Shown here piece after piece: positions 1 through 64,000 of a DNA stretch of 64,000 nucleotides. Origin of the DNA: Streptomyces sp. NBC_01275 (GTDB lineage Bacteria; Actinomycetota; Actinomycetes; Streptomycetales; Streptomycetaceae); the NCBI RefSeq assembly GCF_026340655.1, contig NZ_JAPEOZ010000001.1, positions 372,001-436,000 of the forward strand, in the 5' to 3' direction. Numbering within the stretch: position 1 is the first letter of the stretch; each line of letters opens with the position of its first letter. The position numbers were made by a program, and so were the translations under genes. Under the pieces are notes generated by a model. The model did no database searches. It saw nothing but the letters and a program-made list of their open reading frames with translations, and was not told the origin of the DNA.

Positions 1-620
1 TACGAACGGATGAAGGCGACGCTGTGGTGCCTCGGGTTGCAGCCGAGGAAGTAGAACGTGCCCCAGGGGTAGTCAGCTGTGTCGCTGAGCCGGAAGCCCA
101 GGACGTCGCAGTAGAAGTCGACCGCCTCCTGGACGTGCGGCGTCTTCATCACGACGTGCCCGAGCCCCTGCTCGCCGGTCACGAAGTCGACGCCGAGCGG
201 CGACACGAACTGGCTGGGGGCCAGGCGTCGGCCGCAGAACAGCTCGGTGCGGATGCCGAGCGGGCCGCCGAAGTGCACCATGCGCGTCACCTGGCGGTCC
301 AGGCACTCCTCCTCGGTGCCCGCCGTGACGTCGACGCCGGCCTCCTTGAGCCGCACCGTCATCGCGTCGATCGCCGCCCCGTCACGGACCTCCCAGCCGA
401 TGACCGTCACACCACCGGCCTCCGCCTCCGTCAGCCACATGCGGAACGGATGCTGGTCCATCCGCAGGCGGTAGTGCACGGGCCCCTCGCCCGCGGCAGA
501 GCCGCTGTCGGATGCGGCCTCTGGCTCGACCGCGAGGCCTATCACTGTGCGGGCGTACTCCGCCCATGCTGTCGGGTCGGGCGCGCCGATCCCTACGTAA
601 CCAAGGCTCTGGATCGTCAT
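1..620 (-). CDS. Extradiol ring-cleavage dioxygenase, BphC-like (3' end outside window)
   Basis: Type I (vicinal oxygen chelate) extradiol dioxygenase, the family that opens catechol-type rings with Fe(II). Only the first 206 residues are inside the window. The N-terminal VOC module spans about 1-130. The C-terminal, metal-binding module starts with GLGHVVM, where His155 is the expected first iron ligand. PRHHSVAF supplies the second ligand (His199 or its neighbour); the third ligand, a Glu, would lie beyond position 1. The stretch YPWGTFYFLGC is typical of 2,3-dihydroxybiphenyl dioxygenases. The start is the ATG at 620-618. The gene diverges from the gene at 703 and shares with it the dyad at 631-671. 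It probably supplies the ring-cleavage step of the neighbouring catabolic genes. Family assignment is firm; the substrate is not. Confidence 0.88.
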   Translation of the reverse strand, partial: MTIQSLGYVGIGAPDPTAWAEYARTVIGLAVEPEAASDSGSAAGEGPVHYRLRMDQHPFRMWLTEAEAGGVTVIGWEVRDGAAIDAMTVRLKEAGVDVTAGTEEECLDRQVTRMVHFGGPLGIRTELFCGRRLAPSQFVSPLGVDFVTGEQGLGHVVMKTPHVQEAVDFYCDVLGFRLSDTADYPWGTFYFLGCNPRHHSVAFIRS

Positions 621-630
621 GTCCAAGACC

Positions 631-671
631 GTATTTGTTAGACCCTTGACGGTCAAGGGCCATACGAATAC
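631..671. promoter_or_regulatory. 41-nt dyad operator in divergent promoter region
   Basis: Between the divergent dioxygenase and CMD-family genes lies a near-perfect palindrome centred on base 651. The core CCCTTGACGGTCAAGGG (643-659) has 8-bp arms around one central base. The outer parts GTATT (631-635) and AATAC (667-671) also pair. In all, 16 of 20 opposed positions are complementary. The same core occurs before the cupin gene (2794-2806). It is most likely the binding site of the MarR regulator at 2173-2715; that link is inferred. Confidence 0.8.
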
Positions 672-702
672 GTTGACGCCATCGAGCCGAGGAGGTCCGA
701 CG

Positions 703-1293
703 ATGTCGGGAGTAGTGCCCGAGAAGGCCCGCCTGCAGCCCGTCGACGAGAGCGAGCTGCACGAGAAGACACTGGCGTCGCTGGCGTCGTACCGCGACCA
801 GGACGGCCGGATCTACACGATCTGGGCGACCCTCGCGCACCACGAGGACGCCCTGCGCCGCTTCATCGTCTTCGGCAACCACGTACTGGGGAAGAACACC
901 CTGCCGCTGCCGTCCCGCGAGCTGATGATCCTCCGGATCGCGGCCCGGGCGCAGGCCGCCTACGAGTGGGACCAGCACGTCCGCATCGCCCGCCGCGCCG
1001 GGCTCACCGACGACACGATCCTGGCCGCCGCGACCGGCACCTGGGACGGACTCGACGACCTCGACCAGGTGCTGCTCACCGCCACCGACTCCCTCCTGGA
1101 CCGCCAGGGCGTGGACGACAAGCTGTGGGGCCGGCTGACCGACCACCTGAGCGTCGAGCAGGTCATCGATGTCCTCTACACCGTCGGCCAGTACCTCACC
1201 ATCGCCACCGTCATCAACACACTCGGCGTCCGGGTGGAGGGCGAGCTCGCCCTGCCCCTGCCTGTTCACGAGCAGAAGGAAGAAGCCGCATGA
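703..1293 (+). CDS. Carboxymuconolactone decarboxylase (AhpD-like) family protein
   Basis: A 196-residue CMD-family protein, all-helical. The family core is visible at LPSRELMILRIAARAQAAYE followed by WDQHVRIARRAGL. There is no CxxC pair, so it belongs to the PcaC-like, non-peroxidase side of the family. The frame is open back to an ATG at 619, but the ATG at 703 is preferred. It has a GAGGAGG ribosome site 7 nt upstream, and the earlier start would place coding sequence across the palindromic operator. Its stop overlaps the start of the FAH-family gene (ATGA), so the two are translated together. The role is probably a small-molecule step after ring cleavage. CMD-family members are often mis-assigned, so no reaction is claimed. 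Confidence 0.85.
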   Translation: MSGVVPEKARLQPVDESELHEKTLASLASYRDQDGRIYTIWATLAHHEDALRRFIVFGNHVLGKNTLPLPSRELMILRIAARAQAAYEWDQHVRIARRAGLTDDTILAAATGTWDGLDDLDQVLLTATDSLLDRQGVDDKLWGRLTDHLSVEQVIDVLYTVGQYLTIATVINTLGVRVEGELALPLPVHEQKEEAA

Positions 1294-2138
1294 AGCTCGC
1301 CAACCTCGCCGGGCGCCCCGTCGTCGTCCGCGACGACCGCGCCCTCGACATCGCGGACGCCAGCAAGGGAGCGATCGAGCCGCGCCTGGAGGTGCTGTCC
1401 GACCTCGCCCTCCACGACGAGCTGCGCGCGCTCGCCGAGCGGGCCGCCGACGCGCACTGGAAGCCGTTCGCGCCGGGTGACCTGGGCCGTGTCGCCAAGC
1501 CGTACAAGGCCATCGGCGTCGCCCTGAACTACCGCGCGCACGCCGAGGAGTCCAACCTTCCGGTGCCGGACGAACCCTCGGTGTTCGCCAAGTTCGCCTC
1601 GTCGGTGGTCGGCCCGTACGACGCGATCGTGGTGGAGGCGCGCTACGACAAGGTCGACTTCGAGGCGGAGCTCGTGGTCGTCATGGGCAAGGAGGGCAAG
1701 AACATCTCCGAGGCCGACGCCTGGTCCCACGTGGCCGGCGTCACCGCGGGTCAGGACATCAGCGACCGCAAGGAACAGTGGCGCAAGCCGATCAACCAGT
1801 TCACGCTGCCGAAGTCGTACGACACCTTCAGCCCGATCGGCCCGTACCTGGTGACGCTCGACGAGTTCGCCGACCCCGACGACATCGAGGTGGCCGGCTG
1901 GGTCGACGACCTGGAAGTCCAGCGGGGCCGCACCTCCGACCTGATCTTCAGCGTGCCCGAGCTGATCGCCTGGCTGTCGAAGCGGGTGACGTTCGAACCC
2001 GGCGACCTGATCTTCACCGGCACCCCGGCCGGCTGCGGCGTCCGCCGCACCCCGCGGCTGTACCTCACCGAGGGCAAGGTCCTGCGGACCGAGGTCACGG
2101 GTGTGGGCACTATGGTCAATCCGGTCGTCGGCGGCTGA
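1290..2138 (+). CDS. Fumarylacetoacetate hydrolase (FAH) family protein
   Basis: A 282-residue FAH-family enzyme; the family hydrolyses, decarboxylates or hydrates the oxo-dienoates made by meta-cleavage. Family marks are ALNYRAHAEE (catalytic His), YDKVDFEAELVVVMG (acidic metal ligands), GVTAGQDISDRKEQW and the C-terminal FTGTPAGCGV. The ATG at 1290 overlaps the upstream TGA by 4 nt, fixing the start. A short gap leads to the MarR gene, so CMD, FAH and MarR form one unit. With the extradiol dioxygenase next door, the likely substrate is a 2-hydroxy-2,4-dienoate or 4-oxalocrotonate-like product (inference). Confidence 0.9.
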   Translation: MKLANLAGRPVVVRDDRALDIADASKGAIEPRLEVLSDLALHDELRALAERAADAHWKPFAPGDLGRVAKPYKAIGVALNYRAHAEESNLPVPDEPSVFAKFASSVVGPYDAIVVEARYDKVDFEAELVVVMGKEGKNISEADAWSHVAGVTAGQDISDRKEQWRKPINQFTLPKSYDTFSPIGPYLVTLDEFADPDDIEVAGWVDDLEVQRGRTSDLIFSVPELIAWLSKRVTFEPGDLIFTGTPAGCGVRRTPRLYLTEGKVLRTEVTGVGTMVNPVVGG

Positions 2139-2172
2139 CACCGGCGAGGCCGGAGAAGGAAGGGTGGGAGAC

Positions 2173-2715
2173 GTGACGGACACCGCGCGCGAACCGGAGA
2201 CCTCAGGGACGAGCCGGACCCGGGAGTTCTCGGAGCTGCTGCGCCACCAGCATCGCGAGCTGGGCACGACCGATCCCCGCGACCTCGACGCGATCGAGAT
2301 GGTCACCGACCTCACCCGCCTCGAAGCCCGGCTGACCAAGGACTTCGAGAAGCACGTCCACCGGCCGCTGGGCCTGACCTGGGCGGGCTTCCGGATCCTG
2401 AACGCCCTGTGGGTCTACGGACCGCTCGGCCAGCAGGACATCGGCCGAGTCTCCGGATCCACCCGGGCCAGCATCTCCAGCGCCCTCGCGACCCTGGAGA
2501 GCCGCGGCCTCGTCACCCGCGAGCGGGTCGAGACCGACCGCCGTCAGCTGGTCGTCGAGCTCACCGCGGAGGGCCGCGAGACGCTGCGGCTGGCCATCGA
2601 GGCCCAGACGAAACGCGAGCGGGCCTGGACGGGCGTCCTGCGGGACGACCAGCTCAGTGAACTGGTGCATCTGCTGCGTACGCTGGTGAACCAGGAGACC
2701 CCGCCCGCGGAGTGA
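2173..2715 (+). CDS. MarR family transcriptional regulator
   Basis: A 180-residue winged-helix regulator. The MarR fold is clear: a dimerisation helix (LTRLEARLTKDFEKHV), then LTWAGFRILNALWVYGPLGQQDIGRV, the recognition helix STRASISSALATLESRGLVTRE, and the wing DRRQLVVELTAEG. The frame is open to an ATG at 2101 inside the FAH gene. GTG at 2173 fits better: an AAGGAAGG sequence lies about 9 nt before it, and the earlier start would overlap the FAH gene by 38 nt. Being last in the CMD-FAH operon and just upstream of the second dyad operator, it is the obvious candidate regulator of both units, probably released by an aromatic ligand or CoA ester (inference). Confidence 0.88.
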   Translation: MTDTAREPETSGTSRTREFSELLRHQHRELGTTDPRDLDAIEMVTDLTRLEARLTKDFEKHVHRPLGLTWAGFRILNALWVYGPLGQQDIGRVSGSTRASISSALATLESRGLVTRERVETDRRQLVVELTAEGRETLRLAIEAQTKRERAWTGVLRDDQLSELVHLLRTLVNQETPPAE

Positions 2716-2785
2716 GCGGGCCCGGGGAACCGGCCCACCACAGGAGTCGTGCTCGGAGCCGCCGCGGCACGACCGTCGAAAAACA

Positions 2786-2814
2786 GTTAGAACCTTTACC
2801 GTCAAGCATCTAAC
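2786..2814. promoter_or_regulatory. Second copy of the catabolic-locus dyad operator
   Basis: Centred on base 2800, 30 nt before the cupin start region. The inner dyad is CTTTACCGTCAAG (2794-2806, one mismatch to the 645-657 copy outside the central base). Outer arms GTTAG (2786-2790) and CTAAC (2810-2814) share the same centre. The left flank TTAGA-CCTT is also shared with the first copy. Probable operator for the eight-gene cupin-P450 operon. Confidence 0.75.
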
Positions 2815-2843
2815 AGTAGGTTGGTTTCTCAAGGGAGAGAATC

Positions 2844-3374
2844 ATGGTCCGTCGTGTCGTCACCGGTGTCAGCCCGAGCGGGAAGCCCGTGATCGTCAGT
2901 GACGGCGAGCCGCCGCGCACCAATCAGTCCGTGCACACCCCCGGCTTCGCCCGCTCCCTTGTGTGGAACACGGCGGCTCCCGCCGTCCCGTCGGCCGACC
3001 CGACGGCGTCCCTGAAGTCCTTCGTGCCCGGGCCGGGCGAGACGGTCGCGCTGACCGTCACCTTCGCGCCGGCCAGTGTCTACGCCGACCCCAGCTGGGA
3101 CCCCGCCGCCGCGGCGGCGGAGCAGCTGGAGTTCAGCCCCGGTCTCGCCGAGCTCTTCGAGCCCGACAACCCGGGCATGCACACCACGCCCACCGTCGAC
3201 TACGGCGTCGTCCTCACCGGCGAGCTGGTCCTCGACCTCGACGGCGGCGAGACCGCGGTCCTGGGGCCCGGCGACATCATCGTGCAGAACGCCACACGCC
3301 ACGCCTGGCGCAACAACGGCACCGAGCCCGCCACGGCGTTCTTCGTCCTGATCGGCGCGGGCGGCACCTCATGA
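2844..3374 (+). CDS. Cupin domain-containing protein
   Basis: A 176-residue protein with one C-terminal cupin barrel (about 95-175). The barrel shows MHTTPTVDYGVVLTGELVLDL, GETAVLGPGDIIVQNAT and RHAWRNNGTEPA. Possible metal-site residues are His near MHTT, Asp/Tyr of VDYGVV and His of RHAW, so the classic HxH is not complete. The first 90 residues are a less conserved arm. An AAGGGAGAG sequence precedes the ATG. It is the first gene of the P450 operon and its stop overlaps the P450 start (ATGA). Cupins of this type occur in catabolic loci as small hydrolases, isomerases or sensors; the exact role is unknown. Confidence 0.8.
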   Translation: MVRRVVTGVSPSGKPVIVSDGEPPRTNQSVHTPGFARSLVWNTAAPAVPSADPTASLKSFVPGPGETVALTVTFAPASVYADPSWDPAAAAAEQLEFSPGLAELFEPDNPGMHTTPTVDYGVVLTGELVLDLDGGETAVLGPGDIIVQNATRHAWRNNGTEPATAFFVLIGAGGTS

Positions 3375-4603
3375 GCCCCCTGACGACGGCGGCGCCCGGC
3401 GCTCCGGTCGTCGACCTCGACCTCGCCGACCTGCGCCGCGACCCCTACCCCGCCTACGCCGAGCTGCGCCGCACCGCCCCGCTCGCCTGGGTCCCCTCGG
3501 TCGGCCGGCACCTGCTCACCCGGTACGAGGACATCGTCCACGCGGAGAAGCTCCCCGAGGTGTTCAGCTCGCGCGAGGAGGGCTCGCTGCTGCTGCGTAC
3601 GGTCGGCCGGAACATGCTCCGCGAGGACGACCCAGACCACCGGCGCCTGCGGTCCGCGGCCGAGCCGCCGACCCGTCCGCGCCAGGTCCGCGACCTGTGG
3701 GCAGGCGCCTTCGAGCGCACCGCGCACGAGCTGCTCGACAAAATCGCCGACCGCGGCGAGGCCGACCTGATAGCCGACTTCGCCGAACCGCTCGTCGCCG
3801 CCAACCTGGCCCTGGTGCTGGGCCTGCGTGACGCGAGCGCCGAGGACATCGCCGGCTGGTCGCGGGCGATGATGGCCGGCAACAGCAACTACGCCGACGA
3901 TCCCGACATCTGGCTGCGCGCCGAACAGGCCACCGGCGCCATCGAGGACGCGGTGGCCCGGGCCGCCGAGGCCGCCCGGCGCGAGCCCGACGGCTCGGTG
4001 ATCTCCTCCATGGTCCACGCGGCCGAGCCGGTGGAGCTCACCGAGATCCAGAACAACGTCAAGGTCATCATCGGCGGAGGCGTCAACGAGCCGCGTGACG
4101 TCTTCGGCGTCGGCGCCTGGGCGCTGCTCAACCGCCCCGAGGTGCTGGACCGGGTGCTCGCCGAGCCCTCCTCCTGGAAGCGGGTCTTCGAGGAGACGGC
4201 CCGCTGGGTCTCGCCGATCGGCATGTACCCGCGCCAGCTCACGCAGGACTACGAGATCGCCGGGCTGACCCTCCCCGCCGGCAGCCGCGTGGCCCTCGTC
4301 ATCGCCTCGGGCAACCGGGACGAGTCGGTGTTCGAGCGGGCCGACGAGTTCGACCTGGACCGGCCGCACCGTCCGCATCTCGCCTTCGGCGGCGGACCGC
4401 ACTTCTGCATGGGCGCGTGGGTCGCGCGCCACGAGGTCAGCGCGATCGCCTGGCCCCTGATCTTCGACCGCCTCAAGGGACTCCGCCTCGCCGACGGCGC
4501 GACAGCATCCGACAGCGACTCCGCCGCGGGCCGCATGGACGGCTGGGTGTTCCGCGGGCCGACCTCGCTGAACGTCACCTGGCACGCAGCGCAAGCCGCC
4601 TGA
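3371..4603 (+). CDS. Cytochrome P450
   Basis: A 410-residue soluble bacterial P450 (class I), expected to hydroxylate or O-demethylate a small substrate. Heme motif FGGGPHFCMG lies at 339-348, with Cys346 as thiolate ligand. The K-helix ExxR is EETAR (Glu275, Arg278). The I-helix reads IIGGGVNEPRD (234-243): the usual acid-threonine pair is Glu-Pro, so the proton-relay threonine is missing. This is unusual but known in some aromatic-demethylating P450 groups. Ferredoxin and reductase genes follow directly, giving a complete electron chain. The ATG at 3371 overlaps the cupin stop. Substrate not determined. Confidence 0.93.
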   Translation: MSPLTTAAPGAPVVDLDLADLRRDPYPAYAELRRTAPLAWVPSVGRHLLTRYEDIVHAEKLPEVFSSREEGSLLLRTVGRNMLREDDPDHRRLRSAAEPPTRPRQVRDLWAGAFERTAHELLDKIADRGEADLIADFAEPLVAANLALVLGLRDASAEDIAGWSRAMMAGNSNYADDPDIWLRAEQATGAIEDAVARAAEAARREPDGSVISSMVHAAEPVELTEIQNNVKVIIGGGVNEPRDVFGVGAWALLNRPEVLDRVLAEPSSWKRVFEETARWVSPIGMYPRQLTQDYEIAGLTLPAGSRVALVIASGNRDESVFERADEFDLDRPHRPHLAFGGGPHFCMGAWVARHEVSAIAWPLIFDRLKGLRLADGATASDSDSAAGRMDGWVFRGPTSLNVTWHAAQAA

Positions 4604-4626
4604 GCCGTCCCCATCGGGAGGACTTC

Positions 4627-4950
4627 ATGCCCACCGTCATCTTCCAGTTGCCCGACGGGACCGAACGCAAGGTCACCGCCGCGTCGGGGACCGTGCTCAT
4701 GCAGGCGGCCGTCTCGAACGGCGTCCAGGGCATCGTCGCCGAGTGCGGGGGCAACGCCTCCTGCGCCACCTGCCACGTCTACGTGGACGCCGACCGGTCC
4801 GAGCTGGTGGGAGGCCCGAACGACGTCGAGGACGAGATGCTGGACTTCACCGCCGCCGAACGCCGGCCGACCAGCCGGCTCAGCTGTCAGGTCGAGCTCT
4901 CCGACGCCCTCGACGGCCTGGTGGTCCACGTGCCCGAGGAGCAGGTATGA
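4627..4950 (+). CDS. [2Fe-2S] ferredoxin, P450 partner
   Basis: A 107-residue plant/adrenodoxin-type ferredoxin. Cluster ligands are Cys40, Cys46, Cys49 and Cys87 (ECGGNASCATCHVYV, then RLSCQV), the adrenodoxin/putidaredoxin spacing. A GGGAGG ribosome site lies 5-6 nt before the ATG at 4627. It would carry electrons from the reductase encoded next to the P450 encoded just before. The stop overlaps the reductase start by 4 nt. Confidence 0.95.
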   Translation: MPTVIFQLPDGTERKVTAASGTVLMQAAVSNGVQGIVAECGGNASCATCHVYVDADRSELVGGPNDVEDEMLDFTAAERRPTSRLSCQVELSDALDGLVVHVPEEQV

Positions 4951-6200
4951 GCACAGGTACGACGCGCACCGCGGGTGTGGTCGTGGTCGGCGGCGGGCAG
5001 GCCGGGTTCAGCGTCGCCTCGACCCTGCGCGCCTGTGGCTACGACGGTCCGGTCACCGTGTTCGCCGCCGAGCCCCATCTGCCGTACCAGCGGCCGCCGT
5101 TGTCCAAGAAGGCCCACACCGAGCCGGACGAGCTGCGGGTCTCGCTGGTCCCGGAGTCCTTCTACGCCGAGCGGGACATCGAGCTGCGGCTCGGTGACGA
5201 CGTGGTCGCCCTCGACCCGGCGGCCCGCACGGTCCGCACCCGCGCCGGCAGACGCGTCCCCTACGCCCACCTGGTGCTGGCGACCGGTGCGCGCAACCGG
5301 CCCCTGCCGGTCCCCGGAGCCGACCTGGCCGGCGTGCACGCCCTGCGCTCGCTCGACGACGCGCTGGCCGTCGGCCGGGCTCTGGCGACGGCCCGTGACG
5401 TGGTCGTCGTCGGCGGCGGCTTCATCGGGCTCGAACTCGCCCAGGTGGCCCGGGCCCGCGGCGCGCGGGTGACCGTCGTCGAGCTGGCCGACCGGCTGCT
5501 GAGCCGGGCCGTCTCCCCGCAGCTCCAGGAACACCTGCGGCAGCGGCACGAGGAGTCCGGCGTCCGCGTCCTCACCGGGACGGCCGTGCAGCGGATCGAG
5601 GGCACGGACCGGGTCCGGCAGGTCGTGACGTCGGCCGGGATCCTCCCCGCCGACCTCGTCGTGTACGGCATCGGAGCCGTCCCCCGGGACGAGCTGGCGC
5701 GGGACGCCGGCCTGGCCGTGGACGACGGTGTGCTCGTCGACGAGCAGCTCCGCTCGGTCACCGACCCGCGGGTCTCCGCCGTCGGCGACTGCGCCCGCCA
5801 CCCCCACCCGCACGCGGTGGGCCCGGTCCGGCTGGAGTCCGTGCAGAACGCCACCGACCAGGGCGCGCTCGTCGGCCGCCGCCTCGCGGGACAGCCCGCC
5901 CGGTACGAGAACCTGCCGTGGTTCTGGAGCGACCAGGGTGCAGTCAAGCTGCAGATCGCCGGCCTGCGGGCGCCCTCGGACGAGGTCCGGCTGGTGCCGG
6001 GCGACACCCCTGGACGACTGGCCGCGTACGCCTTCCGCGACGGCCGGCTGGTGGCCGTCGAGACACTGGACTGGCCCGCCGAGCACCTGGCCGCCCGTCG
6101 GCTGCTCGAGCGGCGGACGCCGGTCCTGGCCGACGAGCTGACGGGCACGACGCTGGGCGGGCTCGCCCGCGCGAGACGGGCCGCGGAGGTGCGGGCATGA
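4947..6200 (+). CDS. FAD-dependent ferredoxin reductase
   Basis: A 417-residue putidaredoxin reductase-type flavoprotein. The FAD dinucleotide-binding motif is VVVVGGGQAG (11-20), and the NAD(P)H-binding motif is VVVVGGGFIG (152-161). The third FAD contact, SAVGDCA, is followed by the C-terminal ferredoxin reductase domain (PWFWSDQ). It completes the NADH-to-P450 chain. Both ends overlap neighbouring genes (ATGA at 4947 and 6197), so stoichiometric co-translation is likely. Confidence 0.94.
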   Translation: MSTGTTRTAGVVVVGGGQAGFSVASTLRACGYDGPVTVFAAEPHLPYQRPPLSKKAHTEPDELRVSLVPESFYAERDIELRLGDDVVALDPAARTVRTRAGRRVPYAHLVLATGARNRPLPVPGADLAGVHALRSLDDALAVGRALATARDVVVVGGGFIGLELAQVARARGARVTVVELADRLLSRAVSPQLQEHLRQRHEESGVRVLTGTAVQRIEGTDRVRQVVTSAGILPADLVVYGIGAVPRDELARDAGLAVDDGVLVDEQLRSVTDPRVSAVGDCARHPHPHAVGPVRLESVQNATDQGALVGRRLAGQPARYENLPWFWSDQGAVKLQIAGLRAPSDEVRLVPGDTPGRLAAYAFRDGRLVAVETLDWPAEHLAARRLLERRTPVLADELTGTTLGGLARARRAAEVRA

Positions 6201-7654
6201 CCACGAGCTCCTGGTTCGGCGCCCACCTCGTGACCAGTGCGGCCGAGGCCGGCTCCCGGCCCGCCCTCGTCTTCCAGGACCGCTCCTGGACCTACGCCGA
6301 GCTGGACCGGGCGGTCCGGCGCACGGTCGCCCGGCTCGACAAGCACGGGGTGCGCGGGGGCGACCGGGTGGTGATGCAGGGCGCGGCCCGGCCCGAGGCG
6401 CTGATCACGCTGTTCGCGGTGACGCGGATGGGCGCCGTCCTCGTCCCGCTGCACCCGCAGGTGACGGGCGGCGAGCTCGCGGTCGTGTGCGAGGAGACCG
6501 CCCCGACGGCCGTGGTCGCTGGCGAGCGCTTCCCGGCGGGCCCGGGCCTGCGGCTGACGTGGGAGGACCTGCATCCCGAGGACGAGGGTCCCGAGGCGCC
6601 GGTCTGCGATCCCCCGGCCGGCTCGGACGTCGCGGTGATCGCGTTCACGTCCGGGACCTCCGGCCGCCCCAAGGGCGTCGCACTCACCCACGACAACCTG
6701 TACCGGAGCATGGCGGGCGCGCTGGCGCGGCTGCCCTTCGGCGAGGACGACACCGCGCTGGTCTCCACCCCGCTGGCGCATGTCGCCGTCCTCGGCGGGC
6801 TGCCGCAGTGCACCTGGGCGCGGCGCGGGACGGTCGTCCTGGCGCCCCGCTTCGACCCGGACCTGTTCGTCGACCTGGTCCGCGACCACCGGGTCACCTG
6901 CGCCTTCGCCGTCCCCGCCATGTCCGCCCTGCTGGCCCGCCACCCCCGCTTCACCGGCGGCGAGCTGGACACCCTGCGGTGGATCCTGTCGGGTGGCTCA
7001 CCGGCCCAGACCGCCACCCGCGAGCAGTTCCGGGCCCGCGGGATCGGCGTGGTCAACTCCTACGGTCTGACCGAGACCAGCGCGGGCGTCACGTACTCCG
7101 CGCCCGAGGAGCCGGCGACCTCCACGGGCTCCCCCGTCCCGGAGGCGGAGTTGACGGTGGTGGACGCGACTGGGGCTCCCGCGCCGGTCGGCACACCCGG
7201 CGAGATCTGGGTGCGCGGGCCGTCGGTGGCGGACGCGTACTGGACCGCCACCGGATCGGTGCCCGTGGCCGATCGCGAGGGCTGGTTCCACTCCGGGGAC
7301 CGCGGGCTGTTCGACGCCGAGGGCCGCCTCACGGTCGTCGGCCGGCTCAAGGAGACCATCATCACCGGCGGGGAGAACGTCGACCCCGCCGAGGTCGAGA
7401 ACGCCCTCGCCGACTTCCCCGGCGTCGTCGAGGTCGCGGTGTCCGGGGCGCCTGACCCGGTCTGGGGCGAGGTCGTGACCGCCTTCCTCGTCACGGACTC
7501 CGGCACGCCGGCCCTGGAGGACGTCCGCGGTCATCTCGACGGCCGGCTCGCCCGGCACAAATGGCCCCGGCGCCTGTGCGTCGTGCCCGCACTGCCCCGC
7601 GGGGCCACCGGAAAGCTGCAGCGCGCGCGGCTGACGACGCTGCTGGACAACTGA
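6197..7654 (+). CDS. AMP-forming acyl/aryl-CoA ligase
   Basis: A 485-residue ANL-superfamily enzyme that activates a carboxylic acid as CoA thioester through an acyl-AMP. Motifs are AFTSGTSGRPKG (149-160, AMP-binding loop), NSYGLTETS, HSGDRGLFD, GRLKETIITGGENVDPAEVE and the C-terminal lysine motif PRGATGKLQR. It is slightly short for the family (most are 500-550). It starts inside the reductase stop codon. With the acyl-CoA and hydroxyacyl-CoA dehydrogenases downstream it suggests the acid is shortened or reshaped as its CoA ester. Confidence 0.92.
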   Translation: MTTSSWFGAHLVTSAAEAGSRPALVFQDRSWTYAELDRAVRRTVARLDKHGVRGGDRVVMQGAARPEALITLFAVTRMGAVLVPLHPQVTGGELAVVCEETAPTAVVAGERFPAGPGLRLTWEDLHPEDEGPEAPVCDPPAGSDVAVIAFTSGTSGRPKGVALTHDNLYRSMAGALARLPFGEDDTALVSTPLAHVAVLGGLPQCTWARRGTVVLAPRFDPDLFVDLVRDHRVTCAFAVPAMSALLARHPRFTGGELDTLRWILSGGSPAQTATREQFRARGIGVVNSYGLTETSAGVTYSAPEEPATSTGSPVPEAELTVVDATGAPAPVGTPGEIWVRGPSVADAYWTATGSVPVADREGWFHSGDRGLFDAEGRLTVVGRLKETIITGGENVDPAEVENALADFPGVVEVAVSGAPDPVWGEVVTAFLVTDSGTPALEDVRGHLDGRLARHKWPRRLCVVPALPRGATGKLQRARLTTLLDN

Positions 7655-7739
7655 CCCATCCTCCACAACTCCCAGAGACCGCACCGCAGTTGGTGCCGTC
7701 TCCCCCAGCCGTACCCGAAGCCGAACCCGAGGAGACGCC

Positions 7740-8852
7740 ATGAGTGCGACCATGCGAGCCGCGCGGATGCACGCCGTCGGCGAGCCGATGAGGATCGAGG
7801 AACTCCCCGTTCCCGAGCCCGGCCCCGGTGACGTCCGCGTGGCCGTCCACGCCGTCAACATCGTTCCGAACCTCGCCAACATCCTGAACATGTGGACGAC
7901 CTGGTTCCCGCACAGCCCCCTGCCGACCCTCCCGGCGATCTTCGGCCTGGACCCGGCAGGCGTGGTCGAGGCCGTCGGCGAAGGCGTCCAGGCCTTCAAG
8001 CCGGGCGACCGGGTGTACGTCAACCCGGGCCGCTCCTGCGGCTCCTGTCGCTCGTGCCGGAGCGGCGACTCGATCAACTGCGCCAGCTACGCCTTCGCCG
8101 GGTACTTCGGCTTCTCCCCGACCGCCCTGAACCTCCTCGACCGCTACCAGGGCGGCCTCGCCGAGTACATGGTGGCCCCGGCGTACAGCCTGGTGAAGCT
8201 GCCGGACTCGCTGTCCTTCGAGGCCGCCGCCCGCTTCGGCTACATCGGCACCATGTACTCGGCGCTGCGCAAGGCCGAGGCCGGTCCGGGCAAGACGATC
8301 CTCATCAACGGCATCAGCGGCACCCTGGGCATCGCCGCCGCGCTCCTCGCGCCGGCCATGGGCCTCACCCACGTGTACGGCACCGGCCGGGACAAGGGCC
8401 TCCTGGACCAGGTCGGCAAGCTGGCGGGCGGCCGTCTGAACCTGCACTCCCTCGACGACGGCCCGGTCGACGAGTGGATCCACGAGCAGACCGACGGCTA
8501 CGGCGCCGACATCTACATCGACGCCCTCGGCCCGGGCGCCCCGCACGAGACCTTCCGGGCCGGCATGCGGGCGATGGCACGCGGCGGCATCGCCGTCAAC
8601 ATCGGCGCCGTCGCCGGTGATCTGCCGATCGACATCCACCGGATGATGGACCAGCAGCTGCGGCTGATCGGCTCGGCCTGGTTCACCTCCGGCGAGGGGC
8701 AGGCCATGGCCGACATGGCGGGGGCCGGCCTGCTGGACCTGAGCCCGCTGGAGCACCAGGTGTTCCCGCTGGAGCAGGTCAACGACGCCATCAGCGGCAT
8801 CGCCGTGCGCAACGGCGGCTTCAGCAACTTCATCATCAGCCCGACGGCCTGA
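7740..8852 (+). CDS. Zinc-type alcohol dehydrogenase (MDR), catalytic zinc ligands absent
   Basis: A 370-residue medium-chain dehydrogenase/reductase. An N-terminal GroES-like domain is followed by a Rossmann domain (ILINGISGTLGIAAALLA). The structural zinc lobe is intact: Cys100, Cys103, Cys106, Cys114. The residues that normally bind catalytic zinc are not there. The usual Cys near residue 40 is in VNIVPNL, and the usual GHE is replaced by FGLDPAG (69-74). The fold is clear, but a zinc-alcohol chemistry should not be assumed; an enoyl/quinone-reductase-like reaction is possible. Gene order places it in the P450-CoA operon after an 85-nt gap. Confidence 0.85.
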   Translation: MSATMRAARMHAVGEPMRIEELPVPEPGPGDVRVAVHAVNIVPNLANILNMWTTWFPHSPLPTLPAIFGLDPAGVVEAVGEGVQAFKPGDRVYVNPGRSCGSCRSCRSGDSINCASYAFAGYFGFSPTALNLLDRYQGGLAEYMVAPAYSLVKLPDSLSFEAAARFGYIGTMYSALRKAEAGPGKTILINGISGTLGIAAALLAPAMGLTHVYGTGRDKGLLDQVGKLAGGRLNLHSLDDGPVDEWIHEQTDGYGADIYIDALGPGAPHETFRAGMRAMARGGIAVNIGAVAGDLPIDIHRMMDQQLRLIGSAWFTSGEGQAMADMAGAGLLDLSPLEHQVFPLEQVNDAISGIAVRNGGFSNFIISPTA

Positions 8853-8880
8853 CGCCGGCGAAGACTCAAGGAGACTGACG

Positions 8881-10071
8881 ATGCACGCACCGCACGCCGG
8901 GCGCCCGGCCGACCCCCTCGACCTCCTGGAACTCGACAGCCTGCTCACCCCGGACGAGCGCGCCGTACGCGACGCGGTGCGCACGTTCTGCGACCGGCGC
9001 GTCGACCCGTTCATCGCCGAGTGGTTCGAGCAGGGCGAGATCGAGGACATCCGCGGCCTCACCAAGGAACTCGGCGAACTCGGCCTGCTGGGCATGCACC
9101 TGGAGGGCTACGGCTGCGCGGGGATGAGCGCCGTCGACTACGGCCTCGCCTGCCTGGAACTGGAGGCGAGCGACTCCGGACTGCGTTCCCTGGTCTCGGT
9201 GCAGGGCTCGCTGGCCATGTACGCGATCCACGCCTTCGGTTCCGAGGAGCAGAAGGAGGGGTGGCTGCCGCGGATGGCGGCGGGCACGGCCATCGGCTGC
9301 TTCGGGCTCACCGAGCCCGACTCCGGCTCCGACCCGGGCAGCATGCGCACCGCCGCCCGCCGGGACGGCGCCGACTGGGTCCTCGACGGCCGCAAGATGT
9401 GGATCACGAACGGTTCGGTCGCCGACGTCGCCGTGGTCTGGGCCCGCACGGAGGACGGCATCCGCGGCTTCGTCGTCCCCACCGACACCCCCGGCTTCTC
9501 GGCTCCGGCGATCAAGCACAAGATGTCCCTGCGGGCGTCGGTGACCAGCGAGCTGGTCCTGGACTCCGTACGGCTCCCGGCATCGGCCGTCCTGCCGGAG
9601 GTGCGAGGGCTGCGCGGTCCGCTGTCCTGCCTGAGCGAGGCCCGGTACGGCATCGCCTGGGGTGCGATGGGCGCCGCACGCTCCGCCTTCCGGGCGGCGC
9701 TGAACTATGCCGGCGACCGCGTCCAGTTCGGCCGCCCGATCAGCGGATTCCAGCTGACCCAGGCCAAGTTGACCGACATGTCCCTGGAGCTGAACAAGGG
9801 CTTTCTGCTGGCCCTGCACCTCGGCCGGATCAAGGACGACCGCGGGCTGCGGCCCGAACAGGTCAGCTACGGCAAGCTCAACAACACCCGGACGGCACTG
9901 GAGATCTGCCGCACCGCGCGCACGGTGCTCGGCGCCAACGGCATCTCGCTGGAGTACCCGGTCATCCGGCACGCCAACAACCTGGAGTCGATCCTCACCT
10001 ACGAGGGCACGGTCGAGATGCACACCCTGATGATCGGCCAGGCGCTGACGGGCCAGGCGGCGTTCCGGTGA
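8881..10071 (+). CDS. Acyl-CoA dehydrogenase, glutaryl-CoA dehydrogenase-like
   Basis: A 396-residue flavoprotein of the acyl-CoA dehydrogenase family, oxidising an acyl-CoA to its enoyl-CoA. Signatures are CFGLTEPDSGSDPGSM and KMWITNG in the middle domain, YDF-free ARYGIAWGAMGAA, and the catalytic-base region ILTYEGTVEMHTLMIGQALTG, whose Glu of YEGT is the family base. SVQGSLAMYAIHAFGSEEQK and the C-terminus resemble glutaryl-CoA dehydrogenases, which also decarboxylate; whether this one does is not visible. An AAGGAGA site precedes the ATG. The stop overlaps the next start. Confidence 0.92.
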   Translation: MHAPHAGRPADPLDLLELDSLLTPDERAVRDAVRTFCDRRVDPFIAEWFEQGEIEDIRGLTKELGELGLLGMHLEGYGCAGMSAVDYGLACLELEASDSGLRSLVSVQGSLAMYAIHAFGSEEQKEGWLPRMAAGTAIGCFGLTEPDSGSDPGSMRTAARRDGADWVLDGRKMWITNGSVADVAVVWARTEDGIRGFVVPTDTPGFSAPAIKHKMSLRASVTSELVLDSVRLPASAVLPEVRGLRGPLSCLSEARYGIAWGAMGAARSAFRAALNYAGDRVQFGRPISGFQLTQAKLTDMSLELNKGFLLALHLGRIKDDRGLRPEQVSYGKLNNTRTALEICRTARTVLGANGISLEYPVIRHANNLESILTYEGTVEMHTLMIGQALTGQAAFR

Positions 10072-10970
10072 GCGCCGGGCCGGGCGCGGACATCCGCAGG
10101 GTCGGGGTCGTCGGCTGCGGGCTGATGGGCGCGGGCATCGCCGAGGTCTGCGCCCGGGCCGGCCTGGACGTCGTCGTCCACGAGGTGAACCCGGGTGCCG
10201 CCGAGGCCGGCCGGGCCCGGATCACCGCCTCGCTCGACCGCGGCGTACGGCGCGGCAAGCTCTCCGGGGCGGACCGTGACGCCGCGCTCGGCCGGGTGCG
10301 GGTCTCGACCGACCTGACGGACCTGGCCGACCGGGACCTGGTGGTGGAGGCGGCGACGGAGGACGAGAAGGTGAAGGCGGCGCTGTTCGCCGAGCTCGAC
10401 CGGATCGTCGTCCGGGAGGACGCGCTGCTGGCGTCGAACACCTCCTCCCTGCCCATCATGAAACTGGGCATGGCCACCGCCCGCCCGCACCAGGTGATCG
10501 GCGTGCACTTCTTCAACCCGGTGCCGGTGCTGGAGCTCGTGGAGATCGTGCCGTCGTTGCTGACGGCACCTCAGACACAGGTCCGGGCGGAGGAGTTCGT
10601 CACCCAGGTCCTGGCCAAGAAGGTGATCCGTGCCCAGGACCGGGCCGGCTTCGTGGTCAACGCCCTGCTCGTGCCCTACCTGCTCTCCGCGATCCGGATG
10701 CTGGAGTCCGGCCACGCCTGCGCGGAGGACATCGACACCGGCATGGTCCTCGGCTGCGCCCACCCGATGGGGCCGCTGAGCCTGGCCGACCTGATCGGCC
10801 TGGACACCCTCACCGCCATCGCCGAGGCGATGTACGCGGACTTCAAGGACCCGTTGCATGCCCCGCCGCCCCTGTTGCTGCGGATGGTGGAGGCCGGACT
10901 GCTGGGCCGGAAGTCCGGGCGCGGCTTCCACGACTACTTCGAGAACGACTCTTCCATGAAGGGCAACTGA
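10068..10970 (+). CDS. 3-hydroxyacyl-CoA (3-hydroxybutyryl-CoA) dehydrogenase
   Basis: A 300-residue NAD(P)-dependent dehydrogenase. The Rossmann motif GVVGCGLMGAGIAEV is near the N-terminus. The catalytic SNTSSLPI and HFFNPVPVLELVEIV segments and the C-terminal dimerisation helices (DTGMVLGCAHPMGPLSLADLIGLD) are all present, matching PaaH/FadB2-type enzymes. It starts with GTG overlapping the upstream TGA. It is the last gene of the operon and would oxidise the hydroxyacyl-CoA formed after dehydrogenation and hydration. No enoyl-CoA hydratase or thiolase gene is in the window. Confidence 0.93.
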   Translation: MSAGPGADIRRVGVVGCGLMGAGIAEVCARAGLDVVVHEVNPGAAEAGRARITASLDRGVRRGKLSGADRDAALGRVRVSTDLTDLADRDLVVEAATEDEKVKAALFAELDRIVVREDALLASNTSSLPIMKLGMATARPHQVIGVHFFNPVPVLELVEIVPSLLTAPQTQVRAEEFVTQVLAKKVIRAQDRAGFVVNALLVPYLLSAIRMLESGHACAEDIDTGMVLGCAHPMGPLSLADLIGLDTLTAIAEAMYADFKDPLHAPPPLLLRMVEAGLLGRKSGRGFHDYFENDSSMKGN

Positions 10971-11027
10971 CCTCATGGCACAGGAAGTTCGAGGTGTACA
11001 GGATGTTAGGAGAGCGCCGGCTGCCGT

Positions 11028-11047
11028 GCGAGGCGGTGGGGCCTCGC
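11028..11047 (+). terminator. Hairpin after the catabolic operon
   Basis: GCGAGGC (11028-11034) and GCCTCGC (11041-11047) form a 7-bp stem with a 6-nt loop, 58 nt after the last operon stop. There is no T-tract, as is common in Streptomyces. A second hairpin with 9-bp arms CACCAGCAG/CTGCTGGTG follows at 11197-11222. Either could end the transcript. Confidence 0.4.
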
Positions 11048-11794
11048 CCCCGTAGCCCGCCTTCCGCGCATCTCCTGGATGGCCCCTGACGCCCGGCAGG
11101 TCGGCCTCGGCCAGGAACCGCCAGCCCCGGGCCGTCGCGCATCAACCGCCCCGCCTGAAGTTGTTTCCGCAGAACATGATCGCGAAAGGCGTGCACCACC
11201 AGCAGCGAAGAATCTGCTGGTGAGTTGCCTCCCTTCGGCAGCCGACTACAGCCACTCAGCATCTGTTCAGCGGCTCGTCGGTCTGACTGCTAGCCGCGCC
11301 GCCCTCATCCGCGATGCGATCCAGCGCGTGACTTCACACCATCCGGACCAGCGGCAACACGCTCAACAGCCTGAAAGGGTACGGATTCGACCCGGATTCG
11401 ACCCGAGGGCCCCAGAATCCAAAACGAACCGTAGTTGACCTGCAGTGATGCTGATTCTTGCCGCTGTACCGAGCATCCGCCGGCAGAGGAGTCCCGCAAT
11501 TGAAACTAAGTGGACATTTTTGGGCGATTAACGCCACGCAGTGAGTAGTCGCACTCGCCGTCGCCCTCTCCGGCTCCCCCGAGCGCGAACCGAATGGCCG
11601 CACCACGCGGCACTCCACTCTGGCGACTAGGGGCTGACAGAACAGAGCTCTGACCAGCCTCTTTACAGAAGTCCTTCCGCCTGAAGGAAGCAGCCTTGCC
11701 GAGCCGACACAAGTCTCACGACCCTGATTCCAACCACGGCACGCGGAGCGACGACGCCCCGCCGACAGGGACGGGAACTGCCATGCCGCACATC

Positions 11795-11835
11795 ACCGCT
11801 TGTGCCAGGAACCAGTGGTTCTTGGCACAAGCGGT
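11795..11835. repeat. 41-nt near-perfect palindrome
   Basis: Two 20-nt arms (11795-11814 and 11816-11835) surround a single G at 11815. All opposed bases pair except one G/T (11808/11822). The core is GAACCAGTGGTTC; outward it reads CTTGTGCC and GGCACAAG. No T-tract follows. It could be a recombination or nicking site, a protein-binding site or a bidirectional terminator. Confidence 0.8.
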
Positions 11836-11954
11836 CAGTTCGTCAGAGCGGCTGGACGTATAGCCTCCGGCCCGAAGCGCCGACGGGCACGGTCTGCGGC
11901 GGCTCAGCCGCGCGGGCGCGGGCATCGCCGGGGTCCAGAGAGGAGCTGGCGATA

Positions 11955-12250
11955 GGCCCCGCCAGTTGGCAGCAGGGTCTGCGCGGATCATGAAGGCGCG
12001 TACCTCGCCGCAATCCGAGACCGGCTCGCGGGCTCAGCGCAGCCGTGGCGAGGGCGGGCGAGTGGTTCGTGGGCTCCAGCAGGGTGCTGGTACGCGTGGT
12101 GGAGCTGCGGTCGGCGTACCGCACTGTGAGGGAGAGTCGGCTCGCGATCTGGCTTTCGCCGCGCAGGCGCTCGCCGATCTGGTCGGCAAGTTCCAGAACT
12201 GCACGATGATGCTGTGCCGGGTCGAAGCAGTCCCGCTCCAGCACGACGTC
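11955..12250 (-). pseudogene. Remnant of Y-family DNA polymerase (DinB-type) little finger
   Basis: The minus strand encodes VLERDCFDPAQHHRAVLELA, then RLSLTVRYADRSSTTRTSTL and EPTNHSPALATAAL. This is the little-finger (C-terminal) domain of actinobacterial DinB/ImuB-like polymerases. After about 12004 the match moves to another frame (MIRADPAANW ending near 11955), so at least one frameshift is present. The palm, fingers and thumb domains are absent upstream. It is a dead fragment. Such polymerases are common on actinobacterial plasmids and integrated elements, which supports an island origin. Confidence 0.75.
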
Positions 12251-12544
12251 GGCAATCAGATATGCGCTGCCGCCGGTTCCGCGGAGACGACCGGACGGGG
12301 ATCGTGGCCGCACGCTCGACCAACAGCCGCGCTTGATGAGCCGCTGCAAGGGGCGAAGTGAGCGCCGCCGAAACAGACGGCCCCCTGCCACCTCCCCAAT
12401 CAGGGAGCAGTTGGGGGAAAATACAACCATGACGCTTCCCGCCCCACGCATTCAGCGACTCACGGTGAACGGCAACGGCTTGCAGTACGAACGACGCGTT
12501 CCGTAACGGGTCGAGTCTCAGGTCGGTCGCTCAGCTCTCGGGTT

Positions 12545-13603
12545 TCACGTCAGCGTCAAATCGATCGACCGCCCGCTGACACCGATCGCCTTTCGGTGCA
12601 GCTCCCAGCACAGATCGCCTGAGGCAAGGACCACGCTCCAGGAGACGAGAGATGCCGCCAACCGGTCGAGCACTGGGAACAAAGCCGCAGGAACGAGTCC
12701 ACACTCACGCACGATTCGGTCCGTCTCAGCACACCCGCGACCGGACGAAAGGTCCGTATGCGCCTCAAGGCAGAGGACTGCCAGCCGCAGAGCGTGGTCA
12801 CCAGCGCCCGCACAATCACCCCTCGTCGCACGCAGCGCCCAGTCAGCAGCGCTCCTGCGGTCTGGACGTGCGGGACTCTGAGCAAACAACCCGCCGTCGA
12901 GGATCTGGGCGACCACCACCCTGTCGGCAAGGCCCGAGGCAGCCGGCGTTCGGCAGAGCCACCGCGCCTGCTCCAGCTCACGCCACGGGCGCGAATCGCG
13001 CCCGAGGCGAAGACTGCGCAGAACCCCAGTCGGCACCCGGACCTCCCCTCGGGAGTCCATACGCAGTGCACACTGCACGGCGAGCAGCCGGGCTGCAGCC
13101 CCGGTGTAGTCCGGCAGGGCTGAGGCCAGGTAGCTGAGCATCTCCCGCACCCGAACCTGGTCGCCCGGCCCTTTGGGTCGTCGCCTGCGACGCCGCGAGG
13201 CGCTGCCCGACGGTGTCACGACCGCACGCAGGAAGGTTTCCGGAACCACGGCGGCCTGCGCCGTCACCGATGCACAAGCCGCGCAGGCATCGGCAAGTCG
13301 CCAGAGTCGTCCGCCCCGCTCTCGAGCGAGAAGCAGACGAATAGGACCAGCACAGCCGCGGTGGCGAGGGTGCCAGCGACAGCCTCGCTCATGACACTGA
13401 CAGGTGCGCATATACGACGGCAGAACGTCGCGCCGGGCATGTCCGGCCAGATGCTCGAGCGCCGCGGTGCGCGCGGATACGGCAGCGAGCAGCACGCCCC
13501 GATGGTCGCACTGCTGACACACGAGCTGCGGTCCGCCAGAGCCGGGCTGCAGCTCCACAGTCCAGGCCCGCCGCACTGTTGGGCATGTTGTGCGGAGCCT
13601 CAT
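12545..13603 (-). CDS. Cys-rich putative DNA-binding protein, divergent from XRE regulator
   Basis: 352 residues from the ATG at 13603; GGGGAGGAG lies about 10 nt before it, which is why the much longer open frame (to 14245) is not used. The first 130 residues hold several Cys/His groups (CxxC at 29-32, then CQCHERGCRWHPRHRGC and CAAC) that look like zinc fingers. A basic stretch SRRRRRRPKG follows. The second half has helix-turn-helix-like segments (ATGs apart, EVRVPTGVLRSLRLGRDSR and ETDRIVRECGLVPAALFPVL). I do not recognise a named family. It faces the XRE gene across three operator dyads, so the pair may form a control unit of the mobile element. Confidence 0.65.
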   Translation of the reverse strand: MRLRTTCPTVRRAWTVELQPGSGGPQLVCQQCDHRGVLLAAVSARTAALEHLAGHARRDVLPSYMRTCQCHERGCRWHPRHRGCAGPIRLLLARERGGRLWRLADACAACASVTAQAAVVPETFLRAVVTPSGSASRRRRRRPKGPGDQVRVREMLSYLASALPDYTGAAARLLAVQCALRMDSRGEVRVPTGVLRSLRLGRDSRPWRELEQARWLCRTPAASGLADRVVVAQILDGGLFAQSPARPDRRSAADWALRATRGDCAGAGDHALRLAVLCLEAHTDLSSGRGCAETDRIVRECGLVPAALFPVLDRLAASLVSWSVVLASGDLCWELHRKAIGVSGRSIDLTLT

Positions 13604-13675
13604 AAGGCGCGCGCTCCTCCCCATCCCATCCCGCACCGTTGTCCGCTCAGGAGAGAGCGACGGCCGCACACGGTA

Positions 13676-13757
13676 GTGCAGACCTCTGCCCCCTTGCCCG
13701 CGCCACCGCCTGGGGAAATAGGGCAGAGGTCTGCACTGACAGGGCAGGGGTCTGCAC
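13676..13757. promoter_or_regulatory. Three dyad operators between Cys-rich gene and XRE gene
   Basis: Each copy is a GCAGA-NN-TCTGC inverted repeat inside a 16-nt unit. Copy 1 is GTGCAGACCTCTGCCC (13676-13691). Copy 2 is its exact reverse complement (13721-13736). Copy 3 is GGGCAGGGGTCTGCAC (13742-13757, one arm mismatch). Centres of copies 2 and 3 are 21 nt apart, two helical turns. Copy 3 ends 14 nt before the XRE start, so autorepression is likely. Confidence 0.8.
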
Positions 13758-13771
13758 CTTCGGATGGTCAG

Positions 13772-14035
13772 GTGACGATCTTTCCGCCCGACCCGGACTT
13801 CGAGGCACTCCGCCTGGAGCTCGCGCGCCTGCGGGCGGCCCGAGGGTGGAGCTATGACGAGCTCGCCGCCCGTAGTGGCCTCGCCAGACGGACTCTCATC
13901 GAGATTGAGCAGGGCCGCACGATCGGGACGGTGAAAACCTGGCACGCTCTCGCACACGCCCTGAGCACCCCGCTCGACGAGCTCTTCGCAGCCTTGTGCA
14001 ACGGGCACGAGCACCCCGAAAAGACCGACGGCTGA
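13772..14035 (+). CDS. Small XRE-family helix-turn-helix regulator
   Basis: 87 residues from a GTG at 13772. The HTH is RLRAARGWSYDELAARSGLA followed by RRTLIEIEQGRTIGTVKTWH, the Cro/cI-type fold, and ALAHALSTPLDELF closes it. The frame is open far upstream, but those residues cross the operator dyads and have no XRE features. The likely targets are the three GCAGA-NN-TCTGC sites directly upstream, controlling itself and the divergent Cys-rich gene. Confidence 0.82.
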   Translation: MTIFPPDPDFEALRLELARLRAARGWSYDELAARSGLARRTLIEIEQGRTIGTVKTWHALAHALSTPLDELFAALCNGHEHPEKTDG

Positions 14036-14194
14036 CAGCTCCCGGGAGGGCAATCGCCAACCGCCCGATCCGGTGACCCAACACGAACGCGCGATCGCAT
14101 TCTCGAAAGTCAGTCTCACCGTATGCGCCAGTCCGGGGGACACCTGCGGTAGCGACGCCACTGCAACGGCGCGTTGGCTGGCAGGTTCGCCCGC

Positions 14195-15079
14195 ATGCGC
14201 TCCACACCCCCTTCTCCACGTCGTTGGGATGGCAGTCTCGCCCATGTCCGCGTGAGGCGTTCCCTACGCGTAAGCGGCGACAGCGCCAGTCGTCTGTTGC
14301 GATGCGGTCAGAGTGACCGCTGCCGTGATTGCGGCAACCGCATCGAGTGGTACCACCGCACCAACGAGCGGCCCGTCCGCCTGCATCCTCACGAGCTGCC
14401 TGCGGCGAAGGTGCCTGCCACTTGCCATTGGCACGTCAGTTCAGGTGTCGCTCATCCGGCGGGCGACGGCAGTGACTGGTGCCGCCTGCCGCACGCCATG
14501 CTGTGTCCTGCCCGCGACGGCCTTCCGGCAGTGCCCCAGTTGGCAGGACTGCGCCGTGCTCTGGCGTTCAACACCCGCCGCCTGATCGACAGCGGCGCAT
14601 TCGTTCCCCCTTCTGCCACGTCGCAGACGGAACCCTTGACGACAACTACCTGCCGTCCGGCCCGTCCTGTCGTACAGCTCCTGTACGTCCGTTACCTCGC
14701 CAACCGTCCGGTGAACGAGATCCAGTGCGTCGCCCAGACCCGACGCCGTCACCGCTGCACAAGTCCGCTGCTCACGTCTGCGACTCAGGCAGGCGTCTGG
14801 ACTCTCGTGCCCACCGTCGCGAGGCACGGCCAGCTTCCTTTGTCTGGCGCGGTCATGGCTATCTACGCGCTCACCGGTCTGCCCTATGCCGAGCAACTGC
14901 GCTGGAGGGCCCAGCGCTGTCCCGAGCATGCCGCCATTCCCGCCGTCGCCGACGTGGCGGTGGCCGAGTGGGAGCCCTTCGACCCTCTCGTCCACCACGA
15001 GCACATCCACACCCGGCTCCCGACACTCACCCGACGCCAAGGGCCGGTCGGCCCGAGCAGGAAGCCGACGCAACCGTGA
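14195..15079 (+). CDS. DUF6083-type zinc-ribbon protein
   Basis: 294 residues. A zinc-ribbon-like Cys pattern appears in CGQSDRCRDCGNRIEWYHR (Cys37, Cys43, Cys46) with further Cys at 77, 96 and 104 (CHWH, WCRLPHAMLC). This matches the DUF6083 family as I recall it; function is unknown. The C-terminal part has PVVQLLYVRYLANRPVNEIQ and further Cys. A TTG at 14174 extends the frame by seven residues; ATG 14195 is chosen. The first 16 residues recur at 44.1 kb, where changes keep this frame better than the other strand. The stop overlaps the next start (GTGA). Confidence 0.72.
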   Translation: MRSTPPSPRRWDGSLAHVRVRRSLRVSGDSASRLLRCGQSDRCRDCGNRIEWYHRTNERPVRLHPHELPAAKVPATCHWHVSSGVAHPAGDGSDWCRLPHAMLCPARDGLPAVPQLAGLRRALAFNTRRLIDSGAFVPPSATSQTEPLTTTTCRPARPVVQLLYVRYLANRPVNEIQCVAQTRRRHRCTSPLLTSATQAGVWTLVPTVARHGQLPLSGAVMAIYALTGLPYAEQLRWRAQRCPEHAAIPAVADVAVAEWEPFDPLVHHEHIHTRLPTLTRRQGPVGPSRKPTQP

Positions 15080-15561
15080 CCGCACACCACGCGATTAAGA
15101 TCACCCTGACCCGGCCTGCCACCAATTCTGAGCTGCATCGTGCGCGTCGTGTTGCGGCTCTGGCCAGCAGCACCGACCGCACCCGACTGCTGACTGTGCA
15201 GCGCGCAAAGACTCCGGGGCGTGCGCTGCAAACACTTCGGCGCCGACTCGACGGCCTACTGCCCATCGATGTCCTGACCACCCATTATCCGGACCGACAG
15301 GGCTGTGTCCGGCTGAACTTCGCTCTCAGCCACGCCGCCCGAACTACCATCCGCCAGGCTGCGGCAGCCTGTGGTCAACGGCCTCGGGACTTCGATGCCG
15401 TTGCCCGGCACAAGGAGGATCGCGCCCGCCGATTGACGACACAGATGGAAGAGCTGCTGACTCAGCACACCCCGGAAGAGCTAATGCTCTGCGCAGCCGA
15501 CTCTCTCCTCAGCCATCACAACCGCCGGCCAGGAGGCAAGCCCTCCTCCGCCCCCTCCTGA
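15076..15561 (+). CDS. Hypothetical protein of helicase operon
   Basis: 161 residues from GTG 15076, which overlaps the upstream stop by 4 nt. No domain is recognised. It is basic and helical, with RARRVAALASSTDRTRLL, QRAKTPGRALQTLRRRL and a C-terminal helix EDRARRLTTQMEELLTQHTP; an HYPDRQGCVRLNF segment is in the middle. It sits between the DUF6083 gene and the helicase gene with 9 nt before the latter. An accessory role with the helicase is a guess from position only. Confidence 0.65.
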   Translation: MTAHHAIKITLTRPATNSELHRARRVAALASSTDRTRLLTVQRAKTPGRALQTLRRRLDGLLPIDVLTTHYPDRQGCVRLNFALSHAARTTIRQAAAACGQRPRDFDAVARHKEDRARRLTTQMEELLTQHTPEELMLCAADSLLSHHNRRPGGKPSSAPS

Positions 15562-15570
15562 GGAGCCTTC

Positions 15571-17049
15571 GTGCCCGCACCCACCGACGAGCAGATCCAA
15601 GCCTCCGACACCTTTCGATCAGGGCGCCACCTCGTCCTGCAAGCGGGAGCCGGTACCGGCAAGACCACCACCCTCGCGATGCTCGCTGCCAGCAACAAAA
15701 AACGCGGTCGTTACCTGGCCTTCAACAAGGACATCGCTCGCGATGCCGCCAATCGTTTTCCTCGCACCGTGATCTGCAAGACGGCCCATGCGACCGCGTA
15801 CGCAGCACTGGGCCACCGTTATGCCGGCCGACTCAACGGCCCTCGCCAGCCTGCCTGGAAGACGGGCCAGGCCCTCGGTGTCACCCGGCCCATCCGCATC
15901 GGCGATCACGAGATCAGCCACAAGACCCTCTCGCACACGGTGCTACGCGCCGTGACGCGCTTCTGCTACTCCGCCGATCGCACTCTGGCCCGCCAGCATG
16001 TGCCGCATCTTCGCCGCCTGGCAACACCCGCCGAACACGCGCAACTCGCTGAAGTGGTCCTGCCGTTCGCGGCCAAGGCCTGGGCCGACCTGCAGAACCC
16101 AGACCAGGGCATGGTCCGCTTCGAACACGACCACTACTTGAAGATGTGGGCCCTGACCCAACCCAAGATCGAAACGGACTTCCTCTTCCTCGACGAAGCC
16201 CAGGACACCAACCCCGTCCTGGAACAGGTCTTCACCGCCCAACGCGACCACGCCCAACTCGTCATGGTCGGCGACTCGGCCCAAGCCATTTACGGCTGGC
16301 GCGGCGCCTGCGACGTGATGACCGACTTCGACGCCGACGCGCTCACCCTGACCCGTTCCTTCCGCTTCGGCCCTCTCCTCGCCGAAGAGGCCAACCGCTG
16401 GCTCGAACTCGCCGAGTCGCCCATTCGCCTGACCGGAAGCGACATGATCCCCACCGAGATCGGAGACGTCGCGCACCCGGACGCCGTGCTGTGCCGCACC
16501 AACATCGGTGCCATGGCCGAAGTCATGCAACTTCTCTCCGAAGGACGCCGCGTCGCCCTTGCTCGCGGCGGACACACGCTCGCCTCCCTGGCGCTGGCAG
16601 CTCGCGACCTCAAAGAAGGCCGCCGCACAACCCACCCCGAACTCGTTCTCTTCGCCTCCTGGGGCGACGTACAGGACTACGCGGTCTACGACCCGGCCGG
16701 CGGCGACCTCCAGCCGTTCGTCGACCTCGTCGACACGCACGGTCCCGACGCCATCCTGGCCGCAGTCGACGAGCTCACCGACGAGGAGCACGCCGACGTG
16801 ACCGTGTCCACGGCTCACAAGGCCAAGGGGCGTGAATGGTCGACCGTCCGGATCGGGGACGACTTCCCACCTCCCAAGGACACCGATCAAAGTGACGCCG
16901 AGGGCCGCCCAATCCCGGAAGCTGTCAACGACACCGACGCCCGCCTCGCATACGTTGCGGTTACGCGTGCGCGCCGCAGGCTTGACCTCGGCGGTCTGTC
17001 ATGGATCGACGACCATCGAGCTCGACAACTGATTGCCAGCGAGGTATAG
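15571..17049 (+). CDS. UvrD/Rep-like superfamily 1 DNA helicase
   Basis: A 492-residue SF1A-type helicase. Motifs in order are TDEQIQA (Q-like), AGAGTGKTTT (25-34, Walker A), FLDEAQDTNP (Walker B), GDSAQAIYGWRGA (motif III), LTRSFRFGP (motif IV), VSTAHKAKGREW (motif V) and YVAVTRARRRL (motif VI). It is shorter than UvrD (about 720), with reduced 1B/2B subdomains, like small helicases of phages and mobile elements. GTG 15571 follows a GAGGAG site by about 6 nt. It closes an XRE-DUF6083-unknown-helicase run. A role in element maintenance, replication or defence is possible. Confidence 0.9.
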   Translation: MPAPTDEQIQASDTFRSGRHLVLQAGAGTGKTTTLAMLAASNKKRGRYLAFNKDIARDAANRFPRTVICKTAHATAYAALGHRYAGRLNGPRQPAWKTGQALGVTRPIRIGDHEISHKTLSHTVLRAVTRFCYSADRTLARQHVPHLRRLATPAEHAQLAEVVLPFAAKAWADLQNPDQGMVRFEHDHYLKMWALTQPKIETDFLFLDEAQDTNPVLEQVFTAQRDHAQLVMVGDSAQAIYGWRGACDVMTDFDADALTLTRSFRFGPLLAEEANRWLELAESPIRLTGSDMIPTEIGDVAHPDAVLCRTNIGAMAEVMQLLSEGRRVALARGGHTLASLALAARDLKEGRRTTHPELVLFASWGDVQDYAVYDPAGGDLQPFVDLVDTHGPDAILAAVDELTDEEHADVTVSTAHKAKGREWSTVRIGDDFPPPKDTDQSDAEGRPIPEAVNDTDARLAYVAVTRARRRLDLGGLSWIDDHRARQLIASEV

Positions 17050-17105
17050 CGATCGAATACGGCCCTCACTCTTAACAGCCCCTTGCTGGACTGGTCGACA
17101 CAGGA

Positions 17106-18221
17106 TCAGACGCCCCTTCCGCTCGCCCTGTGCTCCTCGTCGCGGTGAGTGAGCACGATGCGTGCAGCTGCGGACTTGTCCACCCCGGCAGCATGGCTGA
17201 ACAGGTTCATGAGCGCCGTTCCTGCCCAAGGATGACCCATTTGCTGAAATAGCACCTCGTAGTAGCGAGCCAGGGCGGCCATCTGTGGACCGTCACCGCT
17301 ATCAACCTCCGCGGCTCCGTTGTGCAGGCCGGCCAGTAGGAAGGGCAGTGATGAGTCGGAGACCCAAGGCTGCGTCAGGGCTTGGACGGAGAGTTTCTGC
17401 AGGTTGCTAGACCTGTGGGAAGGCAGCGTTGCCCGCCAGAGGCCCGCGTAAGCAACTGCCAGCCAGGCCGAAGCATGGTCCGGTTCAGAATCGATGACCT
17501 GTGCAACTGCATCGAGGACCAACCGCACCACGCCCTGCGGATCGCTCCAGGCCGTCGGTCGTGCGATCGCGGCAGCAACCCCTCGTGCGTGCCAGCCGTC
17601 GGCTTGCGCTGCGAAACCGTACAGGTCGCTAGAGAAGGGGATGTCCATGTAGAAATGCCGCAGGAGTTCCGCTCTCAGGGCCATTGCCTCCTGCGGTGTC
17701 ATGGTCTGCTGGCGTTGGCATGCGTCGATCAGGGCGAGCGTTCCGAATGCGGGTACACCCGCCGACCGGGCGAACGTGCGCAGAGCTCAGTCGTCGCACC
17801 ACAACACCAGGCCGTGCTCCTTGGCATGATCCAAGGCCGTGAGCCATACCTCCGTGCCGCGGCCGGCACGCAACCCCGGCAGTGCACGCAGCTCTGGTCG
17901 AGCCACTCGGGGCAGTGAGCGCACGATGTCGGCGGCACGCTCAAGGGTGCGACGCAAGGCACGCACCTGCCCGTCCGGAACAACGTGAAGAGTCGGCCGC
18001 GATTCGTCCTCGTTCCAGACCAGCGTGACATCGGACCGCAGGGCGAAAGAGTCGACGGCGTGGAAAACGTCGCCGGCGATCTGGTCGGTTGTCACGATGC
18101 TCTGGCAGGAGCCGATGAGCCGTTCGGCGGCGCCCGGCCCCAACAGGGCGAGAGACACCACCGCGCTCGTATCCACGACCACCCGCCGGGTCAGCGCGAC
18201 CTGGATTGCGCCTGCTTCCAC
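17106..18221 (-). pseudogene. PIN-domain protein broken by an in-frame TGA
   Basis: One open frame of 372 codons except for a TGA at 17789-17787. Before it: VVVDTSAVVSLALLG (first Asp), TEVWLTALDHAKEHG (Glu), LVLWCDD (last Asp pair). After it, still in frame: ALRTFARSAGVPAFGTLALI, which is the normal end of a PIN domain. A helical C-terminal domain of about 200 residues follows (MTPQEAMALRAELLRHFYMD onward). The stop replaces the residue after DD, where Arg (CGA) would need a single C-to-T change. PIN domains are usually ribonucleases. The start is uncertain; GTG 18221 is used. Convergent with the helicase gene. Confidence 0.72.
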
Positions 18222-18655
18222 AGTGATTGCGGACGGGTCGGAGGCGAACAGGCCAGGACGCTCTGCAGTGAGCCGCAGGCTGGATCTCCCTCACGACGTG
18301 GACGGCGAGACCGGTGAGTTACCCAGACTCTCCAGCAGCGGCTTGCCGCCACGAGCCACTACTTCTCCCAAAAAACGCATGATGCGGGCGATTGCAGCCA
18401 GACCGCCCTGGCACCCGCAGACTGCCGGTCTCACGCAGCGTGACGATCCAAAATGCGTGCCCTTCACTGGTTGCGCATTTGCCTCGGACAACCGGTCCGG
18501 AACCGTTGCGCACGTCTGCTGGAACCGCAGGCCACAGCTCCGGCGTTGCGCACGAAATCGCGCACCCTACACTCCTTTTGTAGGATCCGCGGATCCGCAA
18601 CTACCTCTTGTCGATCCTTTGTGATCCTTAGGTGCCTCGCGATGCTGAGTCGCCA
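18222..18655. other. Non-coding right edge of the island
   Basis: No convincing gene. It holds a perfect 14-nt palindrome GGATCCGCGGATCC (18583-18596), three GTTGCGCA words (for example 18503-18510 and 18544-18551), and a 44-nt stretch (18533-18576) that recurs at 44343-44389. About 18655 the sequence changes to the truncated alpha/beta hydrolase. This is the likely promoter region of the PIN gene and the island boundary. Confidence 0.55.
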
Positions 18656-19220
18656 TATGGGACAGATGCGGTGAGTGCCCCGAAGGGATACGGACGCTGC
18701 GCGCAGCCTGGGCGGCCCACTCCTCCTGAACGGCCGGCGGCAGCGCCGGATCCTCGGTGGCCACGATGTAGGTGAGAGGGAGGCCCGTGGGGGCGGCGCC
18801 GAGCGTCTGGGTAAAGGCGCCCATCCCCTGCCAGTCGAGTCGTTCAACGGCTTCGCCGGCCAGCTGGGGATCGACGCCGCTGAAAATCGACTCTCTCGCG
18901 TCTCCGGCCTTGACCGCAAGGCCGTCGGACGAGTGAATCCAGGTGGGCGGGAAGTCTCCGCCCATCCACTTCATCATGGAGACGCCCGGGACCAACACGA
19001 AGGCAGCGATGTAGACGAGTTCGGTGACCTGGCCGGCATCAGCGGCGGCCCACGTCGCGGGAACGCCGCCGTAGGAGTGGGCAGCCAGAACGACGCGCCC
19101 GTCGACGGAGTCGATCTCGGCGCGTACGGTCGCGACGTCCTCGGTCAGCCCTCGCGTCGCGGCGCTGTCCGGTCCTCGAGTGGGGGCCGATCGGTTGAAC
19201 GGCAGGTCGTCGCACGGCAT
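18567..19220 (-). pseudogene. Truncated alpha/beta hydrolase
   Basis: The frame contains VVLAAHSYGGVPATWAA (nucleophile Ser), YIVATEDPALPP (Asp) and RIPSGHSPHLSH (His), so a whole catalytic triad of an EstC/menaquinone-hydrolase-like alpha/beta hydrolase is visible. The first 30-40 residues of the family, including the first strand and oxyanion loop, are missing; the frame begins directly at a terminator hairpin. After SH (near 18655) the last helix is replaced by unrelated sequence MATQHREAPKDHKG. Both ends are therefore lost. Probably not functional. Confidence 0.7.
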
Positions 19221-19251
19221 GGCATCCGCACCCGGTCCCGGTGCGGATGCC
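19221..19251 (-). terminator. Hairpin terminator of the SnoaL/MBL operon
   Basis: GGCATCCGCACC (19221-19232) and GGTGCGGATGCC (19240-19251) form a perfect 12-bp stem with a 7-nt loop. It starts 10 nt beyond the stop of the last operon gene. There is no T-tract. Confidence 0.75.
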
Positions 19252-19261
19252 ACCGCGGACC

Positions 19262-19642
19262 TCAGAACATGGTGTTGTCGTTGGCGCTCTTCTCCGGCAC
19301 CTCCTGGATCACGTCCCAGTGCTCGACGATCTTCCCGTCGACGACGCGCCAGAAGTCCGCGACGGCCATGCCGCGGTCGCCGGGCTTGAGGTGCAGGTTG
19401 CTGTGGGTGACCACCAGGTCCCCTTCGGCGACGGCCCTCTTGATGTCCAGCCGCAGGTCGGGGAACTGCCCGCGCAGCCAGTGGACATAGCCGACGAACG
19501 CCTGCGGACCGTCCTGCGCCTCGGGGTTGTGCTGGGTGTAGCTGTCGCCGAGGTGGGCTTCGGCGGCCTGGTCCGGCTGGTAGTCGTTGAACGCCTGCTC
19601 ATAGAAGGCGATCACCAGAGCCTTGTTGTCGTCAGCCGACAT
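19262..19642 (-). CDS. SnoaL-like nuclear transport factor 2 family protein
   Basis: 126 residues of the NTF2-like alpha+beta cone fold in its SnoaL version. Visible are ALVIAFYEQAFNDYQPDQAA, SYTQHNPEAQDGPQAFVGYV, DLVVTHSNLHL and VADFWRVVDGKIVEHWDVIQ, with the His/Asp residues typical of the pocket. ATG 19642 has GGAG 6-9 nt before it; the frame reaches GTG/ATG codons further upstream without a ribosome site. Last of four co-directional genes. These proteins are small isomerases, hydratases or binding proteins; the activity here is unknown. Confidence 0.85.
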   Translation of the reverse strand: MSADDNKALVIAFYEQAFNDYQPDQAAEAHLGDSYTQHNPEAQDGPQAFVGYVHWLRGQFPDLRLDIKRAVAEGDLVVTHSNLHLKPGDRGMAVADFWRVVDGKIVEHWDVIQEVPEKSANDNTMF

Positions 19643-19676
19643 GCGGATCTCCTGCGTTGTAGTGGTACGCAACACG

Positions 19677-20087
19677 TCAGTCGGTCATGGCCTCGCGCAC
19701 CAGCGCCGTGTCGACGAACTGTTCGAAGCGCACGATGAGTCCGCCGCGGACGACGAAGTGGTGGGCGACGCGGACGTCGACCGGCTTGCCGGTGGCCTTG
19801 TTGGCCGCGGTGTAGCGGGCCAGGACGACGACGTTCTCGCCGTCGACGACGTAGGTGTCGTCATGGGCGGTCCAGCCCTCCCAGTCCTGGCCGAGCTTCT
19901 CCATCACGTTCGACGTGACGCCGTCGGGGGTGCGGTAGGTGCCCGAGAGGGGGAAGCCGGCCATCTCCGTCCACTCCACATCGGGCGCGAGAGTGGCGCG
20001 CAGGGCCTCCAGGTCGCCCGCGGAGGAGGCCAGGTACTGGCGGCGGACGACGTCGGCGGGGGCCGTAGAAGTGGCGAACTCGCTCAC
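19677..20087 (-). CDS. SnoaL-like (NTF2 superfamily) protein
   Basis: 136 residues, start GTG 20087 just after the stop of the metallo-hydrolase gene (GTG 20099 is an alternative inside that gene). The fold is shown by VVRRQYLASSAGDLEALRAT, LAPDVEWTEMAGFPLSGTYR, YVVDGENVVVLARY and VAHHFVVRGGLIVRFEQFVD, the limonene-epoxide-hydrolase/ketosteroid-isomerase-like pattern (nuclear transport factor 2). It is paralogous in fold to the next gene but not close in sequence. Probably a stress- or metabolite-related small enzyme. Confidence 0.85.
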   Translation of the reverse strand: MSEFATSTAPADVVRRQYLASSAGDLEALRATLAPDVEWTEMAGFPLSGTYRTPDGVTSNVMEKLGQDWEGWTAHDDTYVVDGENVVVLARYTAANKATGKPVDVRVAHHFVVRGGLIVRFEQFVDTALVREAMTD

Positions 20088-20089
20088 GG

Positions 20090-20896
20090 TCAGCCCCACT
20101 TCATCTCGCCCTTGGCGACCTTCGCACCGATCTGCGCGGCGATCAACATGCCGTTGTCGGGGTAGCGCTGGACGAGCCCCTCGGTCAGCGCGGCACCGTC
20201 GGCCGCCTTGCCGAGCTCCTCCTCGAACGCGACGAGGTAGTCGCGGGTGGCGGTGATGGCGGAGACGTCGGCCGCGGCGCCGGGGAGACGGTGGCCGGGG
20301 ACGACCAGCTCCGGGTCGAGGGCGGCCATCTCGTCCAGCAGCTTGATCCAGGCGGCGCGGGACTCGGGGGTGGCGGTGTCGGCGACCCAGACGTGCTCCT
20401 GCTGGAAGATCAGGACACCGCCGAGCACGGCGCGGGACTCGGCCTGCCAGAGGTAGTGCCGGTCGGACAGCTCCTCGGAGCCGCCCTTGAGCTCGAAGCG
20501 GTGGCCCTCCAGGGTGAGGTCGCCGGTCAGCGGCCCCAGATCGACGAGGCGGGTGGGGAGGTTCGGGCCGAGCGCCGCCCAGGCCTTCAGCTTGCCCTCG
20601 TAGGAGTGCTTGATGTGCTCGATGACGATCGGGGTGGCGACGAACTTCGCCTCGGGGAAGGCGTCGGCGATGACCTCGGCGCCGAAGTAGAAGTCCGGGT
20701 CGCCGTGGGAGACGAAGACCGTGGTGAGCTTCTTGCCGGAGTCGAGAATCTCGGCGGCCAGGCGGTGGCCGTCGGCGCGGGTGAAGCCGGCGTCGACCAG
20801 CAGCGCCTCGTTCTCGCCGGTGACGAGGGTGGCGGTCTTGTTCTTGCTGCCGGCCGGGAAGTCCAGGTCGAGGACCTTGAAGTCGAGGGTGCTCAT
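20090..20896 (-). CDS. MBL-fold metallo-hydrolase
   Basis: 268 residues from ATG 20896, with AAGGAGC 9 nt upstream. The metallo-beta-lactamase fold is clear: NEALLVDAGFTRADGHRLAA, FVSHGDPDFYFGAEVI, VVPGHRLPG. The usual HxHxDH motif reads SHGDPDF, so one or two zinc ligands differ from the canonical set. This SHGDPDFYFG version is common in a group of actinobacterial and proteobacterial MBL proteins found beside SnoaL and DsbA-like genes. Substrate unknown. Confidence 0.87.
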   Translation of the reverse strand: MSTLDFKVLDLDFPAGSKNKTATLVTGENEALLVDAGFTRADGHRLAAEILDSGKKLTTVFVSHGDPDFYFGAEVIADAFPEAKFVATPIVIEHIKHSYEGKLKAWAALGPNLPTRLVDLGPLTGDLTLEGHRFELKGGSEELSDRHYLWQAESRAVLGGVLIFQQEHVWVADTATPESRAAWIKLLDEMAALDPELVVPGHRLPGAAADVSAITATRDYLVAFEEELGKAADGAALTEGLVQRYPDNGMLIAAQIGAKVAKGEMKWG

Positions 20897-20942
20897 GCGA
20901 GGCGCTCCTTTTCGCAAGGGATGGGGGCGGGGCGGGGGAAGC

Positions 20943-21551
20943 TCAGTGAGCGACGAGGCGTTCGTCGACCTCGTCGGCGGTGGCGTGGCCGTAGGCGAGC
21001 GGGGTGACGGAGTCGCCGTCGACGGCCAGCAGAGTGGGGAACCCGGTGACCCCGAACTGGGCCGCCCGGCGGAAGTCGGCGCGGGCTGCAGTCTGCGCCT
21101 CGGGCGCTTCGAAGGCGGCGACGACGGCATCCGCGTCGAGCCCGGCCGCCTGAGCGACCGTCCGGTACGTCGCCGCCTCCGACAGGCTCAGGCCGTCGAC
21201 GTAGAAGGCGTGCTGCAAGGCCGCGGCCTGCTCCGCCACGCGGTCGGGGGCCACCTGGCGCACGGCTGCGACGCCACGGGCGGCGGCCTCGGAGTCCATC
21301 ACGAACGAACCGTCGGCGATCAGCTCCTCGTACGCCTGGCCGAACGTGGCACCGGTCAGTTCGGCGATCTTGGCGTTCGCACCCTGGACGTAGCCGAACT
21401 CGCGGATCGGCACCCGGCGCGAGCCGGTGAACAGACCGCCGGAGACCACCTCGACCGACAGGTCGGGGTGGCGCGAGGTGATCTCGCGCAGGGTCGCGGT
21501 GAATCCGTGCGACCAGCCGCAATAGGCGTCGAAGACGTAGACGAGCTTCAT
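20943..21551 (-). CDS. DsbA-family thioredoxin-fold protein with CGWS motif
   Basis: A 202-residue FrnE/DsbA-like protein. The thioredoxin fold with helical insertion is shown by VYVFDAYCGWSHGF at the N-terminus and FGVTGFPTLLAVDG (cis-Pro loop) at the C-terminus. The active site is C-G-W-S, so the second cysteine is Ser; a dithiol oxidase cycle is not possible and a monothiol, GST-kappa-like or isomerase role is more likely. There is no signal peptide, so it is cytoplasmic. First gene of the four-gene operon; a CTGAC-TC-GTCAG dyad lies at 21614-21625 in its promoter region. Confidence 0.87.
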   Translation of the reverse strand: MKLVYVFDAYCGWSHGFTATLREITSRHPDLSVEVVSGGLFTGSRRVPIREFGYVQGANAKIAELTGATFGQAYEELIADGSFVMDSEAAARGVAAVRQVAPDRVAEQAAALQHAFYVDGLSLSEAATYRTVAQAAGLDADAVVAAFEAPEAQTAARADFRRAAQFGVTGFPTLLAVDGDSVTPLAYGHATADEVDERLVAH

Positions 21552-21921
21552 CGAAGACCTCGGCAGAGAGGGGCGCCCGCCGACTGCGAGCGATTCACCT
21601 GATCAAACAGTAGCTGACTCGTCAGATATTTCCTGACCCCTGTGATCTGGAACACGCGAAAGCGGCCCATGCCAATCAGGCCTGCGCCGCCGCCGGTCCG
21701 CAGATCAGGGAAGTCGAGGCAGTACGTCCCGGGCTGTGTGGCTGAGGATGCGCACCACCGTACCGATCACGTAGGGGACAGCCGGCGCAGCGAGATCGGC
21801 CACCCCGGTCGAACGGCAGCAGTCCCATCCCTTCCCCGGCGGCATGCCGTCGGGACGTGGCCTCCTGCCGCTCGGTTCCCATCGCGATGCCGAGCCGGCA
21901 GGAGGCCCTTCGTCGAGCTGT
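21552..21921. other. Intergenic region with operator-like dyad and terminator
   Basis: No gene seen. CTGACTCGTCAG (21614-21625) is a 12-nt dyad in the AT-richer promoter stretch of the DsbA operon, with TGACC nearby (21634-21638), a likely repressor site. At 21859-21907, GGCCTCCTGCCGCTCGG pairs with CCGAGCCGGCAGGAGGCC except for one bulged base, loop 14 nt, just past the stop of the GH93-like gene: a strong terminator for that minus-strand gene. Confidence 0.65.
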
Positions 21922-23976
21922 TCAGTTGATGCGGACGATCTTCCAGAACTGGTCGTCGATGTTCAGGTCGTTCCACTGCACGACTGCCGCGCCGTTGGCG
22001 GTGGAGGACTGGGCGACGGCGGCGTTGAAGCCGCTGCCCACGTTCTTGAGTTCGTAGTAGCCGTTGCCCGCGTCGGTGAGGGTCCATTTCTGCGAGTTCG
22101 CGGTGGACGGCGTGTTCTGGACGACGGCGGCTCCGGCGGTGGTGGAGCCGTTACGGATGTCCAGGTTCAGGTTGCTGTTGGCGTTCCTGATGGTCCAGGC
22201 TCCGCCGCCGGCGGACTGGAAGGTGAACAGCTGGCAGAAACAGGCCGAGTTCTGCCACTGCTGGGCTGCCGTGTTGGTGGCGGTCGAGCCCTGCGGGATG
22301 TCCAGGTACTTCCCGCTGTTCTTGTTGACGAGGACGTACTGCCCGGTGCCCAACGCCGGCAGAGCGGTCTGGGTGAGGTTCCAGCGCTGGCAGGCGCAAC
22401 TGGTGCCGCTCCACTGGCCGGCGGCGGTACCGGTGGTGGTGGAGGCGTTCGGGATCTCCAGGTACTTGCCGGTGACACGGTTGGTGAGGGTGTAGCCGCC
22501 GGCCGGGTTCGGGGCGACGGCCCACTCGTGGTCCAGGGTGCCGTTGTCGTCCCACTGGAGGATCTTGGCTCCGTCGGCGGTGGACTGGTTCTCCACGCCG
22601 AGGACCTTGCCGCTGGCGACGTTGAGGATCTTGAAGTAGCCGGAGCTCTGCTGCACGAAGCGCCACTGCTGGTCGGTGGCGTTGTCGGCGTTCTGCTGGG
22701 TGGCGTTCGTGCCGTTGGCGGTGGAGACGCCCGCGATGCTCAGCATGAGGTTGCTGCCCGCGTTCGACACGGTGTAGGTGGCGCCGTCCGAGATGCCGCC
22801 GCCCAGGTCGATGGTGCCGTAGGTGACCGGGTTGGAAAGGTTGCTGCCTCCGTTGCCGCCACTGAGCACGAGCAGGCTGTGGCCGTCGGCCAGGGGCACC
22901 ATGCCGCGGCTGTAGCCACCGGCGACGTTGGAGCTGATGCGCGTCCAGGTGTCCGCGGCGCCGTTCTGGGTGTTCAGGAACAGGTCGCTGGTGCTGTAGG
23001 CGCCGACGACCAGCGTGCCGTTCGGACCGCCGGTGGGCAGCCACGTGATGTACGGGGTGCTGGTGGGGACCACTCCGTCCGTCGACCGCAGGGGAATGCC
23101 CGTGACGGAGTTGAAGGCCTCCGGGTCGGCGGAGATCTTGTAGTAGACGGCGAAGTTGCCCGAGGGGGAACCGCCGTACTCGTACGTCATGACGTAGTTG
23201 CCGTTGGGCAGTTTCGCGACGGTGGGCATGCCCGGGCGCTGGCTGTAGGTGGGCATCGCCACGTCGTCCACGACCGGACCCCAGGTGTGGAGGTCGGTGG
23301 TGACCTGGTGCACGACCTTCTGGCCGTGGTCGGGGTCGCGCTGGTCGGAGTAGTAGACGATCAGCTTGCCGTTGGCGTAGAGGAAGAACGGCTCCCATAC
23401 GGGGGTGTTGCCGTTCGTGTCGAACGCCGGGCCGCCGGTGGCGATGTTGCTGACGAAGGTCCAGCTCTGTCCGCGGTCGGTGCTGGCATAGACATCGATC
23501 TTGATGGCCGAGCGGTCGGCGGGGACCGAAGCGCCGGCGGCCAGGATGGTACCGGCCGGGAAGGCGCCCACCGCCGTGGGCAGTTCGAACAGCTCGGGCT
23601 CCCAGCGCATTCCCCAGCCGTTCTGCGTGTCGGCGACCTCGGAGATCTTCGACCAGGAGTTGCCGTTGTCCGTGCTGCGGTAGATCGGGAGGACCGGCGT
23701 GCCGGTGGTGTACTGCTCGAACGTCGCGAGGAGGGTGCCGTTGGCAGAGCCGTTGTGCTGCATACGCATCGCCCGCGGGTAGAGCGACCCGGGCGAGGGC
23801 GCACCCGACGGAGGGGTGTACATCGTCTGTGAGGGACGGGCCAGGGCGTCCGCCCGGCCGGCAGGCAGGGCCGTGGTCATCACCGAGACGAGCAGGATGA
23901 AGGCCAGGGACAAGAAGGAGACGGGACGGGAACGCGGAGCGGCGCCGGGTCTGGCGCCTGTCTGCGCAGGGGACAT
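21922..23976 (-). CDS. Secreted sialidase-fold glycosidase (GH93-like exo-arabinanase) with ricin-type domains
   Basis: 684 residues. A signal peptide spans about 1-45 (FLSLAFILLVSVMTTALPAG, cleavage near ADA). A BNR/sialidase beta-propeller of about 350 residues follows, with repeats such as YRSTDNGNSWSKISE and YASTDRGQSWTFVSN. The YPRAMRMQHNG opening, WEPELFELP and PVWEPFFLYANGKLIVYYSD suggest GH93 exo-alpha-1,5-arabinanase more than a true sialidase; the Asp-box repeats are shared by both. Two C-terminal ricin B-type domains (about 405-684) carry QW motifs (DQQWRF, DHEWAV, SQKWTL, DQFWKI) and would bind polysaccharide. Divergent regulator and sugar genes follow. Substrate is inferred. Confidence 0.8.
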   Translation of the reverse strand: MSPAQTGARPGAAPRSRPVSFLSLAFILLVSVMTTALPAGRADALARPSQTMYTPPSGAPSPGSLYPRAMRMQHNGSANGTLLATFEQYTTGTPVLPIYRSTDNGNSWSKISEVADTQNGWGMRWEPELFELPTAVGAFPAGTILAAGASVPADRSAIKIDVYASTDRGQSWTFVSNIATGGPAFDTNGNTPVWEPFFLYANGKLIVYYSDQRDPDHGQKVVHQVTTDLHTWGPVVDDVAMPTYSQRPGMPTVAKLPNGNYVMTYEYGGSPSGNFAVYYKISADPEAFNSVTGIPLRSTDGVVPTSTPYITWLPTGGPNGTLVVGAYSTSDLFLNTQNGAADTWTRISSNVAGGYSRGMVPLADGHSLLVLSGGNGGSNLSNPVTYGTIDLGGGISDGATYTVSNAGSNLMLSIAGVSTANGTNATQQNADNATDQQWRFVQQSSGYFKILNVASGKVLGVENQSTADGAKILQWDDNGTLDHEWAVAPNPAGGYTLTNRVTGKYLEIPNASTTTGTAAGQWSGTSCACQRWNLTQTALPALGTGQYVLVNKNSGKYLDIPQGSTATNTAAQQWQNSACFCQLFTFQSAGGGAWTIRNANSNLNLDIRNGSTTAGAAVVQNTPSTANSQKWTLTDAGNGYYELKNVGSGFNAAVAQSSTANGAAVVQWNDLNIDDQFWKIVRIN

Positions 23977-24151
23977 TGCGGCTCCCAGGGGAAGGGGTGT
24001 TTCGGGGTCCGCCGGTGCCTGGAACGGCCCAGAGTGACGCGGCGGAGTTCGTGGGACACGGCGCCCGGGGGACGGCCGGGCGGGTGCTGCCGGGCGCGGC
24101 TCACCAGCGCGGGGGCGCGGTGCGACAAACGCGGAACGACGGAGGTGGGGT

Positions 24152-24177
24152 GCCCCGGCGTGTGGGTGCGCCGGGGC
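24152..24177 (-). terminator. Hairpin after the LacI gene
   Basis: GCCCCGGCG (24152-24160) and CGCCGGGGC (24169-24177) form a perfect 9-bp stem with an 8-nt loop, 20 nt beyond the stop of the minus-strand LacI gene and before the GH93-like gene promoter. Confidence 0.65.
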
Positions 24178-24196
24178 GGTGACCCCAGGGGGTGGG

Positions 24197-25234
24197 TCAG
24201 AGGGAGGGCGGAGGCGCGGTCGACCCGCGGACGATCAGTTCGATGGGTGGGTCGTTCGCCGGCGGCAGTTCGGCGTCAGGGTTCTCCATGGCGTGGAGGA
24301 GGAGCCGGATTCCTTCCCGTGACGCGGCGTCGAACGGCTGACGGACGGTGGTCAGAGGCGGGGAGACGTAGGCGAAGACGGGGTTTCCGTCGAAACCGAC
24401 GACACTGATGTCCTCCGGCACCCGACGACCGCTTTCCCGCAGACCGTGGATCAGTCCGATGGCCATCTCGTCGCCCGCGGCGAACACTGCGGTCACCAGG
24501 CGGTCCGAGGCCAGCCCACGACCCGCGGTGTACCCGGAGGCCGCCGACCAGTCACCGTTCAGCACGGGCGGTTCATGCGCGTCCCTGGCCGCAAGCGCCG
24601 CCCGCCATCCCTCGATGCGGTCCTTGGTGGCGTACCACCGCCGCGGCCCGGCGAGATGATGGACGGTCGAATGCCCCAGGTCCAGGAGGTGATCGGTGGC
24701 CGCGCGTGCCAGCTGATGGGCGCCCACGCCGACGGTCAGCGTCCGGGCCGCGCTGAAGGCGGGCGGGGCGCCGAGGAAGAGGACCGGCACGTCGACGCCG
24801 AGCGGGACTTCACCCTCGACAATGGGTTCGGAGACGACGATGCCGTCCACGCCCTGCTCCAGGAGTGATTCCAGCGCGCCCGCGATGCCCTGCGGGTCGC
24901 CGTCCGGCGTGTTGACCACGCGAAGCGCGTAACCGGCGTCCCGTACGGCCTGTTCAATGCCCACGAGCAGGGAGGCGGTTCCATACCCGGCTGTTCCCAG
25001 AGCGACCACACCGATGGACCGGCTACGGCCCGAGGCCAGTGCCCTGGCCGCGTGGTTCAGCCGGTAGCCGAGCTCCTCGGCGGCCGCCAGGACGCGTCGG
25101 CGGGACTCGTCGGAGACGTACGGCTCGTTGTTGAGGACCCGGGAGACCGTCTTGCGTGAGACACCAGCCAGCCTGGCCACGTCCTCACTACGCGGCGCGG
25201 AGGAGCCCGCACCGCGCTCCAGCCCTGTTGTCAT
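24197..25234 (-). CDS. LacI family transcriptional regulator
   Basis: 345 residues from ATG 25234, with GGGGAGA 5 nt upstream. N-terminal LacI HTH SEDVARLAGVSRKTVSRVLN and hinge helix LNHAARALASGRS are followed by a periplasmic-binding-like sensor domain (SIGVVALGTAGYGTAS to VVGFDGNPVFAYVSPPLTTV). It lies between the GH93-like gene and the divergent ABC-GH42 operon, so it most likely represses these in the absence of an oligosaccharide inducer. Two adjacent GACCGCGCGGTC palindromes 50-74 nt upstream are good candidates for its operators. Confidence 0.9.
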   Translation of the reverse strand: MTTGLERGAGSSAPRSEDVARLAGVSRKTVSRVLNNEPYVSDESRRRVLAAAEELGYRLNHAARALASGRSRSIGVVALGTAGYGTASLLVGIEQAVRDAGYALRVVNTPDGDPQGIAGALESLLEQGVDGIVVSEPIVEGEVPLGVDVPVLFLGAPPAFSAARTLTVGVGAHQLARAATDHLLDLGHSTVHHLAGPRRWYATKDRIEGWRAALAARDAHEPPVLNGDWSAASGYTAGRGLASDRLVTAVFAAGDEMAIGLIHGLRESGRRVPEDISVVGFDGNPVFAYVSPPLTTVRQPFDAASREGIRLLLHAMENPDAELPPANDPPIELIVRGSTAPPPSL

Positions 25235-25761
25235 GAAGTCTCCCCATGGCCGTGTGTTCCCCATCGAACGAGGTCAATTACATGACCGCGCGGTCTGACC
25301 GCGCGGTCAATGTGTACGCATCCGCCGAGCGCACGTCAAGAGTTCCCGCAACGCCACTTGCCTCCGGCGTGACGGGCATCGAGGCTCGCGGCCTGGCGGA
25401 GCTAGGCGCCAGAAGCTTCCGAGGGAGGCCTGCCGGCAAGTATCCCTGCAGCTCAAGCGGCCATTAGTGGACACGGGACGGTTCGACGGCCAGCCGTCCC
25501 GGCCCCGTCCGTCCGGTCCGACTGCCGGCACGTGAGGCTCGTGACCGGACCTGGTCCGTCATGGATTCCCGGACGGAAAGTCTTGACAGCGAGTCCACAC
25601 AGCGTTCACGCTTCCTGGCGTCCGACGATCGCCTTTGTTCGATCGTGTTGGATTCTGGTTCTCGACTGGCCTCAGCGGTCCCTCGACGACCCACTCTCCG
25701 TCACACCCCCGTCCGGCTGACGTGCCATCACCTGGACACCACCAGCCCCGTAGGAGCCGAA
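25235..25761. promoter_or_regulatory. Divergent promoter region, LacI gene / ABC-GH42 operon
   Basis: 527 nt without a gene. It holds the tandem palindromes at 25284-25308, a near-dyad TGACCGGACCTGGTCCGTCA (25542-25561, inner GGACC/GGTCC), and ACGATCG/CGATCGT (25625-25631 and 25640-25646). The last two lie on the ABC operon side. Open frames crossing this region show no protein features. Confidence 0.55.
25284..25308. promoter_or_regulatory. Tandem pair of perfect 12-nt palindromes
   Basis: GACCGCGCGGTC at 25284-25295 and again at 25297-25308, with one T between. Centres are 13 nt apart. Positioned 50 nt before the LacI start; probable autoregulatory operator. Confidence 0.7.
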
Positions 25762-27072
25762 ATGCACCGTTCCTCCCTCGGTCAGCCCATGCCTGCCACC
25801 AGCCGCCGCACCGTGCTCCGCGGACTCGGCGGAGCCGCGGTACTGGGTGCCGGCATCCCGCTGCTGAGTGCCTGCGCCAGCAGTTCCGCCGCGTCGGACT
25901 CCAAGACCGTCACCGTCGGCTCCAACGCGTCCGACGCCGTCCCGAAGAAGGCGTACGGCGACGTCTACGCGGCCTTCACGAAGCAGTCCGGGATCAAGGT
26001 CGCCATCAACACCAAGGACCACAACACGTTCCAGGAGCAGATCAACTCCTACCTGCAGGGCACGCCGGACGACGTGTTCCAGTGGTTCGCCGGCTACCGG
26101 ATGCAGTTCTTCGCGTCCAAGGGACTGGCCACCCCCATCGACGACGTGTGGAAGACGATCGGCGGCAACTTCCCCAGCGCGATGCACGACCTGAGCAAGG
26201 GTCAGGACGGCAAGTACTACCTGGTGCCGCTGACCACGTCGCCGTGGGCGATCTTCTACCGCAAGAGCGTCTTCCAGAAGTACGGCTACGAGGTCCCCAC
26301 CACATGGGACGCGTACGTCGCCCTGTGCAGGCAGATGAAGAAGGACGGCCTCGTCCCGATCGCGTACGGCGACAAGGACGCCTGGCCGGCGATGGGCTCC
26401 TTCGACCAGATCAACTTCCGCCTCAACGGCTACGACTTCCATGTCGAGTTGATGGCGGGCAAGGCTTCGTGGACCGACGCGAAGGTCCGCAAGGTCTTCG
26501 ACACCTGGGCCGAGACCCTCCCCTACCACCAGGAGGGCGCGGTGGGCCGTACCTGGCAGGACGCCGCCCAGACGCTGGTGGCGAAGAAGGCCGGCATGTA
26601 TATGCTCGGCATGTTCGTGGCCCAGCAGTTCACCAACCAGGCGGACCTGGACGACCTCGACTTCTTCGCCTTCCCCGAGATCGACCCGGCGTACGGGCAG
26701 GACACCGTCGAGGCGCCGACCGACGGCATCATGCTCAGCAAGAAGCCCAAGAACCACGCCGGTTCCGTCAAACTGCTCGAATTCCTGGGCACCCCCCAGG
26801 CCGAGGAGACCTACCTCAAGGCCGACCCGAGCCTCATCGCCGCCTCCTCGAAGGCCGACACCTCCGCCTACAGCGCCCTTCAGAAGAAGGCGTACGAGAT
26901 GATCAGCGGCGCGAAGCACCTCACACAGTTCATGGACCGCGACAGCCGGCCGGACTTCACCTCGACGGTGATGCAGCCCGCGCTCCAGAAGTTCATCCGC
27001 GACCCCAAGGGGATCGACAGCCTGCTGTCCTCGATCGAGCGCCAGAAGAAGACGATCTTCGCATCCGGCTGA
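25762..27072 (+). CDS. Sugar ABC transporter substrate-binding lipoprotein
   Basis: 436 residues from ATG 25762 (GGAG 7 nt upstream; the longer frame from 25561 is not used). The N-terminus has twin arginines (SRRTVLRG), a hydrophobic stretch and lipobox LLSAC, so it is a Tat-exported lipoprotein anchored outside the membrane. The CUT1-type binding fold follows (QEQINSYLQGTPDDVFQWFA, YYLVPLTTSPWAIFYRKSVF). First gene of an operon with two permeases and a GH42 beta-galactosidase; a galactoside or galacto-oligosaccharide is the likely ligand. Confidence 0.92.
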   Translation: MHRSSLGQPMPATSRRTVLRGLGGAAVLGAGIPLLSACASSSAASDSKTVTVGSNASDAVPKKAYGDVYAAFTKQSGIKVAINTKDHNTFQEQINSYLQGTPDDVFQWFAGYRMQFFASKGLATPIDDVWKTIGGNFPSAMHDLSKGQDGKYYLVPLTTSPWAIFYRKSVFQKYGYEVPTTWDAYVALCRQMKKDGLVPIAYGDKDAWPAMGSFDQINFRLNGYDFHVELMAGKASWTDAKVRKVFDTWAETLPYHQEGAVGRTWQDAAQTLVAKKAGMYMLGMFVAQQFTNQADLDDLDFFAFPEIDPAYGQDTVEAPTDGIMLSKKPKNHAGSVKLLEFLGTPQAEETYLKADPSLIAASSKADTSAYSALQKKAYEMISGAKHLTQFMDRDSRPDFTSTVMQPALQKFIRDPKGIDSLLSSIERQKKTIFASG

Positions 27073-27097
27073 GACCGACCCCCCCCCTCTGAAGCGG

Positions 27098-28093
27098 ATG
27101 AACACCCACACCATGAGCTCCGAAACGACCACCAAGAGCCCGGAGGCGGCCGCCGTGCCGTCTCCGGGCCCCGCACCTGTCAACAAGCGCGTCCCGCAGG
27201 GCCACCGGCGCCTGCTGACCCGCCGTGACCGCATCACGCTCGGCCTCATGGCCGGCGTGCCCACGGTCCTGCACGTGGCCCTGGTCTGGGTCACCGCGCT
27301 GGCCTCGATCGCCCTCGCCTTCACCAGCTGGGACGGCATCGGCTTCGACTCCATCAAGTGGGTCGGGCTGGACAACTTCAAGCAACTGTTCAGCGACAAC
27401 CCGCAGTTCTGGCCCGCCGTCGAGCACAACGTCATCTGGTTCGTCGTGCTCATCCTGATCCCGACGCCGTTCGGCCTGTTCCTGGCCGTCCAGCTGGACA
27501 AGAAGATCCGTTTCTCCCGGGTCTACCAGACCGCGCTCTTCCTGCCGGTGGTGGTCTCGCTCGCGGTCACCGGCTTCGTCTGGCAGCTGGTCTACAACCC
27601 CGACACCGGCCTGATCAACAGCCTGATCGGGGCCAACAAGCCCGGCCACTACATCGACTGGATCGGCGACCCGCACCTCAACCTGTGGGCCATCCTCGTC
27701 GCTGCCTGCTGGCGGCACACCGGCTACATGATGATCCTCTACCTGGCCGGCCTCAAGGGCGTCGACCCCTCGCTGAGGGAGGCGTCCTCGCTGGACGGCG
27801 CGAACGAGTGGCAGACGTTCAAGAACGTCATCTTCCCCACCCTGCGCCCCACCAACACCGTCGTCCTCGTCGTCACGATCATCGAGGCCCTGCGCGCCTT
27901 CGACCTCGTCTTCGTCTTCAACAAGGGCGCCCAGGGCACCGAGCTGCTGTCGATCCTGGTCACCAACAACATCATCGGCGAGTCCAGCCGCATCGGATAC
28001 GGCTCCGCCATCGCCGTCGTCCTGCTGGTGATCTCCCTCGCCGTGATCATCCCCTACCTGATCTCGACCTTCCGGAAGGAGCGGAGCGCGTGA
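27098..28093 (+). CDS. Sugar ABC transporter permease (MalF-like)
   Basis: 331 residues; ATG 27098 or 27113 could start it. Six or more membrane segments are visible after a polar N-terminus, beginning with TLGLMAGVPTVLHVALVWVT-like hydrophobic sequence (about 48-75). The EAA loop EASSLDGANEWQTFKNVIFP contacts the ATPase. It pairs with the next permease. The stop overlaps the next GTG start. No ATPase gene is present in the operon. Confidence 0.92.
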   Translation: MNTHTMSSETTTKSPEAAAVPSPGPAPVNKRVPQGHRRLLTRRDRITLGLMAGVPTVLHVALVWVTALASIALAFTSWDGIGFDSIKWVGLDNFKQLFSDNPQFWPAVEHNVIWFVVLILIPTPFGLFLAVQLDKKIRFSRVYQTALFLPVVVSLAVTGFVWQLVYNPDTGLINSLIGANKPGHYIDWIGDPHLNLWAILVAACWRHTGYMMILYLAGLKGVDPSLREASSLDGANEWQTFKNVIFPTLRPTNTVVLVVTIIEALRAFDLVFVFNKGAQGTELLSILVTNNIIGESSRIGYGSAIAVVLLVISLAVIIPYLISTFRKERSA

Positions 28094-28977
28094 GCACCAC
28101 CACCGTGTCCCTGAAGCAGCGCACGCCCGTGCGCCCCGCCCGGATCCTGCTGCACACCTTCCTCGTCGTCACCGCCCTGGCCTGGCTGGCCCCTCTTCTG
28201 TGGGCTGCCTTCTCAGCACTGAGGCCCTACTCCGAGACCAGCGAGAAGGGCTACGTGTCCTGGCCCGACAAACTGAGCCTCGACAACTTCACCAACGCCT
28301 TCGAGCAGTCCGACATGCTCCACTACTTCGGGAACACGCTGCTCATCGCGGTCCCGGCCGTGCTGGTCACCCTGTTGCTGTCCTCGATGGTCGCCTTCTA
28401 CGTCAGCCGCTTCGACTTCCGGCTCAACCTCTTCCTGCTGCTCGTCTTCACCGCCGGCAACCTACTGCCCCAGCAGGTCATCATCACCCCGCTGTACCGC
28501 ATGTACCTGCTCATCGACCTGCCCGGCATCACGACGAGCGGCAAGCTCTACGACTCCGCACTCGGCCTGGTCCTCATCCACGTCGCCTTCCAGTCCGGCT
28601 TCTGCGCCTTCGTGCTCGCCAACTACATGCGCTCCCTGCCCCACGAACTGACCGAGGCCGCCCTCGTCGACGGCGCCTCCGTCTGGCGCCTGTACTGGCA
28701 GATCGTGCTGCCGCTGTGCAAACCCGCGATGGCCGCCCTGGCCACCCTGCTCTCCATCTGGATCTACAACGACTTCTTCTGGGCGCTGGTCCTGATCTCC
28801 ACCGGCGACGACATGCCCATCACCTCGGCCCTGAACAACCTCTCCGGCCAGTACTTCACCGACCCCAACCTGGTCGCCGCCGGCGCCCTGCTCACCGCGA
28901 TCCCCACCCTCATCGTGTACTTCGCGCTGCAGCGGCAGTTCGTCAGCGGCCTCACCCTCGGCGCCAACAAGGGCTGA
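28090..28977 (+). CDS. Sugar ABC transporter permease (MalG-like)
   Basis: 295 residues from GTG 28090, overlapping the upstream stop (GTGA). Six membrane segments are seen from about residue 20 onward, with EAA loop EAALVDGASVWRLYWQIVLP and the conserved C-terminal FVSGLTLGANKG of CUT1 permeases. It forms the heterodimeric channel with the preceding protein. Energy would come from a shared ATPase such as MsiK encoded elsewhere (established for Streptomyces sugar importers; inferred here). Confidence 0.92.
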   Translation: MSTTTVSLKQRTPVRPARILLHTFLVVTALAWLAPLLWAAFSALRPYSETSEKGYVSWPDKLSLDNFTNAFEQSDMLHYFGNTLLIAVPAVLVTLLLSSMVAFYVSRFDFRLNLFLLLVFTAGNLLPQQVIITPLYRMYLLIDLPGITTSGKLYDSALGLVLIHVAFQSGFCAFVLANYMRSLPHELTEAALVDGASVWRLYWQIVLPLCKPAMAALATLLSIWIYNDFFWALVLISTGDDMPITSALNNLSGQYFTDPNLVAAGALLTAIPTLIVYFALQRQFVSGLTLGANKG

Positions 28978-29021
28978 CACCCCCACTTCCCCCTCCCCTA
29001 CACCTTCCCGGAGCACCACCA

Positions 29022-31037
29022 GTGAGTACCGCACGCCGTCTCCGCATACCTGGAATCGCCTACGGAGGTGACTACAACCCCGAGCAGTGGCCCGAGGAGG
29101 TCTGGGCCGAGGACATGCGCCTGATGCGCGAGGCCGGGGTGACCATGGTCAGTGTCGGCATCTTCTCCTGGGCCCTGCTCGAACCGGCCGAGGGCGTCTA
29201 CGACTTCACCCGCATGGACAAGATCCTCGACCTGCTCCACGAGAACGGCATCGCCGCCGACCTGGCGACACCGACCGCCTGCCCACCAGCATGGTTCTTC
29301 AAGGCGCACCCGGAGGCACTGCCCGTCGACCGGGACGGCCGCACCCTGTCGTACGGCAGCCGCCAGACCTTCTGCCCGTCCAGCCCCGCCTACCGCCGAG
29401 CGGCGCTGCGGATCGCCGGAGCCCTCGCCGAGCGCTACGCCGACCACCCGGCCGTCGCCATGTGGCACATCCACAACGAATACGGATGCCACAACCCCGC
29501 GTGCTACTGCGACACCAGCGCCGCCGCCTTCCGCACCTGGCTGCGTGCCCGCTACGGCGACGACCTGGACGCCCTCAACCACGCCTGGGGCACCACCTTC
29601 TGGAGTCAGTGGTACTACGACTGGGACCAGATCCTGCCGCCTCGCGCCACCGCGGCTCCCCCGAATCCCACCCACCAGCTCGACTGGCGCCGCTTCTGCT
29701 CTGACGAACTGCTCTCCCTGTGCACCGCCGAACGCGAGGTACTGCTCCGGGCCGCTCCGGACACCCCCGCGACCACCAACTTCCTGGTCCTGCGCACCAT
29801 CGACGCACTCGACTACTGGCGCTGGGCACCCGAGCTGGACATCCTCTCCAACGACCACTACCTGCTGTCCGACGACCCGGAGGCCGAGGTCGACATCGCC
29901 CTGCACGGCGACCTGATGCGTTCGCTCGCGGGCGGCCCGTGGTTCCTCATGGAGCACTCGACCGGCGCCGTCAACTGGCAGCCCGTCAACCGCGCCAAGC
30001 TCCCCGGGGAGATGCGCCGCAACGCTCTCGCGCACGTGGCCCACGGCGCCGACGGCATCGCGTTCTTCCAGTGGCGGGCGGCGAAGGCGGGCGCCGAGCA
30101 GTGGCACTCGGCGATGCTGCCGCACGCCGGAACCGACAGCCAGATCTGGCGGTCCGTCGTCCAACTCGGCGTGGACCTGCGGGCTTTGGCCGAAGTTCGG
30201 GACTCCACCAGCACGGCACAGGTGGCGATCGTGTGGGACTGGGATGCCCGCTGGGCCCTGGAACTGCCCTCCCAGCCCAGCGGCGAACTGCGCTACCAGG
30301 ACCTGGTACGGGACTGGTACACCCCCCTGTGGCGGGCGGGGGTCGCCGTCGACTTCGTACGCCCCGACGACCCCGAACTCGACCGCTACAAGCTCGTCCT
30401 GGCACCCTCGCTGTACCTGGTCGCGGAGGCAGCCGCGGCGAACCTCGCCCGGTTCGCCGAACGCGGGGGCACGCTGGCCGTCGGCTTCCACAGCGGCATG
30501 GTCGACGAGAACGCCCATGTATACCTGGGTGGCTACCCCGGCGCGTTCCGCGATGTCCTCGGCGTGGTCAGCGACGAGCTCTTCCCCCTGCTGCCGGGCG
30601 AGACGACCGGCCTGACCGGCGACGTCACATCGGGCGCCACGGCCGACCTGTGGTCGGAACGCATACGGCTCACCGGCGCACAGGCCGTCGCCTCCCACGC
30701 CGACGGCCCACTGGCCGGCCACCCCGCCGTCACCCGCCACCGGCACGGCAACGGCACCGCCTGGTATCTGGGCACCCACCCCGACCAGGACACTCTCGCC
30801 GCCCTGCTCGACCGCATCCGTCGGGAGGCCGGCGTCACACCGGAGCGGGACGCACCCGCCGGGATCGAGGTCGTCCGGCGCCGCGGCGCGGAGGCCGACT
30901 ACCTGTTCCTCATCGACCACACCGGAAAGGGCGCCGAAGCTCCTGCCGAAGGCATCGAACTCCTCACCGGCACACCGGTCACCGGAACCGTCACCGTCCC
31001 ACCGGGAGGCGTCGCCGTGATCCGCGAGCCCCGCTGA
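29022..31037 (+). CDS. GH42 beta-galactosidase
   Basis: 671 residues from GTG 29022. The opening GIAYGGDYNPEQWPEEVW is diagnostic of GH42. The acid/base is Glu153 in HIHNEYGCHNP and the nucleophile is Glu311 in FLMEHSTG. Cys156, Cys161 and Cys163, with Cys118, could form the zinc cluster of the family. The order is TIM barrel (1-385), trimerisation domain (to about 590) and C-terminal beta domain. No signal peptide, so it cleaves galactosides brought in by the ABC importer encoded upstream. The gene ends at a strong bidirectional terminator. Confidence 0.95.
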   Translation: MSTARRLRIPGIAYGGDYNPEQWPEEVWAEDMRLMREAGVTMVSVGIFSWALLEPAEGVYDFTRMDKILDLLHENGIAADLATPTACPPAWFFKAHPEALPVDRDGRTLSYGSRQTFCPSSPAYRRAALRIAGALAERYADHPAVAMWHIHNEYGCHNPACYCDTSAAAFRTWLRARYGDDLDALNHAWGTTFWSQWYYDWDQILPPRATAAPPNPTHQLDWRRFCSDELLSLCTAEREVLLRAAPDTPATTNFLVLRTIDALDYWRWAPELDILSNDHYLLSDDPEAEVDIALHGDLMRSLAGGPWFLMEHSTGAVNWQPVNRAKLPGEMRRNALAHVAHGADGIAFFQWRAAKAGAEQWHSAMLPHAGTDSQIWRSVVQLGVDLRALAEVRDSTSTAQVAIVWDWDARWALELPSQPSGELRYQDLVRDWYTPLWRAGVAVDFVRPDDPELDRYKLVLAPSLYLVAEAAAANLARFAERGGTLAVGFHSGMVDENAHVYLGGYPGAFRDVLGVVSDELFPLLPGETTGLTGDVTSGATADLWSERIRLTGAQAVASHADGPLAGHPAVTRHRHGNGTAWYLGTHPDQDTLAALLDRIRREAGVTPERDAPAGIEVVRRRGAEADYLFLIDHTGKGAEAPAEGIELLTGTPVTGTVTVPPGGVAVIREPR

Positions 31038-31070
31038 TCCACCTGCCGGTGGTGGCCGGACTCAGGCAGG

Positions 31071-31115
31071 ACTGACGCACTCTCGCCGTCTCTTCACCGG
31101 CGAGAGTGCGTCAGT
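31071..31115. terminator. Bidirectional hairpin terminator
   Basis: Arms 31071-31088 and 31098-31115 form a perfect 18-bp stem with a 9-nt loop between the convergent GH42 and lactonase genes. The stop codon of the lactonase gene (31113-31111) lies inside the right arm. Confidence 0.85.
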
Positions 31116-31998
31116 GCCGGACCCGCCAGGAACAGGCCGCCGTTCCTCCGACCGGAACGGGAACGCTCAGCACCGCGCCCGAGGCCGCGGTCGGATTCTT
31201 CACCCCGTAGCGGGCCGTGGTGACGTAGAGGCGGTTGCCGCTGGGAGGCAGACACACCGACGTGGGGTGCGGGGCGGGCACGGTCAGGGTGTGGAGCAGG
31301 TGACCGTCGGGGTGGTAGCGGCGGACCGTGCCGGCGCCCCACATCGCGACCCACAGGCAACCCTCGGCGTCGACGGTCATTCCGTCGGGGCTGCCTTCGC
31401 CGTCGCGCAGTCGGGCGAAGGTCTCCGGGCCGCCGACGAGGTCGCCGGAGGCGGAGTCGACCCGGCAGCGGAGGATGGTGCCGACGGCCGTGTCGGCGAG
31501 GTACAGGGTCGTGCCGTCGGCGGTGAACGCCGGGCCGTTGGCGATGGTCAGGCCGTCGAGGACTCGTACCACCGTGCCGTCGGGGTCCGTCCGGTAGAGC
31601 GAGCCCGCGCCGGGGGTGCCGTCGCAGGCCATGCTGCCGGCCCAGAAGCGGCCTGCGGGGTCCGCGACACCGTCGTTCATTCGGCTGGGAACAGGGGTGC
31701 GGTCCTCGGGGCGGTCCAGCCATTGCAGTGCGCCGCCGGCGGCGAGCAGCGCGATGCCGGTGCCCGCGGCGGCGATCCACGCCCCGGGCCGGTCCCCCAC
31801 CGGTGCGACGGCACCCAACGGCACGTCGAGCCGGGCCAGTTGGCGCGGCGTCGCCGGCTCGGTGCCGTCGGGGAGTTCGAAGAGCCGGCCGCTGAGGATG
31901 TCGACGTACACATACCGGCCGTCGATCCAGCGGCCGCCTTCGGCGAGTTCGTACGCGCCGTCCACGACGACCGCCGTCGGCGCTGATGCAGATGTCAT
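31111..31998 (-). CDS. SMP-30/gluconolactonase family sugar lactonase
   Basis: 295 residues, six-bladed propeller of the SMP-30/regucalcin family. Metal-site regions are ELAEGGRWIDGRYVYVDI (Glu), LTIANGPAFTADGTTLYLAD (Asn) and GSPDGMTVDAEGCLWVAMWG (Asp). ATG 31998 has GGAG about 8 nt before it. It is the last gene of the galactonate operon. In this setting it most likely opens galactono-1,4- or 1,5-lactone to galactonate after oxidation of galactose by the SDR encoded first in the operon (inference). Confidence 0.9.
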   Translation of the reverse strand: MTSASAPTAVVVDGAYELAEGGRWIDGRYVYVDILSGRLFELPDGTEPATPRQLARLDVPLGAVAPVGDRPGAWIAAAGTGIALLAAGGALQWLDRPEDRTPVPSRMNDGVADPAGRFWAGSMACDGTPGAGSLYRTDPDGTVVRVLDGLTIANGPAFTADGTTLYLADTAVGTILRCRVDSASGDLVGGPETFARLRDGEGSPDGMTVDAEGCLWVAMWGAGTVRRYHPDGHLLHTLTVPAPHPTSVCLPPSGNRLYVTTARYGVKNPTAASGAVLSVPVPVGGTAACSWRVRH

Positions 31999-32014
31999 GA
32001 TCAGTTCTCCGGGG

Positions 32015-32971
32015 TCAACGGATGGTCGTGCCGTCGGGCTTGTCGAACAGGCCGAGTTCGTCCCGCGTCGGCAGGCCCTCCCAGTCACCCCGGGTGGCGA
32101 CGGCGAAGGCCGCGGTGGTGACCGCCCGGTGCAGCCGGGCGGGGATGTCCGCGCCGTCCAGGAGGCCGGACAGGTATCCGGCCACGAAGGCGTCGCCTGC
32201 GCCGACCAGGTCGACGGCGTCAACCTCGCGCGCGGCACGGTCGGTTGCGCCGTCGGCGGTGAAGACGGTCGCGCCGCGAGAGCCCCGCTTGACGACCACC
32301 TCGGCGACGCCTGCCGCCAGCGCGCCGTGCACGGCTCCGGACTCGCCCGCACCGGGCACTTCCTGCACCAGCGGCAGCTCGTCCTCGGAGGCGATGAGCA
32401 GGTCCGTGTGGTCCAGGATCGGTTGCAGTGCGGTGCGGGCGCGGTCGGAGGTCCACAGCCGTGAGCGGTAGTTGACGTCAAGGCATACGGTGACACCGCT
32501 CTCGCGGGCGGTCTTGGCGGCGGCCAGGACTGCCTCGGCCGCCGACGGACCGAGCGCCGGCGTGATGCCGGTCAGGTGCAGAACGCGGGACCCGGGGGCC
32601 AGCGCGAGCAGTACGTCGTCCGGTGCGACTGCCGAACCCGCAGAACCCGCCCGGTAGTAACTGACTCGGGTCAGCGTTCCCAGACGAGGTTCGGTCAGCA
32701 GCAGCCCGGTGGGCCGGCCGGTGTCGTCGGTGACCGCGTGGCTGATGTCGATGCCCTCGGCGCGCAGCGTGCGCAGGACCAGCGCGCCAAGTTCGTCGGC
32801 GCCCACCCGCCCTGCCCAGCGCACCCGGTGGCCGAGCCGGGCGAGGCCGATCGCGACGTTGGACTCGGCTCCGGCGACGGACAGGCCGAGGCTGCCGCCC
32901 AGCCGCAGCGCGCCGTGGGCACGGAGCGCCGCCATCGTCTCTCCGAAGGTCACGACTTCAGGATGTGTCAC
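32015..32971 (-). CDS. PfkB-family 2-keto-3-deoxy-sugar-acid kinase (KDGal kinase role)
   Basis: 318 residues, ribokinase/PfkB fold. Substrate region VVTFGETMAALRAHG and VAGAESNVAIGLARLG, then the C-terminal ATP/anion-hole motif DLVGAGDAFVAGYLSG with catalytic Asp. The sequence resembles 2-keto-3-deoxygluconate kinases. Since galactonate dehydratase and a KDPG-type aldolase are encoded beside it, the likely substrate is 2-keto-3-deoxygalactonate. GTG 32971 overlaps the aldolase stop by 4 nt. Confidence 0.9.
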   Translation of the reverse strand: MTHPEVVTFGETMAALRAHGALRLGGSLGLSVAGAESNVAIGLARLGHRVRWAGRVGADELGALVLRTLRAEGIDISHAVTDDTGRPTGLLLTEPRLGTLTRVSYYRAGSAGSAVAPDDVLLALAPGSRVLHLTGITPALGPSAAEAVLAAAKTARESGVTVCLDVNYRSRLWTSDRARTALQPILDHTDLLIASEDELPLVQEVPGAGESGAVHGALAAGVAEVVVKRGSRGATVFTADGATDRAAREVDAVDLVGAGDAFVAGYLSGLLDGADIPARLHRAVTTAAFAVATRGDWEGLPTRDELGLFDKPDGTTIR

Positions 32972-33588
32972 AGCCTCTCCCCGGCGGCCGTCTTGCGGAA
33001 CTCGGCCGCACGGGCGCGCAGTTGCTCCAGGTCGCCGCCGTCGGCCGCGTCCCCGATGAGCGGTGAGCCGACGCCGACGGCGAGGGCACCCCGGTCGAGG
33101 TAGTCACGGGCGGTCTGCGCGTCCACTCCGCCGACGGGCACGAAGGGCACCTCGGGGAACGGGTCGCGCAGAGCCTTCAGATAGTCGGGGCCGCCGAGGG
33201 ACCCGGGGAAGAGTTTAATCGCGTCGGCGCCGCGCGCGAGGGCGGTTTCGATCTCGGTCGGTGTCAGGGCGCCCATCAGCACGGGTACGCCGTACGGCTC
33301 CAGCCCGTCGACCAGCGCCGGGGTGACGAGGAAGGAGGCGCCCGCGTCGACCGCGCGGGCGGCGTCCTCGGCCGAGCGCACGGTCCCGGCGCCGAGCAGC
33401 GCGCCGGGACCGAGTTCGGCGCGCGCCTGCCGGATCACGGTCAGTGCGTCGGCGGTGGTCAGCGAGACCTCGACGGCCGCAATGCCCTCCTCCGCGAGGG
33501 TACGTACCGTGTTCAGGGCCCCGCCGGGATCCTTGCCGCGCACGATCGCCAACAGGCGGTGGGCTCGTAGGGATTCCACCAGGTTCAT
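32968..33588 (-). CDS. KDPG/KDPGal aldolase
   Basis: 206 residues, class I aldolase of the Eda/DgoA family. It splits 2-keto-3-deoxy-6-phospho-sugar acid into pyruvate and glyceraldehyde 3-phosphate. The Schiff-base lysine is in GADAIKLFPGSLGGPDYLKA; other family segments are LLAIVRGKDP, EVSLTTADAL, LLGAGTV and PFVPVGGVDAQTARDYLDRG. ATG 33588 has AAGGAGGG about 10 nt upstream. The long open frame beyond it is not used. Translationally coupled to the kinase. Confidence 0.93.
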   Translation of the reverse strand: MNLVESLRAHRLLAIVRGKDPGGALNTVRTLAEEGIAAVEVSLTTADALTVIRQARAELGPGALLGAGTVRSAEDAARAVDAGASFLVTPALVDGLEPYGVPVLMGALTPTEIETALARGADAIKLFPGSLGGPDYLKALRDPFPEVPFVPVGGVDAQTARDYLDRGALAVGVGSPLIGDAADGGDLEQLRARAAEFRKTAAGERL

Positions 33589-33638
33589 GGGAGCGGGCCC
33601 TCCTTGGGCGTGGGGTTCGCGGTCGGGGCTGATGGTGC

Positions 33639-34784
33639 TCACCATTCGGTGAACGCCCCGTCGGCGCCCCGCCATACGGGGTTGCGCCAGCGGTGTCCGG
33701 TCTCGGCGGCGCGGCGTACCGCCTCCTCGTCGATCTCTACGCCCAGCCCCGGGCGGGAGCTTGCTACGGCGTATCCGTCCTGGAAGCGGAAGGGTTCGGG
33801 GTCCATCACGTACTCCAGCAGGTCGCACTGCTGGTTGTAGTGGATGCCCATGCTCTGTTCCTGGATGAGGAAGTTCGGCACGGAGAAGGCGATCTGGAGG
33901 CTCGCTGCCAGGGCGATCGGGCCGAGGGGGCAATGGGGGGCCAGGGCGACGTCGTACGTCTCTGCCATGGCCGCGATGCGGCGCACCTCGGAGATGCCGC
34001 CGGCGTGCGAGAGGTCGGGCTGGGCGACGGCGATGCCGCTGGACATGACCTCGCGGAAGTCCCAGCGGGAGTAGAGGCGCTCGCCGGTCGCCAGGGGAAT
34101 GCTGGTGGACTCGGCCAGGCTACGCAGGTGGCCCGAGTGTTCCGGCAGGACGGGTTCTTCGACGAACAGCGGGTGCAGAGGTTCGAGCAGGGGCAGCAGG
34201 CGGCGTGACATGGCGGTGGAAGCCCGGCCGTGGAAGTCGACGGCGATGTCCCGCTCGTCGCCCAGCACTTCCCGGACGGCCGCGACGCGGGCGACAACCT
34301 CGGAGGTGCGCGCCGGGGTGTCGATCGGGGCGAGTTCGGCCGAACCGTTCATCTTGACGGCGGTGAAGCCGGCCTTCATCTGTTCCTCGGCAAGCTCCGC
34401 GACCTCGCTGGGGCGGTCCCCGCCGATCCAGGCGTACATCCGGACGCGGTCGCGGACGGGGCCGCCCAGGAGGCGGTGCACCGGGACGCCGTAGGTCTTG
34501 CCGGCGATGTCCCACAGGGCCTGGTCGATGCCGGCGACCGCGCTGGAGAGGATGGGGCCGCCGCGGTAGAAGCCGCCCTTGGTGAGCACCTGCCAGTGGT
34601 CCTCGATACGCAGCGGGTCCCGGCCGACGAGGTAGTCGGCGAGTTCGTGGACCGCGACGCGTACGGTCTCGGCGCGTCCCTCGATCAGTGGCTCGCCCCA
34701 GCCGGTGACGCCCTCGTCGGTGGCGATGCGCAGGAACAGCCAGCGCGGAGCCACCAAGAACGTCTCAAGTCCGGTTATTTTCAA
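33639..34784 (-). CDS. dgoD: D-galactonate dehydratase
   Basis: 381 residues, the DgoD length, enolase superfamily (mandelate racemase subgroup). Family segments are MKITGLETFLVAPRWLFLRI, LRIEDHWQVLTKGGFYRGGP, MNGSAELAP, DIAVDFHGRAS (Asp metal ligand), FVEEPVLPE (Glu), PLATGERLYSRWDF (Glu) and ALAPHCPLGPIALAAS (His). It dehydrates galactonate to 2-keto-3-deoxygalactonate. The ATG overlaps the regulator stop by 4 nt. Activity on a related acid cannot be excluded, but the match and context are strong. Confidence 0.94.
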   Translation of the reverse strand: MKITGLETFLVAPRWLFLRIATDEGVTGWGEPLIEGRAETVRVAVHELADYLVGRDPLRIEDHWQVLTKGGFYRGGPILSSAVAGIDQALWDIAGKTYGVPVHRLLGGPVRDRVRMYAWIGGDRPSEVAELAEEQMKAGFTAVKMNGSAELAPIDTPARTSEVVARVAAVREVLGDERDIAVDFHGRASTAMSRRLLPLLEPLHPLFVEEPVLPEHSGHLRSLAESTSIPLATGERLYSRWDFREVMSSGIAVAQPDLSHAGGISEVRRIAAMAETYDVALAPHCPLGPIALAASLQIAFSVPNFLIQEQSMGIHYNQQCDLLEYVMDPEPFRFQDGYAVASSRPGLGVEIDEEAVRRAAETGHRWRNPVWRGADGAFTEW

Positions 34785-35536
34785 GGAGTTTCCTTCGGCG
34801 GCGTGTCGGTCGCGACGTCGGCGGCGCGGTCTTCCTCGTCTTCCCGTGCCTGTACGGCTGCCAGGTCGTCGGTGGCCTGGGCCAGGAGTGACTCGACGGC
34901 GGCCACGGCGGCATCCGGATCGCCGGCTTCGACGGCTTCGAGCAGCTTCTGGTGCACGGGGATGGAATCGGCAAAGTGCCGGGCACCATGCACGATCCGG
35001 TCGCGCACGCGCAAGCCGGCCTCGATGACGACCTCCATCCGGCTGAGGAGTTCGTTGTGCGCGGCGTCCAGCAGGGCGCGGTGGAAGGCCAGGTCCGCCT
35101 CGACCATCGCGTCCGCGTCCGTCCCAGCGGCCGCCATCGCGTCCAACGCCTGCCGCAGCGTGTCCAGGTCGGACGTGGTTCGGCGGGTGGCGGCGAGCCG
35201 GGCTCCGGCGGGCTCGACGATCGCGCGGACCTCGGCGAGGTCCCCCAGGAAGCCGTCGGTGGGAGCGCTGCTGCCCTGCCAGCGCAGCAGGTCGCTGTCG
35301 AGCAGGTTCCAGTCGGCGCGGGGCCGGATGGTCGTACCGCGTTTCTGCCGTGATTCGAGCAGACCTTTGGCGGCAAGCACACGCAGCGCCTCGCGCACGA
35401 CGGTCTTGCTGACACCGAGTTCGGTTTCGAACTTGGCCGGGTCCACCACGGACCCCGGCGGGTAGTCGCCGCGGATGATGCGCCGGCCCAGTTCTTCCAC
35501 CGCTTGGCCGTGCAGCCCCCTACCGGGTTGGCTCAC
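34781..35536 (-). CDS. GntR/FadR-type regulator (DgoR-like)
   Basis: 251 residues from GTG 35536, with GGAG 6 nt upstream; the GTG just before it (35539) is too close to that site. The N-terminal winged helix is EELGRRIIRGDYPPGSVVDP and KTVVREALRVLAAKGLLESR; the C-terminal FCD ligand domain has EVRAIVEPAGARLAA, ADLAFHRALLDAAHNELL and HQKLLEAVEAGDPDAA with His/Asp metal residues. Sitting inside the galactonate operon it should respond to galactonate or a pathway product. Confidence 0.9.
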   Translation of the reverse strand: MSQPGRGLHGQAVEELGRRIIRGDYPPGSVVDPAKFETELGVSKTVVREALRVLAAKGLLESRQKRGTTIRPRADWNLLDSDLLRWQGSSAPTDGFLGDLAEVRAIVEPAGARLAATRRTTSDLDTLRQALDAMAAAGTDADAMVEADLAFHRALLDAAHNELLSRMEVVIEAGLRVRDRIVHGARHFADSIPVHQKLLEAVEAGDPDAAVAAVESLLAQATDDLAAVQAREDEEDRAADVATDTPPKETP

Positions 35537-35585
35537 CACGTTCTCCGTTTCCGTGTCGATGCTGTTCGCGGAGGCCTCGTTTGGC

Positions 35586-35606
35586 GTACCGCGAGGTGCG
35601 CGGTAC
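35586..35606. promoter_or_regulatory. Perfect 8-bp inverted repeat between SDR and GntR genes
   Basis: GTACCGCG (35586-35593) and CGCGGTAC (35599-35606), 5-nt spacer, directly after the SDR stop and 50 nt before the GntR start. It could be an operator of the GntR protein, an internal terminator/attenuator or an mRNA-stability hairpin. Confidence 0.5.
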
Positions 35607-36368
35607 TCACGAGGACTCCTTCATGACGCTCCATCCTCCGTCGACCACAAGGCTCGCTCCGGTCACGTAGGAGGCGTCCGCCGATGCGAGGAAGGCGACG
35701 GCGGCGGCCACCTCCTCCGGCTGCCCGAAGCGCTTGGCCGCTGTGGCCGCCACGCTGCGGGCCCGCTCGGACTCCGGAATGCCCGCCCACGCGGCGGTGA
35801 GGATGGGTCCGGGAAGCACGGTGTTGACCCGGATGTCCGGCCCGTACTCGACGGCCAGCTGCCGGCCCAGCGAGCACAGCGCGCCCTTCGCGGCGGCGTA
35901 GGCGGCATGGCCCGGCAGCCCGATGACTGCGTGCACCGAGGAGGTCAGCACGACGGACCCCGACGCCTCACGCAGCATGGCCGCGAAGGTCTTCATCGCC
36001 CGCCAGGCGGGCTTGAGGAGCACGGCCATCTGACCGTCCCACTCGGCCTCGCTCAGTTCGTCGGCGGGCTTGTTGAGCTGGGCGAAGGCGTTGCTGTGCA
36101 ACACGTCCAGCCGTCCGTGGCGCTGCTCGACGTGGCGGGCCAGGTGCTCCCAGTCGGCGGCCGAGGTGACGTCGCAGCGTACGTACTCCGCGCGACCTCC
36201 CTGGTCGGTGATGGCGACCGCGACTTCCTTGCCCGCGGTGTCGTCCACGTCCGTGACCACCACCAGGGCCCCCTCGGCCGCGAGTCGGCGAGCCGTGGCC
36301 GCGCCGATCCCGTGGGCGGCGCCGGTGATCACCGCCACGCGTCCGCTCATCCTGCGGCATTCCGTCAT
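35607..36368 (-). CDS. SDR-family sugar dehydrogenase
   Basis: 253 residues, classical short-chain dehydrogenase. NAD(P) motif VITGAAHGIGAATA, DVDD after strand 2, and the active site Ser (VVLTSSVHA), Tyr and Lys (AYAAAKGAL). The Asp pair after strand 2 favours NAD. ATG 36368 has GGGGAG about 9 nt upstream. It is the first gene of the minus-strand operon ending with the lactonase, so galactose (or arabinose) 1-dehydrogenase is the most economical role, making the lactone substrate. The specificity is inferred from context only. Confidence 0.87.
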   Translation of the reverse strand: MTECRRMSGRVAVITGAAHGIGAATARRLAAEGALVVVTDVDDTAGKEVAVAITDQGGRAEYVRCDVTSAADWEHLARHVEQRHGRLDVLHSNAFAQLNKPADELSEAEWDGQMAVLLKPAWRAMKTFAAMLREASGSVVLTSSVHAVIGLPGHAAYAAAKGALCSLGRQLAVEYGPDIRVNTVLPGPILTAAWAGIPESERARSVAATAAKRFGQPEEVAAAVAFLASADASYVTGASLVVDGGWSVMKESS

Positions 36369-36414
36369 CGCGTGTGTCTCCCCTCGTGGCTGTCTACGCA
36401 CCCATCATAGCTGT

Positions 36415-36430
36415 TTCAATTAATTATGAA
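36415..36430. promoter_or_regulatory. AT-rich dyad in divergent SDR / ABC promoter
   Basis: TTCAATTAATTATGAA, arms TTCA/TGAA. It is the only markedly AT-rich stretch nearby and lies between two divergent sugar operons. A closely similar element occurs at 42500-42514 between the next pair of divergent glycosidase genes. Probable shared regulator site overlapping the promoters. Confidence 0.65.
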
Positions 36431-36518
36431 TATATCTTGACGGGGTGGTGATGCCGCTCCGAAACTGACCGGCATGCAACAGGCACCTTCGGTACGAAGC
36501 TAGGAAGGACCTCCTCCC

Positions 36519-37865
36519 ATGAGCCGCACCACACCCCGCCGCAGAAGCCGGGGCGCACTCGCAGTGACCCTTGCCGCCGCCTCCCTGCTGATCTCCGCCT
36601 GCGGGGGTTCGACCGGTTCGAAGGACCCCGCAGTCCAGGCACCTGTCAAGCCCGGCCAAAAGGTCGACCTGCGCTTCTGGTCGTGGGTCCCCGGTGTCGA
36701 CAAGGCCGTCGACAAGTGGAACGCCACCCACCCGGACATCCACGTCAAACTGGAGAAGATCCCGGCAGGCAGCAGCGGCGGCTACGCCAAGATGCGCGCC
36801 GCGCTCAAGAGCGGCAACGCGCCCGACCTGGCACAGGTGGAATACCAGGAGATCCCCTCGTTCCTGCTGGAGAACGGCCTGGTGAACCTGTCCCGGTACG
36901 GCGCGGACAAGGACCGGTCGAAGTTCGTGGACTGGCAGTGGCAGCAGGGAGTCTTCGACTCGGCTGTCTACGCGATCCCCCAGGCGTCCGGTCCGATGGG
37001 CCTGTTCTACCGCTCCGACCTGTTCAAGAAATGGGGCATCACGCCGCCCGCCACCTGGGACGAGTTCGCCCAGGCCGCGCAGAAGATCCACAGCGCCGAC
37101 CCGAAGGCCTACATCAGCACCTTCCCCGCCGGAAACTCCGCCTGGTTCACCGCACTCGCATGGCAGGCCGGCGCCAAGTGGTTCGGCGTGAACGGCGACA
37201 CATGGTCGGTGAACATCGACTCCTCGCAGACCCTCAAGGTCGCCGCCTTCTGGGACAAACTGCGCAGCAAGGGAGTGATCAAGACCGAACCCGACTTCGC
37301 CAACGGCTGGTACAAGGACCTGCAGACCGGTGCCATCACCTCGTGGGTCAGTGCCCAGTGGGGCGACGCCATCATCAGCGGCAACGCTCCTCAGACCGCC
37401 GGCAAATGGGCGGTCGCACCCATGCCTCAGTGGACAAAGGGCTCGAACGCGTCCGCGAACTGGGGAGGATCCTCCACGGCTGTCCTCAAGGGCGCCAAGC
37501 ACATCCCCGAGGCCCTGAAGTTCGCCGAATGGCTCAACACCGACCCCACGAGCGTCGATCTGCTGCTGCAGGGCGGATACGGCTGGCCCGCGGCGGCCGA
37601 CGCGTACAAGGGCTCCTCGCTGGACAAGCCGTCAAAGTTCTTCGGAGACCAGAAGTACAACGAGGTCTTCGCACAGGCGGACAAGAGCATCGACAACTCG
37701 TGGAAGTGGATACCGACGATCGACGCCACCTACCAGCACCTCAACGACGGCTTCCAGGCCGCCCTCGCCGGCAAGGGCACGTTCGTCTCCGCGGTCCAGC
37801 AGGCACAGAAGCAGACCGTCGAGGACCTGAAGAGGAAGGGCTTGAAGGTCTCCACCGGCAAGTGA
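36519..37865 (+). CDS. Sugar ABC transporter substrate-binding lipoprotein
   Basis: 448 residues. Signal RSRGALAVTLAAASLLISAC gives a lipobox (LISAC), so it is membrane-anchored outside the cell. The CUT1 binding-protein fold is shown by VDLRFWSWVPGVDKAVDKWN, LAQVEYQEIPSFLLENGLVN, GPMGLFYRSDLFKKWGI and WAVAPMPQWTKG. It starts an operon with two permeases and is divergent from the galactonate operon. The ligand is not evident; a sugar or oligosaccharide released by the nearby glycosidases is likely. Confidence 0.92.
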   Translation: MSRTTPRRRSRGALAVTLAAASLLISACGGSTGSKDPAVQAPVKPGQKVDLRFWSWVPGVDKAVDKWNATHPDIHVKLEKIPAGSSGGYAKMRAALKSGNAPDLAQVEYQEIPSFLLENGLVNLSRYGADKDRSKFVDWQWQQGVFDSAVYAIPQASGPMGLFYRSDLFKKWGITPPATWDEFAQAAQKIHSADPKAYISTFPAGNSAWFTALAWQAGAKWFGVNGDTWSVNIDSSQTLKVAAFWDKLRSKGVIKTEPDFANGWYKDLQTGAITSWVSAQWGDAIISGNAPQTAGKWAVAPMPQWTKGSNASANWGGSSTAVLKGAKHIPEALKFAEWLNTDPTSVDLLLQGGYGWPAAADAYKGSSLDKPSKFFGDQKYNEVFAQADKSIDNSWKWIPTIDATYQHLNDGFQAALAGKGTFVSAVQQAQKQTVEDLKRKGLKVSTGK

Positions 37866-37929
37866 CCACCTCCGGAGGGCGCGACACGGCCGCCGCCGTT
37901 CTCCCCTCCGGACTCCAGAAAGAACCCTG

Positions 37930-38835
37930 ATGCCCACCCGAGCGCCCCGCCGCCGCAGAGACCTGGTGCCCGTCGCCTTCGTCGCGCCATTCCTCCTTCT
38001 GTTCCTCCTGACCTTCGCCCTCCCCATCGGCTACGCCGTCTACCAGAGCGTCATGGATGTCGAACACACCGGCGCCCTGGGGCTCGGCGGCAGCCATACC
38101 GTCTTCGTAGGGCTGCGCAACTACTCCGACGCGTTGTCCGATCACGCCTTTGTGCGCAGCATCGGCCGGGTTCTGCTGTTCGCGGCCGTCCAGGTCCCGG
38201 TCATGGTCGCGCTGTCCGCCGGGCTCGCGCTGCTGCTGGACAGCGCCTCGGCCAGAGGCGTGCGGTTCTTCCGCGCCGCCTTCTTCCTGCCCTACGGCGT
38301 TCCGGGGGTCATCGCGTCCATCCTGTGGGGCTTCTTGTACGTTCCGGGAGTCAGCCCTCTCGTGGACGGCATGCGCCACCTGGGGTTGTCGGTCGATCTG
38401 CTGGGCGGAAACACGGTTCTGTGGTCCATCGCGAACATCGTCACGTGGGAGTTCGCCGGCTACAACGTTCTGGTTCTCGTCGCCCAGTTGCGCACCATCC
38501 CCGCGGAGCTGTACGAGGCCGCCCGCATCGACGGCGCCAGCGCGTGGATGACGGTCCGGCACGTCAAACTGCCGCTGCTGCGCCCGGCACTGATCCTCAC
38601 CACGGTCTTCACCATCATCGGCACGCTGCAACTGTTCGCAGAACCGCTGGTGCTCAAGCCCGTCTCCTCGAGTATCGACAGCGCCTACACCCCCAACCTC
38701 AGCGCCTACAACGAGGCGTTCACCAACGACAACTACCACCTCGCCGCCGCCGAGGCAGTGCTGCTCGCCCTCGCCGCGTTCGCGCTCTCCTTCGGTTTCC
38801 TGCGGCTGATCAACAAGAGAGGTGGGGACGCGTGA
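37930..38835 (+). CDS. Sugar ABC transporter permease (MalF-like)
   Basis: 301 residues with six membrane segments starting at VAFVAPFLLLFLLTFALPIG. EAA loop is EAARIDGASAWMTVRHVKLP. GGxx-type C-terminal helices follow. The stop overlaps the next GTG start (GTGA), so the two permeases are co-translated. Partner of the lipoprotein encoded just upstream. Confidence 0.92.
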   Translation: MPTRAPRRRRDLVPVAFVAPFLLLFLLTFALPIGYAVYQSVMDVEHTGALGLGGSHTVFVGLRNYSDALSDHAFVRSIGRVLLFAAVQVPVMVALSAGLALLLDSASARGVRFFRAAFFLPYGVPGVIASILWGFLYVPGVSPLVDGMRHLGLSVDLLGGNTVLWSIANIVTWEFAGYNVLVLVAQLRTIPAELYEAARIDGASAWMTVRHVKLPLLRPALILTTVFTIIGTLQLFAEPLVLKPVSSSIDSAYTPNLSAYNEAFTNDNYHLAAAEAVLLALAAFALSFGFLRLINKRGGDA

Positions 38836-39761
38836 GTCTCCAGACACCGGCCCGTACGGTCCCGCCGAAGGGCGGGACGCCGGCCTCCGACGACGGCACG
38901 ACGCCGCGCAGCGGCATCACCGGGGTCACCACGCGCAGTCGCATCCTGGTCACCGGCCTGCTCGTGGCGGCCGCCGGGTACTTCCTGCTCCCGGTGTACT
39001 GGCTGGTCGTGGCGTCCACCAAGTCCACCGGCAGCCTGTTCGGCAGCTTCGGGTTGTGGTTCTCCCATCCCCAGTTCCTGAGCAACCTGCACCAGGTGGT
39101 CACCTACGACCATGCGATCTACCTGCGCTGGGCCGCCAACAGCCTGCTGTACGCGGGCGTCGGCGCAGGCGTGGCGACGCTTCTGGCCGCGATGTCCGGC
39201 TACGCGCTGGCCAAGTTCTCCTTCACCGGCCGCGACACGATCTTCAGCGTCGTGCTGGGTGGCGTCCTGATCCCTGCCACTGCGCTGGCGCTGCCCATGT
39301 ACCTGCTGTTCAGCAAGGCAGGCCTGGCCAACTCCTACTGGGCCGTACTGCTGCCGAGCTTCGTCAGTCCCTTCGGCGTGTACCTGTGCCGGATCTACGC
39401 CGCGGCATCCATACCGGACGAGCTGTTGGAGGCAGCCCGCATCGACGGCGCGGGAGAGATCCGCATCTTCACGGTCGTTGTTCTGCGCATCATGACCCCC
39501 GCCCTGGTGACGATCTTCCTTTTCCAGTTCGTCGGCATCTGGAACAACTACTTCCTGCCGCTGGTCATGCTGTCCGACTCCAAGCTGTATCCCATCACCC
39601 TTGGTCTGACATCGTGGCAGTCCTTCGCCGACCGCCAACCGCAGCTCTACCAGATGACCGTTGGAGGTGCCTTCGTGTCCGTCGTCCCTCTGATGATCGC
39701 CATGGTCGCCTTGCAGCGCTTCTGGCGCAGCGGTCTGACCGAGGGCAGCGTAAAGGGCTGA
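38832..39761 (+). CDS. Sugar ABC transporter permease (MalG-like)
   Basis: 309 residues from GTG 38832. A polar N-terminal 40 residues precede six membrane segments (ILVTGLLVAAAGYFLLPVYW first). EAA loop EAARIDGAGEIRIFTVVVLR and the C-terminal FWRSGLTEGSVKG are family marks. A degenerate copy of a homologous permease follows downstream (40101-40307). No ATPase gene is linked. Confidence 0.92.
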   Translation: MSLQTPARTVPPKGGTPASDDGTTPRSGITGVTTRSRILVTGLLVAAAGYFLLPVYWLVVASTKSTGSLFGSFGLWFSHPQFLSNLHQVVTYDHAIYLRWAANSLLYAGVGAGVATLLAAMSGYALAKFSFTGRDTIFSVVLGGVLIPATALALPMYLLFSKAGLANSYWAVLLPSFVSPFGVYLCRIYAAASIPDELLEAARIDGAGEIRIFTVVVLRIMTPALVTIFLFQFVGIWNNYFLPLVMLSDSKLYPITLGLTSWQSFADRQPQLYQMTVGGAFVSVVPLMIAMVALQRFWRSGLTEGSVKG

Positions 39762-40100
39762 CGCCGCCGGACCGGACGGCCCTGCCCATTGCGGCGGACG
39801 GAGTCGCCGTCCTGCTCCAGGCTTGAGCCGATGTCGGGAGGGCGACCTGCGTGGATTCGTGGCGCTGCCCGAACGGTGGATCTTCGAGCGCCTCTCGGCC
39901 CGCCTGGTCGGCCGGTGGAACGCGTCGGCCACGTGCCACAGCAGGACCTGGGCAGCGCTGCGGTCGCCGGTGTCCGCCGACGGTGGCCATCCCGTCCGGC
40001 AGCAGACAGACCGTGTCGACCACGACCACCGCCCGTTCGACCGCGAGTCCGGGAGCCGTCGTGGCGGGGTCGTGGAGGGCGACGAACCCCTCAGGGGTTG
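39762..40100. other. Non-coding stretch after ABC operon
   Basis: About 340 nt without a credible gene. Open frames exist on both strands but none shows family features; codon use is erratic. Together with the permease remnant that follows, it looks like leftover sequence from a deletion. Confidence 0.5.
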
Positions 40101-40307
40101 GGCGCGTTGGCGACCCTGCTGGCGTGCGCCGCCGGGTACGCCCTCTCCGTGTACCGTTTTCGTGACCGTGGGCCTGACCGACCCCTACTGGGCCGTACTG
40201 ATCATCCGGTCGGCGGCGCGTTCCTCTCGGTCCGCTCGCCGGCCGTCGCGATGCTCGTGCTGCGGCGCTGCTGGCGGTCCGAGGCTGACGCAGGGCAGTG
40301 TCAAGGG
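40101..40307 (+). pseudogene. Decayed sugar ABC permease fragment
   Basis: Pieces of a MalG-like permease in two alternating frames. GALATLLACAAGYALSVYRF matches the membrane segment ATLLAAMSGYALAKFSF of the intact gene. LTDPYWAVLI matches LANSYWAVLL. VGGAFLSVRSPAVAMLVLRR matches VGGAFVSVVPLMIAMVALQR. LTQGSVKG matches LTEGSVKG. About 90 residues between WAVLI and VGGAF are deleted and at least three frameshifts are needed. It is a homologue, not an exact copy, of the gene at 38832. Confidence 0.78.
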
Positions 40308-40318
40308 CCGAGAGCTCG

Positions 40319-40365
40319 ACGGCTGGAGGGGGGAGGGGCGGTCCGCCCCTCCCCCCTCCAGCCGT
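40319..40365. terminator. Long bidirectional hairpin terminator
   Basis: Perfectly complementary arms 40319-40341 and 40343-40365 around one T at 40342, purine-rich on one side and pyrimidine-rich on the other. It lies between the ABC operon (plus) and the GH2 gene (minus, stop at 40373). Confidence 0.85.
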
Positions 40366-40372
40366 TCGACGC

Positions 40373-42421
40373 TCACCGGCCGCCCGGCATTGCCGCCTTC
40401 CGGAAGACGTCGTAGACCAGCTTGGGCCGCTCCTCGGCGAAGGTGAGCAGGCCCATCACGGAGATGCCGTTGTAGTCCTGGTTGTAGCCGGCGCGCTCCT
40501 TGTAGTCCTTGAGGACCCAGTAGGTGAAGCCGGCGACGTACTCGCTGCGTCCGGTCACCTGCGCCCAGTGGGCCGTGAAGCTCGCCGCCTGCCATTCCTC
40601 GGTGCCCTGCGTGGTGCCGGGGCCGTGAGTGCCGGCCACGGCCCAGGTGCCGTTCTCGGTGATCAGGATGGGCTTGTCGGGGTACTTCGCGTGTACCGCG
40701 TCGAGCGTGGGGCCGAGGTCGGCGTCCTTGCCGTAGAAGTAGCCGAAGTACTCGTTGAACCCGATCACGTCAGCGAGGTCGAAGGCGGGATCGTCGCTGG
40801 TGTTGGAGGCCCAGGTCACGGGGCGGGCGGTGAGGTCGACCGTCTTCACGGCCGCCTTGAGGTCGGCGAGCCAGGCCCGGTAGACGGGAGCGCCGTCGGC
40901 GTCGATCTCCGACTCGTTCTGGAGTCCCCAGAGGATCACCGAGGGGTGGTTGTGCTGGTTCCACGCCATGGTCAGGGCCAGGGCGCGGGCAAGGCCGTAG
41001 CGCTCGGTCTGGAGCTTCTCCTGGGCGGTGTTGAGCCACATGGTGTCGATGTCGTCCATCACCAGCACGCCGTGTTCGTCCGCCCAGTCGTAGACGTACG
41101 GGTGACGGTTGTAGACGCAGTTGCGGATGAAGTTGGCGCCCAGAGCCGTGATGTGGCCCAGTTCGCGGTCGTACTCGGCTGGCGTCAGCGCCCTGCCGTG
41201 CGCGGCCGTCTCCTCGTGCCAGTTGAGCCCCTTGAGGAAGAGGGGGGCGCCGTTCATCCTCAACTGCGCCTCGCCGAAGGTCAGTTCACGCACGCCGTAC
41301 AGGGTGGACAGTGTGTCGACCCGCGGGCCGGAGTGTCTCCCGGCGGTCAGGGTCGCGCGGGCGGTGAGCGTGTGCGGCGAGGCGGGGCTCCATCGCGGGG
41401 CACCGGGTATGCGGATCGCGGCCCGTACGACGCCCGCCGACCGGGCCGCGATCCGGGCCGCAACCACAGCGGGCTCGCCGCCGCTCTCCCGGCCGGGATC
41501 GAGTGTGAGCCGGCCGTCGAAGTCGGAGGTCCCGTGGTTCTCGATGACCGCGTGTGCCTCAAGGCGCCCGTTCGCGGTAGACACGAGCAGTTTGGTGATG
41601 GTGACCCGCGGGACCGCCTCGATCCAGGCCGACCGGGTCAAACCCGCGTAGGGCCAGTAGTCGACAGGCTTGTACGGGAGTTCGTGGTCGTCGGTGACCG
41701 GCTGAGAGGTCGCGGACGTGTAGTCGGTGTAGCTCGCCCGGCGGAAGACCCGCACGGCGATCGCCTGGCGCGTTCCGGGCTTCAGCGCCCCCGCGACCGG
41801 CAGCGCGAAGGGCGAGTTGGCTCCTTCGTGCTTGCCGAGGTGCATGCCGTCGATCCAGACCTCGGCGCTGTATCCGGCGGCCAGGAAGGCGATGCGTACG
41901 TGCCGGGCACGCCAGGAAGCGGGCACGCTGACGGTGGTGCGGTACCAGGCGTAGCCGTCGGTGAATGCCGTGCCCTGGCCGAAGGGGGCGGTCTCCGAGC
42001 CGAAGCCGGGTGTGTCGAGCAGGTCCCAGGCCGCCGGGACGTTGATGCGGCCCCACGCTGTGTCGTCGTGGTGCGGGGACTGCCAGCCCTCGTCGAGTCC
42101 CTGGTCGGCGGGGTCGAAGCGGAAGCGCCACTGCTTGTCCAGGGACAGGTAGTCGCGCGTGGGTTCATGGGTGCGCCAGCCGTCGAAGGCCGGGAGCACC
42201 GTGCCGTACTGAAAGACGACGCTGGTGCCGCCGACGTCCCGCACATGGGTGGCGGAGGGTTCGGTGGCGGGGTGGGTGTCGAGCACCGGTCCGTTCGCGG
42301 CGGCCGCGGCCGTGCCGTCTGCCGCTCGCGCCGTCTGAGGCCAGGCAGGCAGGGCGACGAAGGCGGCCGCGCCGAGCGCCGTGACGACGGTACGCCGGGA
42401 CGGATGGATGGATTCGGTCAT
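40373..42421 (-). CDS. Secreted GH2 beta-glycosidase (beta-galactosidase/glucuronidase-like)
   Basis: 682 residues from ATG 42421 (AAGGAGCC 8 nt upstream). Twin-arginine signal SRRTVVTALGAAAFVALPAW, so exported by Tat. GH2 architecture follows: sugar-binding jelly roll (WRFRFDPADQGLDEGW, AEVWIDGMHLGKHEGANSPF), immunoglobulin-like domain, then TIM barrel (LFLKGLNWHEE, FIRNCVYNRHPYVYDWADEH). Acid/base Glu in WGLQNESEIDADG and nucleophile Glu in ILITENGTWA. It is shorter than LacZ and closer in size to beta-glucuronidases. Given the region, a beta-galactosidase or glucuronidase acting on pectin side chains is likely; the exact sugar is not visible. Confidence 0.9.
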   Translation of the reverse strand: MTESIHPSRRTVVTALGAAAFVALPAWPQTARAADGTAAAAANGPVLDTHPATEPSATHVRDVGGTSVVFQYGTVLPAFDGWRTHEPTRDYLSLDKQWRFRFDPADQGLDEGWQSPHHDDTAWGRINVPAAWDLLDTPGFGSETAPFGQGTAFTDGYAWYRTTVSVPASWRARHVRIAFLAAGYSAEVWIDGMHLGKHEGANSPFALPVAGALKPGTRQAIAVRVFRRASYTDYTSATSQPVTDDHELPYKPVDYWPYAGLTRSAWIEAVPRVTITKLLVSTANGRLEAHAVIENHGTSDFDGRLTLDPGRESGGEPAVVAARIAARSAGVVRAAIRIPGAPRWSPASPHTLTARATLTAGRHSGPRVDTLSTLYGVRELTFGEAQLRMNGAPLFLKGLNWHEETAAHGRALTPAEYDRELGHITALGANFIRNCVYNRHPYVYDWADEHGVLVMDDIDTMWLNTAQEKLQTERYGLARALALTMAWNQHNHPSVILWGLQNESEIDADGAPVYRAWLADLKAAVKTVDLTARPVTWASNTSDDPAFDLADVIGFNEYFGYFYGKDADLGPTLDAVHAKYPDKPILITENGTWAVAGTHGPGTTQGTEEWQAASFTAHWAQVTGRSEYVAGFTYWVLKDYKERAGYNQDYNGISVMGLLTFAEERPKLVYDVFRKAAMPGGR

Positions 42422-42499
42422 AACGGGCGGCTCCTTGAGACACGTACGTGTTCGTCCGCCCCACAGCCTGGACAAGCCGGCCACCCCCGTCAAGGATTA

Positions 42500-42514
42500 T
42501 TCATAAATAATGAA
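42500..42514. promoter_or_regulatory. AT-rich dyad in divergent GH2 / GH5-like promoter
   Basis: TTCATAAATAATGAA, a 15-nt palindrome with one mismatched pair. It resembles the element at 36415-36430 (TTCA...TGAAT in both). It lies 79 nt before the GH2 start and 67 nt before the GH5-like start, so one regulator may control both. Confidence 0.7.
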
Positions 42515-42580
42515 TTGAGCTAGCGTGGTGACGTCGAGCCGCCGACGGCACCTTTCCGAACACGAACGACGGGTGACCCC

Positions 42581-43873
42581 ATGACCACCGCATCACAGCA
42601 AGCCACTACTCCCGAGACCTCCGACCGACTGGCCATCACCTTGTGGGACTTCAGCTGGTACACCCAGGCCGGACCCGGTGAGCCCTTCGCCGACCTCGAC
42701 CGCGCCTTCGCCGAGACGGTGGACCGGGGCTTCAACACCGTGCGGATCTGCGCCATGCCCTTCCTGCTGTTCTCCGGACGCGTCCCTGCCCCGGAATCCC
42801 TCCAGGTCCGCGGCCTGGGCGAGCAGTTCGGGCAGCGCACCCGCTGGTACGACGTGCGCGGCGGCTACCCGCTGGACGGCCGCCGACGGCTCGCCGAGCT
42901 GTTCGAGGCGGCCGCCCGCCATGACTGCAAGGTGATCGTCTCCTCGTGGGAGTACCAGCAGTCCCCCAGCTTCGCCGACACCGACGCCTGGCACCGCGCC
43001 CTGGCGGCGGTCCCCGGCCCGGACCGCGCCGAGGCAGTGGCCGAAGCCCTCGCCGACCTGCTGGACTTCCTCACCGAGCGCGGACTGGCCGACCACGTCG
43101 CCTACGTCGAAGTACACAACGAGGTCGACAACTGCGACCTGGTACCGGCCGACGGCACCCCCGGCCACTACGCCCGGCTGCGCGGACCCCTCGAACGCGC
43201 CGTGAAACTGCTGCAGGCCCGCCACCCCGCCATCCCCGTCACCTACTCACTGGGCGAGCCCTGGCCCGACGAACTCGACGACCTGCCCGAGCAGGCGCAG
43301 ATCGCCCACTTCCACTTCTACGTCTACGGCGTCCTCGGCGCGCTCTACGAGGCGGTGGGGCTCGGCCACGGCACCGAAGCGGCGCCCGAGACCACCTCCT
43401 GGCCGACCCCCGAACTGGCCGCCATGCTGCGCCCCGACGCACCCGCCTTCGCCGACTACCAGCCGGACGAACCCTGGCGCCTGACCGCCACGGGCATCCC
43501 GCGCGAACTGTTCTACGCGCACGACTGGGTGGACCCCGACCGCTGGGACCTGTGGCTCTACGAGAACTATCCGACGCACCGGCAGGCCATGCGGGACACG
43601 CTGGCCGGGTGGGTCGACTCCGCCGCCGAGTTCGCCCGCCTGCGCGGCATTCCCGCCGTCCTCGGTGAGGGCGTCGTGGGGTACACGCCTCTCCTGACGC
43701 GCTTCGAGGAGGACGCCGTCGGCAAGGACATCGCCGAGTTCGTCGTCGACCGCTGCCTCGCGGCAGGCTTCCAGGGCGTCGTCCTGACCTCCAACGCCGC
43801 TCCGCACCACCCCATGTGGCACACCGACCGGGACTGGATGCGGCGGGTCAACGCCCGTATTACCGCGGGCTGA
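42581..43873 (+). CDS. GH5-like (cellulase-like) TIM-barrel glycosidase
   Basis: 430 residues without signal peptide, so cytoplasmic. Start of barrel LAITLWDFSWYTQAGPGEPF, then VDRGFNTVRICAMPFLLF, KVIVSSWEYQQSP, and the likely acid/base Glu in VAYVEVHNEVDN. HFHFYVYGVLGALYEAVG and the likely nucleophile Glu in AVLGEGVVGY come later. This is the actinobacterial cellulase-like family near GH5/GH2 barrels; the real substrate is unknown. Its divergent arrangement with the GH2 gene and shared AT-rich dyad suggest a common pathway. Confidence 0.8.
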   Translation: MTTASQQATTPETSDRLAITLWDFSWYTQAGPGEPFADLDRAFAETVDRGFNTVRICAMPFLLFSGRVPAPESLQVRGLGEQFGQRTRWYDVRGGYPLDGRRRLAELFEAAARHDCKVIVSSWEYQQSPSFADTDAWHRALAAVPGPDRAEAVAEALADLLDFLTERGLADHVAYVEVHNEVDNCDLVPADGTPGHYARLRGPLERAVKLLQARHPAIPVTYSLGEPWPDELDDLPEQAQIAHFHFYVYGVLGALYEAVGLGHGTEAAPETTSWPTPELAAMLRPDAPAFADYQPDEPWRLTATGIPRELFYAHDWVDPDRWDLWLYENYPTHRQAMRDTLAGWVDSAAEFARLRGIPAVLGEGVVGYTPLLTRFEEDAVGKDIAEFVVDRCLAAGFQGVVLTSNAAPHHPMWHTDRDWMRRVNARITAG

Positions 43874-44444
43874 ACGGCACTCGAAGGCGGCCCGCAGTTC
43901 CTCCTCGCGTCGCTGCTGCGTCGACGGGCTGTGGGCTCCCGTCGAGGTCGAGGACCGGGGTGGCCCCTTTGTACCAGGACTCGATGACGGCGTTGCCCCA
44001 GAAGTCGCGGCGGCGGTCGTCGTGGACGTTCCAGCGGTACGTCTCGTGGCCGGGATCGCCGGTGCAGTAGTCGGAGGTGTAGATCTCCACCCGGTGTGTC
44101 GGCTGGCAGGTTCGCCCGTATGCGCTCCACACCCCCTTCTCCACGTCACTGGGATGGCAGCCTCGCCCGTCGCCAGCAGCAGCCGTTCGTCTCGCGTGAA
44201 CGACTCCAAGAACTCACTGGTCCTGGTCGTCGGGGCCTCCGCCATCCAGGTCAGGAAGGTCGGGCGGGCCATCGGCCGGTCGATCCAGTGAGGGCATGCG
44301 TGCGTTGGTTGCCGGGCCTCTGGGCCAGCCAGGTCCTCCTGGCACAGAGCTCTGGCGTTGCGCACGAATTCGCCGCACCCTGCACTCCTCGGCGGTCCCG
44401 CTCGCCCCGCCGTCGCCGTCCTCCGGATGCAGTAACGTCGAGCC
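43874..44444. other. Rearranged region with gene fragments
   Basis: No intact gene. Minus-strand reading at about 43900-44095 gives YTSDYCTGDPGHETYRW and FWGNAVIESWYKGATPVLDL, which looks like a real but truncated protein I cannot name. 44101-44168 copies the 5' end of the DUF6083 gene. 44343-44389 copies the island's right-edge sequence at 18533-18576. Between them the minus strand reads ACPHWIDRPMARPTFLTWMA, also protein-like. The region appears to be a deleted relative of the 14-18.6 kb island. Confidence 0.6.
44101..44168 (+). pseudogene. Second 5' fragment of a DUF6083-type gene
   Basis: 64 of 68 bases match 14176-14243. The ATG and the first residues MRSTPPSPRHWDGSLA are kept (one amino-acid change), after which the match stops. 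On the minus strand the same four base changes alter three residues, supporting the plus-strand frame. The rest of the gene is absent. Confidence 0.7.
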
Positions 44445-45530
44445 GTGACGGATCAGGCGACCGGAGGCCGCGCGCGACGGCGCGCGAGGGGACCGGACAG
44501 GCCCAGCACCATCCGCGACGTCGCCGCCAAGGCGGGCGTGTCGGTGGCCACGGTCTCCCGGACGCTGGCCGGGAACTACCCGGTCGCCGCCTCCACCCGC
44601 GCCCGGGTCGAGGCGGCGGTGCGGTCCCTGCACTACGTGGTGAACGTGCACGCCAAGGCGCTGTCCGGCGGGGTCGCCGGTCCCGTCGCGCTGGTCCTGC
44701 GGGACATCACCGGCCCCTCCCTCGCCCATGTGGCCGCCGGCGTCGAGCAGGAGGCGGCGACCCGGGGCCGGCTCAGCCTGGTCTGCGCCACCCACGGCGA
44801 CCCGGCCCGCGAGGACGACCTCGTGCAGCTGATGCGGGAACAGCACGCGGCCGCGGTGGTCCTCGTCGGCGGCGCGGAGATCGACGACGCCTATCACGAG
44901 CGCATGGCGGGGTACGCGAAGGCGCTGGACTCTGCGGGCTCCCGGCTGGTGCTGGTGGGCCGCCCGCCGCTGCCCGCCGGTCTGCCCGCCACGGTCGTCG
45001 AATACGACAACCGCGGCGGCGCCTTCCAGGCCTCCGCCCATCTGCTGTCCGCCGGTCACCGCCGCATCCTGTTCCTCGGCGGCGAGTCGGCCCTCAACAC
45101 CGCCGAACAGCGCAGGGCCGGTCACCTGGACGCCTTGCTGGCCCACGGGGCGTCGTACGACGAAGAGTTGGACGTCCCGGGGCCGTACACCCGCACGTCC
45201 GGCTATCTGCGCACGCGGGACGCGCTGCGCGCCGGGCTGACGTTCACGGCCGTCTTCGCCGGCACCGACATGGTGGCCCTCGGCGTGCTGGCGGCGCTGC
45301 GGGAGGCCGGGCTCGGCGTGCCCGAGGACGTGTCGGTCGTCGGCTTCGACGACGTGCCCTTCGCCGCCGACCTGACACCGGCTCTCACGACGGTCCGCGT
45401 GCCGTACGAGGACCTCGGCCGATCCGCCGTACGGCTGGCGCTGGAGCGGGAGGAGCGCGCCTACCAGGACGACCATGTGGTGCTGAGCACGCAGTTGGTG
45501 ATCCGTCGGTCGACGGGTCCGCGACGCTGA
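44445..45530 (+). CDS. LacI family transcriptional regulator
   Basis: 361 residues from GTG 44445. HTH TIRDVAAKAGVSVATVSRTL and hinge VNVHAKALSGGVAG, then the sensor domain (VALVLRDITGPSLAHVAAGV; VSVVGFDDVPFAADLTPALT). No ribosome site is seen close to the GTG (AGTAACGTCGAGCC precedes it), so the mRNA may be leaderless or nearly so. It is convergent with 6-phosphogluconate dehydrogenase (19 nt apart). It could control the sugar operons to the left; no matching operator was identified. Confidence 0.9.
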   Translation: MTDQATGGRARRRARGPDRPSTIRDVAAKAGVSVATVSRTLAGNYPVAASTRARVEAAVRSLHYVVNVHAKALSGGVAGPVALVLRDITGPSLAHVAAGVEQEAATRGRLSLVCATHGDPAREDDLVQLMREQHAAAVVLVGGAEIDDAYHERMAGYAKALDSAGSRLVLVGRPPLPAGLPATVVEYDNRGGAFQASAHLLSAGHRRILFLGGESALNTAEQRRAGHLDALLAHGASYDEELDVPGPYTRTSGYLRTRDALRAGLTFTAVFAGTDMVALGVLAALREAGLGVPEDVSVVGFDDVPFAADLTPALTTVRVPYEDLGRSAVRLALEREERAYQDDHVVLSTQLVIRRSTGPRR

Positions 45531-45549
45531 CCCGCCGACCGCGAACGCG

Positions 45550-46989
45550 TCAGGACGCCGTCTCCGGGCGGCCGGGCTCCGACCAGTGGGTGTGGAAGGC
45601 GCCGGGACGGTCGGTACGCCCGTAGGTGTGCGCCCCGAAGTAGTCGCGCTGGCCCTGGAGGAGGGCGGCGGGCAGCCGGTCGGCGCGCAGGGTGTCGTAG
45701 TGGGCGAGCGCGGCGGAGAAGGCGGGGACGGGGATGCCGCGGCGGGCGGCGGAGGCCACGGTCTCCCGCCAGGGCACCTGCGCGTCGGTGATCTCCATCG
45801 CGAACTCCATCTCGCCGAGCAGGCTGACCAGTTCGGGGTCGGCGGCGTACGCGGCGCGGATGCGGTCGAGGAAGGAGGCGCGGATGATGCAGCCGCCACG
45901 CCAGATCCGGGCGACCGAGCCGAGGTCGATCTTCCAGCCGAATTCGGCCGCCGCGTCCTGGATCATCTTCCAGCCCTGGTCGTAGGCGACGACCTTCGAG
46001 GCGTACAGGGCCTGTTCCACCTGGGCGGTGAAGCGTGCGGCCTCGGTGCGGCTGAGCGGCGGCGTGGTGCCGCCGGGCAGTCCGGCGTAGGCGGCGCGCA
46101 GGTCGCGCTGGCTGGAGGCGGCGCGGGCGAAGGTGGCCTGGGCGATGGCGGTGACCGGGGAGCCCAGGTCCAGGGCGGTCTGCACGGTCCAGCGGCCGGT
46201 GCCCTTCTGGCCGGCCGCGTCCGTCACGATGTCCACGAACGCCTGGCCGGTGGTCGCGTCGGTGTGCGCGAGGACCTCGGCGGTGATCTCGATCAGGTAG
46301 GAGCCCAGGCGCCCCTCGTTCCAGGAGCGGAAGACGTCGGCGATCTCCGCCGGGGTGTAGCCGGCGACCTGGCGCAGCAGGTCGTAGGCCTCGGCGATGA
46401 GCTGCATGTCGGCGTACTCGATGCCGTTGTGCACCATCTTGACGAAGTGTCCGGCGCCGTCGGTGCCGACGTGGGCGGCACAGGACTCGCCGTCGACGTG
46501 CGCGCTGATGGAGTCGAACATCGGGCCGAGGACGTCGTAGGACTCGGTCGAGCCGCCGACCATGATGGACGGGCCGTTGAGGGCGCCCTCCTCGCCGCCG
46601 GAGACGCCGGTGCCGACGAAGTGGATGCCGCGCTCGCGCAGCGCGGCCTCACGGCGGCGGGTGTCGGCGAAGTGCGCGTTGCCACCGTCGATGATCATGT
46701 CGCCGGGCTCCAGGAGCGGGGCGAACTCGTCGATGACGGCGTCGGTGACCGCGCCCGCCTGCACCATGATCATCAGTCGACGGGGGCGTTCGAGCGCGGC
46801 CACGAAGTCCTCGGCCGACTCGGCGGGGACGAACGCGCCCTCGTGGCCGAACTCCTCGACGAGCGCACGGGTGCGGCCGGCGGTGCGGTTGTGGACGGCG
46901 ACGGTGTGGCCGTTGCGGGCGAAGTTGCGCGCGAGGTTGCGGCCCATCACGCCGAGGCCGGTCACGCCGATGGCAGCGGTTGCGTTCAT
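45550..46989 (-). CDS. gnd: 6-phosphogluconate dehydrogenase, decarboxylating
   Basis: 479 residues. N-terminal Rossmann motif IGVTGLGVMGRNLARNFARN with NRT after strand 2 (NADP-type), GNAHFADTRRRE, GTGVSGGEEGALNGPSIMVG (catalytic loop), HFVKMVHNGIEYADMQLIAE (catalytic Lys), GQKGTGRW and the long C-terminal helical tail with RGGCIIR. This is the full-length enzyme of the pentose phosphate pathway, making ribulose 5-phosphate and NADPH. ATG 46989 is used; the upstream extension has no features. The MarR gene lies 110 nt upstream on the same strand. Confidence 0.97.
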   Translation of the reverse strand: MNATAAIGVTGLGVMGRNLARNFARNGHTVAVHNRTAGRTRALVEEFGHEGAFVPAESAEDFVAALERPRRLMIMVQAGAVTDAVIDEFAPLLEPGDMIIDGGNAHFADTRRREAALRERGIHFVGTGVSGGEEGALNGPSIMVGGSTESYDVLGPMFDSISAHVDGESCAAHVGTDGAGHFVKMVHNGIEYADMQLIAEAYDLLRQVAGYTPAEIADVFRSWNEGRLGSYLIEITAEVLAHTDATTGQAFVDIVTDAAGQKGTGRWTVQTALDLGSPVTAIAQATFARAASSQRDLRAAYAGLPGGTTPPLSRTEAARFTAQVEQALYASKVVAYDQGWKMIQDAAAEFGWKIDLGSVARIWRGGCIIRASFLDRIRAAYAADPELVSLLGEMEFAMEITDAQVPWRETVASAARRGIPVPAFSAALAHYDTLRADRLPAALLQGQRDYFGAHTYGRTDRPGAFHTHWSEPGRPETAS

Positions 46990-47099
46990 GAGGTAAGTCC
47001 CTTGGATCGGTGGCGTGCTGGAGGGGCGGGGCGGCCCCCGTACCACCACCAGGTACGGGCCATCGGCCCGATCGTCTCGATCCGGGGCCGGGAACTTCC

Positions 47100-47606
47100 T
47101 CAGCGGCGTCGCCAGGGCAGCACGGTCGGGTCGGACTCGGCGTCCTCGGCCCGGTGCAGGGCCTCGCTGATCGTTTCGCCGATGACCGCCAGCTGGCGCA
47201 CCTGGTCGGGGGTGAGCGCGTCGAACACGGCCCGGCGTACGGCTTCGACGTGGCCGGGGGCGACCTCTTCCAGCACGGCGTGGCCCTCGTCGGTGAGGAC
47301 GGCGAGCTGGCCGCGGCCGTCGGCGGGGTCCTCCCTGCGGTCCACCAGGCCGGCCTCCCGCAGCCGGTTCACCGCGTGGGTGAGCCGGCTACGGGTGATC
47401 TTCAGCCGCTGGGCCAGTTCGGACATCCCGAGGGCTCCGTCGGGGGCCATCGACAGGAAGGCCAGCACGCTGTAGTCGGCGTGCGTCATGCCGGCGTCGC
47501 GCCGTAGCTGCCGGTTGAGGTAGTCGGCGAGCAGGGTGGAGAAGTCGACGTAGGCCAACCAGGCCCGTCGTTCCTCGGCGTTGAGCCAGCGGGGCGTCTT
47601 GGACAT
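47100..47606 (-). CDS. MarR family transcriptional regulator
   Basis: 168 residues from ATG 47606. MarR fold: WLAYVDFSTLLADYLNRQLR, MTHADYSVLAFLSMAPDGAL, recognition helix MSELAQRLKITRSRLTHAVN and wing REDPADGRGQLAVLTDEGHA. A TTGAAG sequence 28-33 nt before the start may be part of the promoter. It is encoded immediately before gnd on the same strand and after the LLM oxidoreductase gene; the target is unknown. Confidence 0.9.
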   Translation of the reverse strand: MSKTPRWLNAEERRAWLAYVDFSTLLADYLNRQLRRDAGMTHADYSVLAFLSMAPDGALGMSELAQRLKITRSRLTHAVNRLREAGLVDRREDPADGRGQLAVLTDEGHAVLEEVAPGHVEAVRRAVFDALTPDQVRQLAVIGETISEALHRAEDAESDPTVLPWRRR

Positions 47607-47710
47607 GAGCACAGATTACCCACGTACCTTATGTTTGGATCTTCAACCACTTGCCCCGCCTTCGCCTCGCCGGGCAGCACGTCACCGGGCCCCCGGACGA
47701 GGGCCTCACC

Positions 47711-48562
47711 CTAGAAGAGGACCTCCGCGAGGCGGTCGATCTGGTCGGGGTCCGGGGCCCAGCAGTAGAGCACGACCTCGTCGGCGCCGATGTCGGTCAG
47801 GGCCGCGACGGCGGCGCGGATGTCCTGCGGTGCGGTGAGCAGACCGTCCGCCATGTAGTCGGCGCGGCCGCTGAACTCGTAGTAGTCGAGGAGGTTGCGC
47901 CGGGCCCGGTCCAGCGTGCCCTGCGGGCCGAGCGCGACGCTGATCTGGGCCAGCAGACGCGGGCGGCCGGGGCGGTCGTACTTCTCCCAGACCTTCTCGA
48001 CGTCCCGGAACAGGCCGGTCAGGTGCTTCGGCGGCAGCGCGGCGCCGAGAAAGCCGTCGCCGAAGCGGCCGACGCGCTCGATCGCGGCCGGCGCGAAGCC
48101 GCCGAACAGCACCTCGGGGCCGCCGGGAGTGGCGGGCGCGGGTCCGATCGGGCCGACGCCCTCGCCGTACGGTTCACCGGCCCAGGTCCGGCGCAGCAGG
48201 GCCATCTGCTCGTCGAGGCGACGGCCCCGGCGGCGGAGGTCGATGCCGGCGGCCAGGCAGTCGTCCTCGCGGCCGCCGACGCCGATGCCGAGCGTGAAGC
48301 GGCCGCCGGACATACGGTCCAGGGTCGCGGTCTGCTTGGCGAGCAGGGCGGTGTTGTGAACGGGCGCGATGAGCACCTCGGTCTGCACGCGGATGCGGGA
48401 GGTGGCGCCGGCGAGCGCCGCGAGGGTGACGAGGGGCTCGGGGTTGTGGAAGACGAGCCGGTCGAGCAGGCCGAGGGTGCTGAACGGGCCGGCGTCGGCA
48501 CGTCGTGCCCAGCTCAGCAGCAGGGCGGGGTCGTCGATGGGCAGACCGAGACCGATCTTCAT
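47711..48562 (-). CDS. LLM-class (F420-dependent) oxidoreductase
   Basis: 283 residues from ATG 48562 with GGAGGA about 9 nt upstream. Luciferase-like TIM barrel: MKIGLGLPIDDPALLLSWAR, RIRVQTEVLIAPVHNTALLA, KQTATLDRMSGGRFTLGIGV and GGRED typify F420-binding members; GGPEVLFGGFAPAAIERVGR follows. It probably reduces or oxidises a small organic compound with coenzyme F420 (actinobacterial cofactor). A small dyad CGCGCA-CTT-TGCGCG (48616-48630) lies in its upstream region. Confidence 0.88.
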   Translation of the reverse strand: MKIGLGLPIDDPALLLSWARRADAGPFSTLGLLDRLVFHNPEPLVTLAALAGATSRIRVQTEVLIAPVHNTALLAKQTATLDRMSGGRFTLGIGVGGREDDCLAAGIDLRRRGRRLDEQMALLRRTWAGEPYGEGVGPIGPAPATPGGPEVLFGGFAPAAIERVGRFGDGFLGAALPPKHLTGLFRDVEKVWEKYDRPGRPRLLAQISVALGPQGTLDRARRNLLDYYEFSGRADYMADGLLTAPQDIRAAVAALTDIGADEVVLYCWAPDPDQIDRLAEVLF

Positions 48563-48758
48563 GGGAACAATCCTCCGGAGGACAGGCTGATGGAACTGCC
48601 GTCCCCTCTGGGCTTCGCGCACTTTGCGCGGGCCTGCTCCCGTTCTACGGCGTTGGTACTGGAGAGCTGTCGTGCCGAGTGCGGCGACCGTAACGCGGCC
48701 GCACGCACCCGGACAAACGCTTTTCCGTCCGCTCTTACGACGAGGTCGGATCAGGAGA

Positions 48759-49079
48759 TCAGGAGATGGCGATGTTGGTGAAGGTCTCCGTGCCGCCGAA
48801 GCTCCTGACGCCGATGGCGAGGGTCTCGCCGGCGGTGGCCACCTTGGCCCAGCCGGTCAACAGGTAGGTGGTGGACGGGGTCAGACCGGTCAGCGCCTGG
48901 TTGGCGCCGCTGCCACTGGCCGCGGTGGTCAGGGCGTAGCTGCCGGTGCGGGCGCCCGCGGCGGACACGGACGACGCACTGCCGCTGGCCTGCGTCCAGG
49001 GGGACAGGGCGCCGGTCTCGAAGCCGCCCTTGGCGAGCATCTGCCAGTGCTCCTCGATGAGGGCGGGGTCCTGGCCGAG
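48759..49079 (-). pseudogene. Orphan fragment: dehydratase-like piece joined to carbohydrate-binding domain
   Basis: A minus-strand frame reads ARLGQDPALIEEHWQMLAKG, close to the DgoD segment GRDPLRIEDHWQVLTKG of this window. It then changes without a break to GGFETGALSPWTQASGSASS and LTGLTPSTTYLLTGWAKVAT, a CBM4/9-like carbohydrate-binding domain, ending at 48759. There is no start region and the frame is closed by a TGA just upstream. It looks like the fusion of two unrelated gene fragments by deletion, both possibly from a lost galactonate/glycosidase locus. The flanking 48563-48758 stretch shows no gene. Confidence 0.62.
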
Positions 49080-49121
49080 GCGCGCTCACCGTCTGAAACC
49101 GCCGTCCGAACCGGCGGAGTC

Positions 49122-49153
49122 CGGCCGTACACGCCCGCAGGCGGGTACGGCCG
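49122..49153 (-). terminator. Hairpin terminator of the mannanase gene
   Basis: Arms 49122-49135 and 49140-49153 form 14 pairs with one mismatch and a CGCA loop, 7 nt beyond the stop of the minus-strand mannanase gene. Confidence 0.75.
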
Positions 49154-49159
49154 ATCCCG

Positions 49160-50857
49160 TCACGCGACGGCGCAGGCCGCGCCGTTGAGGGTGAACGCGG
49201 TCGGTGCGGTGTTGGTCGCGCCCTTGACGCCGATGAAGCCGACGGTCACCGAGCCGCCGGCGGGGATGGTGGAGGTGTACGAGGCGGGGGCCACGCTCAC
49301 CGTGGAGCCGGTCTGGGTGGGGGTCCCGCCCCACATGTTGGCGACGGTCTGGCCGTCGGCGAAGGCGAAGACGAGCTTCCAGCCGGTGACGGCGGCGGTG
49401 CCGGTGTTGCGCAGGGTGATGTCCCCCTGGAAGCCGCCGGGCCACTCGCCCACCACGCGGTAGGCGACGGAGCAGGTGCCGCTGGGCGCGGCGGCGGTGG
49501 TGACGTTCACCGTGGCCGAGCGGGCCGAGCGGTTTCCGGCCGCGTCACGGGCGTAGACGGCGAAGGTGTAGGCGGTGGCGGCGGTGAGGCCGGTCACCGT
49601 CACGGAGTTGGCGGTGGAGGCGGCGACGTTGGTCTCGGCGCTGCCGCTGACGCGGACGACGTCGTAACCGGTGACGCCGACGTTGTCGGTGGCGGCGGTC
49701 CAGGCGAGGGTCGCGGAGGAGGCCGTCACCGCGGAGGCGGTCGGAGTGCCGGGGGCGGTCGGGGCCTGGGTGTCGCCCGGGGCGCCGCCGCCGAAGACCG
49801 TGGCCTCCTTGGCGGTCTGGGCGATGCCGTTGACGCCGTTGAAGATGCGCTGGCCCCAGGAACTGAGCTGGCCGGGGTCGAAGTTGAGCGCCAGGTCGAG
49901 GATCGGGTCGGTGTTGCCGCTCCAGGACCAGGCGAGGTAGCCCAGCTTGAGCTGCTGGGCGGCGGCCATCATGGTGTCCTCGTCCGGGTCGCCCCACTGG
50001 TCGGCGGGACCACCGAACTCCCCTATGAGGAGGGGCAGTTTGGCGTTGACGAAGGCGTTCAGATAGTCGGTGATCTCCGTGGCCGTGTCGAAGACGCTGT
50101 ACATGTGGATCGAGAAGATGAGATTGCCGGTGGTGTCGGCGGCGTACACGGCCTGGGCGTTGGCGCGCATGACGCCCTGCCAGTCCTGGCCCCAGTTGGG
50201 GGCGTCCACCATGATCGTGTGCTCGAAGCCCGCGGCCCGCAGCTTCTTGATCGCGGCGATCGTCGGGGCGGTCCAGCCTTCGGGAGCGGTGTTGCCCCAG
50301 GGCTCGTTGCCGATGTTGATGACGACGTAGTTCTCCTGGCCGGCGAGCACGTCCTTGAGGCCGATCCAGTAGTCGGCCGCCTGGTCGAGCGTGCCGGCCG
50401 CGGTGTCCTCGCCGTAGCCGGTGGTGTCGTGCACCTCCAGTACGCAGATCAGCCGGTTGGCCTTGCACTGGGCGATGACGCCGGCCACGTCCGAGGCGCT
50501 GTTCGCGCTCCAGCGGTGGCCGTCGGCGAGGACGACGCGGACGGCGTTCGCGCCGAACGCCTTGATGTCGGCGAGCGACTGCTGGGTGCGGCCCGGGTAC
50601 CAGGTGTGGGCGTGGTTGACGCCGCGCATGACGAAGTCGTTCCCGTTGCCTTCGACCAGCCGGCCGTCACTGATGTGAAGGCCGGCTGCGGCGAGGGGAG
50701 CGGACGATCGAGGTGCGGACGGCTGGGCCTGCGCGGCGGTGGGGCAGAGCGCGCCGAGGAGCAAGAGCCCGAGGAGGGCCGCGAGCCTGGTCAGCAGGGT
50801 GGCGGGTAAGGGGCGCTTTCTTGTCGTGCCTCGTGTCGTGCTTCTTGTGCTTCTCAC
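49160..50857 (-). CDS. Secreted GH5 endo-beta-mannanase with FN3 and CBM2
   Basis: 565 residues from GTG 50857 (GGAG 6 nt upstream). Signal peptide PATLLTRLAALLGLLLLGAL, cleaved near AQA. The GH5 barrel (about 50-340) opens with VMRGVNHAHTWYPGRTQQSL, typical of subfamily 8 mannanases; acid/base Glu in VINIGNEPWGN, nucleophile Glu in LLIGEFGGPADQWG. An FN3 domain (APTAPGTPTASAVTASSATL to VNVTT) and a C-terminal CBM2 (CSVAYRVVGEWPGGFQGDIT to NGAACAVA, with Trp residues and terminal Cys pair) follow. It should hydrolyse mannan outside the cell. A perfect cel box lies upstream. Confidence 0.93.
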   Translation of the reverse strand: MRSTRSTTRGTTRKRPLPATLLTRLAALLGLLLLGALCPTAAQAQPSAPRSSAPLAAAGLHISDGRLVEGNGNDFVMRGVNHAHTWYPGRTQQSLADIKAFGANAVRVVLADGHRWSANSASDVAGVIAQCKANRLICVLEVHDTTGYGEDTAAGTLDQAADYWIGLKDVLAGQENYVVINIGNEPWGNTAPEGWTAPTIAAIKKLRAAGFEHTIMVDAPNWGQDWQGVMRANAQAVYAADTTGNLIFSIHMYSVFDTATEITDYLNAFVNAKLPLLIGEFGGPADQWGDPDEDTMMAAAQQLKLGYLAWSWSGNTDPILDLALNFDPGQLSSWGQRIFNGVNGIAQTAKEATVFGGGAPGDTQAPTAPGTPTASAVTASSATLAWTAATDNVGVTGYDVVRVSGSAETNVAASTANSVTVTGLTAATAYTFAVYARDAAGNRSARSATVNVTTAAAPSGTCSVAYRVVGEWPGGFQGDITLRNTGTAAVTGWKLVFAFADGQTVANMWGGTPTQTGSTVSVAPASYTSTIPAGGSVTVGFIGVKGATNTAPTAFTLNGAACAVA

Positions 50858-50911
50858 TGCGACTCCAGAAGTGAGGTCAAGAAACTCGGGCGGGAAGGGG
50901 GATGCGCGTTG

Positions 50912-50925
50912 TGGGAGCGCTCCCA
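50912..50925. promoter_or_regulatory. cel box (CebR-type operator)
   Basis: TGGGAGCGCTCCCA, a perfect 14-nt palindrome identical to the CebR operator known from Streptomyces cellulase and cellobiose genes. It lies 55 nt before the mannanase start, so the gene should be repressed by CebR and induced by cello-oligosaccharides. CebR itself is not in the window. Confidence 0.9.
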
Positions 50926-50972
50926 TACAGCCACCAGGTCACGTACACGTCAAGAGAGCTCGCAGATTCGAA

Positions 50973-51251
50973 TCAGGCGGGCAGCGTCGCTTTCGCGCCG
51001 TCGACGCCCGCCACGCTCGTCCTGCCCGCCACGCTCGTCCTGCCCTCCTCACCCGTCCTGCCCTCGTCGCCCTCCTCCTGTGCCAGCAGTTCCTCCAGCA
51101 CCTGGGCCGCGCCGCTGATCCGCAGCAACGTCTCGCGCAGGACGGTCTCCTGCTGCACCAGGGTGCGCAGCCGGGACTCGCCCTCCTGGTACTCGCGGTG
51201 GAGTTCCGCCAGCCGGGCCCGCAGCCGCTCGGGGGTGGGGGTCACGGTCAC
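50973..51251 (-). CDS. Small coiled-coil protein at the end of the eCIS operon
   Basis: 92 residues from GTG 51251, overlapping the stop of the fibre-like gene by 4 nt (GTGA). Residues 5-60 form a predicted coiled coil (RLRARLAELHREYQEGESRL; QQETVLRETLLRISGAAQVL). The tail has a tandem repeat GRTSVA-GRTSVA coded by a duplicated 18-nt unit (51010-51045). No known family; probably an accessory or chaperone-like product of the injection system. Confidence 0.7.
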   Translation of the reverse strand: MTVTPTPERLRARLAELHREYQEGESRLRTLVQQETVLRETLLRISGAAQVLEELLAQEEGDEGRTGEEGRTSVAGRTSVAGVDGAKATLPA

Positions 51252-53236
51252 TGTTCCTCCTGGGTGTCAGAGCGTGCGGCTCGGGCCGCGATCAGCCTGG
51301 TCAAGCCCCGCTCGGGGGCCTGTTCATGGGCCTCGGGGTGCAGATACAGCTCCCGCTCCTCCTCCGGCTTGTCCTCCTCGACCGGGATCCGGTGCGCCCG
51401 CGCCCAGGCGTCCTGGCGTACGCCGGTGACCTGCCAGCACACCGTGGCGCCAGGCCGGCCGCTGCGCACGACGAAGGAGTTGTCCCGGATCTCCTGGGCG
51501 ACCGACACCAGGGTGGGCTCGCCGATCGGGGTGAGCTGGTAGCGGTGGTCGCTGTTGAGAACCTCGAAGTAGTCGGGCAGGACGACGGTCGCCTCGCCGG
51601 TGTCGTCGGTGACCACGGTTCCGCCGTAGACGTTGAGCATCTCCGGGGATTCGACGAAGGAGTGGGAGAGGTAGCGGTCCGTGGGGGCGAGCGGGTGGTC
51701 GATGCGGAAACCGCCGCCGCCCTTGAAGACGCGGCCGTTCACGCTGAGGTCGCCGGTGACGCCGACCGCGCCCTCGAAGTAGCCGGCGAACGTGCCGCCT
51801 CCGGCGATGATCCCGGTCCCGGGGACCCGGGAGACGACGCCGACGTGCCGGGCGCTGACGTTGATCCCGCCGTCGTTGACGTCCGTCCAGACGCTCCACC
51901 CGTACCCGGCCCCGAAGAGGCCTACCCGGTTGTCGTCGAGCATCCCGACGAAGGCCCGGCTGCCCGGCCCCTGGTGGAACCAGATGCCCGCCGAGTTGTC
52001 CCACCCCCGGCGCACCCGCATCCGGGCCGGCACGTCCAGCGCGTCGCCCTCGCCGCCGATGCCGACGGTGAGCCGGTCGAAGCCCGACCAGAGGCGCGCC
52101 TTCCCCTCGGTCGCGTACCAGACCCAGCGCTGTCCCGCGCCGGGGTACTCGACGAGCGAGCCGACCTGCCGGTCCGCGAAGGAGAAGCCGCCCCCTCCCC
52201 CGCCGCTGTGCACCTCGCTGCCCTCCACCTGGAGGGTGCGGACCATGCTGGTCGCGCCGATGCCCACCCGGCCCTGGGGGTCTACGACGATCCGGTCCTG
52301 GCCCGCCGTGCTGTCGGCGAAGTGCCAGTTGCCGTCCGACCCGGTGTACATCCCGTACGTCCGTGCGGACTGGCCGTTCTCGAGTCGCAGTCCCGCCCCC
52401 CAGTCCGAGCCGTCCGACGTGAGCAACAGCGCGGGATCACCTCTCCTCACGTCTCGGTGGATGTGCACGACCGCCGCGGGATCGGCCGTGCCGAAGCCGA
52501 CGTAACCTGTGAGGCCCTGGACGGTCAGCGCCGGGCGACGCGCTCCGCGAAACCCCGCCACGTCGATCCCCAGCCCGCCGTCGACAGTCGCGCTGATCTC
52601 CGCGGCCCGGAGGTCGTCCGTGTCGTAGTTGCTCGCCGCGACCGGCGCCCGCAGTTCCAGTCGCTCCGCGTGGGCGCGCACGAGCCGACGGGTCGCGGGG
52701 GCCAGCGTCACCCCGGAGGCCTCGGATCCCACCTGACACAGCACCACCTGCTCCCCCGTGTCCACGAATCCCGCCGCGGGCACCAGCCGCAGCCACGGCG
52801 TGTGCAGCAGCACCGTCTGGTCGTCGGCGCCGACCGCCTCCCGCCAGTTGAGGGTGAGCAGGTGCAGCCCGGTCAGTCCGCTCGCGTCGACGGTGACGCC
52901 GTCCGAACCGACCGGAACCGTCGGCACGTTGAGGAGCTGGGCCGGGTCCACGTCCTGGTCGACGACGGCGAAGGAGCCCACGGCCAGGGTGATCAGCCGT
53001 CCCTTGACGTCGAGCGCGGCCCCGGGCGAGACGGTGAGGCCGGACTCGCCGGGCCGGGCGCTGACCCACAGCCCGTCCATGACGCCCCAGCTGTACAGAG
53101 CGGCGGCGCGCGCCTGCTCCATGGGCATCAGGTAGCTCTCCATGTCGGTCACGCAGTCGCGGTGCCCGGTGGGTTCGGGCAGCGGGGTCGGCGGGGTGAT
53201 CCCGAGGTCCCAGTGCTGCGCGCGCTTCAATGCCAT
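51248..53236 (-). CDS. eCIS tail fibre-like protein
   Basis: 662 residues. The N-terminal part (HWDLGITPPTPLPEPTGHRD, then a 200-residue beta-rich region) resembles baseplate-attachment modules. The middle holds repeated beta blocks seen in phage fibres (TVQGLTGYVGFGTADPAAVV; DPQGRVGIGATSMVRTLQVE). The C-terminal module begins at GGFRIDHPLAPTDRYLSHSF and contains TVVLPDYFEVLNSDHRYQLT, widespread in tail-fibre proteins. Six glycines (SGGGGGGFSF) form a linker. It could bind a target or regulate firing; Streptomyces systems often act inside the cell, so surface binding is not assured. Confidence 0.75.
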   Translation of the reverse strand: MALKRAQHWDLGITPPTPLPEPTGHRDCVTDMESYLMPMEQARAAALYSWGVMDGLWVSARPGESGLTVSPGAALDVKGRLITLAVGSFAVVDQDVDPAQLLNVPTVPVGSDGVTVDASGLTGLHLLTLNWREAVGADDQTVLLHTPWLRLVPAAGFVDTGEQVVLCQVGSEASGVTLAPATRRLVRAHAERLELRAPVAASNYDTDDLRAAEISATVDGGLGIDVAGFRGARRPALTVQGLTGYVGFGTADPAAVVHIHRDVRRGDPALLLTSDGSDWGAGLRLENGQSARTYGMYTGSDGNWHFADSTAGQDRIVVDPQGRVGIGATSMVRTLQVEGSEVHSGGGGGGFSFADRQVGSLVEYPGAGQRWVWYATEGKARLWSGFDRLTVGIGGEGDALDVPARMRVRRGWDNSAGIWFHQGPGSRAFVGMLDDNRVGLFGAGYGWSVWTDVNDGGINVSARHVGVVSRVPGTGIIAGGGTFAGYFEGAVGVTGDLSVNGRVFKGGGGFRIDHPLAPTDRYLSHSFVESPEMLNVYGGTVVTDDTGEATVVLPDYFEVLNSDHRYQLTPIGEPTLVSVAQEIRDNSFVVRSGRPGATVCWQVTGVRQDAWARAHRIPVEEDKPEEERELYLHPEAHEQAPERGLTRLIAARAARSDTQEEQ

Positions 53237-53264
53237 GCTTGTCTCAACTCCAGGTGCAGGTCCG

Positions 53265-54989
53265 TCACTTGACGAGGACCGACAGGACGTGGGCGGGCTT
53301 GTGCTGGTCGACGAGGGCGCGGATGACGCCCAGCGCCTGGTTGCGCACCCGGGTCCGGGACGGGGCGTCCTGCGGCAGCCGGGACTCGGCGAAGTGGACG
53401 ACGACGTCCAGCCGGTGGGGCCGCAGCCGGGCCAGATGGGTGGGCTGGCCGGAGCCGTCGGGCTGGCCGTGGTCGCACACCACGAGCCGGCCCTCGGCGC
53501 GGGCCATGCCGGTCGGGTAGACGAAGCAGCCCGGATCGGTGAGGGGCGTCAACTCCGGTGTACCAGCGTCGAGTCGGACCCGGTGGACCACCGCCGGCTC
53601 CGCGGCCTTCAGGGTGAACGCGCCGCCGGACGGCGGGAAGAGCGGCTTGAGGCCGACGTCGAGGACGTACCCGAGCCTGCCGTCGGGGCCGGGGCACAGG
53701 GCGGTGGGCGCGAGGAGCGGGTTGCCGGAGGGCAGCAGCGCGGTCTCGGTCCAGTCGGCGGCGGCCCGGCCGACGCGGACCAGGTTGCCCGCCAACGGCG
53801 CGTCCAGGGCGGGGCGTTGGTTGCCGCCGTCCCCGATCACCAGCGAGCCGTCGGGCTCGACGAGCAGCGAGAGCGGCTCGAGCACCGTCCGCAGTCGGGT
53901 CGGCACGGCGCTGAAGGGCGCGGTCCGGACGGTGATCACCTTGGGGGCGGCGGTCGAGGGCGGGCCGACCCCGCGGTCCAGTACGAGCAGGTCGCCGTTG
54001 CCGTCCACGCACATCGCCACCGGCCACACCGCGGTTCCGGCGGGAGCCAGTTGGCCTACGAGCACCGCGGAGCGGCCGGTGTAGGGGGCCTCGACGGCGT
54101 ACAGCTTGCCGGAGCGGTCGGCGACGTACAGCGTCTCGGGGGCGCCGTCGCGGGCCGGGCGCACGGCCACGGCGACGGCCCGGCCGAGCGGCAGGGTGGT
54201 CGCGGCGACCGGGACGGGCTTGGGGGGCGCGCCGGCCGTCTCGTAGTGGCCGGCGGAGTTCAGCCGCCATACCCGGCTGGGCAGGACGGCGGTGGCGTCG
54301 TCGGGGGTGCCCGCGTCGCCGAGGAAGAGGCTTCCGTCGGGGCCGACGGCGACGCAGGTGGGGCGCATGACGCCCTCGTTCCAGGGCTGGCCGCCCGCGC
54401 CGAGCGTGGGTCCCTGGGTGACGAGGGCGGTGACCGGGCCGGTGCCGGTCGGCGCGGGGGCGAGGGTCATCACCCGGGTGCCGTCGTCGAGGGCGACCCG
54501 GGGGCGGACGCGACCCACCGCGTACAGGTTGAGGTAGGTGTCGAGGCCGGTGCGGCGGCCGCGCAGGCGGTGGATGCGGGAGATCTCCGCGGTGACCTTG
54601 CGCCGCTGGTACTCGTCCCAGAGCTGCTTCCCGCCGAGCGCGGGGAAGTCCAGGGCGACCCAGGAGGCGAGCCAGGGCAGGAAGCGCTCCGGGGTGTGCC
54701 AGGGGTCGAAGAGGTCCGGCAGGCCGGCGATCTGCTCGGTGAGCGGCGGATGGGTGTGGTCGCCGTGCGGCACGCCGGATCCCTCCGACGCTCCGACCCC
54801 GTCCGGCACGCCGGTCCCGCCTGACACTCCGACCCCGTCCGGCACTCCGGTCAGGATCCGCTCGAAGATCCGTAGCGCTCCTCCGAGAGTGAACTCCCCT
54901 GGTTCGGCGCTCTGTTCGTGCTCCCACAGCACGGGCGGCAGATACCTCAGGTATCCGCTCGGGGCGTCCTGCCCGGGCAGCGCGGACAT
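53265..54989 (-). CDS. eCIS tail protein with beta-propeller
   Basis: 574 residues from ATG 54989, 4 nt after the baseplate J stop. The N-terminal 170 residues are the P2 gpI-like phage tail protein domain (SGYLRYLPPVLWEHEQSAEP, RFLPWLASWVALDFPALGGK, ISRIHRLRGRRTGLDTYLNL). About 330 residues of NHL-type propeller follow (MRPTCVAVGPDGSLFLGDAG, LSLLVEPDGSLVIGDGGNQR, TALCPGPDGRLGYVLDVGLK). A 12-residue repeat GVPDGVGVSGGT/GVPDGVGASEGS (36-nt units, about 54775-54850) sits in a loop. The propeller may bind a ligand or partner. Confidence 0.82.
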   Translation of the reverse strand: MSALPGQDAPSGYLRYLPPVLWEHEQSAEPGEFTLGGALRIFERILTGVPDGVGVSGGTGVPDGVGASEGSGVPHGDHTHPPLTEQIAGLPDLFDPWHTPERFLPWLASWVALDFPALGGKQLWDEYQRRKVTAEISRIHRLRGRRTGLDTYLNLYAVGRVRPRVALDDGTRVMTLAPAPTGTGPVTALVTQGPTLGAGGQPWNEGVMRPTCVAVGPDGSLFLGDAGTPDDATAVLPSRVWRLNSAGHYETAGAPPKPVPVAATTLPLGRAVAVAVRPARDGAPETLYVADRSGKLYAVEAPYTGRSAVLVGQLAPAGTAVWPVAMCVDGNGDLLVLDRGVGPPSTAAPKVITVRTAPFSAVPTRLRTVLEPLSLLVEPDGSLVIGDGGNQRPALDAPLAGNLVRVGRAAADWTETALLPSGNPLLAPTALCPGPDGRLGYVLDVGLKPLFPPSGGAFTLKAAEPAVVHRVRLDAGTPELTPLTDPGCFVYPTGMARAEGRLVVCDHGQPDGSGQPTHLARLRPHRLDVVVHFAESRLPQDAPSRTRVRNQALGVIRALVDQHKPAHVLSVLVK

Positions 54990-54993
54990 CGCC

Positions 54994-57204
54994 TCATCCT
55001 TCCAGCACGGTCGGGGTGATCTGGTGGGCGGCGTCAGCGGCGGCGCACACCAGCTCGTAGTCGGCGAGTTGCACCGAGGGGCCGAAGTCGCCGAGCCGCA
55101 GGGGCCGTTCGCGCAGCGGATCGTAGTTGTCGACGGTCCCGCCGGGCTTGAGCGGCGGGAAGTGGTAGAGGGGGATCTCGGGTTTGACGGCGAGCGCGGA
55201 GAGGTAGCCGATGTCCTCCGACGGGCGCACGGCGTGGAAGAGCTCGGAGCTGAGCACATGCCGGCCGACGCGCCAGCCGTCTCCGGCCGGGCCGCCGCGC
55301 ACCGGGTGGAGGAAGGCGAGGACCCGGCGCAGCACCTCCCGCCGCACTTCCTCGGGGTCGGCGCCCGCGTCGACCGCCTGCCGCCACACCACGACGTCCG
55401 CCTTCACCACGATGGGCAGATAGCGGGGCCCGTGCACCTGGAGCCGGGCGGTGAGGTCGCGGCGGGCGTCGAGCAGGGCGCGGACCGAGCGCAGGGCGTC
55501 GGGACCGGGTTCGGGCCGGGCCACGGCCGGGCCCTGGTCGGGGACGACGATGACGTTGACGCTGCCGGGTGCACGGACGATGCCGGCGAAGCTCCAGGGG
55601 TCGTCCTTCTTCCAGGCGGGCGGGGAGCCGGGGCCGTCGGCGGTCTGCAGACGCGGGCCGAGACAGCGGCTGACGCGGATGCCCGCGCTCTCCCGGGCCA
55701 GGTACTCGTAGTCGTCGGCGGTGACCGCGCGATCACGGATCTTGAGCTGTTCCGGGGCGCGGCGCAGGGTCTCCTCCACCGGCTCCTCGTCGACGCCGTC
55801 CACCGCGGCGCCCAGGTTGGTGACCCGGGTGATCCCGGCGGGCCGGGAGCCGTCGGGGGCGGTGCCGACGACCGTGATCTGCTCGGGGCCGACGTTGCCC
55901 GCGGCTCCGGCGATGACGTGCCGGTAGCTCAGCGCCCGGACCAGGCTGCCCTGCGGCGGCACGGTGCCGTGGCCCTCGCCGGTGCGGGCGTCGTGGTTGC
56001 CGAACATGATCTCGGCCGTGACGGGGTCGGCCCGGTACACCTCGCCCGGCCCTTCGGGCAGGTCGTCCACGCGTCGCCAGGTCCGCCAGTCAGGCGGGTC
56101 GCCCTGTCCCACCTGGACCACGAGATCGTCGCCTTCGGCGAACAGCGGCCGGCCGCGCAGCGCGAAGGTCTGGAAGGCCCCGCCGGTGGACTCGCCGAGC
56201 GGTTCGGGGGCGCGCAGGCCGGGTGCGGCGTGGGCGAGCGCCGAGTTGAACAGCACCCGCTCGAAGCCGACGGTCAGCGGGGTGTCGGAGGCGTTGGCGA
56301 TGCGCGGCCCGGTCCAGAAGCGGGCGTCGGTGACCGTGCGGGCCGGGTCGCGGGCGGTGACCTTGCCCCAGACCGGTCCGGCCGGGCCGCCGGGCGGTGC
56401 GGTGGGGTGCTGCGCCCGCCACTCCGCGGGAAGCCGCAGCCGTACGGTGCCGTCGTGCCGTAGTCCGTCCGTGCCGTCGACGACGGCCGGTACCGCGGGC
56501 CAGTCGAACGGCTGGCCGGTGTCCCGGGCGTACACCCAGGTCACCTGGATCTTCTCGGGGACCGGCGGGTCGGCGGTCGGCGGGGCGGCGGGCGCCGGCT
56601 GATGGAAGCGCAGGCGGAGCGCCACCTCGTCGGTGACCGCCCGGTCGAAGCCCAGGCAGAGCTGGACGGTCCGCCCGGCCGGCACGGTCACCTCGTACCG
56701 GGCGGCCGGAGGGCCGGCGACGGGGGCGGTCGCGTCGTCGTACTGGGCGGTCGTCGCGCCCGTCGCCCAGGGTCCGACGAGGACGGCGGAGCTCAGGGCG
56801 GCGGGCAGGACGGTGACGTCCTCGTCGGTCTGGAAGACGACGGGCTGCTCGCCCTCCCCGGCGGCCGTCTGGGCCTGGGTCCCGGCCGGCACCCGCACCG
56901 CTCCGGCGCCCGTGGTGAAGGTCAGATGGGCGCGGGCGGGAGCGGCCGGGTCGCGGGTGATGCCGAGGAGGTTGACGAAGGCCAGGTAGTGCTTGTCCGG
57001 CACCCGGTTCAGGCGGTAGATGATCCCCTCGGCGAGCCAGGCGAACAGTTCGATGAGCGTGATCCCCAGGTCGCTGGGGTTGTGGTCGGTCCAGCCCGGC
57101 GCGTACCGGGGGATCAGGGCGCGCATCTCGGCCACCAGGTCCTCCCAGGTCCGGTCGTCGAGGTCGGGCGGGAGGATCCGCCCGCGCTGCGCTTCGTACG
57201 TCAT
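54994..57204 (-). CDS. eCIS baseplate J-like protein
   Basis: 736 residues from ATG 57204, overlapping the gp25 gene stop by 4 nt. The gpJ/Afp11-type baseplate wedge is shown by RYAPGWTDHNPSDLGITLIE, LFAWLAEGIIYRLNRVPDKH and YLAFVNLLGI at the N-terminus, and by APEQLKIRDRAVTADDYEYL and LSSELFHAVRPSEDIGYLSA at the C-terminus. The central region is a long beta-rich insertion. Essential for baseplate assembly in the family. Confidence 0.9.
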   Translation of the reverse strand: MTYEAQRGRILPPDLDDRTWEDLVAEMRALIPRYAPGWTDHNPSDLGITLIELFAWLAEGIIYRLNRVPDKHYLAFVNLLGITRDPAAPARAHLTFTTGAGAVRVPAGTQAQTAAGEGEQPVVFQTDEDVTVLPAALSSAVLVGPWATGATTAQYDDATAPVAGPPAARYEVTVPAGRTVQLCLGFDRAVTDEVALRLRFHQPAPAAPPTADPPVPEKIQVTWVYARDTGQPFDWPAVPAVVDGTDGLRHDGTVRLRLPAEWRAQHPTAPPGGPAGPVWGKVTARDPARTVTDARFWTGPRIANASDTPLTVGFERVLFNSALAHAAPGLRAPEPLGESTGGAFQTFALRGRPLFAEGDDLVVQVGQGDPPDWRTWRRVDDLPEGPGEVYRADPVTAEIMFGNHDARTGEGHGTVPPQGSLVRALSYRHVIAGAAGNVGPEQITVVGTAPDGSRPAGITRVTNLGAAVDGVDEEPVEETLRRAPEQLKIRDRAVTADDYEYLARESAGIRVSRCLGPRLQTADGPGSPPAWKKDDPWSFAGIVRAPGSVNVIVVPDQGPAVARPEPGPDALRSVRALLDARRDLTARLQVHGPRYLPIVVKADVVVWRQAVDAGADPEEVRREVLRRVLAFLHPVRGGPAGDGWRVGRHVLSSELFHAVRPSEDIGYLSALAVKPEIPLYHFPPLKPGGTVDNYDPLRERPLRLGDFGPSVQLADYELVCAAADAAHQITPTVLEG

Positions 57205-57608
57205 CGTGGCTGCTCCAGGAGGAACGACAGAACGAGGTGGCCGGTCTCCCGGGTGGCGCGCAGCAGGTAGGTCACGCCGATCAGGAGGGCCGAGGCGGTG
57301 AGGTCGTTGTCGACGGTGACGTCGAGGAGTTCGATGCGGGGCTCCCACTGGCGCAGCGCCTCCTCGACGTGATGGCGGGCGAGGTGGGCGGTGGTGGCGT
57401 CGTTGGGCGCGAAGGCGAGGGACTTGAGGTTGCTGCCGAAACGGGGGCGCATGACGCGCTCGCCGTACTGGGTGCCGAGGATGATCCGGATGGACTCCTC
57501 GACCTTGCGCGCCCCGGACGACTGGGCGAGGCCCAGCGCCGCGGGTCGTACGGGGAAGGCGATGCCGTTGCCGTGGAAGGCGGCGGCCGCCGGGTCCGCT
57601 GAGGTCAT
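57201..57608 (-). CDS. eCIS baseplate gp25-like protein
   Basis: 135 residues of the GPW/gp25 family, a small wedge component with lysozyme-related fold. Family segment KVEESIRIILGTQYGERVMR and PRFGSNLKSLAF, then HVEEALRQWEPRIELLDVTV. Overlaps the baseplate J gene by 4 nt and is preceded closely by the PAAR-like gene. Confidence 0.92.
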   Translation of the reverse strand: MTSADPAAAAFHGNGIAFPVRPAALGLAQSSGARKVEESIRIILGTQYGERVMRPRFGSNLKSLAFAPNDATTAHLARHHVEEALRQWEPRIELLDVTVDNDLTASALLIGVTYLLRATRETGHLVLSFLLEQPR

Positions 57609-57627
57609 GTCCGCTGCACCGCCCCTC

Positions 57628-57969
57628 TCATACGGCGCTCAGCCGGGTCTGGCCGGCCTGGGCCGAGGACAGCGGAAAGGTGACGGCGTTGGCGTTGACG
57701 CTGGTCCCCGCGAGGGTGTCGAGCAGGACGGGTGCGCCGCCCGCCCGCAGCTTGAGCGCCTCGCCCGCGGTGACGGCGGCGACCTTGGTGCAGGGCGGCG
57801 GCGGTGGGCTCCCGGGCGGGGCGCAGCTCTGCACCATCGCGTCGACGAGATCGCCCCGGCGCAGCACGGGATTGCCCTTGACCTTGAGTTTCGCCGTGCC
57901 GGCCAGCTTCACGGCGCCGGGCGGATGGGCACAGCCGACCGCGCCGCCGGTGGTCAGTGGGTACGCCAT
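57628..57969 (-). CDS. PAAR-like spike-tip protein
   Basis: 113 residues, beta-rich, resembling the PAAR-like proteins that cap VgrG spikes in eCIS loci. GGAVGCAHPPGAVKLAGTAK, KVKGNPVLRRGDLV and the C-terminal Cys/His positions (Cys13, His15, Cys49, Cys60) could bind metal. The gene lies between the VgrG-like and gp25 genes, its usual place. Confidence 0.82.
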   Translation of the reverse strand: MAYPLTTGGAVGCAHPPGAVKLAGTAKLKVKGNPVLRRGDLVDAMVQSCAPPGSPPPPPCTKVAAVTAGEALKLRAGGAPVLLDTLAGTSVNANAVTFPLSSAQAGQTRLSAV

Positions 57970-58020
57970 GGTGGTCTCCTTCGCTGCCTCGCCGTCACCC
58001 GCGTCCGGTCTCCCCCGCCG

Positions 58021-59667
58021 TCAGGTGACATCGACTTCCGTCGCGTTCATCGAGATCTTGGTCGCGCCTCCGGCGGCCTCCAGGCTGATCGCGCCCCCGG
58101 CCTTGATGGTCAGGTCGGTGCCCGCCTCGATGGTGATCGCGCCGGTGCGGGCGTCGAGCGTGATGGTGCTGCCCGAGCCGTCCCGGATCACCAGCTCCCC
58201 GGTGTCCAGGGTGTCGTCGAAGGTGATGCTGTGCCCGGCCCGGCTCTTGATGACCCGGATGCTGTTGCCGCCGTCGGCGTTGACGACGGGCGGGGTCTGC
58301 TGCGCCGACCACAGTCCGCCGAGGACGTACGGCCGGGCGAGGTCGCCGTGTTCGAAGGCGACCAGCACCTGGTCGCCGGGCTCGGGCAGCGCGTAGAAGC
58401 CGAAGCCGTCGCCGGTCATGGGCCGGGCGCAGGGCGCCCAGCCGCTGGTCAGCGTGGACGACAGACCCGGAAAGGACACCTTGACCCGGCCGAGCGGCAC
58501 CTGCGGAGGCACGGAACGCAGTTCGTCGTTGTCCTCCACGACGCCGACGACGACCCCGTGGAACCGCTCGGGCCGGTCCGGCGCGGGCTCCTCGGTGAGC
58601 TGTTTGCGCAGCAGTCCGAGGAGGCTGGTGTGGCCGCGCTGGGTGATGGAGAAGTCCGTGGTGAAGCCGCCCGCGTCGATGCGGTGGGTGACCTTGCGCA
58701 GCCGGTACGTCCCGCTGAACCGCTTGCCGACGCCCCGGATCTCCACGTACGCGCCCGCCGTGAGCCGTGGCAGTCCGATGCACGAGCCGTCGCCCTCGTA
58801 GAGGCCCTCCAGCAGCTGGGTGAGCAGGGACCGGGCGAGGGTGGCGGCGGTGAGCGGGTCGTCGGCGCTGTGGGTGCGGTCGCCCTCGCGGACGAAGGAG
58901 GCGAGCAGGTCCAGGGCCGCGGAGCCGAGGCGTTCGGTCAGCGTCGCCACGTCGAAGTCGGCCGCGAAGGCGACGCTGTGGACGGCCTGGGCGAGCTCCT
59001 GGTCGTAGCCCCGGATCAGTTGCAGTCCGGCGAGTCCGGCCCCGGAGATGCGGGGCGAGAAACTGGACAGGTTGCGGCCCCATTCGAGGATGTGGGCGGC
59101 CGTGCGAGGGCGCGGGAAGTGGAAGTGCAGCCGGTCCCACTCGACGTACACGTCGAAGCAATACTTCTGGGCGCGCGCCTTGAGGAACGCCATGTCGCTC
59201 TCGGCCCGGGGGATGGTCTGCGGCAGGCCCGGGGTGGGGTCGACGACGGGGACGAGCCCGTTCTCCAGGGCGATGCGCGCGGCGATCAGGCCGTCGTTCA
59301 TCAGCGGGTACGAGGTGGGCTCGGGCCGGCTGTGCCGCATCCGGTACGACCGGTCGTAGCCGCGCACCCGTACGGTGGGCGGGCCGTCCTGCGGGAACGA
59401 CGGCTCGACGGCGGTGATCTCGCCGAGGAACGCGGGGTGCAGCTCGGCGCCGTAGCCGAGGTGGATCTCGACCGTGCGGCCGAGGTCGAGCAGGGCGGAG
59501 TCGAGCAGGGCGTTGTCGGAGTTGCGCAGCACCAGGGCGAAGCTGCCCGCGAGGTCGAGGTCGGTCTCGACGGTCAGGCTCAGCACCTGCTCGGCGATGT
59601 CGGCGGCGAGGGTGAGGCCCTGGACGCGCACCTCGAAGCGCGGCGCGTAGTACGCGGGCTCGGTCAC
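58021..59667 (-). CDS. VgrG-like spike protein
   Basis: 548 residues from GTG 59667, overlapping the upstream stop. The gp27-like base (FEVRVQGLTLAADIAEQVLS, VRVRGYDRSYRMRHSRPEPT, DMAFLKARAQKYCFDVYVEW) is followed by the OB-fold (VVVGVVEDNDELRSVPPQVP, GRVKVSFPGL). The beta-helix spike ends with ITLDARTGAITIEAGTDLTI and KAGGAISLEA. No extra effector domain is seen at the C-terminus. Confidence 0.9.
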   Translation of the reverse strand: MTEPAYYAPRFEVRVQGLTLAADIAEQVLSLTVETDLDLAGSFALVLRNSDNALLDSALLDLGRTVEIHLGYGAELHPAFLGEITAVEPSFPQDGPPTVRVRGYDRSYRMRHSRPEPTSYPLMNDGLIAARIALENGLVPVVDPTPGLPQTIPRAESDMAFLKARAQKYCFDVYVEWDRLHFHFPRPRTAAHILEWGRNLSSFSPRISGAGLAGLQLIRGYDQELAQAVHSVAFAADFDVATLTERLGSAALDLLASFVREGDRTHSADDPLTAATLARSLLTQLLEGLYEGDGSCIGLPRLTAGAYVEIRGVGKRFSGTYRLRKVTHRIDAGGFTTDFSITQRGHTSLLGLLRKQLTEEPAPDRPERFHGVVVGVVEDNDELRSVPPQVPLGRVKVSFPGLSSTLTSGWAPCARPMTGDGFGFYALPEPGDQVLVAFEHGDLARPYVLGGLWSAQQTPPVVNADGGNSIRVIKSRAGHSITFDDTLDTGELVIRDGSGSTITLDARTGAITIEAGTDLTIKAGGAISLEAAGGATKISMNATEVDVT

Positions 59668-60404
59668 GGGCGCCTCCCGCCGGCCGTGGGGATGATCAGG
59701 GGCAGGCCGGGCGGCAGGGCGAAGGGGTCCTCGGTGTCGTTGGCGCGGGCGATCTCGCGCCAGCGCCCCGGGTCGCCGAGGTAGTCGGCGGCGAGGCTGC
59801 TGAGGGTGTCGCCCTGGACGGCGATGTGCACGGTCGCCGCCCCCTGGAGCACCGAACGGGCCCGTGCGGCGGCCGTGTCGAGGGCGGCCGACACCGTGGG
59901 CGAGCCGATGAACAGTCCGCTGCGGACGTCGATGTCGACCCGGACGTACTCCTGGAGACGCACGGACAGCGTGCAGCGCACCGGTGTGCCGTCGGGCAGG
60001 AACATCGAGTACCGCTGCCCCGCGTCGACGAGGACGCACTCGAAGCGGAAGCCGCCCAGGGAGAACAGCAGGACGGGCGGGGCGTGGGTGAGGGGGTCCT
60101 TGTCCAGCAGGCGCACGATCGGGGCGGTACGGCGGCGCACGTCCTGGGCCGCTCCGGCCCCGGCCCCGGCTCCTGCGCCGGTGATGCCTGTGCCGTAGGC
60201 GGCGTAGGTGTCGAAGAGCAGGTCCATGGTGAGCGTGCGGGCGCGGCCCCGGACGTACTGCAGGGGCGGGCTGCCTAGGCCGGGGATGCCGATCTCGGCG
60301 AAGCTGTTGCCCTGGTCGAGCTTGAACTCCTCCGGGTTGTACATGACCGGGAAGCTCTCGCCGGTCGTGGTGTTGGTGATCAGTGCCTTGTCGAGGGGCG
60401 GCAC
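59664..60404 (-). CDS. CIS tube-associated protein with LysM domain
   Basis: 246 residues from GTG 60404 (GGAGGA 8 nt upstream). The N-terminal part matches the CIS tube/gp53-like initiator (LITNTTTGESFPVMYNPEEF, LQYVRGRARTLTMDLLFDTY, RFECVLVDAGQRYSMFLPDG). The C-terminal LysM (VHIAVQGDTLSSLAADYLGD, PGRWREIARANDTEDPFALP) could bind peptidoglycan or the hub. A GAGAGAGAGA-type linker from repeated GCCGGG units joins them. Confidence 0.87.
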   Translation of the reverse strand: MPPLDKALITNTTTGESFPVMYNPEEFKLDQGNSFAEIGIPGLGSPPLQYVRGRARTLTMDLLFDTYAAYGTGITGAGAGAGAGAAQDVRRRTAPIVRLLDKDPLTHAPPVLLFSLGGFRFECVLVDAGQRYSMFLPDGTPVRCTLSVRLQEYVRVDIDVRSGLFIGSPTVSAALDTAAARARSVLQGAATVHIAVQGDTLSSLAADYLGDPGRWREIARANDTEDPFALPPGLPLIIPTAGGRRP

Positions 60405-60408
60405 GGTG

Positions 60409-61347
60409 TCATCCTCCGCGTTCGAACTCGGTGCGCAGCCGGTCGGTCAGCTCCCGCAGCACGCTCTGTTTGAGGCGCTCCAGGTCCAGCGGGGACGGCT
60501 GGGGCGGCGAGAGGGGTCCGGCGCCGGCGTCCCGGTCGGCGGGGGCGGTCGCGGGGCGGGCGGCGGGTGAACTCGCCGCGGGGGGCGAGGTGTCGGGGAA
60601 GTCGGCGGGTGTGTGGGCAGGGACGGAGGGAGCGGAGGGGGCGGAGGGGGAGCGGTCCGGGGCCGTGTGCTGCGCCGCGGCGGTGCGTTCACGGGACAGC
60701 GCCGTGGCCTCCTCCTCCGCGACCGCCGCGCCGGTCGCCCGGTGCCAGGCCGCGCCCGGTTCCAGCAGCGCCAGGACATGGCTCGCCTCGTGCACCAGCA
60801 GCGCGAAGCCCTCCGGTTCCCGGGGGCGGTACCGGCCCGAGCGGACGTGCACGTCCCGGCCGACGGTCACGGCGTCGGCGCGGTGGGCGCGGGCGAGCGC
60901 GTCGGCGGCCGGGTCGTCGTGCACCCGCAGCGCGTCGGCGGCGGGCCCGACGTGGTCCCGCAGACGGGCCCGGACGTCGGCGGGCAGGGGGCGGCCGACG
61001 GCCGGATCCGCTGCGGCCGGGGTCGTCCCGGCAGCGGGATCCGCAGAGGGGTCCGCAACGGCCCTCGCCCCGGTGGGCGGCGATGCGTGCGGACTCGTCG
61101 ACCGGGGCGGTCCGCTCGGGCGCGCCCAGGGCAGGGACTGCGGGCGCCGCCCCTCCTCGGGCGGAGCCGTCTCGCTCCGCTCGTAGCGTCCCTCGAAGGC
61201 CGTCGCCCGGTCGGCCGCCCGCTCCGCCACGGCCCGCAGGGGTCCGGCCCAGGGGAAGCGCGGCGCCAGCCGGGCCGTCAGCCGCCGCCCTTGCGCGTCG
61301 AGCCGCACGCCGAGGGTGCGCGGCGCGCGGTCCTGCTCCTCCGTCAT
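60409..61347 (-). CDS. DUF4157 (eCIS core domain) protein
   Basis: 312 residues from ATG 61347 (GGAGGAG upstream). The DUF4157 core is 118-193: GRPLPADVRARLRDHVGPAA, ADALRVHDDPAADALARAHR, then the metalloprotease-like HEASH (186-190). Long Pro/Ala/Ser-rich flanks are disordered. This domain is strongly linked to eCIS loci, often on toxin or effector proteins; here it lacks a recognisable toxin part. It may be a helper, a tail-length or loading factor, or an effector with an unknown tip. Confidence 0.85.
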   Translation of the reverse strand: MTEEQDRAPRTLGVRLDAQGRRLTARLAPRFPWAGPLRAVAERAADRATAFEGRYERSETAPPEEGRRPQSLPWARPSGPPRSTSPHASPPTGARAVADPSADPAAGTTPAAADPAVGRPLPADVRARLRDHVGPAADALRVHDDPAADALARAHRADAVTVGRDVHVRSGRYRPREPEGFALLVHEASHVLALLEPGAAWHRATGAAVAEEEATALSRERTAAAQHTAPDRSPSAPSAPSVPAHTPADFPDTSPPAASSPAARPATAPADRDAGAGPLSPPQPSPLDLERLKQSVLRELTDRLRTEFERGG

Positions 61348-61415
61348 GTCAGGGCTCCTCCGTCATGTCAGGACTGCTCCGTGTCTCAGGGATCCTCCGG
61401 TTCTCAGGGCTCCTC
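61343..61415. repeat. Tandem repeat between DUF4157 and DUF6760 genes
   Basis: Four imperfect 18-19-nt units such as GTCATGTCAGGGCTCCTCC, each ending in a CTCC (GGAG on the coding strand). They fill the junction, overlap the start of the DUF4157 gene, and include the end of the DUF6760 gene. Confidence 0.65.
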
Positions 61416-61559
61416 CGCGGCCAGCTGATCGGTGATCTCCTTTACCCAGCGGCGCCGTTGGGCGTGGTCGAGGGCGAGTGTCTCGGCGAGGGTCCAGTGC
61501 ACGTGTCGTCCGAGGAAGGCCACCTCCCGGTGAACCCGGTCCAGGGGGTAGCCCGTCAT
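61404..61559 (-). CDS. Small DUF6760-type eCIS protein
   Basis: 51 residues from ATG 61559, which overlaps the upstream stop by 4 nt. LDRVHREVAFLGRHVHWTLA, ETLALDHAQRRRWVKEITDQ. Short helical proteins of this kind (T4-like family, DUF6760) regularly follow the zinc-ribbon gene in eCIS loci. Role not known. Confidence 0.78.
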   Translation of the reverse strand: MTGYPLDRVHREVAFLGRHVHWTLAETLALDHAQRRRWVKEITDQLAAEEP

Positions 61560-61930
61560 CCCCCCAGCGGGTCCACCTCCACCTCGTGCCGCGCACCGCA
61601 CTCGGGGCACTGCACGGCGACCGCCGTCGGCGCGAGGCCGTTGACGCGGTTGTAGAGGTCCTGGAGGTGGGCCAGGTCCTCCGAGAACAGCCCCTCCACG
61701 ACCCCGGGGGTGACCTCGGGCACGGTGCCGAGCCGGGTCACCACCCGGGACAGCACGACGACGATCAGATACGCGGGCCAGTTGCGCACCCGGGGATCCT
61801 TCAGCGGGTAGATCTCGTCGGCGGCCGTGGCCAGCCGCATCACCCCGCGCCGGTGCAGGGTCCCGGCGCCGTCGACATAGCCCTTGGGGAGCTCGAACTC
61901 GACCTCGGTGACCAGCGCCCCCTCGCTCAC
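61556..61930 (-). CDS. eCIS tail assembly protein with zinc ribbon
   Basis: 124 residues from GTG 61930, overlapping the tube gene stop by 4 nt. VEFELPKGYVDGAGTLHRRG, VMRLATAADEIYPLKDPRVR and LIVVVLSRVVTRLG lead to a C-terminal CPECGARHEVEV, a half zinc ribbon. Resembles phage tail assembly chaperones; it probably helps load the tube or terminator protein. Confidence 0.78.
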   Translation of the reverse strand: MSEGALVTEVEFELPKGYVDGAGTLHRRGVMRLATAADEIYPLKDPRVRNWPAYLIVVVLSRVVTRLGTVPEVTPGVVEGLFSEDLAHLQDLYNRVNGLAPTAVAVQCPECGARHEVEVDPLGG

Positions 61931-62367
61931 GCCCGGGTCACGCCCTCGTGCACCAGGGTCAGCGTGTCGATGGCGATGTCGCTTCCCTTGGCGTGGAACC
62001 CCGGGCCTTCCCACTTGCTGGGCCAGGCGTTGACGAAGTTCCAGCGGGCCACCTCGGTACGGCCCGCCAGGTCGTACACGACGATCGAGCCGTTCTTGCG
62101 CAGCAGCGCGCCGTCGACGACCTGCTGCCGCCAGGCCCACAGCTCGGTGGAGTCCGTCAGCCCCCACTTCAGGGTGATGTCGCCGAACGTGGTCCGGCCC
62201 GGCAGCTTGCGCACGGTGGTGTTGTCACCGCCCTCCCGGACCTCGATGACCTCGGTGGACGACCCGAGTCCGGTGCACTCGGTGAAACTGGCGCGGGCGA
62301 TGCCCTCCAGCTCCACCAGGAAGTTGTAGTCGCGGAACGGATCGACGCGCTGACCGGTCTGCGGCAT
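61927..62367 (-). CDS. Phage tail tube protein (gp19-like)
   Basis: 146 residues. FRDYNFLVELEGIARASFTE, CTGLGSSTEVIEVREGG, TLKWGLTDSTELWAWRQQVV and WNFVNAWPSKWEGPGFHAKG are the inner-tube hallmarks of contractile systems. It polymerises into the tube inside the sheath. A 17-nt tandem repeat array lies just upstream, up to the sheath stop. Confidence 0.94.
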   Translation of the reverse strand: MPQTGQRVDPFRDYNFLVELEGIARASFTECTGLGSSTEVIEVREGGDNTTVRKLPGRTTFGDITLKWGLTDSTELWAWRQQVVDGALLRKNGSIVVYDLAGRTEVARWNFVNAWPSKWEGPGFHAKGSDIAIDTLTLVHEGVTRA

Positions 62368-62387
62368 GCTGGCTCCTCCTTCTCCTT

Positions 62388-62455
62388 CTTCTCAGTGCCT
62401 GGGGCTTCTCAGCGCCTGGGGCTTCTCAATGCCTCGGGCTTCTCAATGCCTCGGG
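62388..62455. repeat. Four 17-nt tandem repeats filling the sheath-tube gap
   Basis: Units at 62388, 62405, 62422 and 62439, each 17 nt. The last two are identical (CTTCTCAATGCCTCGGG); the others differ at 2-3 positions. The array ends exactly at the sheath stop codon. Confidence 0.92.
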
Positions 62456-63607
62456 TCAGTTCTCGCTGAGCTGTGCGCCGCCGGCCGACAGCCCCAACCG
62501 CACCACCACGTGTTCGGCGGGCCTGGTCGGGGCCACCCCGACCTCGATCACGACCAGCCCCGACTCCCTTACGGCAGGCGGGTTCAGCTCCTCGTCGATC
62601 TTGACGTAGAAGGCCTCGCCGGCGGTCCGCCCGAACAGGGCGCCCGACTGCCAGACCCGGGTGAGGAACTCGGTGACCGACCGCTCCAGCCCCTTCCAGA
62701 GGGTGGTGTTGTTCGGTTCGAACACGGCCCAGCGCAGTCCCTGGAGCAGGGACGCCTCGATGTACGACACGAGCCGGCGCACGTTGATGTACCGCCAGGC
62801 GGTCTCGTCGGACAGGGTGCGTGCGCCCCAGACCAGCGGCGGCCGGCCGGCGAACCGACGGACCGCGTTGACGCCGCCCTCGTTGAGCTTGCCGTGCTCG
62901 GTGTCGTTGAGCGCGTACGCCAGGTCCAGCGCGCCGCGCAGCGGTTCGTTGGCGGGCGCCTTGTGCACCCCGCGCCGGTCCTCGCTGCGGGCGATGACCC
63001 CGGCGACGTGCCCGGAGGGCGGGACGGTGAGCAGGCCGGGCTTGTCGGCCGGGGCCAGCGGGTCGCTGACCACGATCCACGGCCAGTACAGGGCGGCGTA
63101 GGCCCCGTCGGACGAGACGAGCCCGCTGCGCTGGGTCTGGAGGACGCCGTCGAGCTTGAGCGGGTTCGAGTCCTGGGCGCCGTCGAGAACGGCGAACCGG
63201 TCGCGCAACCGGGCACAGTGCCCGACCAGCTCCTTCTGCGCCGCCGGCTCCACCACTCCGGGCAGGCATACGATGCCGATCCCGGGCTGCCGTTCGAGCT
63301 GGTCAAGGGCGGTGGCGAGGCCGCCCGCGGTGTCCTTGACGGGGACGATGTGGGCGAGGGCGCCGCCGTTCTCGAAGAAACCGCGCACGGCGTGCGGCAG
63401 GTTGAGGCCCGCCTTGTGGCCGTCGAACGCGTCGGTGTACGCGGTCCAGCTGGTGACGGGCACCGGCTTGCCCAGCTGCGCGTCGGGCGGCGGCTTGGCC
63501 ACGATGCCGATGAACGCCGCCGCGCCGGTCCCCGCGCCGGTGATCGGACCGGCCGCGGTGTCCTCCTCGATGTGGACGCCCGGGGTCTTGTCCGCGTAGT
63601 TCAGCAC
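62456..63607 (-). CDS. Contractile tail sheath protein
   Basis: 383 residues from GTG 63607 (GAGGAGGAG just upstream). Start YADKTPGVHIEEDTAAGPIT, the standard sheath opening; end LYNxx-type: GEAFYVKIDEELNPPAVRES and GLVVIEVGVAPTRPAEHVVV. It is at the short end for sheaths and is the only sheath gene in the window. The sheath contracts to drive the tube; this identifies the cluster as a contractile injection system. Confidence 0.95.
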   Translation of the reverse strand: MLNYADKTPGVHIEEDTAAGPITGAGTGAAAFIGIVAKPPPDAQLGKPVPVTSWTAYTDAFDGHKAGLNLPHAVRGFFENGGALAHIVPVKDTAGGLATALDQLERQPGIGIVCLPGVVEPAAQKELVGHCARLRDRFAVLDGAQDSNPLKLDGVLQTQRSGLVSSDGAYAALYWPWIVVSDPLAPADKPGLLTVPPSGHVAGVIARSEDRRGVHKAPANEPLRGALDLAYALNDTEHGKLNEGGVNAVRRFAGRPPLVWGARTLSDETAWRYINVRRLVSYIEASLLQGLRWAVFEPNNTTLWKGLERSVTEFLTRVWQSGALFGRTAGEAFYVKIDEELNPPAVRESGLVVIEVGVAPTRPAEHVVVRLGLSAGGAQLSEN

Positions 63608-63611
63608 CCGC

Positions 63612-63702
63612 TCCTCCTCTTCCTTCTCTTCGTTCTCTTCGTTCTGCTCGTTCTCTTCGTTCTCGGCTTCGTCGCGTTCGGCTTCGTCGCGTTCGGCTTC
63701 GC
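63612..63702. repeat. Short tandem repeats between DUF4255 and sheath genes
   Basis: A pyrimidine-rich run of 9-nt units (TTCTCTTCG type, about 63620-63663) followed by 15-nt units CGGCTTCGTCGCGTT (63664-63702, two full and one partial). It fills the gap between the two genes. Confidence 0.75.
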
Positions 63703-63707
63703 ACGGG

Positions 63708-64000
63708 TCACCGCAAGCGCGTCTTCACCTGGACCTCCTTGGTCGGCGGATAGACGTCGGGCTCCTCCGCCAGGAGGGCGTCCACGGTGACGACGAGCGT
63801 GAGCGCGGGCCGGGGCGGCACCCCGAGCGCCGTCCAGAACTGGCCCGAGCCCGTTCCGTCCTCCGCCCGGCCCCACTGCGCGGGCACGGCGTGCAGCTGC
63901 GGCGGGTGGGTGAGTCCGCCGCGCAGGTGGCGCTCCTCGATCACCGGGAAGCCGCTGAGCCACAGCAGGGCGAGGCCCAGCAGCCGGTGCTCCTCTTCGG
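63708..64000 (-). CDS. DUF4255 (eCIS cap, Pvc16-like) protein, 5' end outside window
   Basis: About 97 residues of the C-terminal part are inside the window: EEEHRLLGLALLWLSGFPVI, then LHAVPAQWGRAEDGTGSGQF, WTALGVPPRPALTLVVTVDA. This is the DUF4255 family, the tail-terminator/cap protein next to the sheath gene in eCIS loci. The frame is open to the window edge, so the start lies beyond 64000. Confidence 0.85.
   Translation of the reverse strand, partial: EEEHRLLGLALLWLSGFPVIEERHLRGGLTHPPQLHAVPAQWGRAEDGTGSGQFWTALGVPPRPALTLVVTVDALLAEEPDVYPPTKEVQVKTRLR

What the first reader, a model, noticed from the sequence alone, without database searches (positions are those of the whole stretch)
631..2814. 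One operator type in front of both catabolic transcription units
Palindromes centred at 651 and 2800 share CTTGAC-N-GTCAAG and the flank TTAGA-CCTT. The first extends to 41 nt with 16 of 20 pairs. They flank the MarR gene and predict a two-site regulon controlled by it, covering all 12 genes at 1-10,970.
Basis: partly seen in the sequence, partly recalled or inferred. Interest (0 to 1): 0.7.

Follow-up and report, generated by a model that had tools for sequence, protein, structure and literature searches.

The report
Shared MarR operator of aromatic-degradation genes
Two matching DNA switches in a Streptomyces genome very probably let one repressor protein control a cluster of genes for breaking down an unidentified aromatic compound; the arrangement is of a known type, but each switch looks like two repressor-binding boxes side by side.

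Summary
The 13-mer is too weak a motif (22 places with at most one mismatch in the genome, reversed control 27). The real unit is a 29-bp element, GTTAGA-NN-CTTGAC-N-GTCAAG-NN-TCTAAC, at 637-665 and 2786-2814, kept at both places in 18 of 18 intact loci compared, including a complete second copy of the cluster in the same genome. Variants lie beside 56-58% identical MarRs in 3 of 4 loci, beside MarRs of about 45% identity or less in 0 of 17. In 392 Streptomyces genomes a derived pattern is found in 13 of 14 with this MarR and 3 of 378 without. At site 1 the core holds the -35 hexamers of both divergent promoters (18 of 18 loci). Best explanation: MarR represses VOC-Aldedh, CMD-FAHD-marR (itself included) and cupin-to-HBDH, 13 genes rather than 12, and probably the second cluster. 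Conservation at site 2 suggests two 14-bp MarR boxes per operator. No binding was measured. The layout resembles CouR: a new member of a known kind.

The parts
637..665 (.). Operator 1 (29 bp): box A 637-650, centre base 651, box B 652-665; inside the longer 631-671 palindrome
   Evidence: kept in 18 of 18 intact loci with scores 20-23 of 24
646..651 (+). -35 hexamer TTGACG of the CMD-FAHD-marR promoter (inferred)
   Evidence: 17-bp spacer to TACGTT; TA...T at this spacing in 18 of 18 loci
669..674 (+). -10 hexamer TACGTT of the CMD-FAHD-marR promoter (inferred)
651..656 (-). -35 hexamer TTGACC of the VOC-Aldedh promoter (inferred)
   Evidence: 17-bp spacer to TACGGT; TA...T in 18 of 18 loci
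628..633 (-). -10 hexamer TACGGT of the VOC-Aldedh promoter (inferred)
3..620 (-). Extradiol dioxygenase (VOC, BphC/HsaC-like), cut by the window start; followed outside the window by an aldehyde dehydrogenase gene
703..1293 (+). Carboxymuconolactone decarboxylase-family protein (CMD)
   Evidence: PF02627
1290..2138 (+). Fumarylacetoacetate hydrolase-family protein (FAHD)
   Evidence: PF01557
2173..2715 (+). MarR-family regulator, 180 aa, the only regulator among the 13 genes of the cluster
   Evidence: PF01047; AlphaFold2 model mean pLDDT 89.4 with MarR fold; other genes' families
2786..2814 (.). Operator 2 (29 bp): box A 2786-2799, centre base 2800, box B 2801-2814
   Evidence: kept in 18 of 18 intact loci with scores 16-23 of 24
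2795..2822 (+). Possible promoter of the second unit: TTTACC (2795-2800), 16-bp spacer, TAGGTT (2817-2822); the -10 is not kept in all relatives
   Evidence: read; alignment
2844..3374 (+). Cupin-domain protein, first gene of the second unit
   Evidence: PF07883
3371..10970 (+). Rest of the second unit: P450 (3371-4603), ferredoxin (4627-4950), ferredoxin reductase (4947-6200), AMP-dependent ligase (6197-7654), zinc alcohol dehydrogenase family (7740-8852), acyl-CoA dehydrogenase (8881-10071), 3-hydroxyacyl-CoA dehydrogenase (10068-10970)
   Evidence: no further element in the window at 16 of 24 or better

Best explanation
The two sites are operators of the MarR-family repressor encoded at 2173-2715. 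With no inducer, MarR sits on 637-665, covers the facing -35 hexamers of both divergent promoters and shuts off VOC-Aldedh to the left and CMD-FAHD-marR to the right (hence negative autoregulation); on 2786-2814 it covers the promoter of the cupin-to-HBDH unit. A pathway intermediate, possibly a CoA thioester made by the cluster's own AMP-dependent ligase, releases it. Shown: the sites, their conservation and near-exclusivity to this cluster, the promoter-like hexamers inside site 1. Inferred: binding by this MarR, repression, the inducer, two dimers. Because the second cluster in the genome has the same sites and a MarR with the same recognition helix, cross-regulation is likely.
For: Both sites lie at the same places in 18 of 18 intact loci (window, its second copy, 10 named Streptomyces loci, 6 unnamed). 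A score of 16 of 24 or better hits nothing but the expected places in 362 kb of 24 loci; null 2 in 1 Mb of Markov sequence. In the own genome the 29-bp pattern at up to 3 mismatches gives 3 places, all in the two clusters, control 0. In 392 Streptomyces genomes 16 have the pattern, 13 of them among the 14 with this MarR at 56% identity or more, control 2; 22 of 26 places lie in the cluster. Loci with 56-58% identical MarR have variants at the same places in 3 of 4; 17 loci with MarRs of about 45% identity or less have none at 16 or better. The helix-98-110 stretch RAS(I/V)SSA is shared by the first two groups, not by the 45% proteins. VOC relatives occur in 13 of 392 genomes, each within the MarR set. 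Hexamer overlap 18 of 18 on both strands. Two-box reading: at site 2 the three best dyads are the centre and the two box centres; exact boxes 60 in 6.8 kb of intergenic DNA, 82 in 333 kb elsewhere, 22 loci.
Against: No binding or expression data. MarR, sites and enzymes are nearly always neighbours, so co-occurrence cannot separate 'site of this MarR' from 'site of this cluster'; the genomes are related, so the Fisher value 1e-20 overstates. The pattern was built after seeing some of the same loci. One of four 56-58% loci (L069) has no site at 16 of 24 or better. Site 2 lacks a conserved -10. A strict sigma-70 scan found no promoter in 560-3000. Three genomes without the MarR have a pattern match. 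Two-box reading: at site 1 the box dyads are not significant and a dyad at 11.5 is stronger than either.
Confidence: 0.82

Rival explanations
1. One MarR dimer binds the whole 29-bp palindrome about its centre; the box symmetry is incidental.
For: Site 1 is most symmetric about the centre: mean 11.2 of 14 pairs over 18 loci, boxes only 3.2 of 7; its box dyads (0.46 and 0.46, p about 0.1) are weaker than an off-centre dyad at 11.5 (0.68). Of 11 second-group sites 7 match better as inverted than as direct repeats.
Against: In the more diverged site 2 the box dyads (0.59, 0.53) are about as strong as the central one (0.60), and in the second group likewise (0.47, 0.51, 0.53). The inner arms alone put half-sites about 5 bp apart, against about one turn in known MarR boxes (MexR GTTGA-N5-TCAAC; CouR 5-bp spacer). 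The site after MarR in two of the second-group loci reads better as a direct repeat (9 of 14 against 5 and 7 inverted; two further sites tie). The second-group sites were picked by their match to the consensus, which favours both readings.
Confidence: 0.35
2. The sites belong to another regulator encoded elsewhere in the genome.
For: Co-occurrence is with the whole cluster, not with MarR alone; three pattern matches lie in genomes without this MarR.
Against: MarR is the only regulator among the 13 genes. Sites are absent beside more distant MarRs. In S. griseoruber most enzyme genes are deleted but MarR is intact and site 2 is kept.
Confidence: 0.08
3. Site 1 looks palindromic only because two promoters face each other and share -35 hexamers; no regulator is involved.
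For: TTGACG/TTGACC and both -10-like hexamers fall in or at the edge of the palindrome, 18 of 18 loci.
Against: The outer arms GTTAGA/TCTAAC are no part of a -35 or -10, and the same 29-bp element recurs at site 2, which has no divergent gene.
Confidence: 0.05
4. MarR activates rather than represses from these sites.
For: Some MarR proteins are activators (passage in PMC4737184).
Against: The operator covers the -35 hexamers instead of lying upstream of them.
Confidence: 0.06

Closest known systems
CouR of Rhodococcus jostii RHA1 (passages of PMC4737184; an entry named CouR, 6c28, is the best sequence match in the PDB, E 2.5e-9)
   Same: MarR-family repressor of an aromatic catabolic gene set; an inverted repeat overlapping the -35 boxes; one operator between divergent promoters covering both -35 boxes; inducer is a CoA thioester, and here too a CoA-ligase-type enzyme is in the regulon
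   Different: CouR box cATTGA-N5-TCAATg is a single box; here 29 bp with two apparent boxes GTNA-N6-TNAC; other enzymes; ligand unknown here
MexR operator of Pseudomonas aeruginosa (passages of PMC9892617)
   Same: GT-starting half-sites in a 15-bp box (GTTGACCTTATCAAC) for one dimer; two such regions, PI and PII, control the operon
   Different: Efflux, not catabolism; PI and PII are described as two regions with one dimer each, not as one 29-bp element
Rv2887 on 30-bp DNA (passages of PMC5526998; MarR section passage of the review PMC6018408)
   Same: Precedent for two MarR dimers on about 30 bp
   Different: Little palindromy; different regulon
[not shown]
   Same: MarR repressor of an aromatic operon in the same genus
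   Different: 22-24% identity over the fold; other pathway; operator not compared

Membership tests
MarR family of transcriptional regulators | MarR winged-helix domain in sequence | tested here: met
   PF01047 47.2 bits, cut-off 24.6
MarR family of transcriptional regulators | Fold of solved MarR proteins | tested here: met
   [not shown]
MarR family of transcriptional regulators | Homodimer binding inverted-repeat DNA near its own promoter | tested here: inconclusive
   Conserved inverted repeats at the promoter of its operon; dimer and binding not testable here
CouR-like regulators of aromatic catabolism | Operator overlapping -35 boxes, shared by divergent promoters | tested here: met
   By sequence, 18 of 18 loci, against the description in PMC4737184; start sites not mapped
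CouR-like regulators of aromatic catabolism | Box ATTGA-N5-TCAAT | tested here: not met
   The element here is GTTAGA-NN-CTTGAC-N-GTCAAG-NN-TCTAAC
CouR-like regulators of aromatic catabolism | Release by an aromatic CoA thioester | not testable with these tools
   An AMP-dependent ligase is in the unit (PF00501); no ligand data
HpaR, BagL/FevM, BilQ and other named MarR equivalogs | NCBIfam score above the curated cut-off | tested here: not met
   12 families listed, none at its cut-off: best 45.8 bits against 230 (BagL/FevM); HpaR 40.3 against 121.2

The most novel reading that the evidence does not exclude
Each 29-bp operator is two MarR dimer boxes set 15 bp apart, on roughly opposite faces of the helix, so that their junction forms a palindrome which at site 1 doubles as the face-to-face -35 hexamers of two promoters; loading of two dimers gives a steep, simultaneous switch of both directions, and some relatives have turned the boxes from inverted to direct while keeping the 15-bp step.
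Probability: 0.42. Interest if true: 0.45.

Novelty: new member of a known kind. Interest (0 to 1): 0.3.

Why it matters
It gives an uncharacterised regulator a testable operator and an exact gene set, names a repressor-promoter pair that could become a sensor for an unknown aromatic compound, and offers natural variants (14 distinct sequences of site 1 and 18 of site 2 in 18 loci) for testing whether MarR dimers load in pairs. Nothing in it overturns what is known of MarR regulation.

Tried and rejected
Whole-genome counting of the 13-mer as support: rejected, since with one mismatch it is no commoner than the control. GTTAGA-N17-TCTAAC with 2 mismatches: 21 places against 56 in the control, too loose by itself; with the exact hit it pointed to the second cluster. 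Terminator or RNA element: no terminator-like site in 560-3000, no Rfam match at gathering score in 1-12000, site 2 folds no better than shuffles (z 0.43); site 1 folds well as RNA (z -3.78 and -3.10), which its palindrome explains, and it lies upstream of the start sites implied by the hexamers. Sites near distant MarRs: a first look at 10 stretches included L095, which was fetched for its site; repeated on every low-identity locus held, 20 stretches covering 17 distinct MarR loci of 25 low-identity matches: 0 at 16 of 24 or better, best 14, while letter shuffles reached 14-17. Class-wide search (394 genomes): one hit outside Streptomyces at E 1e-30 or better, 43% identity, without the site. 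Literature: searches (20 of 28 papers listed; 15 of 86; 1 of 1) listed no paper that I recognised as describing this cluster; five papers were read in passages only, none in full. The TANNNT form of the -10 used is recalled, not taken from a call.

Choices that favour the reading: the consensus was drawn from the window and its relatives; sites were taken as the best-scoring 29-mer of each intergenic region; for the second group two candidates per VOC-CMD region and one per region after MarR were taken, 11 of 12 kept, the region after MarR in L069 being dropped for lack of a candidate. L020 was left out of the 18 because its cluster is mostly deleted.

Full report
What is there. The window is part of a 10.4-Mb Streptomyces genome (G000:C1:372001-436000; genus inferred from the named relatives). 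From its start it carries an extradiol dioxygenase gene (VOC, minus strand, cut by the window start), then CMD, FAHD and marR on the plus strand, then cupin, P450, ferredoxin, ferredoxin reductase, AMP-dependent ligase, alcohol dehydrogenase-family, acyl-CoA dehydrogenase and 3-hydroxyacyl-CoA dehydrogenase genes. Outside the window VOC is followed by an aldehyde dehydrogenase gene kept in the relatives. This looks like ring hydroxylation, meta-cleavage and side-chain oxidation of an aromatic compound; the substrate is unknown (inference from the families).

The observation. Both palindromes exist at the stated places. Site 1 has the exact core and 16 of 20 pairs over 41 nt; site 2 has CTTTAC in place of CTTGAC but perfect outer arms. 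A palindrome as good as site 1 is rare by chance (0.17 per 64 kb at 16 of 20; 2 of 60 Markov sequences with the inner arm perfect too). The window itself has 5 palindromes at 16 of 20 or better, 3 of them with perfect inner arms, so the palindrome alone is not the argument.

The right motif. The 13-mer with one mismatch is at control level in the genome: 22 places against 27. Comparison of relatives shows a 29-bp element, GTTAGA-NN-CTTGAC-N-GTCAAG-NN-TCTAAC, at 637-665 and 2786-2814. In 18 intact loci (window, L016, 10 of the 11 named Streptomyces loci, 6 unnamed loci) site 1 scores 20-23 and site 2 16-23 of 24 specified positions. The eleventh named locus, S. griseoruber (L020), with most of the cluster deleted, keeps an intact MarR and site 2 but has lost site 1. 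At 16 of 24 or better the consensus hits only the expected places in 362 kb of 24 loci; the null is 2 in 1 Mb of Markov sequence, somewhat more in letter shuffles (single shuffles of 3-14 kb reach 14-17). In the own genome a stricter 29-bp pattern gives 3 places at up to 3 mismatches, all in the two clusters, control 0; site 1 of the window is missed by that pattern (4 mismatches by my count).

A second copy. The whole set is present again at G000:C1 about 30-43 kb: 12 proteins at 78-94% identity and the aldehyde dehydrogenase at 84%, DNA 86%, both operators in place. The two MarRs are 88% identical with the same recognition-helix stretch. The copy is no more similar to the window than other species' clusters are, so it is not a recent duplication. 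Cross-regulation is likely, and the regulon would be two clusters with four operators.

Link to MarR. Of 392 Streptomyces genomes, 31 have a MarR at E 1e-20 or better, 40 matches in all: 12 at 83-99% identity in 11 genomes, 4 at 56-57% in 4 genomes (one of them among the 11), 24 at 45% or lower. The pattern GTNAGANNCTTGACNGTCANNNNTCTNAC (up to 2 mismatches) is found in 16 of 392 genomes, control 2. It is in 13 of the 14 genomes with MarR at 56% or more (missed: G280) and in 3 of the other 378 (G157, G284, G349); 22 of 26 places lie in the cluster. The Fisher value (1e-20) ignores relatedness, and the pattern was made after seeing some of these loci. The 56-58% group keeps VOC, CMD, FAHD and MarR in the same layout with a reordered remainder, and has element variants between VOC and CMD and after MarR; L069 has none at 16 of 24 or better, and L067, L068 and L070 have three, two and two. 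At 17 loci of MarRs at about 45% identity or less there is none. VOC relatives (E 1e-60) occur in 13 of 392 genomes, each within the MarR set, so no genome in the sample has this VOC without the MarR and the test cannot separate the two.

Promoters. At site 1, TTGACG (646-651, plus) and TTGACC (651-656, minus) share base 651; each is followed after 17 bp by TA...T (669-674; 628-633 on minus) in 18 of 18 loci on both strands. The strict scan, which asks for 9 of 12 consensus letters, found none in 560-3000. So one bound repressor would cover both -35 hexamers. At site 2 the window has TTTACC-16-TAGGTT, but the -10 is not kept in all lineages, so this promoter is less certain. No other element lies in the window, so the ADH, ACAD and HBDH genes are assigned to the cupin unit by continuity only.

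Two boxes. Each 14-bp half (GTTAGANNCTTGAC) is itself near-symmetric, GTNA-N6-TNAC. In site 2 over 18 loci the three strongest dyads of the 29-mer are its centre (0.60) and the two box centres (0.59, 0.53), the next being 0.42; column-permutation p 0.005, 0.0025, 0.0125. In the 11 second-group sites the same three lead (0.53, 0.47, 0.51; next 0.39), but these were chosen by consensus match. In site 1 the centre dominates (0.94); the box centres (0.46 and 0.46, p about 0.1) are not significant and lie below an off-centre dyad at 11.5 (0.68), which speaks against the reading there, unless the face-to-face hexamers mask it. Exact boxes number 60 in 6.8 kb of intergenic DNA and 82 in 333 kb elsewhere, in 22 loci. 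Of the 11 second-group sites 2 match better as direct repeats (9 against 5 and 9 against 7 of 14, both after MarR), 2 tie and 7 match better as inverted repeats. A half-site distance of about one turn within a box fits published MarR boxes (MexR, CouR; passages), and two dimers on 30 bp have been seen for Rv2887 (passages). I give this reading about 0.42.

Known context. MarR membership is met by sequence and fold. CouR of R. jostii is the nearest described mechanism that I found: an inverted repeat over both -35 boxes of divergent promoters, released by p-coumaroyl-CoA (passages); the box sequence differs. By NCBIfam the protein reaches the cut-off of none of the 12 families listed. Novelty: new member of a known kind, with a possible two-box twist.

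Noticed in passing
L016:5215-18300 (G000:C1 about 30-43 kb): Complete second copy of the catabolic cluster near the end of the largest contig, 78-94% protein identity, with both operators and its own MarR.
   Followed up: yes
L020:4422-6547 (S. griseoruber): Cluster reduced by deletions: fragments of VOC, FAHD and FdR and most of HBDH remain, while MarR is intact and operator 2 is kept.
   Followed up: partly
L095:4122-4150 (G062:C55:16122): A further element (19 of 24, shuffles up to 15) about 30 bp before a FAD-binding (PF01494) gene on another contig of a genome with the cluster, if that gene starts at the GTG near 4090 (my reading; the mechanical ORF is longer and covers the site): possible extra regulon member, a single case.
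   Followed up: partly
L085:1501-1529 (G284:C1:32829): Palindromic match GTCAAACTCTTGACCGTCAAGATTATGAC beside a frame 28% identical to the cluster's alcohol dehydrogenase, in a genome with no MarR match at E 1e-20; perhaps a related regulator's site, perhaps chance.
   Followed up: no
window 1-64000: Five odd-centred palindromes with 16 of 20 pairs or more against 0.17 expected, at least one perfect over 41 nt; only site 1 was looked at.
   Followed up: no
window 6197-7654 and 8881-10970: AMP-dependent ligase, acyl-CoA dehydrogenase and 3-hydroxyacyl-CoA dehydrogenase genes in one unit with a P450 system suggest an aromatic substrate with an acyl side chain; substrate unidentified.
   Followed up: no
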